Shown piece after piece: positions 1 through 38,890 of a DNA stretch of 38,890 nucleotides. The stretch comes from Cyclobacteriaceae bacterium (GTDB lineage: Bacteria > Bacteroidota > Bacteroidia > Cytophagales > Cyclobacteriaceae). The DNA is taken from the NCBI GenBank assembly GCA_016787725.1, contig JAEUTZ010000012.1, positions 1 to 38,890 on the forward strand, given 5' to 3'. A program made the position numbers and the translations under genes. The first letter of the stretch is position 1; every line of letters begins with the position of its first letter. The notes beneath the pieces were generated by a model that worked only from the letters and a program-made list of their open reading frames with translations, made no database searches and was not told where the DNA came from.

Positions 1-11
1 ACCCTGGGAAT

Positions 12-78
12 ATTTGTTGAAATATGGACAACTCGAAAGTTCCTTCACTAAAGGTGAGTTGCCCACATTTCAACAAAT
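12..78. repeat. Imperfect inverted repeat, 23-bp arms
   Basis: The arms are 12-34 and 56-78, separated by 21 bases, and match at 21 of 23 positions. Both mismatches are A-C on the plus strand, which become G-U pairs in RNA read from the minus strand, so a minus-strand transcript would form an uninterrupted 23-pair stem. There is no T-run on either side, so it is not a standard terminator. Function unknown. Confidence 0.6.
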
Positions 79-95
79 AAATAACAACAATTACA

Positions 96-428
96 ATGAA
101 ATTAGTTTTCTTTAACTGGTCTGATTAATGGGGTGGGTGCATTTACAAAGCGAACTGCACAGCGGGTGGACTCTGTGAGAAGTTGACCCTTGTGACCTTT
201 GACAAATTGGGACGAAGAATAACTGAATTTGAGGTTGGACACAATTACTCGGACTACGGATCAAGTAGTGAATTGACTTACACAATAAAACAAGATCGAC
301 TAGAACTCAAGCTAAACGAAACTGAAGTACTTGAGGCTGACGATGGAACGGATAAAGAACAAGTGACGGTCGACACGACATTTGTTTACAGAGTCAACAC
401 GACAACGGGACAAATAGGTAAGGACTAA
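96..428 (+). pseudogene. Probable decayed small lipoprotein gene (in-frame stop)
   Basis: An ATG at 96 opens a frame reading MKLVFF, then meets TAA at 126-128. The same frame continues open as WGGCIYKANC and on to the stop at 428. The part after the stop is a plausible 100-residue secreted protein with several Cys followed by a polar, strand-rich sequence (LVTFDKLGRRITEF). Around the stop a neighbouring frame reads LTGLINGVG, which resembles the rest of a lipoprotein signal peptide, so a pair of small indels is an alternative to a simple nonsense mutation. A TTG at 183 could start an 81-residue product, but nothing supports that start. I do not recognise the family. Confidence 0.4.
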
Positions 429-610
429 AAAATACTACGCACAACAGTATGTTTGCGCAATGGTGGCGTGACATCCAGGTATAAAGTATATTTATTTTAT
501 AAAGTTTGCCCACGTGGACAGGACGCGGCTTCGATAAGCCTGAATCAGCCGAGTCAAGGCTGGTAATGGCGTGTAATAATAAATGAATATATTCACCCTG
601 AAATTCAAAA
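429..610. other. Non-coding stretch with small hairpins
   Basis: No credible gene. It contains an 8-bp palindrome CCACGTGG (510-517), a hairpin with 5-bp arms at 527-531/536-540 and another at 546-550/558-562. The leader of the next gene lies here, but I see no clear promoter. Confidence 0.3.
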
Positions 611-1456
611 ATGAAGCCACTCCTGTTTATCATCCTATCGCTTTCTATTCTGCTCACAGGATGTTCTTCCACGCTGCGCAAACAACACAAACAATATGAG
701 AAAGCCACTTCGGGAGTGACGTATAAAACGTACAAGACTGCGTCACAATTTGCTTTGGCCGGCTCCATGCCGGTGTACAACGATCAGCAACCCGACAGTC
801 TGAAAATAGGTACCCCCTATGCTCATTTGTTTCTTGGTTATTTCTGGAGTGTTTCGGGGAAGTCATCACTTGCTTTCGCAGAAGCCAATATCGTTGAGGA
901 AAAAAGCAATGAGAGTAATGACTCCCATATGAAATACCTTGGGCAAAGTCTTCGTGCAATTACCCAATACCAGGCTGGATGGTATTTACTTGCCGCGGAA
1001 GAATCAGCGAAGGCAAGACAGAGTGTGTCAACCGGGCAAGTATCCAGGAGAAAATATGAAGCTGCGGTAATCCATCTGCTCCTGGGGTCCGTCTACATTA
1101 AAGAAAAAGATTTTGAAAAAGCCAGGTTTTTCTGGGGTGCTTTTGTTACCGAAACCGGAATAGATTGGCCTTATCAGATTTGTGAAGCCGCTGCAGCGTT
1201 CCAGGGTGGGAACGTGCAACTTGGATTACAAAAAATTAAAAGTATCGCCCAGGATCCCACTGTACCCAAGCCCATTCGTGACCAATTAACTCTTGAACTC
1301 GAAAAGGTTGAAGCGCATGCAAGTATTTCCGTAGATTCTTCCTTGTTATGGCCCTCAATCATTGGCACGATAATCTGGCAAGAACTCAGGAATTCATCTC
1401 TTCAGTCGTTAAACAAGTTTGCAAAGACAATCGAAGACGTTGGCTCAAAGCTATAG
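611..1456 (+). CDS. Lipoprotein with probable TPR-like helical repeats
   Basis: The N-terminus is a lipoprotein signal peptide: Met-Lys, a hydrophobic core, then a lipobox LLTGC with the acceptor Cys at residue 18. The 281-residue protein is expected to be anchored in the outer membrane or periplasm. The mature part is rich in Ala, Tyr and Glu helices such as residues 110-190 (SLRAITQYQAGWYLLAAEES and following), with spacing like tetratricopeptide repeats, though no repeat is strong. The C-terminus is a hydrophobic stretch (LLWPSIIGTIIWQEL) followed by a short helix. There is no Shine-Dalgarno sequence. The gene stands alone, 126 bp before the succinate dehydrogenase operon. Specific function unknown; the lipoprotein call is solid, the TPR call is an inference. 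Confidence 0.75.
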   Translation: MKPLLFIILSLSILLTGCSSTLRKQHKQYEKATSGVTYKTYKTASQFALAGSMPVYNDQQPDSLKIGTPYAHLFLGYFWSVSGKSSLAFAEANIVEEKSNESNDSHMKYLGQSLRAITQYQAGWYLLAAEESAKARQSVSTGQVSRRKYEAAVIHLLLGSVYIKEKDFEKARFFWGAFVTETGIDWPYQICEAAAAFQGGNVQLGLQKIKSIAQDPTVPKPIRDQLTLELEKVEAHASISVDSSLLWPSIIGTIIWQELRNSSLQSLNKFAKTIEDVGSKL

Positions 1457-1543
1457 CCCATCATTTATTTGCGATCCCTGCATCTCATTGCTTCCAGATG
1501 CTTCCCTATACAAATGGAAAAGCCTGCATGTTGCTTTTGAAGA

Positions 1544-1551
1544 TAATTTTG
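1544..1551 (+). promoter_or_regulatory. Possible -7 promoter element for the sdh operon
   Basis: TAATTTTG matches the Bacteroidota -7 consensus TAnnTTTG and would give a leader of about 25-30 nt before the sdhC start. No good TTG/TTTG -33 element is seen at 17-23 bp upstream. Confidence 0.3.
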
Positions 1552-1582
1552 CCTAAAATCGATTCATCAAACCCACTCTCTA

Positions 1583-2362
1583 TTGGCGGTCAGTTTTGGA
1601 CATACCTTGCGCAAAGATTCCTGGTGGGTGCGTCCAATCCTTGTATTATTGGGACTATCATCCTTTATTGGCTATGCCACCTGGGCTGCCTTTCAGGGTG
1701 AGCACTACGCGATAGGCCCCTACCTCTCGCCATTTTATTCACCCGAAATTTTTGGTAGTTCACCGCACAGTTGGTTTGGCCCTCAGCCTTCGTGGTGGCC
1801 CCTCCTACTTCCTTTCTCCCCGGCCCTGTTAATATTATGGGCTCCTGGCGGCATGCGGTTTACCTGCTACTATTATCGGGGAGCGTATTACAAATCTTTT
1901 TGGGCCGATCCTATTGCGTGCACGGTTACCGAACCGCGCAAAACATATTGGGGAGAAAATTCCTTTCCACTGATTCTGCAAAATGCCCATCGATTCTTCA
2001 TGTACCTGGCCGTCATCTTTGTATTCATCTTAGCCTATGATGTCTATAAAGCCCTGTGGTTTACGGATCCCACCACCGGAGAAACTTCTTTTGGATTGGG
2101 AGTAGGAACGTTAGTGTTGGCGATGAATGCTACGTTGTTGGGTGGCTATACGTTCGGATGTCATTCGTTTCGGCATCTCATCGGGGGTCTTAAAGATCAG
2201 CTTTCCAAAGCACCGGTTCGTAAAAAATTATATACCTGTTCTTCGTGTTTGAACAAACATCATATGAATTGGGCCTGGGCCAGTTTGTTTTGGGTGATGT
2301 TCTCGGATGTGTATGTGCGTCTTTGTTCGATGGGAATCTGGACTGACTTTCGATTTTTCTGA
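1583..2362 (+). CDS. sdhC: Succinate dehydrogenase membrane anchor subunit
   Basis: This is the single membrane anchor of a succinate:quinone oxidoreductase of the type also found as mycobacterial Sdh1. The family hallmark stretches are present: KDSWWVRP (11-18), TWAAFQGEHY (33-42), WFGPQP, APGGMRFTCYYYRGAYYKSF, PRKTYWGE, and GGYTFGCHSFRHL. It has about five hydrophobic segments in 259 residues. Conserved Cys and His (Cys95, Cys113, His136, Cys193, His194, His198, Cys219, Cys222, His226, His227) are candidate heme or iron-sulfur ligands. The start is a TTG: the frame has no ATG or GTG back to a stop at 1544, and TTG puts the usual ten or so residues before KDSWW. The stop overlaps the sdhA start by one base (TGATG), implying coupled translation. 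Confidence 0.9.
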   Translation: MAVSFGHTLRKDSWWVRPILVLLGLSSFIGYATWAAFQGEHYAIGPYLSPFYSPEIFGSSPHSWFGPQPSWWPLLLPFSPALLILWAPGGMRFTCYYYRGAYYKSFWADPIACTVTEPRKTYWGENSFPLILQNAHRFFMYLAVIFVFILAYDVYKALWFTDPTTGETSFGLGVGTLVLAMNATLLGGYTFGCHSFRHLIGGLKDQLSKAPVRKKLYTCSSCLNKHHMNWAWASLFWVMFSDVYVRLCSMGIWTDFRFF

Positions 2363-4173
2363 TGGGCTACGAAACTTTTACCTATGATGTGTTGGTCATT
2401 GGCTCCGGGGGTGCCGGTCTGCGCGCGGCCATTGAAGCTTCGGCAGCCGGTGTAACGGTGGGTGTGGTGTGTCGGTCCCTGCTGGGGAAAGCCCACACAG
2501 TGATGGCGGAAGGCGGTGTAGCCGCTGCCTTGGGCAATGTGGATGATCGCGATGGCTGGAAAGTGCATTTCACCGACACGATGCGTGGTGGCCAGTACAT
2601 GAACAACTGGCGCATGGCCGAACTGCATGCCAAGGAAGCACCGGATCGGGTTAAGGAACTGGAAGCCTGGGGCGCTGTGTTCGATCGGACCGAAGACGGA
2701 AGAATTCTGCAGCGAAATTTTGGCGGTCATAAATACCCGCGACTGGCGCACGTGGGCGATCGCACCGGGTTAGAGATGATCCGCACCCTGCAGGATCACG
2801 GCATCCATCAGGGCATGGATGTATATCAGGAGTATACCATCATCAGCTTACTGAAGCAGGGCGAACGCGTGGTGGGCGCCTTTGGTTACGATCGCGAGAA
2901 AGGGCTCTTTAAAGTTTTTCAGGCGAAAGCCGTCATCATTGCTACCGGTGGCATGGGTCGCATTTATAAAATCTCCAGCAACAGTTGGGATTGCACCGGA
3001 GGCGGAATTTCCATTGCCTATCATGCGGGAGCCGAATTGATCGATATGGAGTTTGTGCAATTTCATCCTACCGGCATGGTGTGGCCACCAAGTGTACGTG
3101 GATTATTAATTACGGAGGGTGTTCGTGGTGAAGGTGGAGTTCTACGCAACATAGAGGGAAGACGATTTATGTTTGATGACATTCCGGATTTATACAAAGC
3201 CCAAACCTCCACAGATGAAGAGGAAGGCTGGCGGTATACGCAAGGCGATAAAAATGCAAAACGTCCACCGGAATTACTCACCCGCGATCACGTGGCGCGA
3301 TGCATCAGGCGCGAAGTAAAAGCAGGCCGGGGAACACCCCATGGCGGAGTGTATCTGGACATCGCCTGGATCAAAGAAAAAATCCCGAATGCAGCCGAAC
3401 ATATCAAACGAAAGTTGCCCAGCATGTATCATCAGTTTAAGGAATTGGCTGGTGTAGATATTACCAAAGAACCCATGGAAGTGGGACCCACAACGCATTA
3501 TATTATGGGCGGTGTGAAGGTGGATGCCGACTCCCAAATGACGAGCGTACCCGGCCTTTTTGCTACTGGCGAGTGTGCTGCAGGTCTTCATGGTGCAAAC
3601 CGCCTGGGTGGTAATTCACTTTCTGATTTGCTCGTGTTTGGAAAACGTGCCGGTGAATATGCCGCCCGGTATGCAAAAGAACAAGGTGCGGTAGCCGTAG
3701 ATGAGAATCAGATTAACGAAATCGCAGCGTGGGCGTTGGCTCCTTTCGAGCGCGGCAGTGCGGGCGAAAATCCATTTGCGCTGCAAGATGAACTGCAGGA
3801 GATGATGCAAGATTTGGTGGGAATCGTACGCAATGAAAATGACCTGATCATGGCGCAAGATAAGCTGAAGGCGCTGGAGAGCCGGGTCGCCCATGTTGGT
3901 TGCACCGGAAATCGTGGGTACAACCCCGGATGGCACACCGCCATGGAGTTAAAGCACATGCTTACCGTAGCCCAGGCCATTGCGATCTCTGCCCGAGAAA
4001 GAAAGGAAAGTCGGGGTGGTCATTTCCGGGAAGATTATCCTGATAAGAGCACGGAGTTTTCGAACGTGAATATGACGTTAAAGAAAGGCGACACAGGACA
4101 AATTGAAATCAGACAAATCCCCAAGCCGGAAGTACGGCACGACTTGAAACAAATCATTGAGGAAATGAAGTGA
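2362..4173 (+). CDS. sdhA: Succinate dehydrogenase flavoprotein subunit
   Basis: It oxidises succinate to fumarate on the cytoplasmic face of complex II, using covalently bound FAD. Visible motifs: dinucleotide-binding GSGGAG at 14-19; the flavin-linking His45 in AHTVMAEGG; substrate-domain FVQFHPTG; FATGECAAGLHGANRLGG and SLSDLLVFGKRAG at the FAD-binding end; and the C-terminal RGGHFREDYP bearing the active-site Arg. The length, 603 residues, is normal. It overlaps sdhC and sdhB by one base each, so the three are one operon with translational coupling. The closest type is the one with a single five-helix anchor, in keeping with the upstream gene. Confidence 0.97.
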   Translation: MGYETFTYDVLVIGSGGAGLRAAIEASAAGVTVGVVCRSLLGKAHTVMAEGGVAAALGNVDDRDGWKVHFTDTMRGGQYMNNWRMAELHAKEAPDRVKELEAWGAVFDRTEDGRILQRNFGGHKYPRLAHVGDRTGLEMIRTLQDHGIHQGMDVYQEYTIISLLKQGERVVGAFGYDREKGLFKVFQAKAVIIATGGMGRIYKISSNSWDCTGGGISIAYHAGAELIDMEFVQFHPTGMVWPPSVRGLLITEGVRGEGGVLRNIEGRRFMFDDIPDLYKAQTSTDEEEGWRYTQGDKNAKRPPELLTRDHVARCIRREVKAGRGTPHGGVYLDIAWIKEKIPNAAEHIKRKLPSMYHQFKELAGVDITKEPMEVGPTTHYIMGGVKVDADSQMTSVPGLFATGECAAGLHGANRLGGNSLSDLLVFGKRAGEYAARYAKEQGAVAVDENQINEIAAWALAPFERGSAGENPFALQDELQEMMQDLVGIVRNENDLIMAQDKLKALESRVAHVGCTGNRGYNPGWHTAMELKHMLTVAQAIAISARERKESRGGHFREDYPDKSTEFSNVNMTLKKGDTGQIEIRQIPKPEVRHDLKQIIEEMK

Positions 4174-4916
4174 TGGCCAAATTAATTTTTAACATATGGC
4201 GCACCGGTGAGGCTGGAGGACACTTTCAGAAATACGAAGCTGTTATTTCTGAAGGCATGGTGGTGTTGGATGCGGTGCACCAGATACAGGCCGAACAAGC
4301 GAACGACCTGGCGGTACGATGGAACTGCAAAGCCGGCAAATGCGGATCCTGCTCGGCCGAGATAAATGGACGCCCTAAACTGATGTGCATGACGCGGCTT
4401 GACGACATGCCTGCGGATAAGCCGATCACGATCCAGCCGATGAAAGCTTTTCCCGTGATTAAAGATCTGGTTACAGATGTTTCGAGGAATTACCGACTCA
4501 AAAAGAAAATAAAAAAGTTTAAGCCCCGCCCACCCGATGCCCCCGATGGTACCTGGCGGATGTATCAAAGCGATATTGATCGTGTCCAGGAATTCAGAAA
4601 ATGCATTGAATGCTTTTTATGTCAGGATGTGTGTCATGTAATCCGTGAGCATCACTTGCATGAAGAATTTTCAGGACCCCGGCACATGGTGTACACGGCT
4701 GCCCTCGAGATGCATCCGCTGGATGTGGAAGACAGACGAAAAGACTTAAAAGAAACGGACGGGATCGGGTTTTGCAACATCACCAAGTGTTGCACCACCG
4801 TGTGCCCCGAAAATATTACCATTACCGACAATGCCATCATTCCCCTAAAGGAACGGGTAGCGGACCGGTTTTATGATCCTTTGATGAAGCTTTTAAGTAT
4901 ATTTGGTAAGAAGTAA
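4173..4916 (+). CDS. sdhB: Succinate dehydrogenase iron-sulfur subunit
   Basis: It carries electrons from the flavoprotein to the membrane anchor. The N-terminal ferredoxin domain has Cys52, Cys57, Cys60 and Cys72 for the [2Fe-2S] cluster. The helical C-terminal domain has CIECFLCQDVC (Cys134, 137, 140, 144) and Cys201, Cys207 and Cys211 (KCCTTVCPE) for the [4Fe-4S] and [3Fe-4S] clusters. I use the ATG at 4173, which forms the same TGATG junction with sdhA as sdhA does with sdhC; a GTG three bases upstream is possible but less likely. It is 247 residues, close to the family length. GAGGAAATGAAG just upstream is one of the few purine-rich sites in this window that could serve as a ribosome-binding site. 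Confidence 0.96.
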   Translation: MAKLIFNIWRTGEAGGHFQKYEAVISEGMVVLDAVHQIQAEQANDLAVRWNCKAGKCGSCSAEINGRPKLMCMTRLDDMPADKPITIQPMKAFPVIKDLVTDVSRNYRLKKKIKKFKPRPPDAPDGTWRMYQSDIDRVQEFRKCIECFLCQDVCHVIREHHLHEEFSGPRHMVYTAALEMHPLDVEDRRKDLKETDGIGFCNITKCCTTVCPENITITDNAIIPLKERVADRFYDPLMKLLSIFGKK

Positions 4917-4945
4917 TGTACGTAGTCCAACTAAAATGAAACGCT

Positions 4946-5476
4946 ATGAACTTACAGGAACTAAAGAAATCGGAGGAAAGTCCCGCCTTCCATTTGAAGC
5001 CACTCTCCAAAGAAGCGGTTGGCCCGGCCTTAGCCAGAGCCGAACATTATCGGTTGCTTAATCAACCGGGTGTTGCCGAAAGCATTTGCCTCGATATTCT
5101 TGGTGTTGAACCTGAAAATCAAAAGGCTAAAATAGTTCTGTTGCTGTCGCTAACGGATCAATTTGGACAATCGCAAGGCAAAGCAAAAATGGCGGAAGAC
5201 ATTGCGAACAGCCTGAGTGATCCCTATTCAAAATTGTATTACCTGGGACTCATTCACGAGCGACAGGGTAATACGGCTTTGAATTCATCCAATCCGGGAT
5301 CGGGCTTTGATGCGTACGAGTGGTACCTCGAGGCCATGGATTTTTATGAACAGGCTGAAGAGATCAATTCTTCTGCGAATGAAGATGTGGTGTTGCGATG
5401 GAACTCGTGCGCACGAGTGATCATGCAGAATCATCTCAAAAGAAGACCCAAAGATAACTATGCAGATTTCGAATAA
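4946..5476 (+). CDS. TPR-like protein of the sdh operon
   Basis: A soluble 176-residue protein with no signal peptide or membrane segment. Helical pairs such as ALARAEHYRLLNQPGVAES (about 28-46), ILGVEPENQKAKIVLLLSL and WYLEAMDFYEQAEEIN have the A/L/Y spacing and the pattern of tetratricopeptide repeats. It follows sdhB by 29 bp on the same strand and is probably co-transcribed, which suggests, without proof, a role in assembly or regulation of the dehydrogenase. I do not know a named family member. There is no clear terminator before the convergent permease gene. Confidence 0.7.
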   Translation: MNLQELKKSEESPAFHLKPLSKEAVGPALARAEHYRLLNQPGVAESICLDILGVEPENQKAKIVLLLSLTDQFGQSQGKAKMAEDIANSLSDPYSKLYYLGLIHERQGNTALNSSNPGSGFDAYEWYLEAMDFYEQAEEINSSANEDVVLRWNSCARVIMQNHLKRRPKDNYADFE

Positions 5477-5532
5477 GGAACTCTATAGCCTTTGAACTCA
5501 GAATTTTCCGATCCTTGTGTCTCCTCTGTTCC

Positions 5533-7944
5533 TTACTCGTACCGCAGTGAATTGACCGGATTTACTTTGGCTGCCTTTATGGATTGGTAGGAGACCGTAA
5601 TCCAGGCGATTACGATTGCACCCAACGCACAGGCTGCAAAAAGCACCGGATTCAATTCGATACGATACATGAATTCTTTTAACCACCAGTCGGCCGCGAA
5701 CCACCCTACCAGGAGGGCCGGTATAATGGAAATCAACACCAACTTGGTAAACTCTTTGGAAAGCAGCACAGTGAGACTGAATACGGAGGCACCCATGGCC
5801 TTGCGGACCCCAATTTCTTTGGTGCGTTGTTCGGTGGTAAAGGCGGCCAGTGCAAACAATCCCAAACACGCAATGAAGATGGCCAGCATGGCGAACGTAG
5901 TGAAGATGTCGCGCAGGCGCATTTCACTGCGGAAGAGGGAATCAAAGTTCTGATCGAGGAAGGTGTATTCGAACGGCTCGCCCGGAGCCAACTCCTTCCA
6001 CTGCTTTTCGATGGCTGCGACTGCGGTTTGCGGATTGCCTTCGTAGCGCACCATCATAATCCGTGAATAGTCTACCAGGCGGATGACCATGGGCCGGACG
6101 GTGTTGCGCAAGGATTCAAAGTTGAAGTCTTTCACTACGCCAATCACGCGGATGTTTTCCGGAGTTGTGCCATTGAAATCAGTGAGCTCGGCCGACAGCG
6201 GATTTTGGAACCCATATTCCCGCACGGCTGCTTCATTAATTATGGCTGCTGTTGAATCGGTGGCAAACTCCCTTGAAAAGAAACGACCATCCTTCAGTTC
6301 AAACTTCATCACATCCAGGTGATCCCAATCGGCATAATACAGGCCTACCAGATGATCTACGTCCTTCCCTTTCTCGCGCACCACTGTGGTGTTGTTAACA
6401 CCCGGAAAAACATTGTTTGTATAACTAGCTTTCACAATGCCGGCTTGGGTCTCCAGGGCTTCCTTGAAGGCCCTCCGGTTTTCTCCTAATCGGGCAGTTC
6501 CTGTAATGGAAATCACATTCTCCTTGTCGAGGCCCAGATTTTTATTTTGCATGAATGTGAGTTGTTGAAAGACTACCATGGTGGCTACAATCAAAAACGT
6601 AGAAACTGCAAACTGGAGTACCACCAGTGAACTGCGGATCCCTTTGCTCTTCATGCCCGCCCGCACCTTGCCTTTCAAAACTTCCACGGGTTTATAGGCC
6701 GTGAGATAAAACGCTGGATAGCTCCCGGCCACCAGGCCTACCACCATAATTAAGACCACCGCTGCCCCGATAAAGGTGGGGCTCATCAGGGCGTGTAAGG
6801 TGAGTTGCTTACCGGAAAGCAAATTGAATTGCGGTAGCAACAAGAAGCTGACCGCCAACGCCAGAGCAATCGCAATAAAACTATAGATGAATGATTCGGA
6901 CAGGAATTGAAAGATCATCTGACTGCGCTGCGAGCCCAGCGTTTTACGCAAGCCCACTTCTTTTGCCCGGCCGGCAGAGCGGGCCGTTGACAAGTTCATA
7001 AAGTTAATGCACGCCAGCAAAAGAATAAACAATCCCACACCGGAGAAAATATATACGTAAGAAATATCTCCTCCGGGTTCAATATCATCGGGTAAGCCGG
7101 CCTTCAGGTGGGAGTCGGCAATCGGATAGAGGTAATAACTATAGATGCCCCCCTGCTTGCGGAACTCGTCAAACTTGATTCCTAACCCCTGCTCCAGTTC
7201 CTTGCCTACATATTTCTCAACAATGTCTTCGAGTTTATCGTTGATTTCCGCTATGGAAGTTGCGGGGTTTACCTTCACGTACGTCTGGATGGAATTCCCG
7301 GTCCAGCCCTGGAAGAAATCATCTTCCACCGTAACATAAGAGATGATGGCATTAAAATGAAAATGAGAGTTCGATGGAGTTTCTGTAGTAATACCGGTTA
7401 CCTTACAAGCCATCTTGTCCACACCCACTACCAACGTTTTGCCTAAGGCATCGGTGGTTCCGAAATATTTTTTTGCCAGGGCTTCGGTAATCACAATGCT
7501 GTTGGGCTCAACCAGAGCCGTTTTAGGATCCCCCTGCACCAGTTCAAAAGAGAAGAACTCATAAAAGTTGGAATCGGAATAGAAAATATTGTCTTCTGTA
7601 AAGGAAATCTCCTCATTGCGAAAAGCCATACCTGCCCCGCGGGTGGCCGGAATGAGACGCAGCACCTCCTCCACCCCCGGGATTTCATGCTGCATGGTGG
7701 GCCCTACCGGTAAACTGGAATTGGAGGTAAAGATCTCCTGGCCGGAAATCTTACCGTGCAGTGCAATGCGGTGAATTTTTTCGTAATCGCGATGAAATTT
7801 ATCATAGCTCAATTCGTCCTGAACATAAATGAATATGAACAGGCAGCAGGTCATCCCGATCACCAGGCCGATGATGTTGATGGCGGCAAAGAATTTGTGC
7901 TTGAGGATGTTGCGTAAGGCGACTTTAAAATAGTTTTTAAACAT
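5533..7944 (-). CDS. FtsX/MacB-type ABC transporter permease (first copy)
   Basis: An 803-residue inner-membrane permease with the doubled MacB layout. There is an N-terminal transmembrane helix near 18-42, a periplasmic MacB_PCD domain, and a first FtsX domain at about 285-455 with NLSTARSAGRAKEVGLRKTLG. A second periplasmic domain and a second FtsX domain near 680-800 follow, the latter with TKEIGVRKAMGAS and KVNPVNSLRYE at the end. Family members are mechanotransmission-type ABC components that work with a LolD/MacB-like ATPase and a membrane fusion protein, both encoded just upstream in transcription order. It lies 247 bp after the second permease gene, so it may have its own promoter. 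Substrate unknown. Confidence 0.92.
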   Translation of the reverse strand: MFKNYFKVALRNILKHKFFAAINIIGLVIGMTCCLFIFIYVQDELSYDKFHRDYEKIHRIALHGKISGQEIFTSNSSLPVGPTMQHEIPGVEEVLRLIPATRGAGMAFRNEEISFTEDNIFYSDSNFYEFFSFELVQGDPKTALVEPNSIVITEALAKKYFGTTDALGKTLVVGVDKMACKVTGITTETPSNSHFHFNAIISYVTVEDDFFQGWTGNSIQTYVKVNPATSIAEINDKLEDIVEKYVGKELEQGLGIKFDEFRKQGGIYSYYLYPIADSHLKAGLPDDIEPGGDISYVYIFSGVGLFILLLACINFMNLSTARSAGRAKEVGLRKTLGSQRSQMIFQFLSESFIYSFIAIALALAVSFLLLPQFNLLSGKQLTLHALMSPTFIGAAVVLIMVVGLVAGSYPAFYLTAYKPVEVLKGKVRAGMKSKGIRSSLVVLQFAVSTFLIVATMVVFQQLTFMQNKNLGLDKENVISITGTARLGENRRAFKEALETQAGIVKASYTNNVFPGVNNTTVVREKGKDVDHLVGLYYADWDHLDVMKFELKDGRFFSREFATDSTAAIINEAAVREYGFQNPLSAELTDFNGTTPENIRVIGVVKDFNFESLRNTVRPMVIRLVDYSRIMMVRYEGNPQTAVAAIEKQWKELAPGEPFEYTFLDQNFDSLFRSEMRLRDIFTTFAMLAIFIACLGLFALAAFTTEQRTKEIGVRKAMGASVFSLTVLLSKEFTKLVLISIIPALLVGWFAADWWLKEFMYRIELNPVLFAACALGAIVIAWITVSYQSIKAAKVNPVNSLRYE

Positions 7945-8029
7945 GACGGACCTTGGTTAATGATCAGACGCTAAAAGATTTCAGAAGGTTGCATGCCCAT
8001 GAAGGCAAGGGTTCAGGCAGGTAGACATG

Positions 8030-8039
8030 AGACGCCAAT
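8030..8039 (-). promoter_or_regulatory. Shared 10-mer ATTGGCGTCT upstream of a permease gene
   Basis: Minus-strand ATTGGCGTCT lies about 86 nt before the start codon at 7944. The identical 10-mer lies about 97 nt before the ATPase gene (11674-11683). It begins like a sigma54 -24 element but has no recognisable -12 partner. Possible operator or weak promoter; low confidence. Confidence 0.25.
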
Positions 8040-8131
8040 CGGGGATAAGGAGTTACATCGATGCTGATTTTTTTTTGAGTATTTATCAGAATTTGTCAGG
8101 CGAGAAGGACAAAGATGTCTCCGCCCGGTTT

Positions 8132-8169
8132 TGCACGGAAATGTATTGACTTGCGGCTGTACGGAAATA
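8132..8169. repeat. Direct repeat TGYACGGAAAT
   Basis: TGCACGGAAAT (8132-8142) and TGTACGGAAAT (8159-8169) are 27 bp apart, between the two permease genes. TGTACGG also occurs in the dyad at 10741-10758. They may be protein-binding sites. Confidence 0.3.
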
Positions 8170-8188
8170 AACTAACCTAAACTAACCT
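8169..8188. repeat. Tandem 10-bp repeat AAACTAACCT x2
   Basis: Two perfect copies sit just past the stop codon of the second permease gene. Related AACCTAAACC strings precede several start codons in this window. Confidence 0.45.
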
Positions 8189-8191
8189 ACC

Positions 8192-10594
8192 TTATTCATT
8201 GCGCAGGGTTTTCGTGGGATTGAGGGAAGCTGTTGAAATAGTTTTGTATCCTACCGAAGCAATTGCTATGAGTACCATGGCGGCAACCGAAACAAGCAGC
8301 GTAACAATACCCAGTTTCAGATAATATTCCCAAATGGAATCCATGAGCGAATCGGCCATCAGGTACCCCAGCCCACTCCCGATGATGGTGGCTATGCCCA
8401 GGTTGACAACAAACTCAAAATTGATGACCCGCGCAATGTTGAAGACAGAAGCACCCAATACCTTTCTGACGCCAATCTCTTTCATCTTCTTTACAATGTT
8501 AAGCGACACGAGCGAGAACATGCCGATGCCCGTCATGAGGGCCGCAAAAAAACCCAGGAAGCTAAACATGGTAACAATGTTCTTGTTGATGTCATTGGAC
8601 TCCTGCAATTCCTGATCGATCATCTGCCCATTATACACGGTGTTGGGGAATACTTCCTTCCACTTCTTTTCCATGAATTCATTCACGGTAGCAATTTTTT
8701 TAGGGTCGGTTTTGATCACTACCTGTTGGTATTGTGCCGGGGCCGCATAACGGATCATCAAGGGCTCGATGGGCTCCCACAAGGCGCGGGCGTAAATATT
8801 CTTAACCACCCCGATCACATACAATTGAACGGTGTCCATCCACACCAGGCGCTTGCCAATGGGATTATCGGTCCAGCCATATTGCTTTACTAGTTCTTCG
8901 GTTACCAGCACCGACTCCTTACGATCCGTCTCTGAATCCTTTTGAAAGTTTCGCCCGGCCACCAGTTTCATGTCCATCACTTCAAAGTAGTTATCCCCGA
9001 TATCGAAAATGTCCACTTCGCGTTCGATGGATTCATATTTCACCGGATCGTTGTACCAGGAGTTGGCAATGTGGTGCTTGGTACCGGCAATCAATTCGAT
9101 GTCTTTGTTTGTAGAAAGGGCATCGCGGTAGGTATTGTATGCCCCTTCGTTGTTCACCCACACCGAAATAGCGCCATGCGTAGCAAAGCCGAGGTCGTAA
9201 TTTTTCTGGTACTCTCCATTCTGATAGAAGGCCACGCCCATGATGATGGAGAGCAGGGAGATGACAAACTGGCCGCCCAACAATACACGGGTAAACCAGT
9301 TTGTGCCTCCGAATTTTGCCTTGCCCTTTAAGATACTCACTGGTTCAAACGAAGTCACATAAAAAGAGGGATAGCCTCCGGCAATCAATGCGGTGAGCAA
9401 GAGTAACACAAATAAAAACGCTAAGAATCCGATGTTCTCGGCATACACTAATTTCAATTCCAGCCACGGCCACAACGAATCATAGGCGGGCACCAACCAC
9501 TCGGCCAGTAGCAAGCCGGCTGCCAGACCCAGAATACAGAGGATCAGGTTCTCCCCTAAAAACTGGAAGATCAATTGCGAACGCATGCCGCCCATTACTT
9601 TGCGGATCCCGATTTCCTTCAACCTGCGGCTGGAGATGGCGATGGATGTATTGGTGAAATTAAAACACGCGAGCAACAACAACATGCCCGCCATGATGGC
9701 CGGAACCAGAATCGCTTCATTGGGAATACCGCCCCGTAACCAATCGTTGCTTACCCGTGGGTTTGACCGGTTGCGTTTCATCATCCCGTCAAAGTTCTCC
9801 AGGTAATAAGAAGTGATTTTAAAATCTTCGCGGGCCTGGTTTTGCGGTTCGATGTAATTCTGAAGTTGCTGAGATACCATGGCGGCATCCGCAGGGTCAT
9901 CGATTTGCAGGAACAAGGTATTCCAGCGCTTCCAGCTGTTTTCATTATTTTCGGGATCGAGGTTGATGTCCCAGAAGTTGTCGAACTGGGTCGCAATATC
10001 AAACCGGAAGCTTGAGTTATGTGGCAACTGTTTGAAGACCCCCCCTATTTCAAACTCTTTCGGCCTTCGTACTCCGTCTTTTCCCAGTACAATCTGCGTA
10101 ATGGTTCGACCCACTACATTTTCCTCGTTGAAGTATTTTAATGCCACCTCATCGCTGATGAAGACTTTGCTTTTATCGTAGAAGTTTGTAAACGTACCGT
10201 ACTTCAGCTCATAGGTAAACAAATCGAAGAAAGCCGAATCCACGAATACCATGCCGGTGCCAAATACTTCTTCTCCAATGCGGATGTCGCTGTACGAGGA
10301 AACATAGCGCACCACCTTCGAAACTTCCTTCACATTTTGCTTTACGTAGTTTCCCAACGGCATGGGGGCCATGCCGTACCGTTCGTTATGCCCCTGAAAT
10401 TCGCGATGAAACTGAACCCGGTAGACTTTGTCTGCATTCAACTGTGTTTTGTCCCAATCGGCAGCAAATTCCCAATTAACATAGGCCACCACACAGCAGG
10501 CTATGGCAATGCCCATCCCAAAAACGTTGATCAGAATAAACAGTTTGTTTTTCGCGAGGCTGCGAAGGGTGATGAGTAAATAATTCTTAATCAT
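8192..10594 (-). CDS. FtsX/MacB-type ABC transporter permease (second copy)
   Basis: An 800-residue permease of the same doubled architecture as its neighbour, though clearly diverged. It has an N-terminal helix near 18-42 and a periplasmic domain. The first FtsX domain is near 290-470 (SSRRLKEIGIRKVMGGM, LIAGGYPSFYVTSFEPVSILKG). A second periplasmic domain and a second FtsX domain at the C-terminus follow (KKMKEIGVRKVLGAS, ending SLNPTKTLRNE). The two permeases probably form a heterodimer or alternate partners for the one ATPase in the cluster (inference). A sigma54-like promoter lies about 60-75 bp upstream, with a dyad further up, tying this gene to the response regulator at 13218. A terminator separates it from the ATPase gene. 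Confidence 0.92.
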   Translation of the reverse strand: MIKNYLLITLRSLAKNKLFILINVFGMGIAIACCVVAYVNWEFAADWDKTQLNADKVYRVQFHREFQGHNERYGMAPMPLGNYVKQNVKEVSKVVRYVSSYSDIRIGEEVFGTGMVFVDSAFFDLFTYELKYGTFTNFYDKSKVFISDEVALKYFNEENVVGRTITQIVLGKDGVRRPKEFEIGGVFKQLPHNSSFRFDIATQFDNFWDINLDPENNENSWKRWNTLFLQIDDPADAAMVSQQLQNYIEPQNQAREDFKITSYYLENFDGMMKRNRSNPRVSNDWLRGGIPNEAILVPAIMAGMLLLLACFNFTNTSIAISSRRLKEIGIRKVMGGMRSQLIFQFLGENLILCILGLAAGLLLAEWLVPAYDSLWPWLELKLVYAENIGFLAFLFVLLLLTALIAGGYPSFYVTSFEPVSILKGKAKFGGTNWFTRVLLGGQFVISLLSIIMGVAFYQNGEYQKNYDLGFATHGAISVWVNNEGAYNTYRDALSTNKDIELIAGTKHHIANSWYNDPVKYESIEREVDIFDIGDNYFEVMDMKLVAGRNFQKDSETDRKESVLVTEELVKQYGWTDNPIGKRLVWMDTVQLYVIGVVKNIYARALWEPIEPLMIRYAAPAQYQQVVIKTDPKKIATVNEFMEKKWKEVFPNTVYNGQMIDQELQESNDINKNIVTMFSFLGFFAALMTGIGMFSLVSLNIVKKMKEIGVRKVLGASVFNIARVINFEFVVNLGIATIIGSGLGYLMADSLMDSIWEYYLKLGIVTLLVSVAAMVLIAIASVGYKTISTASLNPTKTLRNE

Positions 10595-10654
10595 GCGGGT
10601 TGAGGGTTAACACGAATAATGACTTGTATCAGCGGTAAAGGTTGCAATCATTTG

Positions 10655-10669
10655 CCAAGAAATGTGCCA
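10655..10669 (-). promoter_or_regulatory. Sigma54-like promoter for the second permease gene
   Basis: The minus strand reads TGGCAC-ATTTC-TTGG followed by CAA. This matches the -24/-12 consensus TGGCAC-N5-TTGC except for the last base, and is the same pattern as the promoter at 13002-13017. The predicted leader is about 50 nt. Confidence 0.6.
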
Positions 10670-10740
10670 CACTACAAAACCGGCTTATCTCCACGCAATT
10701 CCAGAAAAAAGAAACCACGCACTTCTGTTTTGTTCGCCAG

Positions 10741-10758
10741 CGTACAGGGTTGTGTACG
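10741..10758. promoter_or_regulatory. Dyad CGTACA-N6-TGTACG, possible enhancer site
   Basis: Six-base perfect arms with a 6-bp spacer. It lies 72-89 bp upstream of the sigma54-like -24 element, almost exactly where the dyad at 13090-13105 stands relative to its promoter. This fits an NtrC-type activator site by position; sequence similarity between the two dyads is limited to the GTnC...GnAC edges. Confidence 0.4.
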
Positions 10759-10790
10759 GTTTATCCACTTACAGGTTTCAATAAAACAAT

Positions 10791-10820
10791 AAAGCCCATT
10801 CTGAAAACAGAACGGGCTTT
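10791..10820 (-). terminator. Rho-independent terminator after the ATPase gene
   Basis: A 13-bp stem (AAAGCCC... and ...GGGCTTT) with an AAAA loop on the plus strand. The single mismatch becomes G-U on the minus strand, where the stem is followed by TTTATTGTTTTATT. It would end the membrane-fusion-protein/ATPase transcript and isolate the permease gene downstream. Confidence 0.7.
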
Positions 10821-10887
10821 ACCTAACCTAAACCTAAACTATGAAGAACGAATCAGGAAAGCGGATTCCCTGAAATCTTAAATCACT

Positions 10888-11577
10888 TTAAATATGGAAT
10901 TGCTCCTTGATGTTTTCGGTTACCACCTTACCGTCAAAGAGGTTTACAATGCGGTGCGCGTAGTTGGCATCGTACGGTGAGTGGGTTACCATGATCACGG
11001 TTGTGCCCTCCTCATTCAATTGCGATAACAACTTCATCACTTCTTCGCCATTGGCCGAATCCAGGTTTCCCGTAGGTTCGTCAGCCAGAATCACTTTGGG
11101 CTTGGCCACAATTGCTCTCGAAATGGCCACGCGCTGCTGCTGTCCGCCCGATAACTGTTGCGGAAAGTGATTTCTACGATGCATGATGTTCATGCGTTCC
11201 AATACCTCTTCTACTCTTTTCTTGCGCTCATCGGATGGCACCTTGAGGTAAAGCAGCGGCAACTCAACGTTTTCAAATACCGTCAGTTCATCAATCAAAT
11301 TGAAGCTCTGGAATACAAAACCAATCGAGCCTTTGCGCAACTGAGCGCGCTGACGTTCAGAATACTTGGCTACTTCATGCTCACCGAAGAAATATTCGCC
11401 TCCGGAGGGGTTATCAAGCAATCCCAGGATGTTCAACAAGGTGGACTTACCGCATCCGGAGGGACCCATGATGGCCACAAATTCACCATCCTTGATTTCG
11501 AGATTGATGTTGTTGAGGGCTGTAGTTTCGACTTCTTCGGTCGTATAGACTTTTTCGAGATTTTTTAATTTGATCAT
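10888..11577 (-). CDS. ABC transporter ATP-binding protein, LolD/MacB type
   Basis: A 229-residue nucleotide-binding subunit. Walker A is GPSGCGKST (38-46), the Q-loop lies in FVFQSFN, the signature is LSGGQ (142-146), Walker B is VILADEP with Glu167, and the H-loop His is 199. Length and the motif TTALNNINLEIKDGEFVAIMG are typical of the LolD/MacB subfamily, which drives FtsX-type permeases. It is the only ATPase in the cluster, so it probably serves both permeases. It follows the membrane fusion protein gene by 123 bp, and a terminator lies beyond its stop. Confidence 0.96.
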   Translation of the reverse strand: MIKLKNLEKVYTTEEVETTALNNINLEIKDGEFVAIMGPSGCGKSTLLNILGLLDNPSGGEYFFGEHEVAKYSERQRAQLRKGSIGFVFQSFNLIDELTVFENVELPLLYLKVPSDERKKRVEEVLERMNIMHRRNHFPQQLSGGQQQRVAISRAIVAKPKVILADEPTGNLDSANGEEVMKLLSQLNEEGTTVIMVTHSPYDANYAHRIVNLFDGKVVTENIKEQFHI

Positions 11578-11673
11578 GACCTTGTTCGGTTTAATGTTAG
11601 ATGATGTGTGTAGGAGTATAGTTTTAAGGGTTACTTGCTTTTTTAAAAATGGTTACTTGAAATACGTTGTATT

Positions 11674-11683
11674 AGACGCCAAT
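11674..11683 (-). promoter_or_regulatory. Shared 10-mer ATTGGCGTCT upstream of the ATPase gene
   Basis: Identical to the element at 8030-8039 and at a similar distance (about 97 nt) from its start codon. No sigma54 -12 element follows. Role unknown. Confidence 0.25.
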
Positions 11684-11700
11684 TTTCATAAATAGTTGCA

Positions 11701-12948
11701 TCAATTCAGGATTAATACTTCATTGTTGCCAAAATTCTCGTAGGAAGAAGTGATTACACGGTCGCCCGGTTGCAGTCCCTCCAGCACTTCAAAGTTTTCA
11801 GAATTCTTACGGCCCAGTTTAATATTTCTGCGCACGGCCTTGTTGTCGTCTTCCAATACAAACACCCAGTTGCCGCCTGTGTCCTTATAAAAACCGCCCA
11901 CCGGCAACAATAATTCTTCCGATGCCTGACCTAGTTCGATGCGCATGCGCAACGATTGGCCTCTGCGAATTCCCTGCGGAGTTTCGCCCTCGAACTCCAT
12001 ATCAACTTCGAACCGGCCGTTTTGAATGTTGGGATAAATGTAGGTGATGGCCAACCGGTAATCTTTGTTTGCGAAACTGGTGGAGGCGGGCAACCCTACC
12101 GAAATTTTAGGCAGATACAATTCATCAATGGGTACCCGCACTTTATAGCTGCCGACAATGTCCACCTGCCCCAACCGCTGACCTTGAGAAACTGCCTGGC
12201 CTATTTCCCAATGCGGAGTGGAAAGTTGACCATCAATCGGGGCCCGGATGATCAGGTTGTCGAGAATTTTACTCAGGTTATTCAAACTAATCATCATCTT
12301 CTGCTCCGATTCTGCCGTGAATTTCAACTGGCGGATGCGGTCGATGGAGTCGTTGCGATATACTTCGTAGGTGATTCGTTTGCGTTCCAGGTTATATCTA
12401 TAATCCGCTTCTGTTCGTTCAAAATCCTGTTTAGAAATCAGCTTTTTCTCATACAATTGTTTTTGACGCTGGTACTGAGGTTCGAGAATCGCAAGCTGAT
12501 TATCAATCAAAGCCAGTTGCTGACGCTGATCCAGGTCGTTGCGCATGATGTTCAACTTTGTTTCGCGCGCGCGGTTAATACTTTCGTTGAAGGAAGCTTC
12601 CTGCTGCAACACGGTTAGCTCGCGATTCAGGTTCGTGAGTTCCAGAATCACATCGCCTTTCTTCAGCAGCTGACCACTTTCGCTGACGATGCGTTTGATG
12701 TTACCACCTTCGATGGCATCGAGGTATACCGTGCGGGCCGGTTCAACGGTACCGGTTTGAGGAATGAATTCTTTAAACTCCCCACGCTGTACGGTGGATA
12801 CGGTGAGCTTATCGCGATCCGTTTTAAAGGTCGATCTGCGATCGGCAAAAATAAATTGATACCCAACAAAACTAACGAGCAGGGCAATACCCAAATAGGT
12901 TCCGATTCTTTTAACAGTCCAGGTCTTCTTGGCAATCTTCTTATCCAT
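11701..12948 (-). CDS. Membrane fusion protein (HlyD/MacA-like) of the ABC system
   Basis: A 415-residue periplasmic adaptor. It has an N-terminal transmembrane anchor (about 15-32, TYLGIALLVSFVGYQFIFA) and a beta-barrel/lipoyl half (GTVEPARTVYLDAIEGGNI). The long helical hairpin spans about 100-210 (QQEASFNESINRARETKLN to ITYEVYRNDSIDRIRQLKF). The second lipoyl half is LIIRAPIDGQLS, and the C-terminal barrel and membrane-proximal domain contain RRGQSLRMRIELG and VLEGLQPGDRVI. Such proteins bridge an inner-membrane MacB-like complex to an outer-membrane factor; no TolC-like gene is in the window. It is the first gene of the minus-strand arm, behind a sigma54-like promoter, and diverges from the response regulator gene. 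Confidence 0.9.
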   Translation of the reverse strand: MDKKIAKKTWTVKRIGTYLGIALLVSFVGYQFIFADRRSTFKTDRDKLTVSTVQRGEFKEFIPQTGTVEPARTVYLDAIEGGNIKRIVSESGQLLKKGDVILELTNLNRELTVLQQEASFNESINRARETKLNIMRNDLDQRQQLALIDNQLAILEPQYQRQKQLYEKKLISKQDFERTEADYRYNLERKRITYEVYRNDSIDRIRQLKFTAESEQKMMISLNNLSKILDNLIIRAPIDGQLSTPHWEIGQAVSQGQRLGQVDIVGSYKVRVPIDELYLPKISVGLPASTSFANKDYRLAITYIYPNIQNGRFEVDMEFEGETPQGIRRGQSLRMRIELGQASEELLLPVGGFYKDTGGNWVFVLEDDNKAVRRNIKLGRKNSENFEVLEGLQPGDRVITSSYENFGNNEVLILN

Positions 12949-13001
12949 GGGTCTCTAAATGCGCGGTTATAAGTGCTTGATGATGACTCCACCCCCACTT
13001 G

Positions 13002-13017
13002 CCAACAAGCGTGCCAA
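13002..13017 (-). promoter_or_regulatory. Sigma54-like promoter for the membrane fusion protein gene
   Basis: The minus strand reads TTGGCAC-GCTTG-TTGG followed by CAA, a full match to the -24 element and three of four at -12. The leader would be about 40 nt. The same TGGCAC-N5-TTGGCAA string occurs before the second permease gene. Confidence 0.62.
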
Positions 13018-13089
13018 TGGGCATTATGACCAGAAAAGGACCTTTTAAGGCCTACAAGGTTGGTTCGCTCGTTCAGATGTGAACGTGCC

Positions 13090-13105
13090 TGTCCGATTTC
13101 GGACA
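13090..13105. promoter_or_regulatory. 16-bp dyad TGTCCGATTTCGGACA, likely activator site
   Basis: Perfect 7-bp arms around TT. It stands 73-88 bp upstream of the minus-strand sigma54-like -24 element and 64-79 bp upstream of the plus-strand one, the classical enhancer distance for NtrC-type activators. The core CCGATTTCGG recurs at 13162-13171. The adjacent regulator gene is the obvious candidate ligand (inference). Confidence 0.55.
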
Positions 13106-13113
13106 AGAGTTCT

Positions 13114-13121
13114 TATATTTG
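13114..13121 (+). promoter_or_regulatory. Possible housekeeping -7 element of the regulator gene
   Basis: TATATTTG matches TAnnTTTG. The -33 region would overlap the 16-bp dyad, so binding there could also repress this promoter. No good -33 element is seen. Confidence 0.35.
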
Positions 13122-13168
13122 TTTGTACAGTACTTCAAAATCGCATCAAAACACGCGTTTCCCGATTT

Positions 13169-13183
13169 CGGCACCCATATTGC
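13169..13183 (+). promoter_or_regulatory. Sigma54-like promoter for the response regulator gene
   Basis: CGGCAC-CCATA-TTGC has the exact GG-N10-GC spacing of sigma54 promoters. Transcription would start about 23 nt before the ATG at 13218. Its -24 half overlaps the second CCGATTTCGG core, suggesting feedback control. Confidence 0.5.
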
Positions 13184-13217
13184 CCACGAGCGGACAGGTA
13201 AACCCCCACGAACTGAT

Positions 13218-14603
13218 ATGTCTGAGTCCAAACAAGGAAAAATACTGATCGTTGACGATAACGAAGACCTGTTGAAAGCCGCGAAGATGTACCTGAAGCG
13301 GTATGTGGCCCAGGTTGATATTGAGAAAAATCCGGAAGCCATTCCCGCCCTGATGGGCAACGAAGATTACGATGTGATTTTACTCGACATGAACTTCACC
13401 AAAGATGTGAGCAGCGGCAGTGAAGGGTATTATTGGCTGGAGCGTATCCTCACCATTGATCCTTCGGCTGTGGTGGTATTGATTACCGCTTATGGCGATG
13501 TGCAGATGGCGGTGAAAGCGATTAAAGCCGGAGCCACAGATTTTGTATTGAAACCCTGGGAGAATGAAAAGTTGCTGGCCACCATTTACAGTTCCATGCG
13601 GCTGCGCGAATCGCGCGACCAGGTGCAAACGCTGAAGAGTAAAAATCAGGAAATCAACCAGGCGCTGAATGAAAAATACAGCGACATCATCGGGCAAAGC
13701 CAATCCATGCAGCGGATCTTTCAAACCATTGAGCGCGTAGCCCAAACCGATGCCAACGTATTAATCTTAGGGGAAAACGGAACGGGTAAGGAACTGATTG
13801 CGCGGGCCATCCATCGCAACTCGGCCCGTAAAAATGAATCGTTTGTGTCGGTGGATTTAGGCTCGATCACAGAGACACTTTTTGAAAGCGAATTATTCGG
13901 TCATAAGAAAGGTTCGTTTACGGATGCCAAAGAAGATCGTGCCGGCCGTTTTGAGTTGGCCAATCAGGGTACCCTGTTTCTGGATGAGATCGGAAACCTT
14001 TCGATGCCCTTGCAGGCAAAACTGCTGACGGCCATTCAGAATAAGAAAGTGAGCCGGGTGGGTTCCAATAAGGATACGCAAATCGATTTACGTTTGATTT
14101 GTGCCACGAACATGCCCCTGTATGAAATGGTGAAGGAAAACCGGTTTCGTCAGGATTTGCTGTATCGCATCAATACCATTGAAATTGAGATCCCCCCCCT
14201 GCGTGAACGGCTTGAGGACATTCCATTGTTGGCCAATCATTTTTTAAAACAATACACTTCCCGCTACGGAAAAAACATTTCCAAAATCAGTGAAGGAGCC
14301 ATGTCACGCATGACCAAACACCCCTGGCCCGGCAACATCCGGGAATTGCAACATTCATTGGAGAGGGCAATTATCTTAAGCAACTCTTCGGTGCTGCAAC
14401 CGGAGGACTTCAACTTTTCGGCTCCTGCAACGAAAGAAAATGATCAGCAGATTAATCTCGATCAGTTTAATCTGGACGAGGTGGAGAAACTCTTGATCCG
14501 GAAGGTGCTGAAGAAATACAATGGCAATATTACACAGGCTGCAGCCGAACTGGGATTAACCCGGTCTTCGCTGTACCGCAGGCTTGAAAAGCACGGACTC
14601 TGA
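13218..14603 (+). CDS. Sigma54-dependent response regulator, NtrC family
   Basis: Three domains in 461 residues. The receiver has acidic Asp13/Asp14, phospho-acceptor Asp57, Thr90 and Lys112, with an unusually long loop after Asp57. The AAA+ domain has Walker A GENGTGKE (185-192) and Walker B LFLDE (253-257). The C-terminal Fis-type helix-turn-helix (NITQAAAELGLTRSSLYRRL) binds DNA. The sigma54-contact loop, usually GAFTGA, reads GSFTDA at 232-237. I chose the ATG at 13218: the frame is open upstream, but those 33 extra residues show no receiver homology and contain the promoter and dyad. The kinase gene follows 63 bp later. It probably activates the divergent membrane fusion protein gene and the second permease gene. 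Confidence 0.93.
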   Translation: MSESKQGKILIVDDNEDLLKAAKMYLKRYVAQVDIEKNPEAIPALMGNEDYDVILLDMNFTKDVSSGSEGYYWLERILTIDPSAVVVLITAYGDVQMAVKAIKAGATDFVLKPWENEKLLATIYSSMRLRESRDQVQTLKSKNQEINQALNEKYSDIIGQSQSMQRIFQTIERVAQTDANVLILGENGTGKELIARAIHRNSARKNESFVSVDLGSITETLFESELFGHKKGSFTDAKEDRAGRFELANQGTLFLDEIGNLSMPLQAKLLTAIQNKKVSRVGSNKDTQIDLRLICATNMPLYEMVKENRFRQDLLYRINTIEIEIPPLRERLEDIPLLANHFLKQYTSRYGKNISKISEGAMSRMTKHPWPGNIRELQHSLERAIILSNSSVLQPEDFNFSAPATKENDQQINLDQFNLDEVEKLLIRKVLKKYNGNITQAAAELGLTRSSLYRRLEKHGL

Positions 14604-14666
14604 GGACTCGCGTTGATTTCGTAGCTTGAATTCCTGAATCTCGCTCTTTACAAACAGAGATCCCGC

Positions 14667-16013
14667 ATGCAATTTAATGACTTTCGGTTTCGGGTAGCAT
14701 TTCGGGTGGTGTTGATAGGCACCACCATGGCCCTGTTTATTTACATGGTGAGCAAGCCGAACATGATCTTTGCTGCGGTCCTTACTTCGTTGATCATCAT
14801 TGGACAACTCATTGAATTGTACCGCTTCACCTCACTGACGAATCGTAAATTGACGCGCTTTCTGGAGTCGGTAAAGTATTCGGATTTTATTTCGGGCTTC
14901 GCCCACGACAATAAACTGGGAAGAAGTTTCCGCGAACTGAATACGGCCTTCAATGAAGTGTTGGAAGCCTTTCGCAAAGCAAGAACTGAAAAGGAGGAAC
15001 ATTGGCAATACCTCAACACGATTGTGCAACAAGTGCGTACCGGTATTATTTCATTCGACCCGGAAGGCAGGATTCAGTTAATTAACCCGATTGCAAAAAA
15101 GTTTATTGGAATTCCAAATCCAAAGAATATCCGCGAGTTGGCCACCAGCAATCCCAAACTTTTTGCAGCCCTGATGGACGTTCAATCCGGCAAGAGCACG
15201 TTGTATAAATCCGGAGGCGAATATTTGCTTACGTTACAGTCTACTGAATTACGGATCCGCGGAAACACAGTAAAACTGGTCACCCTTCAAAACATTCAAA
15301 CCGAATTACAAAAGCAGGAGCTGGAAGCGTGGCAGAATTTAACGCGCGTACTGCGGCATGAGATCATGAACTCCATTACCCCTATTTCCTCCCTCACCTC
15401 CACCCTGCGCGAAATTCTGGACCATGACCTGGTGAAAAAGAACAGCCATTATGAATTGAAAACCGATGGTGCGGAAGACTTGCGCGAAGGATTGAACACC
15501 ATTGAGGGCCGGAGCAAGGGATTGATTAAATTCATTGACGCGTACCGCGAATACACCTCCCTGCCGCAACCGAAACTAAAAACGATCCGATTGATGGATC
15601 TCATTGAGAAAGTAGCACAGTTGCTCAAACCGGAAATCAAGAAAACCAATATTCAGTTTGACTACTCGTGCGATTCAGAGTACCTCACGCTTCAAGCCGA
15701 TGAAGAGATGATCGAGCAGGTGTTGATAAACCTTTTAAAAAATGCGATGGAAGCCCTGGAGCCCAACCCGCAGCCACGAATCATCCTGAAGGGTACGTAC
15801 GATAACAATGCAGTAATCATTCAAATCACCGACAACGGACCGGGCATCATTCCGGAGGCGATCGAGCGGATTTTCGTTCCGTTCTTTACCACTAAGAAGA
15901 CAGGATCCGGAATTGGACTTGCCCTCTCCCGTCAGATCATGCAAATGCACAACGGGACCCTGACGGTGGCATCGGAACCGGATGTAAACACGACATTTAC
16001 GTTGCGGTTCTAA
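14667..16013 (+). CDS. Sensor histidine kinase, NtrY-like
   Basis: A 448-residue membrane kinase. Two transmembrane helices (about 13-28 and 33-51) are joined by only a few residues, so there is almost no periplasmic sensor and the signal may be sensed in the membrane or cytoplasm. A linker and PAS-like domain (about 112-210, TGIISFDPEGRIQLINPIA) follow. The H-box LRHEIMNSITPISSL has His231, and the ATPase domain has NLLKNAMEAL (N box), DNGPGI and TGSGIGLALSRQIM (G boxes). It is the cognate kinase of the regulator immediately upstream. Its stop codon overlaps that of the convergent gene by four bases. Confidence 0.93.
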   Translation: MQFNDFRFRVAFRVVLIGTTMALFIYMVSKPNMIFAAVLTSLIIIGQLIELYRFTSLTNRKLTRFLESVKYSDFISGFAHDNKLGRSFRELNTAFNEVLEAFRKARTEKEEHWQYLNTIVQQVRTGIISFDPEGRIQLINPIAKKFIGIPNPKNIRELATSNPKLFAALMDVQSGKSTLYKSGGEYLLTLQSTELRIRGNTVKLVTLQNIQTELQKQELEAWQNLTRVLRHEIMNSITPISSLTSTLREILDHDLVKKNSHYELKTDGAEDLREGLNTIEGRSKGLIKFIDAYREYTSLPQPKLKTIRLMDLIEKVAQLLKPEIKKTNIQFDYSCDSEYLTLQADEEMIEQVLINLLKNAMEALEPNPQPRIILKGTYDNNAVIIQITDNGPGIIPEAIERIFVPFFTTKKTGSGIGLALSRQIMQMHNGTLTVASEPDVNTTFTLRF

Positions 16014-16561
16014 ATTTCAATTTTTTCGATTGCGCGAACCGGTATCGTGTACCCGCCTTTCAATTCCACGAAATCGCCACTCATCTCGATGAAGTTGCAG
16101 TTCACCTCCACCCGGTCGCCATTGGCCAATCGTACAATCAATCCGATGTCATCATGGTCCAGGTTTGTTTCGTTCATGGCGGTGCGTAAATCATGTAAGC
16201 GATCGACCCGGGCTGTTTCCGAATACAAGACATCGCCCTTTGGAAATTGTTGCAGTGAGATTTCGTGTGGTGTCAACTTTTGAAGAGACGAGGTAGGGGT
16301 TGCTTTATAGCTTTCCAACTCAGCAAGCTGATTGTGGAACCAGACTTTGGCACCATCCGTCCAGTGAAAATTATGCAGAATATGATTGACGGTGTCCTTC
16401 TCCACTTCGGTGAACACAGATCCATCCTTAACGGCAGCCCAAAGCTTTTGAGCATCCCGCACCGAAATGCGACCATCGCGGGCGCCAGCCACCGCGGCAT
16501 GGGCCAGATCCAAAAGATGACGATCCATCTTTTTCTCATTGGTGATTTGATAGTAGTTCAT
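16010..16561 (-). CDS. Conserved-looking protein of unknown function
   Basis: A 183-residue soluble protein without signal peptide. The N-terminal half is helical with an EF-hand-like string DGRISVRDAQKLW followed by a long helix-rich segment up to about residue 85. The C-terminal 60 residues are strand-rich (IGLIVRLANGDRVEVNCNFI, GDFVELKGGYTIPVRAIEKI), like a small beta-barrel. I do not recognise the family. It stands alone on the minus strand, with its end overlapping the kinase stop. Confidence 0.7.
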   Translation of the reverse strand: MNYYQITNEKKMDRHLLDLAHAAVAGARDGRISVRDAQKLWAAVKDGSVFTEVEKDTVNHILHNFHWTDGAKVWFHNQLAELESYKATPTSSLQKLTPHEISLQQFPKGDVLYSETARVDRLHDLRTAMNETNLDHDDIGLIVRLANGDRVEVNCNFIEMSGDFVELKGGYTIPVRAIEKIEI

Positions 16562-16664
16562 AGTGGTAAATTTTAGATTCCCATCGTTTCAGAACGCACT
16601 CCAATTAACCATTCCTGCAACGGAATAACTATGACTTTCGTCAGCCCGCGAAATGAAATTGAAA

Positions 16665-17156
16665 TTAGTTCAGGTAGTCGTCCCACTCGTTGTGAGGACT
16701 GTTGTTATCCCGCAGAAAGAGTGCATAGGAGGGTTTATGAGGCTTTCTTTTCAGTGGCATTTCGGCCTCCTCCGGAGTGAAGTCACCCTTTTTGGCATTG
16801 CACCGCTTGCAGGCAGTGACGAGGTTGGTCCAGGTATGGGCCCCACCGCGGGAGCTGGGAATGACGTGATCCAGCGTTAAGTCCCTGCGCGTGCCACAAT
16901 ACTGACATTCGAAGTTATCGCGCTTGAATACGTTTTGACGGGTAAGGCTTACCCCTTTGTAGGGGGCATGTACGTAGCGGTTGAGCCGGATGACCGAGGG
17001 CATGGGAAAGGACTGGGTAACCGAATGGATCCGGTGGCCGTTGGCCGGGCGCACCAGTTCGCTTTTGTTCAGGAACACCAACACAAAGGCCCGTTGAACG
17101 GAGCAAACCATCAACGGGCTATCGTCTTGATTTAACACCAGAACCCGGTTATTCAT
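16665..17156 (-). CDS. HNH endonuclease
   Basis: The C-terminal half is a zinc-bound HNH nuclease fold: CQYC (Cys84, Cys87), the DH pair of LTLDHVIPSSRGG (Asp96, His97), and CKRC (Cys116, Cys119) followed by NAKKGD. The N-terminal half (NRVLVLNQDDSPLMVCSVQR, then about 50 residues) is the usual leader of this small bacterial HNH family. I moved the start to the internal ATG at 17156, 163 residues, because the family begins at MNNRVLVLNQ; twelve more residues are open upstream. Likely a chromosomal DNA-processing or repair nuclease; there is no intron, phage or restriction gene next to it. Confidence 0.88.
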   Translation of the reverse strand: MNNRVLVLNQDDSPLMVCSVQRAFVLVFLNKSELVRPANGHRIHSVTQSFPMPSVIRLNRYVHAPYKGVSLTRQNVFKRDNFECQYCGTRRDLTLDHVIPSSRGGAHTWTNLVTACKRCNAKKGDFTPEEAEMPLKRKPHKPSYALFLRDNNSPHNEWDDYLN

Positions 17157-17298
17157 AGAGTGAAAGATAACCCCAAAGTTTGGGTTATTCAAACACTATT
17201 AACAGGGTAAAAAGGGGTTTGGTTACTGGCGGGTGATAAAGACGAAGTCGCTTTCTTTGTTGTCGGAACCAAAGCACCCGGAGCGGGCTTCATTTCAG

Positions 17299-18090
17299 TC
17301 AGGTGGTGATCAAATTCCGTGATTGGGGATTCAATATCCGCTTTACTTTAGGTTGTGAATCTGGGTTTATTGTAATCCGCTCTTCAAGCGGGTCAATCCG
17401 GACCTGTCCGTTTACAATGATCAGTTTGTGATCGTCCAATAAAATTCCGGCCTGTAATTCTACTGTATCATCCGTCCATAGAACTATATCTCCTGGTTGC
17501 GCTTCCTGCCATGGTACTTCCTCACCCGCCTGCAGCAACTGCTTTGCCTGACGCGGTAATGTATAGCCCGTTATCTTGTACACCATCTGAACCAATCCAC
17601 TTCCGTCAATGCCAAACGGAGTTCTGCCGCCCGCCAGTGCCGGTGCATTCAAATATTTCATGGCGATCGTTTTAAGGAACTCCACTTCGCGCTTCTGCCC
17701 TAAACTTTTAGCCTCCCCATTAAACGCAAACTGCTCCTCCATCTTAAAAAGCTCGGAATTCGAGATGGGCACAATGCTGCCAATCAAAATGGTCAACGGA
17801 CTTTTCTTATACAGGATGTTGCAGGTTAAGTCGGTAGTGATTTTGAAGTTGGCATGGTTGATCTGCTCAAAGTACTCCTGCGTAATACCATGGTGTTGGG
17901 TCGCATCGATCCAGCCCTCCATTTTATCAAAATGCATGCGGATGTAAATCCAATACTTTTGATCGGGCACGTTCAATACCTCGTAATGATCACCAAACAA
18001 GAGCTGCGTAACCAGGGGAGCCTGGTGCTCGGGTGCCTGGCGAACCGCCACCACTGATAACCGACAAACACCATATCCCAATACCTCCAT
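17299..18090 (-). CDS. NlpC/P60-like protein with SH3 domain, catalytic residues lost
   Basis: A 263-residue protein. The N-terminal bacterial SH3 domain (about 5-65: YGVCRLSVVAVRQAP, TQLLFGDHYEVL, EGWID) precedes a C40-type NlpC/P60 fold (about 130-255). Active relatives have the Cys of GRTPFGIDCSG, the His of HVGI and the His of IIHASG; here these positions are Gly163, Gln213 and Ile225. The rest of the fold is kept (GGRTPFGIDGSG, QPGDIVLW, NGQVRID), and the frame is intact. It therefore looks like a pseudoenzyme, perhaps a cell-wall-binding or regulatory protein, rather than a peptidase. It has no signal peptide, a common state in this family. It is the fourth gene of the tsaD-thioesterase-smpB run, 10 bp after smpB. 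Confidence 0.88.
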   Translation of the reverse strand: MEVLGYGVCRLSVVAVRQAPEHQAPLVTQLLFGDHYEVLNVPDQKYWIYIRMHFDKMEGWIDATQHHGITQEYFEQINHANFKITTDLTCNILYKKSPLTILIGSIVPISNSELFKMEEQFAFNGEAKSLGQKREVEFLKTIAMKYLNAPALAGGRTPFGIDGSGLVQMVYKITGYTLPRQAKQLLQAGEEVPWQEAQPGDIVLWTDDTVELQAGILLDDHKLIIVNGQVRIDPLEERITINPDSQPKVKRILNPQSRNLITT

Positions 18091-18100
18091 GAATTTGAAT

Positions 18101-18565
18101 TTACCGGATCTTGATTCTACTCAACTCCCGTTTAACATCGCGCTCCTTAATGCTTTCGCGTTTGTCGTGCAACTTCTTCCCGCGGGCCAGGGCGATCTCC
18201 AGCTTCGCCAGACCGCGGTCATTAATAAAGAGCCGAACCGGAATTAAGGCCAACCCCTTCTCCTCCACCTTTGCCTCCAACCGTTTCAATTCAGCCTTCT
18301 TCAGCAAGAGCTTTCGCTCGCGTGCCGCCTCGTGGTTGTAGTGCGTACCCTGGGCATAGGGGGTGATGGTGATGCCTTTTACAAAGGCTTCGCCCTTATT
18401 AAAATAGCAATACCCGTCTTGCAGGTTCACTTTCCCTTCGCGGATGGATTTAATTTCCGTGCCGCGCAACGCCACCCCAGCAATAAATTTTTCAATCAAT
18501 TCAAATTGAAAAGACGCCTGCTTGTTCCGGATATTAATGGAGTTGGAAAATCGTTGCTCAGCCAC
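18101..18565 (-). CDS. smpB: SsrA-binding protein SmpB
   Basis: A tmRNA-binding factor for rescue of stalled ribosomes. The 154-residue sequence has the family signature: NRKQ-like start (NIRNKQASFQFELIEKFIAG), GTEIKSIREGKVNLQDGYC, HEAARERKLLLKK, then the C-terminal basic tail KKLHDKRESIKERDVKRELS that enters the decoding centre. The start codon is GTG, four bases after the thioesterase stop. The tmRNA gene itself is not in the window. Confidence 0.97.
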   Translation of the reverse strand: MAEQRFSNSINIRNKQASFQFELIEKFIAGVALRGTEIKSIREGKVNLQDGYCYFNKGEAFVKGITITPYAQGTHYNHEAARERKLLLKKAELKRLEAKVEEKGLALIPVRLFINDRGLAKLEIALARGKKLHDKRESIKERDVKRELSRIKIR

Positions 18566-18569
18566 GCGG

Positions 18570-18953
18570 TTACCGGAATAGTGAATTGACTTTCTCTAAC
18601 GACAACATTTTCTGACCCGTTTTACCGGTTGCGATCAACCGATCGCCACAGCGGGCTTCAATGTTACAAATTAATTCATTGCCTTTAATGGATTCTACCG
18701 TGGCGGTAATCATCACGGCCTCCCCTACCCGGGCCGGGCTCCGGTGTTCAATGCGCAGCGAAGTTCCCACCCCTTCTTCATGTGTCTCCTTCATCTCCAG
18801 AAAAAATAGTCGAGAGGACCACTCGAAATCGCGTGCGAGTGCAAACGTTGAGTACACCCGGTGTAAAACTTCGTTGTGAAAGGTGGCCACGTCTGCCTCC
18901 GTCACCGTTTTGTGATACACTTTTTGATCGCCCGGTTTAAAAATTAATTTCAT
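18570..18953 (-). CDS. Hotdog-fold thioesterase
   Basis: A 127-residue single-domain hotdog protein (DVATFHNEVLHRVYSTFALA, then strands GVGTSLRIEHRSPARVGEAV and NELICNIEARCGDRLIATG). The layout resembles the small acyl-CoA thioesterase or FlK-like families. Substrate is not predictable. The ATG overlaps the tsaD stop by four bases (ATGA), so it is translationally coupled to tsaD. Confidence 0.82.
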   Translation of the reverse strand: MKLIFKPGDQKVYHKTVTEADVATFHNEVLHRVYSTFALARDFEWSSRLFFLEMKETHEEGVGTSLRIEHRSPARVGEAVMITATVESIKGNELICNIEARCGDRLIATGKTGQKMLSLEKVNSLFR

Positions 18954-19960
18954 GCTCCAATTGCCAGGTTTGCCAAAGGGGCTACCTCCAGTCCACTAAA
19001 TTGATTAGCCAGGTATTTGTAATGCGCAGCCATGGCAATCATGGCTGCATTGTCGGTACAATACTGAAACTCAGGAATAAAAACCGTCCACCCCAAGGCA
19101 GTAGCTTGTTGCTGAATCGCTTTTCTCAACCCCGAATTGGCCGCCACCCCGCCCGCGATAGCTACGCGATTGATACTGGTCTCCTGCGTTGCCTTGATTA
19201 AATTCTTCATCAACGTGTTGATCAGATTTTTCTGCAGGCTGGCACAAATATCATTTTTTCGTTCCTCAATAAAATCTGGATTCCCTACTTGTTGATCGCG
19301 AAGGAAATACATGAAAGCGGTTTTAATTCCGCTAAACGAAAAATCAAGACCGGGAATAGAGGTGGTTGGAAATTGAAACGCGTTGGGATTGCCCTGTTGT
19401 GCGTGGTAATCAATGAGGGGGCCGCCCGGATAGGGAAAGCCTAACATTTTAGCGGCCTTATCAAAGGCCTCACCCACGGCATCATCGCGGGTTTCGCCCA
19501 CTACTTCCATGGCCAGATAATCGTTTACCCGCACCAACTGGGTATGGCCGCCACTCACGGTGAGGCACAGGAATGGAAAGGCAGGTTTAGGTTCATCAAT
19601 GAAGTGTGCCAGTATATGGGCTTCCATGTGATTGACCTCAATTAACGGAATACCTAACGCAACCGCCATGCCCTTGGCAAAGGAAGCCCCCACCAATAAA
19701 GAGCCCAACAACCCGGGGCCGCGGGTAAAGGCAATGGCATTTAACTCTGCCGGGGTGATACCACTGGCGGTGATTGCTTCGTTAACTACCTGAAGAATGT
19801 GTTGCTGATGTGCCCGTGATGCCAACTCAGGCACAACGCCTCCATATTTCTGGTGCACTGTTTGTGAGGCGATTACATTATTAAGTACCTTGCCATTCCG
19901 AATTACGGATGCTGAAGTTTCATCACAGGAGGACTCGATGGCCAGGATAACAGGACGCAT
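18950..19960 (-). CDS. tsaD: tRNA N6-threonylcarbamoyladenosine transferase TsaD
   Basis: The catalytic subunit for t6A37 modification of tRNAs that read ANN codons; it works with TsaB, TsaC and TsaE. The 336-residue sequence begins VILAIESSCDETSASV, has the metal-binding pair in NHMEAH (His111, His115), VSGGHTQLV, VGEAFDKAAKMLG, the substrate-site stretch of the C-terminal half and IAGGVAANSGLR. Length and motifs are complete. It is the first gene of a four-gene minus-strand run and diverges from tamB with 10 bp between start codons. Confidence 0.98.
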   Translation of the reverse strand: MRPVILAIESSCDETSASVIRNGKVLNNVIASQTVHQKYGGVVPELASRAHQQHILQVVNEAITASGITPAELNAIAFTRGPGLLGSLLVGASFAKGMAVALGIPLIEVNHMEAHILAHFIDEPKPAFPFLCLTVSGGHTQLVRVNDYLAMEVVGETRDDAVGEAFDKAAKMLGFPYPGGPLIDYHAQQGNPNAFQFPTTSIPGLDFSFSGIKTAFMYFLRDQQVGNPDFIEERKNDICASLQKNLINTLMKNLIKATQETSINRVAIAGGVAANSGLRKAIQQQATALGWTVFIPEFQYCTDNAAMIAMAAHYKYLANQFSGLEVAPLANLAIGA

Positions 19961-19970
19961 TTTTTAGCTA

Positions 19971-22900
19971 ATGAAACTGCAAGTTATCAAAATTCGCATT
20001 CTGCTGGGGCTTAAGAGATTCTTGCTCTACGGAACTTATTTTGCGCTCGTTTTTATCGTTCTGAGCTTCTCACTTTTACAAGTTCCGGCTGTTCAAAAGA
20101 ACCTGATTGATCGGATTACAGCGCGGTTTGCACTCGCCTCCGGTTTTAATATTCAATACGACCGCATTTATCTGATCTGGTATGATCGACTGGAAATCGA
20201 AGGCCTCGTGATTGAAGATCCGAAACAAAACACGATGATTAAGGCGGGTAAATTACAGGTCAATTTCAGTTTAACCACCCTCCTGGATAACCGTAATATA
20301 AATATTGACGGTGTTACATTGGAAGCCGGAGCGGTGAACCTGATTAAGATCATGGATCCGGATTCGGTGCGCGATTTGAATATCAATTTTTTCATCAATG
20401 AAATCAACAAACAAACGGCTTCTGGCAACGGAGGCGGAGGCGGCTCTCCGCGGGTTAATATTGGCGAGATCGTCATCCATCAAACCGAATTCAGGTTGCA
20501 TGATCCGTGGAAAGACTCACTTAAAAATGCCTTTGACTACAATCACATCACCTTGCAGATTAACGAAGCGGAAGCAAACAACTTTACCGTGTTGGGCGAC
20601 ACCATTCAGTTTAACATGAACACGTTGATTGCGGAAGAAGAAAACTGTCATTTGCCCATTCACAACGTGAGTACCTTTTATCGTGTGTCGCAGGGCGGAA
20701 TGGAATTTTTAGGGTTGAATGCACAAATCGGTAAAAGTCAGGTAAGTGATACGATCATTCTAAAATACAACAGTCTATTGGACCTGAATGATTTCAACAA
20801 CCTGGTCAACATGAAGATCCTTTTTGAGAAAACGGTGCTTCATCCAGAGGATCTGGTGTTATTTACTCCGGGCACACCACTCCTACCGCACCCCTTGCAC
20901 CTGCAAGGAACTTTAACCGGTAAGGTCTCACGCTTCAACTACCAAAATATGGAGGTTGCTTTGGGCAACACAACCTTGCGAGGTAAACTTCAACTGGATG
21001 GGTTGCCCTCCCTCAATGAAACCTTCATCAACCTCGATGTAAAAAATGGAGACATCGACATCCGGGATCTTTCTTTCCTTTTTCCACCGTCTATATTTGA
21101 TCGGCTTGAGCCTTTGGGGCGTTTCCGGCTCACCGGAAAATTCACCGGGTTCATTGATGACTTTGTTGCCAATGGCGATTTCCGCGGGTCGTTTGGTCAA
21201 ATCCGTTCTGACATCAACCTGAAAATTGATCAAGCGGCTATTGATCGATCTACCTTTAAGGGAAATCTGAATCTAGACGATTTTAATCTCGGTTTACTCT
21301 TGCGGGATACTGCGGTCTTTAAGAATGTCACGCTTTCCGGTCGCATCAATGGCAAGGGGTTAACGAAAGAGACTACGGACTTTGTGCTTGCCGGGAACAT
21401 TGCTTCCATTCGCATCCTGGATTATACCTACGTGAATATTACTACCAATGCACGCTTTGCCAAAGAACTCTTTAATGGAAGTGTTTCGATTGATGATCCG
21501 AATGTGAAGCTGAGTGCCGAAGGTACCATCAATATTCGGCAGGGCGAGGAACTCGTGAATGTACGGGCTCAGTTAGATACGTTGCTTACCCAACCGCTGG
21601 GCTTCACTCGCGACCATTTCTTTATCCGGTCGGGCATTGATATAAACACAAAAGGTTTGGAACTGGATAGCTTGTTTGGAAAAATCAACCTGCAGGACGC
21701 AAAAATGGAATATAAAAATAAATCCCTTTCCATTGATTCAATTTTGGTTCATTCCTTTTTGGATAATCAAAACCATCATCTCCGATTGCGCAGCAGTCTT
21801 GTAGATGCAGATTTAACCGGCAATTTTTTTTACTCCTCCCTGTTTCAGGATTTGCAACGATTGAGTTATGAGTTTCAATTGAACGTGCGGAATGACAAGC
21901 AGGAACTGGAAGCTTACTATGCCACCAAAGCAAAATCGGATCAGGAGTATGCGGCAGACTTTACGATTGACCTGAAGGACATCAATCCCATTTTTGAATT
22001 GACGGGAATCAATCTTCAGATTTCGAAAGAAAGTCGTCTGGAGGGAGATTTCTCGAATGGTTTTACTTCCCGCCTTCAGGCGTATATTCAAACCGATACC
22101 GTCACTTTTCAGGGAAAAAACTTTATCGATAATGAAGTTGAATTTTCAGGATCCAAAATCCGCGACAGCACCCGTGTATTGGCAGTGCTTAGCGTTAACT
22201 CCAGAAGGCAGGAAATCAGCAAAGCCTTTGTAACCAAAAATCTTTTTACAGAAGCTATCTGGAATCAGGATCATATTGACCTCAACCTGGATTTCGATCA
22301 GGAAGGTGCTTCCAACTTTGTGCGGCTGCAATCGGAAATTGATTTTCTGAACGACAGCACCCGGATTAAGCTGCTCCCCACCCGCATTCAGGCACTCGAC
22401 AAACTATGGGAAGTTAATCCAGAGAATGTGACCATGATGAAAGGTAGTGAATGGGTGATCCGGAATCTGGAATTTATCCATCAGGATGAATCCATTCTGC
22501 TTGACGGATATATTGTGCAAGACCCCACCCATGCGGTAATTCTTTCCATTGCCAACCTGAACCTTAATATTCTAAACTCCATTAGTAGCTCCCGGTTTGG
22601 AGGCATCCTCACCGGCAAAGTGGAAGTTCGGGATGTCTACCACAACGTCTTCCTTCAAAATGATTTGTCGATAAAAGATTTAGAGATTGACAAATTTTTG
22701 GTCGGGGATGTTACCGGCACCACGCATTGGAATCAGGACGACCGGCTATTTAATATTAACTTCTTTATTGACCGACTCCGGAAGCGAACGCTTTCACTCT
22801 CCGGAATCTACAATCCTCAAGATGCAAAATCGCCCCTCAAGGTAAAAGCCGTCCTGGCGGAAACCAATATCAAGCTGATGGAACCGTTTCTCCGCGGTAT

Positions 22901-24563
22901 CTTTTCACAAATGGATGGCTCGCTGACGGGTGAATATGAAATCACTGGAAAACTGAATCAACCACTGGTGAAAGGAGAAGGCAAAATAGCAGGTGGCAAA
23001 ATCATGATCGATTATTTAAAAACTCTTTACTCGTTTAACGGCACGTTGGGGATGGCCTATAATCAATACTACAATCAAATCATCTTTAAAGATTTCATTA
23101 TTAACGACATGTTTAAAAACAGCGGGTACCTGGATGGATACCTGACCCACAAGAACTATGACAAATTCCGGATCAATCTGGATGCCACGTTCACCAACTT
23201 TCAAGTGATGAATACCACCTCGAAAGATAACTCCCTGTTTTACGGGCAAGCGTACGGAACCGGGAACCTGAACATGTTCGGACCCCTGGATAACATGAAA
23301 ATTTCCGCCACCGCGCGCACTGCAAAAAATACACGAATCTTTATTCCGATCAGTGGCGCTGAAAGCACAGAGAAAAGTGAATTCATCTCCTTCGTTCATC
23401 TCAATGATTCATCATCCACCGCTACAACACAAGCCAATAAAAAGAAAACCAATCAGGAACCGACCGGAATCATTCTGGATTTGAACCTGGACATTACACC
23501 CGATGCTTATTCTGAGATCATCTTCGACATTAAGGCGGGCGACATTATTCGGGGATATGGCTATGGGGATATCAAATTACAAATTGATACCAAAGGCGAG
23601 TTTAACATGTTCGGCCTCTACGAATTCCAGCAAGGGTACTACAATTTCACCTTGTACGATTTGATCAATAAAGAGTTTAGTATTTCCAAGGGCAGCCGGA
23701 TCAGTTGGTTTGGCGATCCGTATGCGGGGGTTCTTGATTTAACAGCCCGGTACCGCCAATTGGCTTCGTTGGGGCCCATATTACCCTATCAGGATGAAGA
23801 GACATTATCCTCGCCTCAAATCCGAAGAAAATATCCGGTGGAAGTGCTGCTCAACCTGGATGGCCCGATGCTTTCGCCTCAAATTACATTCGATATTGTT
23901 GCTCAGGACTTACCGGATAACGTAACCCTTGAAAACGGGAATACCGTTCAATTGAATTTTGCCTTTGATGCCTTCAAAGCGAAACTGGATGAGCAGGAAT
24001 TGAAGCGTCAGGTTTTCAGTCTTATCATTCTTCGAAGATTCTCACCGCCCGATGCATTTAACACGAGTGGTTCCATTTCCAACAGTGTCAGTGAATTGCT
24101 ATCGAATCAACTGAGCTACTGGTTGACCCAGGTGGATCAAAATCTGGAAATCGACCTGGATTTAGGAACCCTGGATCAGGAAGCCTTTAATACCTTTCAG
24201 CTCAGACTCTCCTACTCCTTCTTGAATGGCCGGCTGCGCGTAACACGCGATGGTTCGTTCAATACGCAATACGAACGATCGGACATTGCCAACATGTTGG
24301 GGGACTGGACCATCGATTACGTACTTACCCCTGATGGAAAGTTCAAAGTGAAAATGTATAGCCGCTCGAACTTTAATCAAGTCAACAGTTCCATCGGTAC
24401 GCAAACAGCCTTCACCACTGGGGTCAGTCTTCTGCACACGCAAAGCTTCAATCAAATCAAAGATCTTATTGGGACGGCCCGGGATAAACGAAGGAAGGAG
24501 ATTGAGGAGAATCCTGAACTGGAGGAAGAGAACCTCAACAAAAATGGAAGTAGCGAAAACTAA
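19971..24563 (+). CDS. tamB: TamB-like translocation and assembly module protein
   Basis: A 1530-residue envelope-spanning protein. An N-terminal transmembrane helix (about 16-37, LLYGTYFALVFIVLSFSLLQ) is followed by a very long periplasmic region of beta-strands, the AsmA/TamB-type bridge. The conserved TamB (DUF490) domain covers about residues 1080-1490, with DINLKAG-like FDIKAGDIIRGYGYGDIK, EFNMFGLYEFQQGYYNFTLY and RRKYPVEVLLNLDGPM. In other bacteria TamB works with the Omp85 protein TamA in outer-membrane assembly and lipid transport. No tamA is in the window. The last 20 codons are highly charged and overlap the start of the following gene by 20 bases, so the two are probably translated together. 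Confidence 0.93.
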   Translation: MKLQVIKIRILLGLKRFLLYGTYFALVFIVLSFSLLQVPAVQKNLIDRITARFALASGFNIQYDRIYLIWYDRLEIEGLVIEDPKQNTMIKAGKLQVNFSLTTLLDNRNINIDGVTLEAGAVNLIKIMDPDSVRDLNINFFINEINKQTASGNGGGGGSPRVNIGEIVIHQTEFRLHDPWKDSLKNAFDYNHITLQINEAEANNFTVLGDTIQFNMNTLIAEEENCHLPIHNVSTFYRVSQGGMEFLGLNAQIGKSQVSDTIILKYNSLLDLNDFNNLVNMKILFEKTVLHPEDLVLFTPGTPLLPHPLHLQGTLTGKVSRFNYQNMEVALGNTTLRGKLQLDGLPSLNETFINLDVKNGDIDIRDLSFLFPPSIFDRLEPLGRFRLTGKFTGFIDDFVANGDFRGSFGQIRSDINLKIDQAAIDRSTFKGNLNLDDFNLGLLLRDTAVFKNVTLSGRINGKGLTKETTDFVLAGNIASIRILDYTYVNITTNARFAKELFNGSVSIDDPNVKLSAEGTINIRQGEELVNVRAQLDTLLTQPLGFTRDHFFIRSGIDINTKGLELDSLFGKINLQDAKMEYKNKSLSIDSILVHSFLDNQNHHLRLRSSLVDADLTGNFFYSSLFQDLQRLSYEFQLNVRNDKQELEAYYATKAKSDQEYAADFTIDLKDINPIFELTGINLQISKESRLEGDFSNGFTSRLQAYIQTDTVTFQGKNFIDNEVEFSGSKIRDSTRVLAVLSVNSRRQEISKAFVTKNLFTEAIWNQDHIDLNLDFDQEGASNFVRLQSEIDFLNDSTRIKLLPTRIQALDKLWEVNPENVTMMKGSEWVIRNLEFIHQDESILLDGYIVQDPTHAVILSIANLNLNILNSISSSRFGGILTGKVEVRDVYHNVFLQNDLSIKDLEIDKFLVGDVTGTTHWNQDDRLFNINFFIDRLRKRTLSLSGIYNPQDAKSPLKVKAVLAETNIKLMEPFLRGIFSQMDGSLTGEYEITGKLNQPLVKGEGKIAGGKIMIDYLKTLYSFNGTLGMAYNQYYNQIIFKDFIINDMFKNSGYLDGYLTHKNYDKFRINLDATFTNFQVMNTTSKDNSLFYGQAYGTGNLNMFGPLDNMKISATARTAKNTRIFIPISGAESTEKSEFISFVHLNDSSSTATTQANKKKTNQEPTGIILDLNLDITPDAYSEIIFDIKAGDIIRGYGYGDIKLQIDTKGEFNMFGLYEFQQGYYNFTLYDLINKEFSISKGSRISWFGDPYAGVLDLTARYRQLASLGPILPYQDEETLSSPQIRRKYPVEVLLNLDGPMLSPQITFDIVAQDLPDNVTLENGNTVQLNFAFDAFKAKLDEQELKRQVFSLIILRRFSPPDAFNTSGSISNSVSELLSNQLSYWLTQVDQNLEIDLDLGTLDQEAFNTFQLRLSYSFLNGRLRVTRDGSFNTQYERSDIANMLGDWTIDYVLTPDGKFKVKMYSRSNFNQVNSSIGTQTAFTTGVSLLHTQSFNQIKDLIGTARDKRRKEIEENPELEEENLNKNGSSEN

Positions 24564-25452
24564 TCTTCTTTCCTATCGATTATTGTTGATGGCCAGCCTG
24601 TTGGTGCTGCCAACCATTTTCATACCGGCACTCGCGCAATCAGATTCACTTCACCATGTAAATAAGTCGAGGCTTCACTTTGTTGTGATTGGATCGGGTG
24701 TGACCTATACCGGGGCCATGATCGGCCTCAGTTCGGTTTGGTATAGCCAATATGACAAAGAGCCGTTTCACTTTTTCAACGACTTTCATGAATGGAAGCA
24801 ACTGGATAAGGTGGGCCATTTTTATTCTGCTTTTCAGGTTTCCTCCATGGGCTCGCGGGCGTTGCAATGGAGTGGGGTTGCTCCTAAAAAATCAGATATT
24901 GCTGGTGCGCTTGCCGGCTTTGCCATTATTTCATCCATTGAAATTCTGGATGGGTTTTCTGCAGGATATGGTGCCTCGGCCAGTGATCTGGCATTTAATG
25001 CAATGGGTGCCGGGTTTTATTTAGGACAAAAAATGGCTTGGAAAGAAATCCGGATTCATCCTAAATTTTCTTTTCACACGACCGTGTATGCACCGCAACG
25101 CCCGGATGTGCTTGGTTCAACCTTATTGGAACAGGTGGTAAAGGACTATAATGGGCAAACCTATTGGTTAAGTGTGGATGTTGATAAATTCGTCACCTTT
25201 CCAAAATGGCTTAATATCAGTGTTGGATATGGAGCCGAAGATATGTTGTATGCACGGGATGAAGACAATGAAGCCAACAACCTGAACCCTTACCGCCAAT
25301 TTTATATAGGGCTTGATTTCGATGTATCCCACCTCCGATGCCGGTCAAAATTTGCGAATTCCCTACTCTATTTTGTTAACATGATAAAAATACCCGGTCC
25401 CACACTGGAATTTTCAAACGGTAAAATAAAGGGTCATTTCTTGTACTTCTGA
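24544..25452 (+). CDS. DUF2279/YfiM-type envelope protein
   Basis: A 302-residue protein. I start it at the ATG at 24544 (MEVAKTNLLSYRLLLMASLL), which gives a good signal peptide ending ALAQS; the frame is open for 25 more residues upstream inside tamB. The mature part has the DUF2279 pattern: WYSQYDKEPFHFFNDFHEW, LDKVGHFYSAFQ, and IEILDGFSAGYGASASDLAFN with its GAS/DLA segment, then a beta-rich C-terminus. Such proteins are predicted outer-membrane or periplasmic; the function is not known. It overlaps tamB by 20 bases, suggesting a link to outer-membrane assembly. Confidence 0.82.
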   Translation: MEVAKTNLLSYRLLLMASLLVLPTIFIPALAQSDSLHHVNKSRLHFVVIGSGVTYTGAMIGLSSVWYSQYDKEPFHFFNDFHEWKQLDKVGHFYSAFQVSSMGSRALQWSGVAPKKSDIAGALAGFAIISSIEILDGFSAGYGASASDLAFNAMGAGFYLGQKMAWKEIRIHPKFSFHTTVYAPQRPDVLGSTLLEQVVKDYNGQTYWLSVDVDKFVTFPKWLNISVGYGAEDMLYARDEDNEANNLNPYRQFYIGLDFDVSHLRCRSKFANSLLYFVNMIKIPGPTLEFSNGKIKGHFLYF

Positions 25453-25503
25453 TTCCAACAGTCGCACCGTTTTGTTAACTTTAAATGAACCTAAACCTAC
25501 TGT

Positions 25504-25902
25504 ATGGATTTACCTGCATTTATGAGAAAATATGCTGACCAGATTGAAGGTCAGTATACCGAATATGATCCCTCCCATTCCGTGATCATCGTACCCGTAT
25601 CCGGTAACCGGTTTCAGACGGTTCTGGGTACGATCAAGAAAAATGACTTGTACAATCGAAGTCTGATCACCCTTTCTTCCAAAGTGTGTGCCCTCAAACC
25701 CAATATGGATTTTAAAATGTTGCTGGAACAGGCCGCTTATTTCAATTATTGCCGGTTTGTAATTGCCGACAGCTACCTGATGGTTGAGGCGGTGAATGCA
25801 TTGGATGGGATCACCGAAAATACAGTAAAGGAAATGTTGCAAGAGGTGGCTAACCTGGCTGATCAGTATGAATTAAAACTGACTGATTCGGATATTCATT
25901 AA
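25504..25902 (+). CDS. Small cytosolic protein of unknown function
   Basis: A 132-residue protein without signal peptide. An N-terminal helix is followed by strands (HSVIIVPVSGNRFQTVLGTI, RSLITLSSKVCAL) and two C-terminal helices. This order resembles the YbjN/type III chaperone-like alpha-beta fold, but I cannot assign a family. The start ATG is preceded by AACCTAAACCT, a string that recurs before other starts here. It lies 45 bp upstream of the RNase P RNA gene. Confidence 0.7.
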   Translation: MDLPAFMRKYADQIEGQYTEYDPSHSVIIVPVSGNRFQTVLGTIKKNDLYNRSLITLSSKVCALKPNMDFKMLLEQAAYFNYCRFVIADSYLMVEAVNALDGITENTVKEMLQEVANLADQYELKLTDSDIH

Positions 25903-25935
25903 CACTCCTGATTACCTTATTCACCCGCGAAGTCT

Positions 25936-25943
25936 TACCTTTG
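25936..25943 (+). promoter_or_regulatory. -7 promoter element of rnpB
   Basis: TACCTTTG matches TAnnTTTG and sits 4 bases before the expected 5' end of RNase P RNA. No strong -33 element is visible. Confidence 0.55.
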
Positions 25944-25947
25944 TAGG

Positions 25948-26336
25948 AATGCAAGCCGGCTTATCGCCCATCGCCAATTGACGGTGGGAGGAAAGTCCGG
26001 GCAACACAGAGCATCGTACTTCCTAACGGGAAGGTCCGCCAATTGGCGGAACAGATAGTGCCACAGAAAACAAACTACCTTGGCGGTTTCCGTCAGGGAA
26101 AAGGTGAAACGGTGGAGTAAGAGCCCACCGCCTGCGTGGTGACAGGCAGGGCACGGCAAACCTTACGAGTTGAAAGGCCAAATAGGTCACGCCCATGAAA
26201 GTGATTAGCGGCTCGCTAATAGGTAACGCTGGCGTGATTGGGTAGGCTGCTTGAGCCGTACTGCGAAGTACGGACCAGATAAATGATAGGCACTCCGATT
26301 TATCGGAGAACAGAACCCGGCTTACAGGCTTGCATT
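25948..26336 (+). ncRNA. rnpB: RNase P RNA, bacterial type A
   Basis: The catalytic RNA that trims tRNA 5' ends. The terminal P1 helix pairs AATGCAAGCC (25948-25957) with GGCTTGCATT (26327-26336). Universally conserved core strings are present: GAGGAAAGTCCGGGC near the 5' end, ACAGATAGTGCC and GGTGAAACGG in the middle, GGTAAACCC-like region, and ACAGAACCCGGCTTAC near the 3' end. A further hairpin is CTCCGA/TCGGAG (26293-26308). The exact 3' end may run a few bases further. Confidence 0.95.
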
Positions 26337-26373
26337 TACTTTTTATTTAAGTTTAACAATCAAATAATTTACT

Positions 26374-27534
26374 GTGCCGAAAGTTCTCATCATCGAAGAC
26401 GAAGCCAGCATTCGGGCCGTCTTAAAAGATATCCTTAAAGATCAAAAGGAATTAAAGCTGGAAGTAGACGAGGCGAAAGATGGAGTTGAAGGATTATCCC
26501 GCCTGGAGCAGGATCATTACGAGGTGGTGTTTTGCGATATCAAAATGCCAAAAATGGATGGCATGGAAGTATTACAACAGGCAAAATCCAAGGGAATATC
26601 CTCCACCTTCATTATGATCTCGGCTCATGGCACCACCGAGATTGCCGTAGATGCAACCAAACTGGGGGCTTATGATTTCCTGCAAAAGCCACCGGATTTA
26701 AACCGGCTTTTGATTACGCTCCGCAATGCGCTGGACAAAAACAATCTGGTTAAGGAAACCAGGTCGCTCAAGAAAAAAGTGTCTCAGAAATACGAAATCA
26801 TTGGCGCATCGCAAGCCCTTACCGGGGTGATGGAAATGATTGAAAAGGTAGCCCCCACCGATGCCCGGGTATTGATCACCGGTCCAAATGGATCAGGTAA
26901 AGAGTTGGTAGCACGGCAAATTCATGAGCGAAGTGCACGCTGCCACGGGATGTTTGTGGAAGTAAACTGCGCAGCTATTCCCTCTGAACTGATTGAAAGT
27001 GAGCTATTCGGTCACGAGAAAGGTTCCTTTACCTCTGCCATCAAACAACGCATCGGAAAATTTGAGCAGGCGGAAGGAGGTACCCTCTTCCTGGATGAAA
27101 TCGGGGATATGAGCTTGGCTGCCCAGGCCAAGGTATTGCGCGCGCTGCAAGAAAGTAAAATTACCAGGGTGGGTGGCGATAAGGATATTGTTGTGAATGT
27201 GCGGGTTCTGGCTGCCACCAATAAAGACCTCAAGAAAGAGATTGCCGAGAATCGGTTCCGGGAGGATCTCTATCATCGACTCTCTGTCATCGTGATCAAA
27301 GTGCCAGCCCTTCAGGATCGAACAGAGGATATACCCTTGCTCGTTGAAAAATTCCTTGGCGATATAGCCCTGGACTACGGAAACAAAAAGAAAGAAATCA
27401 CAAAAGAGGCCCTGGAGTTGCTCAAGAAACACCCATGGACTGGGAACATCCGTGAGCTGAGGAACGTGACTGAACGGTTGGTAATTATGAGCGGTGATCC
27501 GATTGGAACCGCAGACGTGAAGAAATACCTTTAA
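26374..27534 (+). CDS. Sigma54-type response regulator without DNA-binding domain
   Basis: A 386-residue two-domain protein. The receiver has Asp9, phospho-acceptor Asp55 and Lys105. The AAA+ domain has Walker A GPNGSGKE (170-177) and Walker B LFLDEIGD, and ends with the usual PWTGNIRELRNVTERLVI segment. It stops a dozen residues later, without the Fis-type helix-turn-helix that other NtrC proteins carry. The sigma54-contact loop GAFTGA is GSFTSA (217-222). The start must be GTG, since a stop lies three codons upstream. HTH-less members of this kind are found in Bacteroidota, so this is a family trait rather than a truncation (from knowledge of the group). It lies 37 bp after rnpB, with no kinase gene next to it. 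Confidence 0.9.
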   Translation: MPKVLIIEDEASIRAVLKDILKDQKELKLEVDEAKDGVEGLSRLEQDHYEVVFCDIKMPKMDGMEVLQQAKSKGISSTFIMISAHGTTEIAVDATKLGAYDFLQKPPDLNRLLITLRNALDKNNLVKETRSLKKKVSQKYEIIGASQALTGVMEMIEKVAPTDARVLITGPNGSGKELVARQIHERSARCHGMFVEVNCAAIPSELIESELFGHEKGSFTSAIKQRIGKFEQAEGGTLFLDEIGDMSLAAQAKVLRALQESKITRVGGDKDIVVNVRVLAATNKDLKKEIAENRFREDLYHRLSVIVIKVPALQDRTEDIPLLVEKFLGDIALDYGNKKKEITKEALELLKKHPWTGNIRELRNVTERLVIMSGDPIGTADVKKYL

Positions 27535-27540
27535 AAGCCT

Positions 27541-27657
27541 TTAAATACGGCTTTCAGTCGGCTTCTTCACTTCCTTCTTGCTGTAAGTCGGGCAGGTGTA
27601 CTGGCTGCACGAAGTAAGGAATGCAAGCAGGGCAGCAAAAGCGAGAATTTTCTTCAT
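27541..27657 (-). CDS. 38-residue lipoprotein
   Basis: A tiny gene on the minus strand: MKKILAFAALLAFLTSC is a textbook lipoprotein signal with lipobox LTSC (Cys17), leaving a 22-residue mature peptide (CSQYTCPTYSKKEVKKPTES then RI) with a second Cys and many Lys. It has a near-ideal promoter 22-52 bp upstream. The stop codon lies 6 bases from that of the convergent regulator. Because of its size it would usually go unannotated. Signal peptide, promoter and codon use support a real gene; function unknown. Confidence 0.72.
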   Translation of the reverse strand: MKKILAFAALLAFLTSCSQYTCPTYSKKEVKKPTESRI

Positions 27658-27678
27658 AATTAGCGGCTTTAGTAAAAA

Positions 27679-27709
27679 CAAAAATATCAATCTTTTATTT
27701 TCTAACAAA
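27679..27709 (-). promoter_or_regulatory. Bacteroidota-type promoter of the 38-residue lipoprotein gene
   Basis: The minus strand reads TTTG-N19-TATTTTTG, an exact -33/-7 match to TTTG-N19-TAnnTTTG. Leader about 15-18 nt. Confidence 0.65.
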
Positions 27710-27747
27710 TAATATACCTAAAAAATGCCGTTTGGCGAAAAAAACGA

Positions 27748-28734
27748 CTATCCAACAAGCAAATTGCAACCACGGACATCCGAATTGTCCATTCTGCCAA
27801 GTACTTCAAAATAACCCGGTTGACTAAGTCTGCCTAAATCCTGGGTTTCAATAAAGGCACAGGAATGAAAATTTGCGAGATCAATCACATTAATTATCCC
27901 TGCCCGCCCCGAAACCCATTGAAATGGATCATTCAAATCCCGGGTAAAAATCTTCATCCATGGAGGACATGCATAGTAACCCCCACCCTGGGAGTAAGCC
28001 TGCGACATTAGTTCAGTCATGCCATATTCGGAGTGAATGGCGGGCACCCGAAACCGATCCGTCAGACAGCCATGGACCTCTTCCCGGATTAATTCCTTTC
28101 TTCGGCCCTTCATGCCTCCCGTTTCCATAATGATGGCGTTTCCTAAATCCACAGGATGTGCTTCAGCCAAATCCAGTAATGCAAAAGTAACGCCCCACAA
28201 TATAACCTGTCGTTTATCGTGCTTTATCGTGCCCAAATTTTCGATAAGTTCCTTGTGGTTATACAAATAGAACCCGGAATATTCAGAATCACTTTGCTTT
28301 ATAAAATGGTCCAACATCGCAATCAATGACGACCCACTGCGCTCCAGATACGAAGGCAACAAGGCGACAATATGATAATTCGATAGCGGCCCGTACGTAT
28401 ACTCGAAAATTCGGGTCGATAATTCCCGGTAGAAATCAAGATCATAAACCAGGTGCCGGCTGGTAATGGAGCCAGTTGTACCACTGCTGGTAAACTCCGC
28501 CTGAGGAGCCCAGTCTCCGGTTCTTACCGCCTGAGATTTAAAGAAATTAATTGGTAGAAACGGAATTTGAGAAATCGTCTGAATAGAATCTATATGGGTA
28601 TTGAGATGCTTTAAATAATGTTGATAAACCGGGTTTTTCAACGCCTGAAATCGGAACAAATGCAATGCAATATCCTCGAAATTGCTTTCGTTTACAGAAT
28701 ACAATGCATCTTTAAAACTTTTGAATGTATCCAA
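27748..28734 (-). CDS. LuxE/PaaK-like acyl-activating protein
   Basis: A 328-residue member of the acyl-protein synthetase (LuxE) branch of the AMP-forming ligase fold. The phosphate-binding loop is FTSSGTTGS (81-89). Further motifs are GVTFALLDL, METGGMKGRRKEL and IHSEYGMTELMSQAY; the last contains the typical acyl-adenylate site. LuxE binds a fatty acid as an acyl-enzyme; members outside bioluminescence operons activate acyl groups for other pathways, and no luxC/luxD is here. The start is TTG: no ATG or GTG precedes it in frame before a stop. It diverges from a lipoprotein gene with 34 bp between start codons. Confidence 0.85.
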   Translation of the reverse strand: MDTFKSFKDALYSVNESNFEDIALHLFRFQALKNPVYQHYLKHLNTHIDSIQTISQIPFLPINFFKSQAVRTGDWAPQAEFTSSGTTGSITSRHLVYDLDFYRELSTRIFEYTYGPLSNYHIVALLPSYLERSGSSLIAMLDHFIKQSDSEYSGFYLYNHKELIENLGTIKHDKRQVILWGVTFALLDLAEAHPVDLGNAIIMETGGMKGRRKELIREEVHGCLTDRFRVPAIHSEYGMTELMSQAYSQGGGYYACPPWMKIFTRDLNDPFQWVSGRAGIINVIDLANFHSCAFIETQDLGRLSQPGYFEVLGRMDNSDVRGCNLLVG

Positions 28735-28768
28735 GCGTTGATTATTTTTCGAGGTCTAAAGGTAGAAA

Positions 28769-29494
28769 ATGAGTGTGAAAAGAGGATTGTGGCTGTTTTT
28801 GATTACCCTTGGCGTAAGTGCCTGCTTTGACCCCCCGGAATATCCGCTCCAGCCGCAAATAGAATTTGAAAGCATCGTGTTCAAAGAATATGGTTCCGGC
28901 TTCGATAGTGAGCCCGATTCCCTGATCTTGAAAATCTCTTTTCAGGATGGCGATGGCGACCTGGGGTTGGATCCAAGCGAATTGGGTTGTGTCAGCGATA
29001 ATATCTGCTTCAATAACAAGTATTACTTCATTAAACAAGACGGAACCCCCGTAACTTATCATGACAAGCGAACCAATCCTAATTTCAGCGGTCTGCCCGA
29101 CTTTGTTAAACCTTATAACTGCATCAACTGGGAAGTTCGAACCCTGAGCTCCGGAGGACCCGTTGATACTTTATATTTTGAGATTAATCCGGATCATTAC
29201 AACATCGAAGTGGATTTCCTGGTAAAGAATCCTACTAACGGAACCTTTGAGGAGTTTGACTGGACCAAGGAATTTAACTACCCGAATTGTGGAATTTCTT
29301 TTGATGGCCGGTTCCCAATTCTTTTCAAAGACAGGCCAGGATCCCCCCTCGAGGGCACGATCAAATATGGAATGGGATCGCTCGGATTTAAGGCTTTGTT
29401 TAGCATCAAAACACTTAAACTTCGCGTACTGATCAAAGACCGTGCGCTTAACCAGAGCAACGTAATCGAAACACCTGAATTTACGTTTCAGTAA
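28769..29494 (+). CDS. Lipoprotein of unknown function
   Basis: A short signal peptide with lipobox GVSAC (Cys19) is followed by a 220-residue beta-rich mature region. It contains a calcium-loop-like DGDGDLGLD, several Cys that may form disulfides (CVSDNIC, PNCG), and FDWTKEFNYPNCGISFDGRF. The C-terminal part (LRVLIKDRALNQSNVIETPE) resembles an immunoglobulin-like strand pair. It is probably exposed on the outer membrane. I do not recognise the family, though such DGDGDLG proteins are common in Bacteroidota. It converges on the dehydrogenase gene with 3 bp between stops. Confidence 0.78.
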   Translation: MSVKRGLWLFLITLGVSACFDPPEYPLQPQIEFESIVFKEYGSGFDSEPDSLILKISFQDGDGDLGLDPSELGCVSDNICFNNKYYFIKQDGTPVTYHDKRTNPNFSGLPDFVKPYNCINWEVRTLSSGGPVDTLYFEINPDHYNIEVDFLVKNPTNGTFEEFDWTKEFNYPNCGISFDGRFPILFKDRPGSPLEGTIKYGMGSLGFKALFSIKTLKLRVLIKDRALNQSNVIETPEFTFQ

Positions 29495-29497
29495 TTG

Positions 29498-31900
29498 CTA
29501 GTAGAGTTTTGGAAATCGTTCCGGATCAACTTCGTTCATGAGGGTGTAGACGGAGTCAAAAACATCCTCGGGGTTGGGCTTTGAAAAATAGTCACCATCC
29601 GATCCATAAGCCGGCCGATGTTCTTTGGCGGTAAGCGTACGCGGGGCAGAATCGAGAAATTGATAGGCTTGTTGTCCTTCCAACACTTGTTGCATCATAA
29701 AGGCTGTGGCTCCACCGGGTACATCTTCATCGGTAAAAAGCACCCGATTTGTTTTCTTAATTGATTCAACAATTAAATGGTGGCGATCGAACGGTAGTAA
29801 ACTCTGCACATCAATTACTTCACATGAAATTCCAACCTGTGCCAAATCCCCAACGGCTTCCATAACAATCCGGCACATTGAACCATACGTAACAATGGTT
29901 ACATCGGCTCCTTCTTGCAATATCTCCGGTATTCCCAGCGGAACTGTAAACGTAGCAATATTATCGGGCAGTTTCTCTTTTAAGCGATAGCCGTTCAGAC
30001 ATTCGATGATCAAGGCAGGATCATCCGATTGCAGCATGGTGTTGTAAAAACCGGCTGCTTGTGTCATATCGCGTGGAACCAATACATGAATACCACGGAT
30101 GGCATGCAAAATCATCCCCATGGGCGAGCCGGCATGCCAAACACCTTCTAACCGGTGGCCTCGGGTTCGGATAATCAGCGGAGCTTTTTGCCCACCTTTG
30201 GTACGGTATTGTAAACACGCCAGGTCATCAGACATAATCTGAATGGCATAAAGAAGGTAATCGAGGTATTGAATCTCGGCAATCGGTCGCAATCCACGCA
30301 AGGCAGCCCCGATTCCTTGACCCACGATGGTACACTCACGAATTCCGGTGTCGGTTACCCGCCATTCGCCAAACTTCTGCTGTAAGCCGGCAAAACCCTG
30401 ATTAACATCCCCGATTTTACCAACATCTTCTCCAAATGCAAGAATACGCGGATCGCGGCTCAGGGCCTCCTGGAAACAAGCTTGCAATACTTCACGGCCA
30501 TCTACCAACGGAGACTTTTCTGAATAAACTGGTTTAACACCTTCAACATGCAAGGCCGACCATTCGGATTGACTATAGAGATGAGAACTAAAGCGGTCAT
30601 CGTTGGCCACTTCCATCTCCTTAATCCAGGCGGATAATTCCTCACGGGTTGTTGTGGTGTCACTTCTTAGAACACGAATAGCTTTGCGAGCCACTTTCAT
30701 CGCATCCATACGGAGCGGATTAATCGTTTTTCTCAGTTCCAGCAAGTACTCCTCTAGTTGAGGATACTCAGCAGTGGCGTTTTCCAGAATCTGCTCAAGT
30801 CGTTTTTGATCTTTTTGGATTTCCTGATTGAAGATTTTCCAAGCAGTCTCTTTAGCCGCTTTTGCTGTGGCTTTGGCTTCTTTCTCCAACTCATTCAGCT
30901 CCTCGGAAGTGGCCATGCCGTTTTCCAAAATCCACTCGCGCATCTTGCGGATACAATCGTGCTGAGTTTCCCAGGCCAAACGTTCTTTCGTTTTATAACG
31001 CTCGTGCGATCCTGATGTCGAATGGCCCTGAGGCTGGGTCATTTCAGTAACATGAAGCAGTACGGGTACGTGTTCTTCGCGACACACCTTTTCTGCCGCC
31101 TCATAGGTTTTAAGCAATCCCGTGTAATCCCACCCTCGCACGGTAAAGATTTCATAGCCTTTTTCCGTGGAAGTGCGTTGAAAGCCTGCTAGAATTTTGG
31201 AGATACTGCCTTTGGTAGTTTGATATTCCTTTGGAACGGAGATTCCATACTCATCATCCCACACCGAAACCAGCATGGGCACTTGTAACACTCCGCCTGC
31301 ATTGATGGCTTCAAAAAACAGACCTTCCGAAGTGGAGGCATTACCAATTGTGCCAAAAGCAATTTCACGTCCCTGATTGCTCAATTCCGTGAATGCTGCC
31401 AAGCCGGGATTATTTTTAAAAAGTTTGGAAGCATAAGCGAGGCCTACCAACCGCGGCATTTGGCCAGCCGTTGGTGAGATATCCGAACTACTATTCTTTA
31501 TCTGAGCTAAATTCTTGAAAGCACCACGCTCATCAATCATGCGGGTAGCAAAGTGACCGTTCATTAATCTACCGGCTGAGGCCGGATCCGCCTCTACATC
31601 GGGATGAGCATACAGTTGCGCAAAATATTGTTGCAAGGTAAGTTCACCAATGGCCAGCATAAAAGTCTGATCTCGGTAATAACCGGCCCGATGGTCTCCT
31701 GGCCGGAAGACTTTGGCCATGGCAATCTGTGCCAACTCTTTCCCATCGCCAAAAATTCCGAATTTGGCTTTGCCCATGAAAACTTCTTTACGGCCCAATA
31801 AGCTTGCTTCTCGACTTTCGCATGCCAATCGGTAGTCCGCCAGAATGGAGGAGACTTTCTTAGCGGATAATCCACTCACCATTGTCTTGGTTGGGCTCAT
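29498..31900 (-). CDS. Fused 2-oxoacid dehydrogenase E1 (alpha/beta)
   Basis: An 800-residue thiamine-diphosphate enzyme in which the alpha subunit (about 1-340) and beta subunit (about 465-800) of a pyruvate or branched-chain 2-oxoacid dehydrogenase are one polypeptide. The alpha part has GYYRDQTF, GTIGNASTSEGLFFEAIN and the phosphorylation-loop-like GHSTSGSHERYKTKE. The beta part has FGEDVGKIGDVNQGFAGLQ, GQGIGAALRGLRPIAEIQY and DVQSLLPFD. A helical, charged linker (about 340-460) joins them. E2 and E3 are not in the window. Whether the substrate is pyruvate or branched 2-oxoacids cannot be settled from sequence alone. Confidence 0.9.
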   Translation of the reverse strand: MSPTKTMVSGLSAKKVSSILADYRLACESREASLLGRKEVFMGKAKFGIFGDGKELAQIAMAKVFRPGDHRAGYYRDQTFMLAIGELTLQQYFAQLYAHPDVEADPASAGRLMNGHFATRMIDERGAFKNLAQIKNSSSDISPTAGQMPRLVGLAYASKLFKNNPGLAAFTELSNQGREIAFGTIGNASTSEGLFFEAINAGGVLQVPMLVSVWDDEYGISVPKEYQTTKGSISKILAGFQRTSTEKGYEIFTVRGWDYTGLLKTYEAAEKVCREEHVPVLLHVTEMTQPQGHSTSGSHERYKTKERLAWETQHDCIRKMREWILENGMATSEELNELEKEAKATAKAAKETAWKIFNQEIQKDQKRLEQILENATAEYPQLEEYLLELRKTINPLRMDAMKVARKAIRVLRSDTTTTREELSAWIKEMEVANDDRFSSHLYSQSEWSALHVEGVKPVYSEKSPLVDGREVLQACFQEALSRDPRILAFGEDVGKIGDVNQGFAGLQQKFGEWRVTDTGIRECTIVGQGIGAALRGLRPIAEIQYLDYLLYAIQIMSDDLACLQYRTKGGQKAPLIIRTRGHRLEGVWHAGSPMGMILHAIRGIHVLVPRDMTQAAGFYNTMLQSDDPALIIECLNGYRLKEKLPDNIATFTVPLGIPEILQEGADVTIVTYGSMCRIVMEAVGDLAQVGISCEVIDVQSLLPFDRHHLIVESIKKTNRVLFTDEDVPGGATAFMMQQVLEGQQAYQFLDSAPRTLTAKEHRPAYGSDGDYFSKPNPEDVFDSVYTLMNEVDPERFPKLY

Positions 31901-31991
31901 GGCAATGAGGTTGGTTGTTCGTCAAAAATAGGTAAAATAGCAGGATGACTCAAAGCAAAAAAAATCTCAATAGAAAATACCGCAAATTCGT

Positions 31992-32363
31992 TTACGAACC
32001 AAAGAATGTCACCCAATCGCCATGCATCACAATCGGATAATTTGAAGCATTTTCAAACAAGTAGATTTTTACCGGTTGCTCTTGAATTGAAATGGTGGTT
32101 ACGTGGTAACCGGCATTCATTTCAATCTCTTGTATTTTGCGCTCCGTTTCCGGATAATGTACCTGCATTACTTCTATCAGAATCTTGCTGTTTGGGTTGC
32201 TCGATTTTACTGCACAGGGATACGCCCCCAGCGAGAATAAATCATATCCTGTCAACCATTGACTGAATTGATAGCGTAAGCCCGCTTGAAATTCCTGATA
32301 AAGTGGCATCCCTCTGCGCAAGGAACCGTAAAATGCATAAGCCGGTTGAGCAATCCTGGTCAT
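31992..32363 (-). CDS. Gamma-glutamylcyclotransferase-like (AIG2) protein
   Basis: A 123-residue single-domain protein beginning ARG-like AQPAYAFYGSLRRGM, the YGSL motif that binds the glutamyl substrate in this fold, followed by LTGYDLFSLGAYPCAV and the helix VHYPETERKIQEIEM. The family includes gamma-glutamyl cyclotransferases and gamma-glutamylamine cyclotransferases; a catalytic Glu is plausible at the EMNAGYH segment. I use the ATG at 32363; a TTG one codon upstream is possible. It diverges from alanine dehydrogenase. Confidence 0.82.
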   Translation of the reverse strand: MTRIAQPAYAFYGSLRRGMPLYQEFQAGLRYQFSQWLTGYDLFSLGAYPCAVKSSNPNSKILIEVMQVHYPETERKIQEIEMNAGYHVTTISIQEQPVKIYLFENASNYPIVMHGDWVTFFGS

Positions 32364-32404
32364 CAAAAAGTATTAAAACACCTCCCGCAATCGTATCCGA
32401 ATGC

Positions 32405-32412
32405 TATCTTTG
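32405..32412 (+). promoter_or_regulatory. -7 promoter element of ald
   Basis: TATCTTTG matches TAnnTTTG, giving a leader of about 54 nt. No TTG is seen at the -33 distance. Confidence 0.4.
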
Positions 32413-32471
32413 CGGTGCTTTTTTAAGCAGCAAAAAGACCTGTAATAGTAATAAAATAACCCACAATCCAT

Positions 32472-33587
32472 ATGATTATTGGCGTACCGAAAGAAATAAA
32501 GAATAATGAGAATCGGGTTGCCGTAACACCGGCCGGAGCTCAGGAGTTTATAAAGAAAGGACATACCGTTTACATTCAAACCAAAGCGGGTGAAGGCAGT
32601 GGCTTCAGCGATGAAGAGTATGCTGGTGCCGGTGCCAAAATTTTACCAAAGGCAGAAGATGTATTCAGTACCGCTGAAATGATTATTAAGGTAAAGGAGC
32701 CGATTGAACAAGAATATGGACTCATAAAAAAAGATCAACTTGTTTTTACTTATTTTCATTTCGCATCCTACGAACCGCTGGCTCACGCCATGATTAAAAC
32801 CGGTGCAGTATGCCTGGCGTACGAAACGGTTGAGCGTCCGGATAGAAGTTTGCCGCTCCTAGTTCCGATGTCAGAAGTAGCCGGCCGGATGGCCATTCAG
32901 GAAGGTGCCAAATACCTGGAGAAGCCATTGAAGGGACGGGGAATTTTATTGGGAGGCGTACCGGGTGTAATGCCCGCCAAAGTATTGATTTTAGGAGGTG
33001 GCGTTGTGGGTACTAATGCAGCAAAAATTGCAGCCGGTATGGGGGCTGATGTGATCATTACCGATGTAAATTTAAACCGCCTTCGGTACCTCGATGATGT
33101 AATGCCGAAGAATGTACACACCATGGCTTCCAATGACTATGTGCTGCGTGAACTTGTCAAGACCTCCGATCTGATTGTGGGTGGAGTGTTGATTCCAGGA
33201 GCCAAAGCTCCTAAGCTGATAACCCGGGATATGCTGAAGACGATGCGCCCCGGTACCGTATTGGTTGATGTGGCCGTTGATCAGGGTGGGTGCATTGAAA
33301 CCTGCAAGCCAACCACGCATGAAAATCCGACTTACATCATTGATGATATTGTTCACTATTGCGTTGCCAACATGCCGGGCGCAGTTCCGTACACCTCTAC
33401 GCTGGCGTTAACCAATGCCACCTTGCCGTATGCACTCAAACTTGCCAATTTAGGTTGGAAGAAGGCGTGTAAAGATTACGAAGACTTGCAAAAAGGTTTA
33501 AACGTTGTGCAAGGCAAGGTTGTTTACAAGGCGGTTGCAGATGCCTTCAGCCTCCCCTACGTAGATGTTAAAGATGTTTTGAATTAA
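32472..33587 (+). CDS. ald: Alanine dehydrogenase
   Basis: It catalyses NAD-dependent interconversion of L-alanine and pyruvate with ammonium. The 371-residue length and residues fit well: Arg15 in ENRVAVTPAG, Lys75 in IIKVKEP, His96 in TYFHFASYEPLA, the NAD-binding GGGVVGTNAA, and catalytic Asp in LVDVAVDQGGCIET. The start ATG is the first codon of the conserved IIGVPKEIK. A promoter element lies about 60 bp upstream. Confidence 0.97.
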   Translation: MIIGVPKEIKNNENRVAVTPAGAQEFIKKGHTVYIQTKAGEGSGFSDEEYAGAGAKILPKAEDVFSTAEMIIKVKEPIEQEYGLIKKDQLVFTYFHFASYEPLAHAMIKTGAVCLAYETVERPDRSLPLLVPMSEVAGRMAIQEGAKYLEKPLKGRGILLGGVPGVMPAKVLILGGGVVGTNAAKIAAGMGADVIITDVNLNRLRYLDDVMPKNVHTMASNDYVLRELVKTSDLIVGGVLIPGAKAPKLITRDMLKTMRPGTVLVDVAVDQGGCIETCKPTTHENPTYIIDDIVHYCVANMPGAVPYTSTLALTNATLPYALKLANLGWKKACKDYEDLQKGLNVVQGKVVYKAVADAFSLPYVDVKDVLN

Positions 33588-33595
33588 GACTTTTG

Positions 33596-33630
33596 GGTTC
33601 AGGTTGCGGTGATTATTCGCAACTTGAGCC
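33596..33630. repeat. 13-bp stem-loop between convergent genes
   Basis: The arms 33596-33608 and 33618-33630 match at 11 of 13 positions, and both mismatches are G-U pairs in plus-strand RNA. The loop is 9 nt. There is no T-run, so it is not a classical terminator; it may stabilise the 3' end of the ald transcript. Confidence 0.55.
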
Positions 33631-33632
33631 AC

Positions 33633-34079
33633 CTAATCATAAGGCGGAAACGACTCCAGAAATTTAACGTCAACCCCCGGCTTTTCCGGTGCTTCAAAGC
33701 AATATTGTACCATACCGTTGGTCACAGCTACATACCGCGCTCCGATGGTCATATTATACACCGCCACCTGGTTGAAAGCCTTCTGTGTTAATTTTATTGT
33801 CGGTGACTTGCACTCGATCAGCATCCAGGGCCTGCCCTGACGATTGTGAATCACAATGTCCGATCGCTTTTGAAGTTTATTGTAGGTCAAACTGCCTTCT
33901 ACCCGAAAAAGTGCTTTCGGATATTTCAATTGTTCCACCAAATAATGAATAAAATGTTGACGAACCCATTCTTCGGGGGTAAGGACGAGGTACTTTTTTC
34001 GGATCACATCAAAAATCCATACTTTGCCTTTGTCTTTCCGTAAAGACAAATTGAATTCAGGAAGATTTAACTTGTACAC
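33633..34079 (-). CDS. HsdR_N-type protein (PD-(D/E)XK fold)
   Basis: A 148-residue protein matching the N-terminal nuclease-like domain of type I restriction subunit R, but free-standing. It reads VIRKKYLVLTPEEWVRQHFIHYL, then the core RSDIVIHN...WMLIECKSP, which supplies the Asp and Glu-x-Lys of the PD-(D/E)XK fold. No other restriction genes are near. These stand-alone HsdR_N proteins are common in Bacteroidota, and their function is not known. It diverges from AMP nucleosidase by 27 bp. Confidence 0.85.
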   Translation of the reverse strand: MYKLNLPEFNLSLRKDKGKVWIFDVIRKKYLVLTPEEWVRQHFIHYLVEQLKYPKALFRVEGSLTYNKLQKRSDIVIHNRQGRPWMLIECKSPTIKLTQKAFNQVAVYNMTIGARYVAVTNGMVQYCFEAPEKPGVDVKFLESFPPYD

Positions 34080-34106
34080 GGACTAAAAATAGGAAATCAA
34101 TCGAAT

Positions 34107-34877
34107 ATGAAGACCAAACAGGAAATTGTAGAAAACTGGTTGCCACGCTATACAGGAGTTAAATTGGAGGACTTTGGAAAGTTTATTTTACTGACCAATT
34201 TCGATAACTACGTTAAAAAGTTTGCGGAATGGAATGACGTGGAGATTCAAGGGGCTGACCGGGCCATGCGCAGTGCTACGGCCGGAGGCATCACCATCAT
34301 CAATTTCGGAATGGGCAGCCCCAATGCGGCTACGATCATCGATTGTCTTACTGCCATTAAACCAGAAGCTTGTTTGTTTTTAGGCAAGTGTGGTGGATTG
34401 AAAAAGAAGAATGACCTGGGCGATTTCATTTTACCCATTGCTGCCATCCGGGGTGAAGGTACCTCGAACGACTATTTCCCGGCCGAAGTCCCAGCACTGC
34501 CTGCCTTTGCGCTGCAAAAGGCAATTTCTACTACCATCCGCGACAATAATCAGGACTATTGGACCGGAACTGTGTATACAACCAACCGCAGAGTATGGGA
34601 ATGGGATGAACATTTTAAGGAATACTTACGAAAAATCAGGGCAATGGCCATTGACATGGAGACTGCCACCATCTTCTCCACCGCGTTTTATAATGAAATC
34701 CCAGCCGGAGCACTTTTGCTGGTATCGGATCAACCCATGGTGGTGGATGGCATTAAGACAGAAGCCAGCGACCGGGTGGTTACCACCAGCTATGTAGACT
34801 TACACTTGAAGATCGGAATCGAGTCGCTCAAGCAATTGATCAATAACGGCATGACCGTTAAACATCTCCGGTATTGA
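34107..34877 (+). CDS. amn: AMP nucleosidase (short type)
   Basis: It hydrolyses AMP to adenine and ribose 5-phosphate, in purine turnover. The 256-residue sequence is the short, catalytic-domain-only form found in Bacteroidota, lacking the N-terminal domain of the E. coli enzyme. Phosphorylase-fold motifs are visible: TIINFGMGSPNAATIID, FLGKCGGLK, ALLLVSDQPM and the catalytic region RAMAIDMETATIFSTA. Its last 20 bases overlap the end of the convergent transporter gene. Confidence 0.93.
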   Translation: MKTKQEIVENWLPRYTGVKLEDFGKFILLTNFDNYVKKFAEWNDVEIQGADRAMRSATAGGITIINFGMGSPNAATIIDCLTAIKPEACLFLGKCGGLKKKNDLGDFILPIAAIRGEGTSNDYFPAEVPALPAFALQKAISTTIRDNNQDYWTGTVYTTNRRVWEWDEHFKEYLRKIRAMAIDMETATIFSTAFYNEIPAGALLLVSDQPMVVDGIKTEASDRVVTTSYVDLHLKIGIESLKQLINNGMTVKHLRY

Positions 34878-36207
34878 GATACCGGTTGGCGCGCTCCACC
34901 ATTTTGGCCATCATCAAGGCGGTGAACCCGATGGCAAAAAATACAATCAGAATCAGGACTGAATTTTTCATTCCAAACAATTCATCGATATAGCCAAAAC
35001 TAAAAATGCCTATTACAATGGCTATTTTTTCGGTGACATCATAAAAACTAAAAAAAGACGCGGTGTCTTTTGTCGTTGGCATCAGTTTGCTGTAGGTACT
35101 ACGGCTCAGGGATTGAATTCCACCCATCACCAGGCCCACTCCTACGGCCAATCCATAAAAGTGATATTCGACATTGTGCCCTTGTTCCTTCAGGAGTGCA
35201 ACATTGAAGGCGGTAATGCATACGATCATCCAAAAGAATACAACTCCCATCAAGACGGTGATATTTCCAAACTTGCCCGAGAGCAACGACATCAGCATGG
35301 CCCCCGGAATGGCCACTAACTGTATCAGCACCACCGTAATGATTAATTTATCCGATGGCAGCCCCAACATCTGACTGCCAAAGAGAGTAGCCGCCAACAT
35401 GACTGTTTGAACGCCCATGCTGTAGAAAAAGAATGCTACCAAAAACCATTTTAGCAGACGCAACTGTTTAACCTGTCGCCACACCTTGATCAATTCTATA
35501 AACCCAGCGCTTACAATCTCTCGAAAGGACTTTGATTGGAGACGGTGACTGGAAGGCAGATAGGCAAATGTTATCTGGGCAAACCCCATCCACCATAAGC
35601 CAACCAATAAAAAAGTATACCGGGGCCCGGAAGTATTGTCGCCCTGGCCACTGAAGTATACCACCAAGGCAAAGCCAATCAATTGCAACAACACACTGCC
35701 AGAATACCCCATGGAATACCCACGGGCGCTTACCCAATCCCGATCTTCCGGTTCAACAATCTCTGGCAAATACGAGTTATAAAAAACCAGGCTTCCCACG
35801 TATCCCATCACCGCCAGGATAAAACAAAACACTCCCCAGCCCACACTGGGATTGGGGCCTTTAAACCAAAACAACCCCATGCAGGCAAATCCACCCAGGT
35901 AGGTAAAGAATTGCATGAATCGCTTCTTATTTCCCCTCGAATCGGCAATGGATGATAGAATGGGTAGCGCGAGCGCAATCAGCAAATACGCAGTGGCCAG
36001 GGCATAGTCATAGAGAGCTGTGTTCTTAAACGTTCTGCCGGCCAGGGGTACTGTTTCTGCACCGTAAGCCGAACCGGTTATACCCGCAAAGTAAATTGGA
36101 AAAAAAGTGGTGGTGATCACCAGGTTGTACACGGAGTTTGCCCAATCATACATGCACCAGGCATTGATAACTTTTGTATTCCGGTAAGTAGTTGCCAACT
36201 GTGTCAT
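34858..36207 (-). CDS. MFS transporter, UMF1/Atg22-like
   Basis: A 449-residue membrane protein with about 12 helices. The N-terminus (KVINAWCMYDWANSVYNLVI) is the signature of the UMF1 family, which has members resembling the vacuolar amino-acid effluxer Atg22; substrate here unknown. The start ATG lies directly after a T7 run of the ExbD operon terminator, so I see no room for an independent leader; read-through or an internal start at a later Met is possible. The C-terminus overlaps amn by 20 bases. Confidence 0.88.
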   Translation of the reverse strand: MTQLATTYRNTKVINAWCMYDWANSVYNLVITTTFFPIYFAGITGSAYGAETVPLAGRTFKNTALYDYALATAYLLIALALPILSSIADSRGNKKRFMQFFTYLGGFACMGLFWFKGPNPSVGWGVFCFILAVMGYVGSLVFYNSYLPEIVEPEDRDWVSARGYSMGYSGSVLLQLIGFALVVYFSGQGDNTSGPRYTFLLVGLWWMGFAQITFAYLPSSHRLQSKSFREIVSAGFIELIKVWRQVKQLRLLKWFLVAFFFYSMGVQTVMLAATLFGSQMLGLPSDKLIITVVLIQLVAIPGAMLMSLLSGKFGNITVLMGVVFFWMIVCITAFNVALLKEQGHNVEYHFYGLAVGVGLVMGGIQSLSRSTYSKLMPTTKDTASFFSFYDVTEKIAIVIGIFSFGYIDELFGMKNSVLILIVFFAIGFTALMMAKMVERANRYLNTGDV

Positions 36208-36238
36208 AAAAAAATAGCCTTCCGATTAGGGAAGGCTA
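36208..36238 (-). terminator. Rho-independent terminator of the exb operon
   Basis: Perfect 9-bp stem TAGCCTTCC/GGAAGGCTA (36215-36223 and 36230-36238) with a 6-nt loop. On the minus strand it is followed by TTTTTTT and then at once by the ATG of the transporter gene. Confidence 0.85.
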
Positions 36239-36260
36239 CTTTATAAACCATGAACTTCAA

Positions 36261-36728
36261 TTAATTCTCGTCTTGCTTGTCTTCGAGTGTAGTGTAGAGG
36301 AGCTTTCGGGCATTGGCCTTTCGAAGCTCAGTCTCCACATCTGAAATGAGACCTCTCTTCGCATCCCGATCAACCTTTAAGGCGACCGTTAATTGATCGC
36401 GTTCTACTTCGTCCAACTTGGCTTTTTGTTCATTTACCCACCGGATGATATCCTTGGTATCAATGAATACGTCATCGGCCTGGATCTTTGGCTCTTTGCC
36501 AAATTGCTGAGATTTTACAGGTTCACCAATATACAAGTTAGCAACCAGACCTTTCCGCATCAACTTACGGAGTTGAGTAGCTTTAGGTACCTGTTGTTTA
36601 ACTTCAATTGAAGTCTCTCTTAATTCAGTTGTCACCATGAAGAAGAATAACAACATAAACACCACATCGGGCATAGATGATGTAGGGATCTCCTGCTTTA
36701 CTTCAGTTTTTTTCTTAAACTTTGACAT
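36261..36728 (-). CDS. exbD: ExbD/TolR-type biopolymer transport protein (second)
   Basis: A 155-residue inner-membrane protein. The single transmembrane helix MPDVVFMLLFFFMVTT (about 19-35) has the proton-carrying Asp near its start. The periplasmic domain (RKLMRKGLVANLYI and following) binds the partner protein. It is the last gene of the operon, nine bases after the first exbD, and a terminator follows. Confidence 0.92.
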   Translation of the reverse strand: MSKFKKKTEVKQEIPTSSMPDVVFMLLFFFMVTTELRETSIEVKQQVPKATQLRKLMRKGLVANLYIGEPVKSQQFGKEPKIQADDVFIDTKDIIRWVNEQKAKLDEVERDQLTVALKVDRDAKRGLISDVETELRKANARKLLYTTLEDKQDEN

Positions 36729-36737
36729 ACTCCTTAG

Positions 36738-37295
36738 TTAGTTACCCACCTTGGTAGGATCAGCAATTGAAATGTTTAAAGGAATTCCTTCCCGGCCTTT
36801 CTCATAGATGGCCTTATTTTCAGGAATCGATAAATCGGAAGCGGCTTCCCTAAACTTCTGATTGGTTACTCCAGCCTGCTCCGCATAGATATCATAATAA
36901 GCTCCCTGAATGATGTCCAGTAGTTCAATGAATCGTCTATGACTGGTTCCCCGGTCCGTTTTGAACGATACAATGGCTTTTTCAGGCGAATCCGAACTGG
37001 CCGGATCCTTGCCCTTGTTTAACACAAACGCCTTAATCTCATCCTTTAATGTGCTAATGTCTTCCCGGGGTTCACCTTCAATCAATAATGCATCAGAAGA
37101 ATTAATCTGAATCTTAAACATATTGCGTTCCTGGATTTTGACATCCTCTGGTGGCGTGGCCTCTGGAGGAGGTGGAAGGGCAATACTCAAACCCCGATTA
37201 TTGGGCATAGTAGTGGTAACCAGAAAGAATGTTAACAATAAGAAGGCGATGTCCGCCATCGATGCATTAGGAATATCTGGTGTTGATCGAGCCAT
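36738..37295 (-). CDS. exbD: ExbD/TolR-type biopolymer transport protein (first)
   Basis: A 185-residue member with the transmembrane helix MADIAFLLLTFFLVTTTM (about 13-30) and conserved Asp. Its periplasmic part is longer than that of the second copy, with a proline-rich PPPPEATPP stretch. The ATG shares a base with the stop of the upstream gene (TAATG), so translation is coupled. Two non-identical ExbD proteins with one ExbB are usual in this phylum. Confidence 0.92.
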   Translation of the reverse strand: MARSTPDIPNASMADIAFLLLTFFLVTTTMPNNRGLSIALPPPPEATPPEDVKIQERNMFKIQINSSDALLIEGEPREDISTLKDEIKAFVLNKGKDPASSDSPEKAIVSFKTDRGTSHRRFIELLDIIQGAYYDIYAEQAGVTNQKFREAASDLSIPENKAIYEKGREGIPLNISIADPTKVGN

Positions 37296-37618
37296 TACTT
37301 TAAGGCTTTATTAATTTCTGAAACAACTATTCCAATCGCAGCAAGCACGAAAACAATGTAAAACAAGGTTAAGCCGGCTCCGATTAATTTTGACGATGAT
37401 TCAGTTATTCCTAACGCTGCTGCTTTTGTAGTCACTTCGCTACCCGAAAGCGCATAAGCCAGGACGAACAACACCACCAAACCGCCAACACCCATTAAGG
37501 ATTTCACTAATCCTGCAGGAGCTTTTATCGCGCTGATGAGTGGCAGAACAATGGCTGCCACAAGCCCTACCCCAAAAAATAGGTAGGCCAGATAAATGCC
37601 AATATCAATAGCTTCCAT
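37295..37618 (-). CDS. Small membrane protein of the ExbBD operon
   Basis: A 107-residue protein with three hydrophobic segments (IGIYLAYLFFGVGLVAAIVL; GVGGLVVLFVLAYALSG; GAGLTLFYIVFVLAAIGIV). It sits between ExbB and ExbD, five bases after exbB, and its stop overlaps the next start. It is a conserved partner of these operons in Bacteroidota; no function is established that I know of. Confidence 0.8.
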   Translation of the reverse strand: MEAIDIGIYLAYLFFGVGLVAAIVLPLISAIKAPAGLVKSLMGVGGLVVLFVLAYALSGSEVTTKAAALGITESSSKLIGAGLTLFYIVFVLAAIGIVVSEINKALK

Positions 37619-37623
37619 GCCGC

Positions 37624-38412
37624 TTATTTAGATAATTTATGCTTAACCAAAATATCAACCAAAGTGATCGAAGCATCTTCCATGCTGTTCACCAAACTGT
37701 CAATCTTAGATACCAGGTAGTTATAAAATACTTGAAGAATCATACCCACAATAAGACCTCCAACGGTTGTAATTAACGCCACCTTCATACCACCGGCAAC
37801 AACCTGAGGAGAAATATCACCTGCTGCTTCAATGGCATCAAAAGCCTGCACCATCCCGATTACCGTTCCGAAGAATCCCAACATGGGTCCAAGTGAAATA
37901 AATAGGGAGATCCAAATTAACCCTCTTTCCAGGCGGGCCATTTCAACACCACCGTAGGAAACTATGGACTTCTCAACCATGTCAATCCCTTCAGAGGATC
38001 TCATCAACCCTTGGGTGAAAATAGAGGCTACCGGACCCCGTGTATTTTTTGTAACGTCTTTTGCGGCTTCAATACCTCCCTTTGCGAGGGCATCTTCAAT
38101 TTGATTCAATAATTTCTTTGTATTGGTAGTGGCAAGATTAAGTGTGATGATTCTTTCAATAGCCACTGCTAATCCGAGAATTAAACAGATCAAGATTGGC
38201 CACATAAATTCGACACCACCCTGAATAAATTTCTCTTTGATTGCCTGATGGAAAGTTTGTTCCTCTACGATGTCTTCCTCGTCAGCGACAACGGTTTCCA
38301 CAACAGCAGCAGGTTCTTCCGTAGCAACTTCCGTAGAATCTTGCGCAAAGGATTGGGAGGCACCAAAGGTCATTACCCCCAGAAAAGCGAAAATCGACAA
38401 TAATTTTTTCAT
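37624..38412 (-). CDS. exbB: ExbB/TolQ-type proton channel protein
   Basis: A 262-residue channel subunit of a TonB-ExbBD-type energising motor. The N-terminus is a cleavable signal peptide ending ASQSFAQ, then an acidic stretch (EEPAAVVETVVADEEDI), unlike the E. coli protein, which has none. Three transmembrane helices follow: WPILICLILGLAVAIERII, GLIWISLFISLGPMLGFFG with the conserved GPMLGFFGTV motif, and the Thr-rich helix MKVALITTVGGLIVGMILQ. It leads a four-gene operon. No tonB or tolA is present here, so the energised partner lies elsewhere. Confidence 0.93.
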   Translation of the reverse strand: MKKLLSIFAFLGVMTFGASQSFAQDSTEVATEEPAAVVETVVADEEDIVEEQTFHQAIKEKFIQGGVEFMWPILICLILGLAVAIERIITLNLATTNTKKLLNQIEDALAKGGIEAAKDVTKNTRGPVASIFTQGLMRSSEGIDMVEKSIVSYGGVEMARLERGLIWISLFISLGPMLGFFGTVIGMVQAFDAIEAAGDISPQVVAGGMKVALITTVGGLIVGMILQVFYNYLVSKIDSLVNSMEDASITLVDILVKHKLSK

Positions 38413-38443
38413 GGTTTAAGGTTTAGATAATTCTTGAAGTGGC

Positions 38444-38472
38444 CAAATTTAAAGGTTTTGATGATTCACAAA
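38444..38472 (-). promoter_or_regulatory. Promoter of the exb operon
   Basis: The minus strand reads TTTG-N17-TAAATTTG, a match to the Bacteroidota -33/-7 consensus. The leader ends TAAACCTTAAACC directly before the ATG. Confidence 0.6.
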
Positions 38473-38619
38473 CAAGATTTTAAAAAAAAAACTGAAATTC
38501 TATTGGGTGCATTTCCCGGATCAGCCATATAATTCAAAATACGTCCGTTAGTCACGTAAAATTTGACTCAGTTGCCTGTTTCGATGCCTAATCGAATTTA
38601 AAATGAGCATGTTGGAGGC

Positions 38620-38650
38620 TTTGATGGGGTGTTATTAATCTTTTTCTTTG
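38620..38650 (+). promoter_or_regulatory. Probable promoter of tRNA-Ser
   Basis: TTTG-N19-TTTCTTTG has one mismatch to TAnnTTTG and starts transcription a few bases before the tRNA. Confidence 0.4.
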
Positions 38651-38664
38651 TGGGCTTTTTTTAA

Positions 38665-38754
38665 GGAGAGGTGTCCGAGTGGTTGAAGGAGCACGCCTGG
38701 AAAGTGTGTATACCTGAAAGGGTATCGCGGGTTCGAATCCCGCCCTCTCCGCCA
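38665..38754 (+). tRNA. tRNA-Ser(GGA), with encoded CCA
   Basis: A type II tRNA with a long variable arm. The acceptor stem pairs GGAGAGG with CCTCTCC, followed by discriminator G and CCA. The anticodon loop CTGGAAA in CACGC-loop-GTGTG gives anticodon GGA, reading UCC and UCU. The variable arm is a stem around TACC...GGTA, and the T-arm is GCGGGTTCGAATCCCGC. Confidence 0.97.
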
Positions 38755-38805
38755 AACTGCGCTTGCCCCCGCGCCCTCCACGCAATAGCTTCGTTTGGCT
38801 GGCCA

Positions 38806-38890
38806 ATGTGGTACGTTTACATCATAAAGAGCCTTTCTTCCCAATTCCTTTACATTGGCTCGACCAATGATGTAGAAAGGAGAGTTGAAG
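38806..38890 (+). CDS. GIY-YIG nuclease, start only (cut by window end)
   Basis: The first 28 codons read [20 protein letters not shown] then NDVERRVE. This has the VYI...YIG core of the GIY-YIG nuclease fold and the Arg of the RR motif. Small URI-type GIY-YIG genes of this kind are frequent in Bacteroidota, often near tRNA genes. The start is the only ATG in frame; the 3' part lies outside the window. Confidence 0.75.

Follow-up and report, generated by a model that had tools for sequence, protein, structure and literature searches.

Conserved paired operators and sigma54-type promoters probably place one adaptor-ATPase exporter core and dispersed orphan permeases under common NtrC-type control in a Cyclobacteriaceae bacterium

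Which genes answer to the control region that lies between the divergently transcribed genes for a periplasmic adaptor and an NtrC-type response regulator, here called R1? The region is part of the stretch of 38,890 nucleotides that we analysed (the window), which belongs to a genome of 4.21 Mb in 27 contigs. An initial annotation had read it as a compact switch serving one export module. The nearest R1 orthologs (93-94% identical) come from assemblies labelled mostly as Cyclobacteriaceae metagenome-assembled genomes. The genes around the region and the elements discussed below are collected in Table 1.

Table 1. Genes and predicted control elements of the switch, with coordinates in the window except for the R2 pair
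Feature	Sequence or form	Position	Strand	Remark
R1, NtrC-type response regulator		13218-14603	+	receiver, AAA+ sigma54-activator domain with Walker motifs, lid, Fis-type HTH
Histidine kinase		14667-16013	+	neighbour of R1; domain match and hydropathy
HlyD-type periplasmic adaptor (membrane fusion protein)		11701-12948	-	
ABC ATPase		10888-11577	-	separate protein
Permease 1	duplicated MacB-core/FtsX	8192-10594	-	800 aa
Permease 2	duplicated MacB-core/FtsX	5533-7944	-	803 aa
Sigma54-type promoter of adaptor-ATPase genes	TTGGCACGCTTGTTGG	13017-13002	-	pattern GCCAA-N5-GTGCCA
Sigma54-type promoter of regulator-kinase genes	CGGCACCCATATTGC	13169-13183	+	pattern CGGYAY-N5-TTG
Operator A	CGTTCAGATGTGAACG (GTTCA-N4-TGAAC)	13070-13085		core exact in 65/76, one mismatch in 11/76
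Operator B	TGTCCGATTTCGGACA (TGTYCG-N4-CGRACA)	13090-13105		exact in 36/76, one mismatch in 40/76
Possible third operator	TGCCCACGAGCGGACA	13181-13196		over plus -12/+1 region
TAnnTTTR element	TATATTTG	13114-13121	+	just behind operator B
Intrinsic-terminator-like hairpin	16-pair stem	10823-10788	-	gap between ATPase and permease 1 genes
Operator of permease promoter	TGTACGCTGGCGAACA	10731-10746		-24 GG at a distance of 71 bp
Sigma54-type promoter of permease 1	TGGCACATTTCTTGG	10655-10669	-	behind terminator-like hairpin
R2 regulator-kinase pair		L145:7440-8813 and 6098-7450		contig C27, own genome

The control region was compared with its counterparts at the best 80 loci that carry an R1 relative (75-94% identity). 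The adaptor gene is divergent from the regulator at 75 of these loci, and the window together with these 75 gave a set of 76 intergenic regions. Cultured environmental relatives that show this arrangement include Chryseolinea serpens (L053) and Ohtaekwangia koreensis (L046). Left out were four loci whose contigs end early (L031, L064, L075 and L083) and one in which the adaptor match is absent (L028); the region of L085 begins 13 codons within the adaptor match. All four sequence elements that the initial annotation had named lie where it placed them. Two of these are sigma54-like promoters facing both ways, and each pattern was found to be exact in 73 of the 76 regions. The plus promoter has the form GG-N10-GC, while the minus promoter reads GG-N10-GG and thus departs in its last base (-12 GG, not GC). 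With the promoter and dyad patterns, which were drawn up after the alignment had been viewed, letter shuffles (20 per region) passed the limits, an exact match for promoters and no more than one mismatch for dyads, in 0% of cases for the minus promoter, 0.13% for the plus promoter, 0.33% for operator B and 0.92% for operator A. The expectation that promoters and dyad would be conserved in relatives was thus borne out across the 76 regions.

The annotation had placed a single perfect 16-bp dyad in the centre of the region. This dyad, operator B, is present and conserved with at most one mismatch in all 76 regions, but it consists of two 7-bp arms round a TT centre, with 14 of 16 positions paired, and it is half of a pair, since operator A lies 20 bp away. 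The centre-to-centre spacing of A and B is 20 bp in every one of the 76 regions. Operator A, the possible third operator and the promoter of permease 1 had not been recorded in the annotation. A second CCGATTTCGG core, claimed to overlap the plus -24 element (13162-13171), exists as a string but occurs in only 6 of the 76 regions and was rejected as an operator for want of conservation. The exact 16-mer of operator B has a single occurrence in the 4.21-Mb genome. Near-copies with two mismatches at five other places were likewise rejected as targets, as six sites (B included) stood against six in the reversed control per strand, and no operator pair within three mismatches was found at their loci. 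In a class-wide sample of 60 genomes, strong R1 relatives were present in nine, the own genome included, with 16 matches besides R1 and R2, a second regulator described below. A divergent adaptor accompanied four of these 16 and the operator pair was clear (at least 28) at three, being weaker or absent at the others, so that we do not claim the code for the whole class. Judged by comparison of sequences, the control region is genuine and conserved and belongs to a known kind of module, the NtrC-type enhancers; R1 would bind to it, and both promoters would be served from it.

The distances between operators and promoters fall into classes that lie about one helical turn apart. The minus -24 GG lies 53 bp from operator A in six regions, 61-65 bp in 69 and 75 bp in one. 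The plus -24 GG is separated from operator B by 62-64 bp (six regions), 71-74 bp (62), 85 bp (one), 105-106 bp (three) or 116-118 bp (four). At the promoter of permease 1, taken up below, the corresponding distances are 50-52 bp (four), 59-63 bp (24), 71-73 bp (four) and 80-82 bp (four). Each distinct distance was entered once per promoter into a circular resultant. The plus promoter gave its highest values (0.74-0.83) at 10.5-11 bp and the permease promoter its own (0.75-0.76) at 10-10.6 bp; for the minus promoter the maximum was broad, with 0.73-0.77 across 10.5-12 bp. The pooled resultant at 10.5 bp was reached by 0 of 20000 random draws, a test that is generous in that neighbouring distances in one class were counted apart and that the classes are heritable and not independent by descent. 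Such phased distances match the prediction of looping from an operator on one helix face. Two R1 dimers, phosphorylated by the adjoining kinase, would bind operators A and B, which lie about two helical turns apart on the same face of the DNA, and would assemble into an active ring. This ring would loop to the sigma54-RNA polymerase waiting at either promoter, and one enhancer pair would in this way activate transcription to both sides, into the adaptor-ATPase genes and into those of the regulator itself.

Two minor elements may refine this control. At the position of the possible third operator the pattern TGYCCR-N4-YGRACA occurs with at most two mismatches in 31 of the 76 regions (0.9% of shuffles). 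Lying over the plus start, it could act by repression and cap the self-activation of R1. The TAnnTTTR element, found no more than 22 bp from operator B in 42 of the 76 regions (4.7% of shuffles), resembles the -7 element of Bacteroidota primary-sigma promoters. A primary-sigma promoter just behind B may supply basal transcription in many relatives and be shut off by the bound activator.

The claim that the switch is self-regulated through an NtrC-type regulator gains from the domain composition of R1 and from the presence of an RpoN gene in the genome (one Sigma54_DBD match, E 1.1e-56), and self-regulation is plausible. The canonical sigma54-contacting loop of such activators is GAFTGA. An exact search of R1 for this motif gave no match; its loop reads GSFTDA and that of R2 reads GAFTDA. 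R2 is 62% identical to R1, is headed by a double operator and a sigma54 site of its own, and has a neighbouring kinase that resembles the kinase of R1; no MacB_PCD match lies within 29 kb of it. The HTH ends of the two regulators are nearly identical (LTRSSLYRRLEK in R1 and LTRASLYRRMEK in R2), and hence a single operator class may serve both. From its HTH end and its double operator, R2 may take the place of R1 at these operators or act there alongside it, and R2 may itself belong to the same regulon. The window also encodes a second NtrC-like protein (26374-27534) with receiver and sigma54-activator domains and, by Pfam, without a Fis-type DNA-binding domain. By hydropathy alone, the membrane helices of the kinase beside R1 appear to be confined to its N-terminal part, with very little of the protein in the periplasm. 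Such a form is also that of kinases which sense via a partner transporter, for example BceS.

Permease 1 and permease 2 each carry two MacB-core and two FtsX stretches in one chain, and sequence profiles match their halves to MacB structures. In the gap between the ATPase and permease 1 genes, a terminator-like hairpin, whose stem is the longest among six such sites in 2.8 kb (3.1 expected), is followed by a sigma54-type site with its own operator. Homologous gaps were taken from the window and from 65 of the 80 loci, and 65 of them were compared after one longer than 600 bases had been excluded. In 36 of these 65 gaps, the window's own counted, both site and operator occur with no more than one mismatch each, and thus permease 1 appears to have a promoter of the same kind as the divergent pair.

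The same code was sought in front of the other permease genes. The genome holds 55 MacB_PCD matches, of which the best 30 were examined; these 30 entries include repeat matches (L131 lies within the gene of L122) and single permeases. The 260 bases before each start were given a composite score from sigma54-site and operator matrices built from orthologous loci with the window excluded. A composite of at least 21 was obtained for eight of the 30 entries (L127, L125, L120, L122, L121, L108, L109 and L110), with 35.2 for L127, which is the window's permease 1, 25.8 for L109 and a borderline 21.1 for L110, whose promoter is weak. The operator and sigma54 code hence heads seven dispersed MacB/FtsX-type permease genes, one of them borderline. 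An unselected 400-kb stretch supplied 299 background ORFs of 150 aa or more, of which a single one reached 20, and this was R2 with 38.1; the next scored 18.0. Fisher tests of the dispersed entries against this background gave p = 1.5e-7 at a limit of 20 and p = 1.9e-6 at 24, the start being the ATG nearest the expected place for permeases and the most upstream ATG for the background. Of the seven dispersed genes, four (L125, L120, L122 and L121) have a clear second operator 20 bp off, and in five the sigma54 site begins 40-46 bp before the start codon. Six of the dispersed permeases align over their full length with those of the window.

The composite is absent from the remaining 22 of the 30 own-genome entries. 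Some of these follow a headed gene, others are single permeases or repeat matches, and five are of a longer type. These longer permeases, with frames of 866-907 aa (L107, L111, L118, L128 and L129), never scored above 10.1. No sigma54/operator composite was found for permease 2 (L113, score 7.8), and a separate promoter for this gene was rejected. Three duplicated permease genes (L121, L112 and L123) stand in a row at C27:569638-576893 of the own genome; L112 has an in-frame TGA and therefore looks like a decaying copy.

A search of the relatives gave 59 permease loci (L172-L230), of which 14 that had no long ORF where one was expected were skipped. The 45 scored loci include two from the own genome that had already been counted and two (L190 and L219) with identical results; 16 of the 45 lay above the 99% shuffle limit, and a gap separated scores of 24.6 and 16.0. 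Among orthologs of the C15 permease with at least 50% identity, the code precedes 11 of the 13 scored, own copy included and three further truncated copies left unscored. Among the 11, L174 and L181 match the promoter weakly. L177 and L196, the orthologs that missed, each follow another permease gene, at 48 and 109 bp, and L201, the permease ahead of L177, has a composite of 40.2. The view of a switch for one export module thus held as to the divergent sigma54-type region and the adaptor, ATPase and FtsX set, but proved too narrow because the code also precedes permease 1, the seven dispersed permeases and R2. The recurrence of one code at permease 1 and at dispersed duplicated permeases suggests a single regulon. 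The adaptor-ATPase core would then be produced along with permeases beside which no ATPase gene lies.

The ATPase of the window has 50 matches in its own genome, two other genes being 48-53% identical to it. The adaptor has no close paralog, its next-best match in the genome being just 24% identical. The median identity is 95.6% for the ATPase (71 loci) and 72% for the kinase, and it is 50 and 55% for the best matches to the two permeases. The ATPase is hence the best-conserved part compared, as expected for a hub that fits many partners. Around the seven dispersed permeases headed by an operator, no ATPase match was found up to a distance of 10 kb, and the nearest lie at about 11 and 12 kb. 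Permeases with an adjacent ATPase match do occur outside the regulon, for example in the pairs C18:347775/C18:348557, C15:399428/C15:398196 and C27:350188/C27:350808.

Adaptor and ATPase were then searched for in 24 genomes, own included, with limits of E up to 1e-30 and 1e-90, respectively. Among the 17 genomes with at least 13 permease matches the adaptor was found in 15 and the ATPase in 14, once each except for the adaptor of G015, which gave two partial matches on two contigs that cover different parts. Where found in permease-rich relatives, adaptor and ATPase are thus single-copy at the limits used, a statement that for the ATPase is valid solely at the strict E-value limit. Adaptor-bearing genomes have 13-43 permease matches, with several of these counts standing for at least the number given; the seven from other families that lack the adaptor have 1-6. 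A rank test among genomes at least 90% complete gave p of about 0.0005, with 10 of the 11 adaptor-bearing genomes there from one genus. As 14 of all 15 adaptor-bearing genomes belong to the genus of the window, kinship confounds the co-occurrence of core and permeases; G019, from another family, is the one independent case. In two genomes of the same genus, G004 (77% complete, 18 permease matches) and G006 (87% complete, 42 permease matches), neither the adaptor nor a close ATPase was found, and the ATPase was not found in G003 (77% complete). G016 has an ATPase of 63% identity without the adaptor and four permease matches.

The dyads could be repressor sites, bound by some other dimeric factor, on the primary-sigma promoter behind B, with the sigma54-like sites being secondary. 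B would overlap the upstream element of that promoter wherever the TAnnTTTR element follows it. Yet this element is missing in 34 of the 76 regions, in which both operators and both sigma54 sites remain, and the permease operators hold phase to sigma54 sites; we consider this explanation very improbable. More weight, though still little, is due to the possibility that R1 governs a merely local switch, consisting of the divergent pair and permease 1, and that R2 or other NtrC-type proteins with a similar operator govern the dispersed permeases. R2 does have the double operator and sigma54 site described above, further NtrC-type proteins are present in the genome, and the dispersed operators are mostly of the letter type of B (CGTCCG-N4-CGGACG and the like) and not of A. 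Against such a division stand the nearly identical HTH ends, by which one operator class may serve both regulators, and the operators at R1's own promoters, which cover both letter types. We think it unlikely that control is split in this manner, and we note that R1, R2 or both could be the binder at the dispersed operators. The reading that we regard as probable is common regulation of one adaptor-ATPase core and a set of orphan permeases by an NtrC-type enhancer pair.

Co-regulation would not by itself mean that the permeases share the core. The operators may be real and each dispersed permease may nevertheless use another, unlinked ATPase. With 50 ATPase matches in the genome, two of the other genes being 48-53% identical to that of the window, and with some non-regulon permeases adjoining an ATPase match, other partners would be at hand. 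On the other side, the seven operator-headed dispersed permeases have no such match within 10 kb, and it is the ATPase of the window that bears the regulon code and that is conserved far above the permeases. Separate ATPases therefore seem to us somewhat unlikely, if less so than a split between regulators. The wider proposal is that the single-copy core energises an interchangeable fleet of permeases and that core, regulators and permeases are made together on one envelope signal. We put this forward tentatively, as a possibility on which we stop a little short of an even judgement, because the co-occurrence follows kinship and because a clear second operator was seen at four of the seven dispersed genes.

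Parts of this arrangement are familiar. In the NtrC enhancer of glnA, paired operators also lie on one helix face, with a -24/-12 promoter at looping distance, self-regulation and a primary-sigma promoter overlapped by activator sites. The region described here differs in its operator sequence, in having one pair between two divergent sigma54-type promoters, in its targets, which are an adaptor, an ATPase and permeases instead of nitrogen genes, and in the loop GSFTDA in place of GAFTGA. BceRS-BceAB likewise has a kinase almost without extracellular part encoded beside an FtsX-type transporter, but its regulator is OmpR-type, unlike the NtrC-type regulator and sigma54-type promoters of the window, for which transport sensing is a possibility. 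MacAB shares the HlyD kind of adaptor and the permease halves that match by profile, whereas here the ATPase is separate and not fused and two permease halves are joined in one chain. As to the DarBCD exporter of darobactin, NCBIfam puts the adaptor nearest DarC, the ATPase nearest DarD and the permeases nearest ADOP and then DarB. The scores stay below the curated cut-offs (81 and 168 of 700 bits for DarB, 194 of 450 for DarC and 290 of 375 for DarD), the adaptor passing that of the general RND_mfp subfamily, and several permeases would be served by each core, unlike in DarBCD. The ADOP family comprises duplicated permeases with many paralogs that lack an adjacent ATPase gene. The permeases studied here are likewise duplicated and present in many copies, and the seven operator-headed dispersed ones have no ATPase match within 10 kb. 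Against the ADOP model (NCBIfam TIGR03434) the window permeases reach 231 and 281 bits, below the cut-off of 622, and of the family traits many paralogs are present, while the window permeases and some others do have an ATPase nearby. A further difference is that co-regulation here indicates a candidate ATPase partner.

A link between sigma54 and such permeases has already been published. In its accessible text, a 2025 survey reports sigma54 enriched before COG0577 ABC-type antimicrobial-peptide permeases in Bacteroidia and terms this the first such evidence (PMC12316311). Sigma54-type promoters ahead of FtsX-like permease genes in Bacteroidota are common to that survey and to our analysis. 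The survey works at the level of gene-family enrichment, and the accessible part of it does not describe an activator, an operator, phasing, a single adaptor-ATPase core or a dispersed regulon. Neither the operator code and the shared-core regulon nor anything closer than this survey was found in a literature search that covered few subscription journals.

The larger point is the regulon, in which one exporter core would share its control code with scattered permeases that have no adjoining ATPase gene. To our knowledge, no ATPase that drives duplicated orphan permeases has been established. The accessible texts of two genome reports show how numerous such proteins can be, with 28 and 33 duplicated orphan permease copies, annotated as 'of unknown function', in two Dyadobacter strains (PMC11573002) and 102 in an acidobacterial genome (PMC10564751). 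The control code singles out candidates for the ATPase, the adaptor and the pair of regulators and delimits a set of targets, and the question of the ATPase thereby becomes testable by one deletion and transcript mapping. Sigma54 regulons in this group can also be annotated with the operator consensus and the spacing rule that the code provides. If the wider proposal is true, the duplicated 'orphan' permeases would not be orphans but swappable specificity modules on a common motor.
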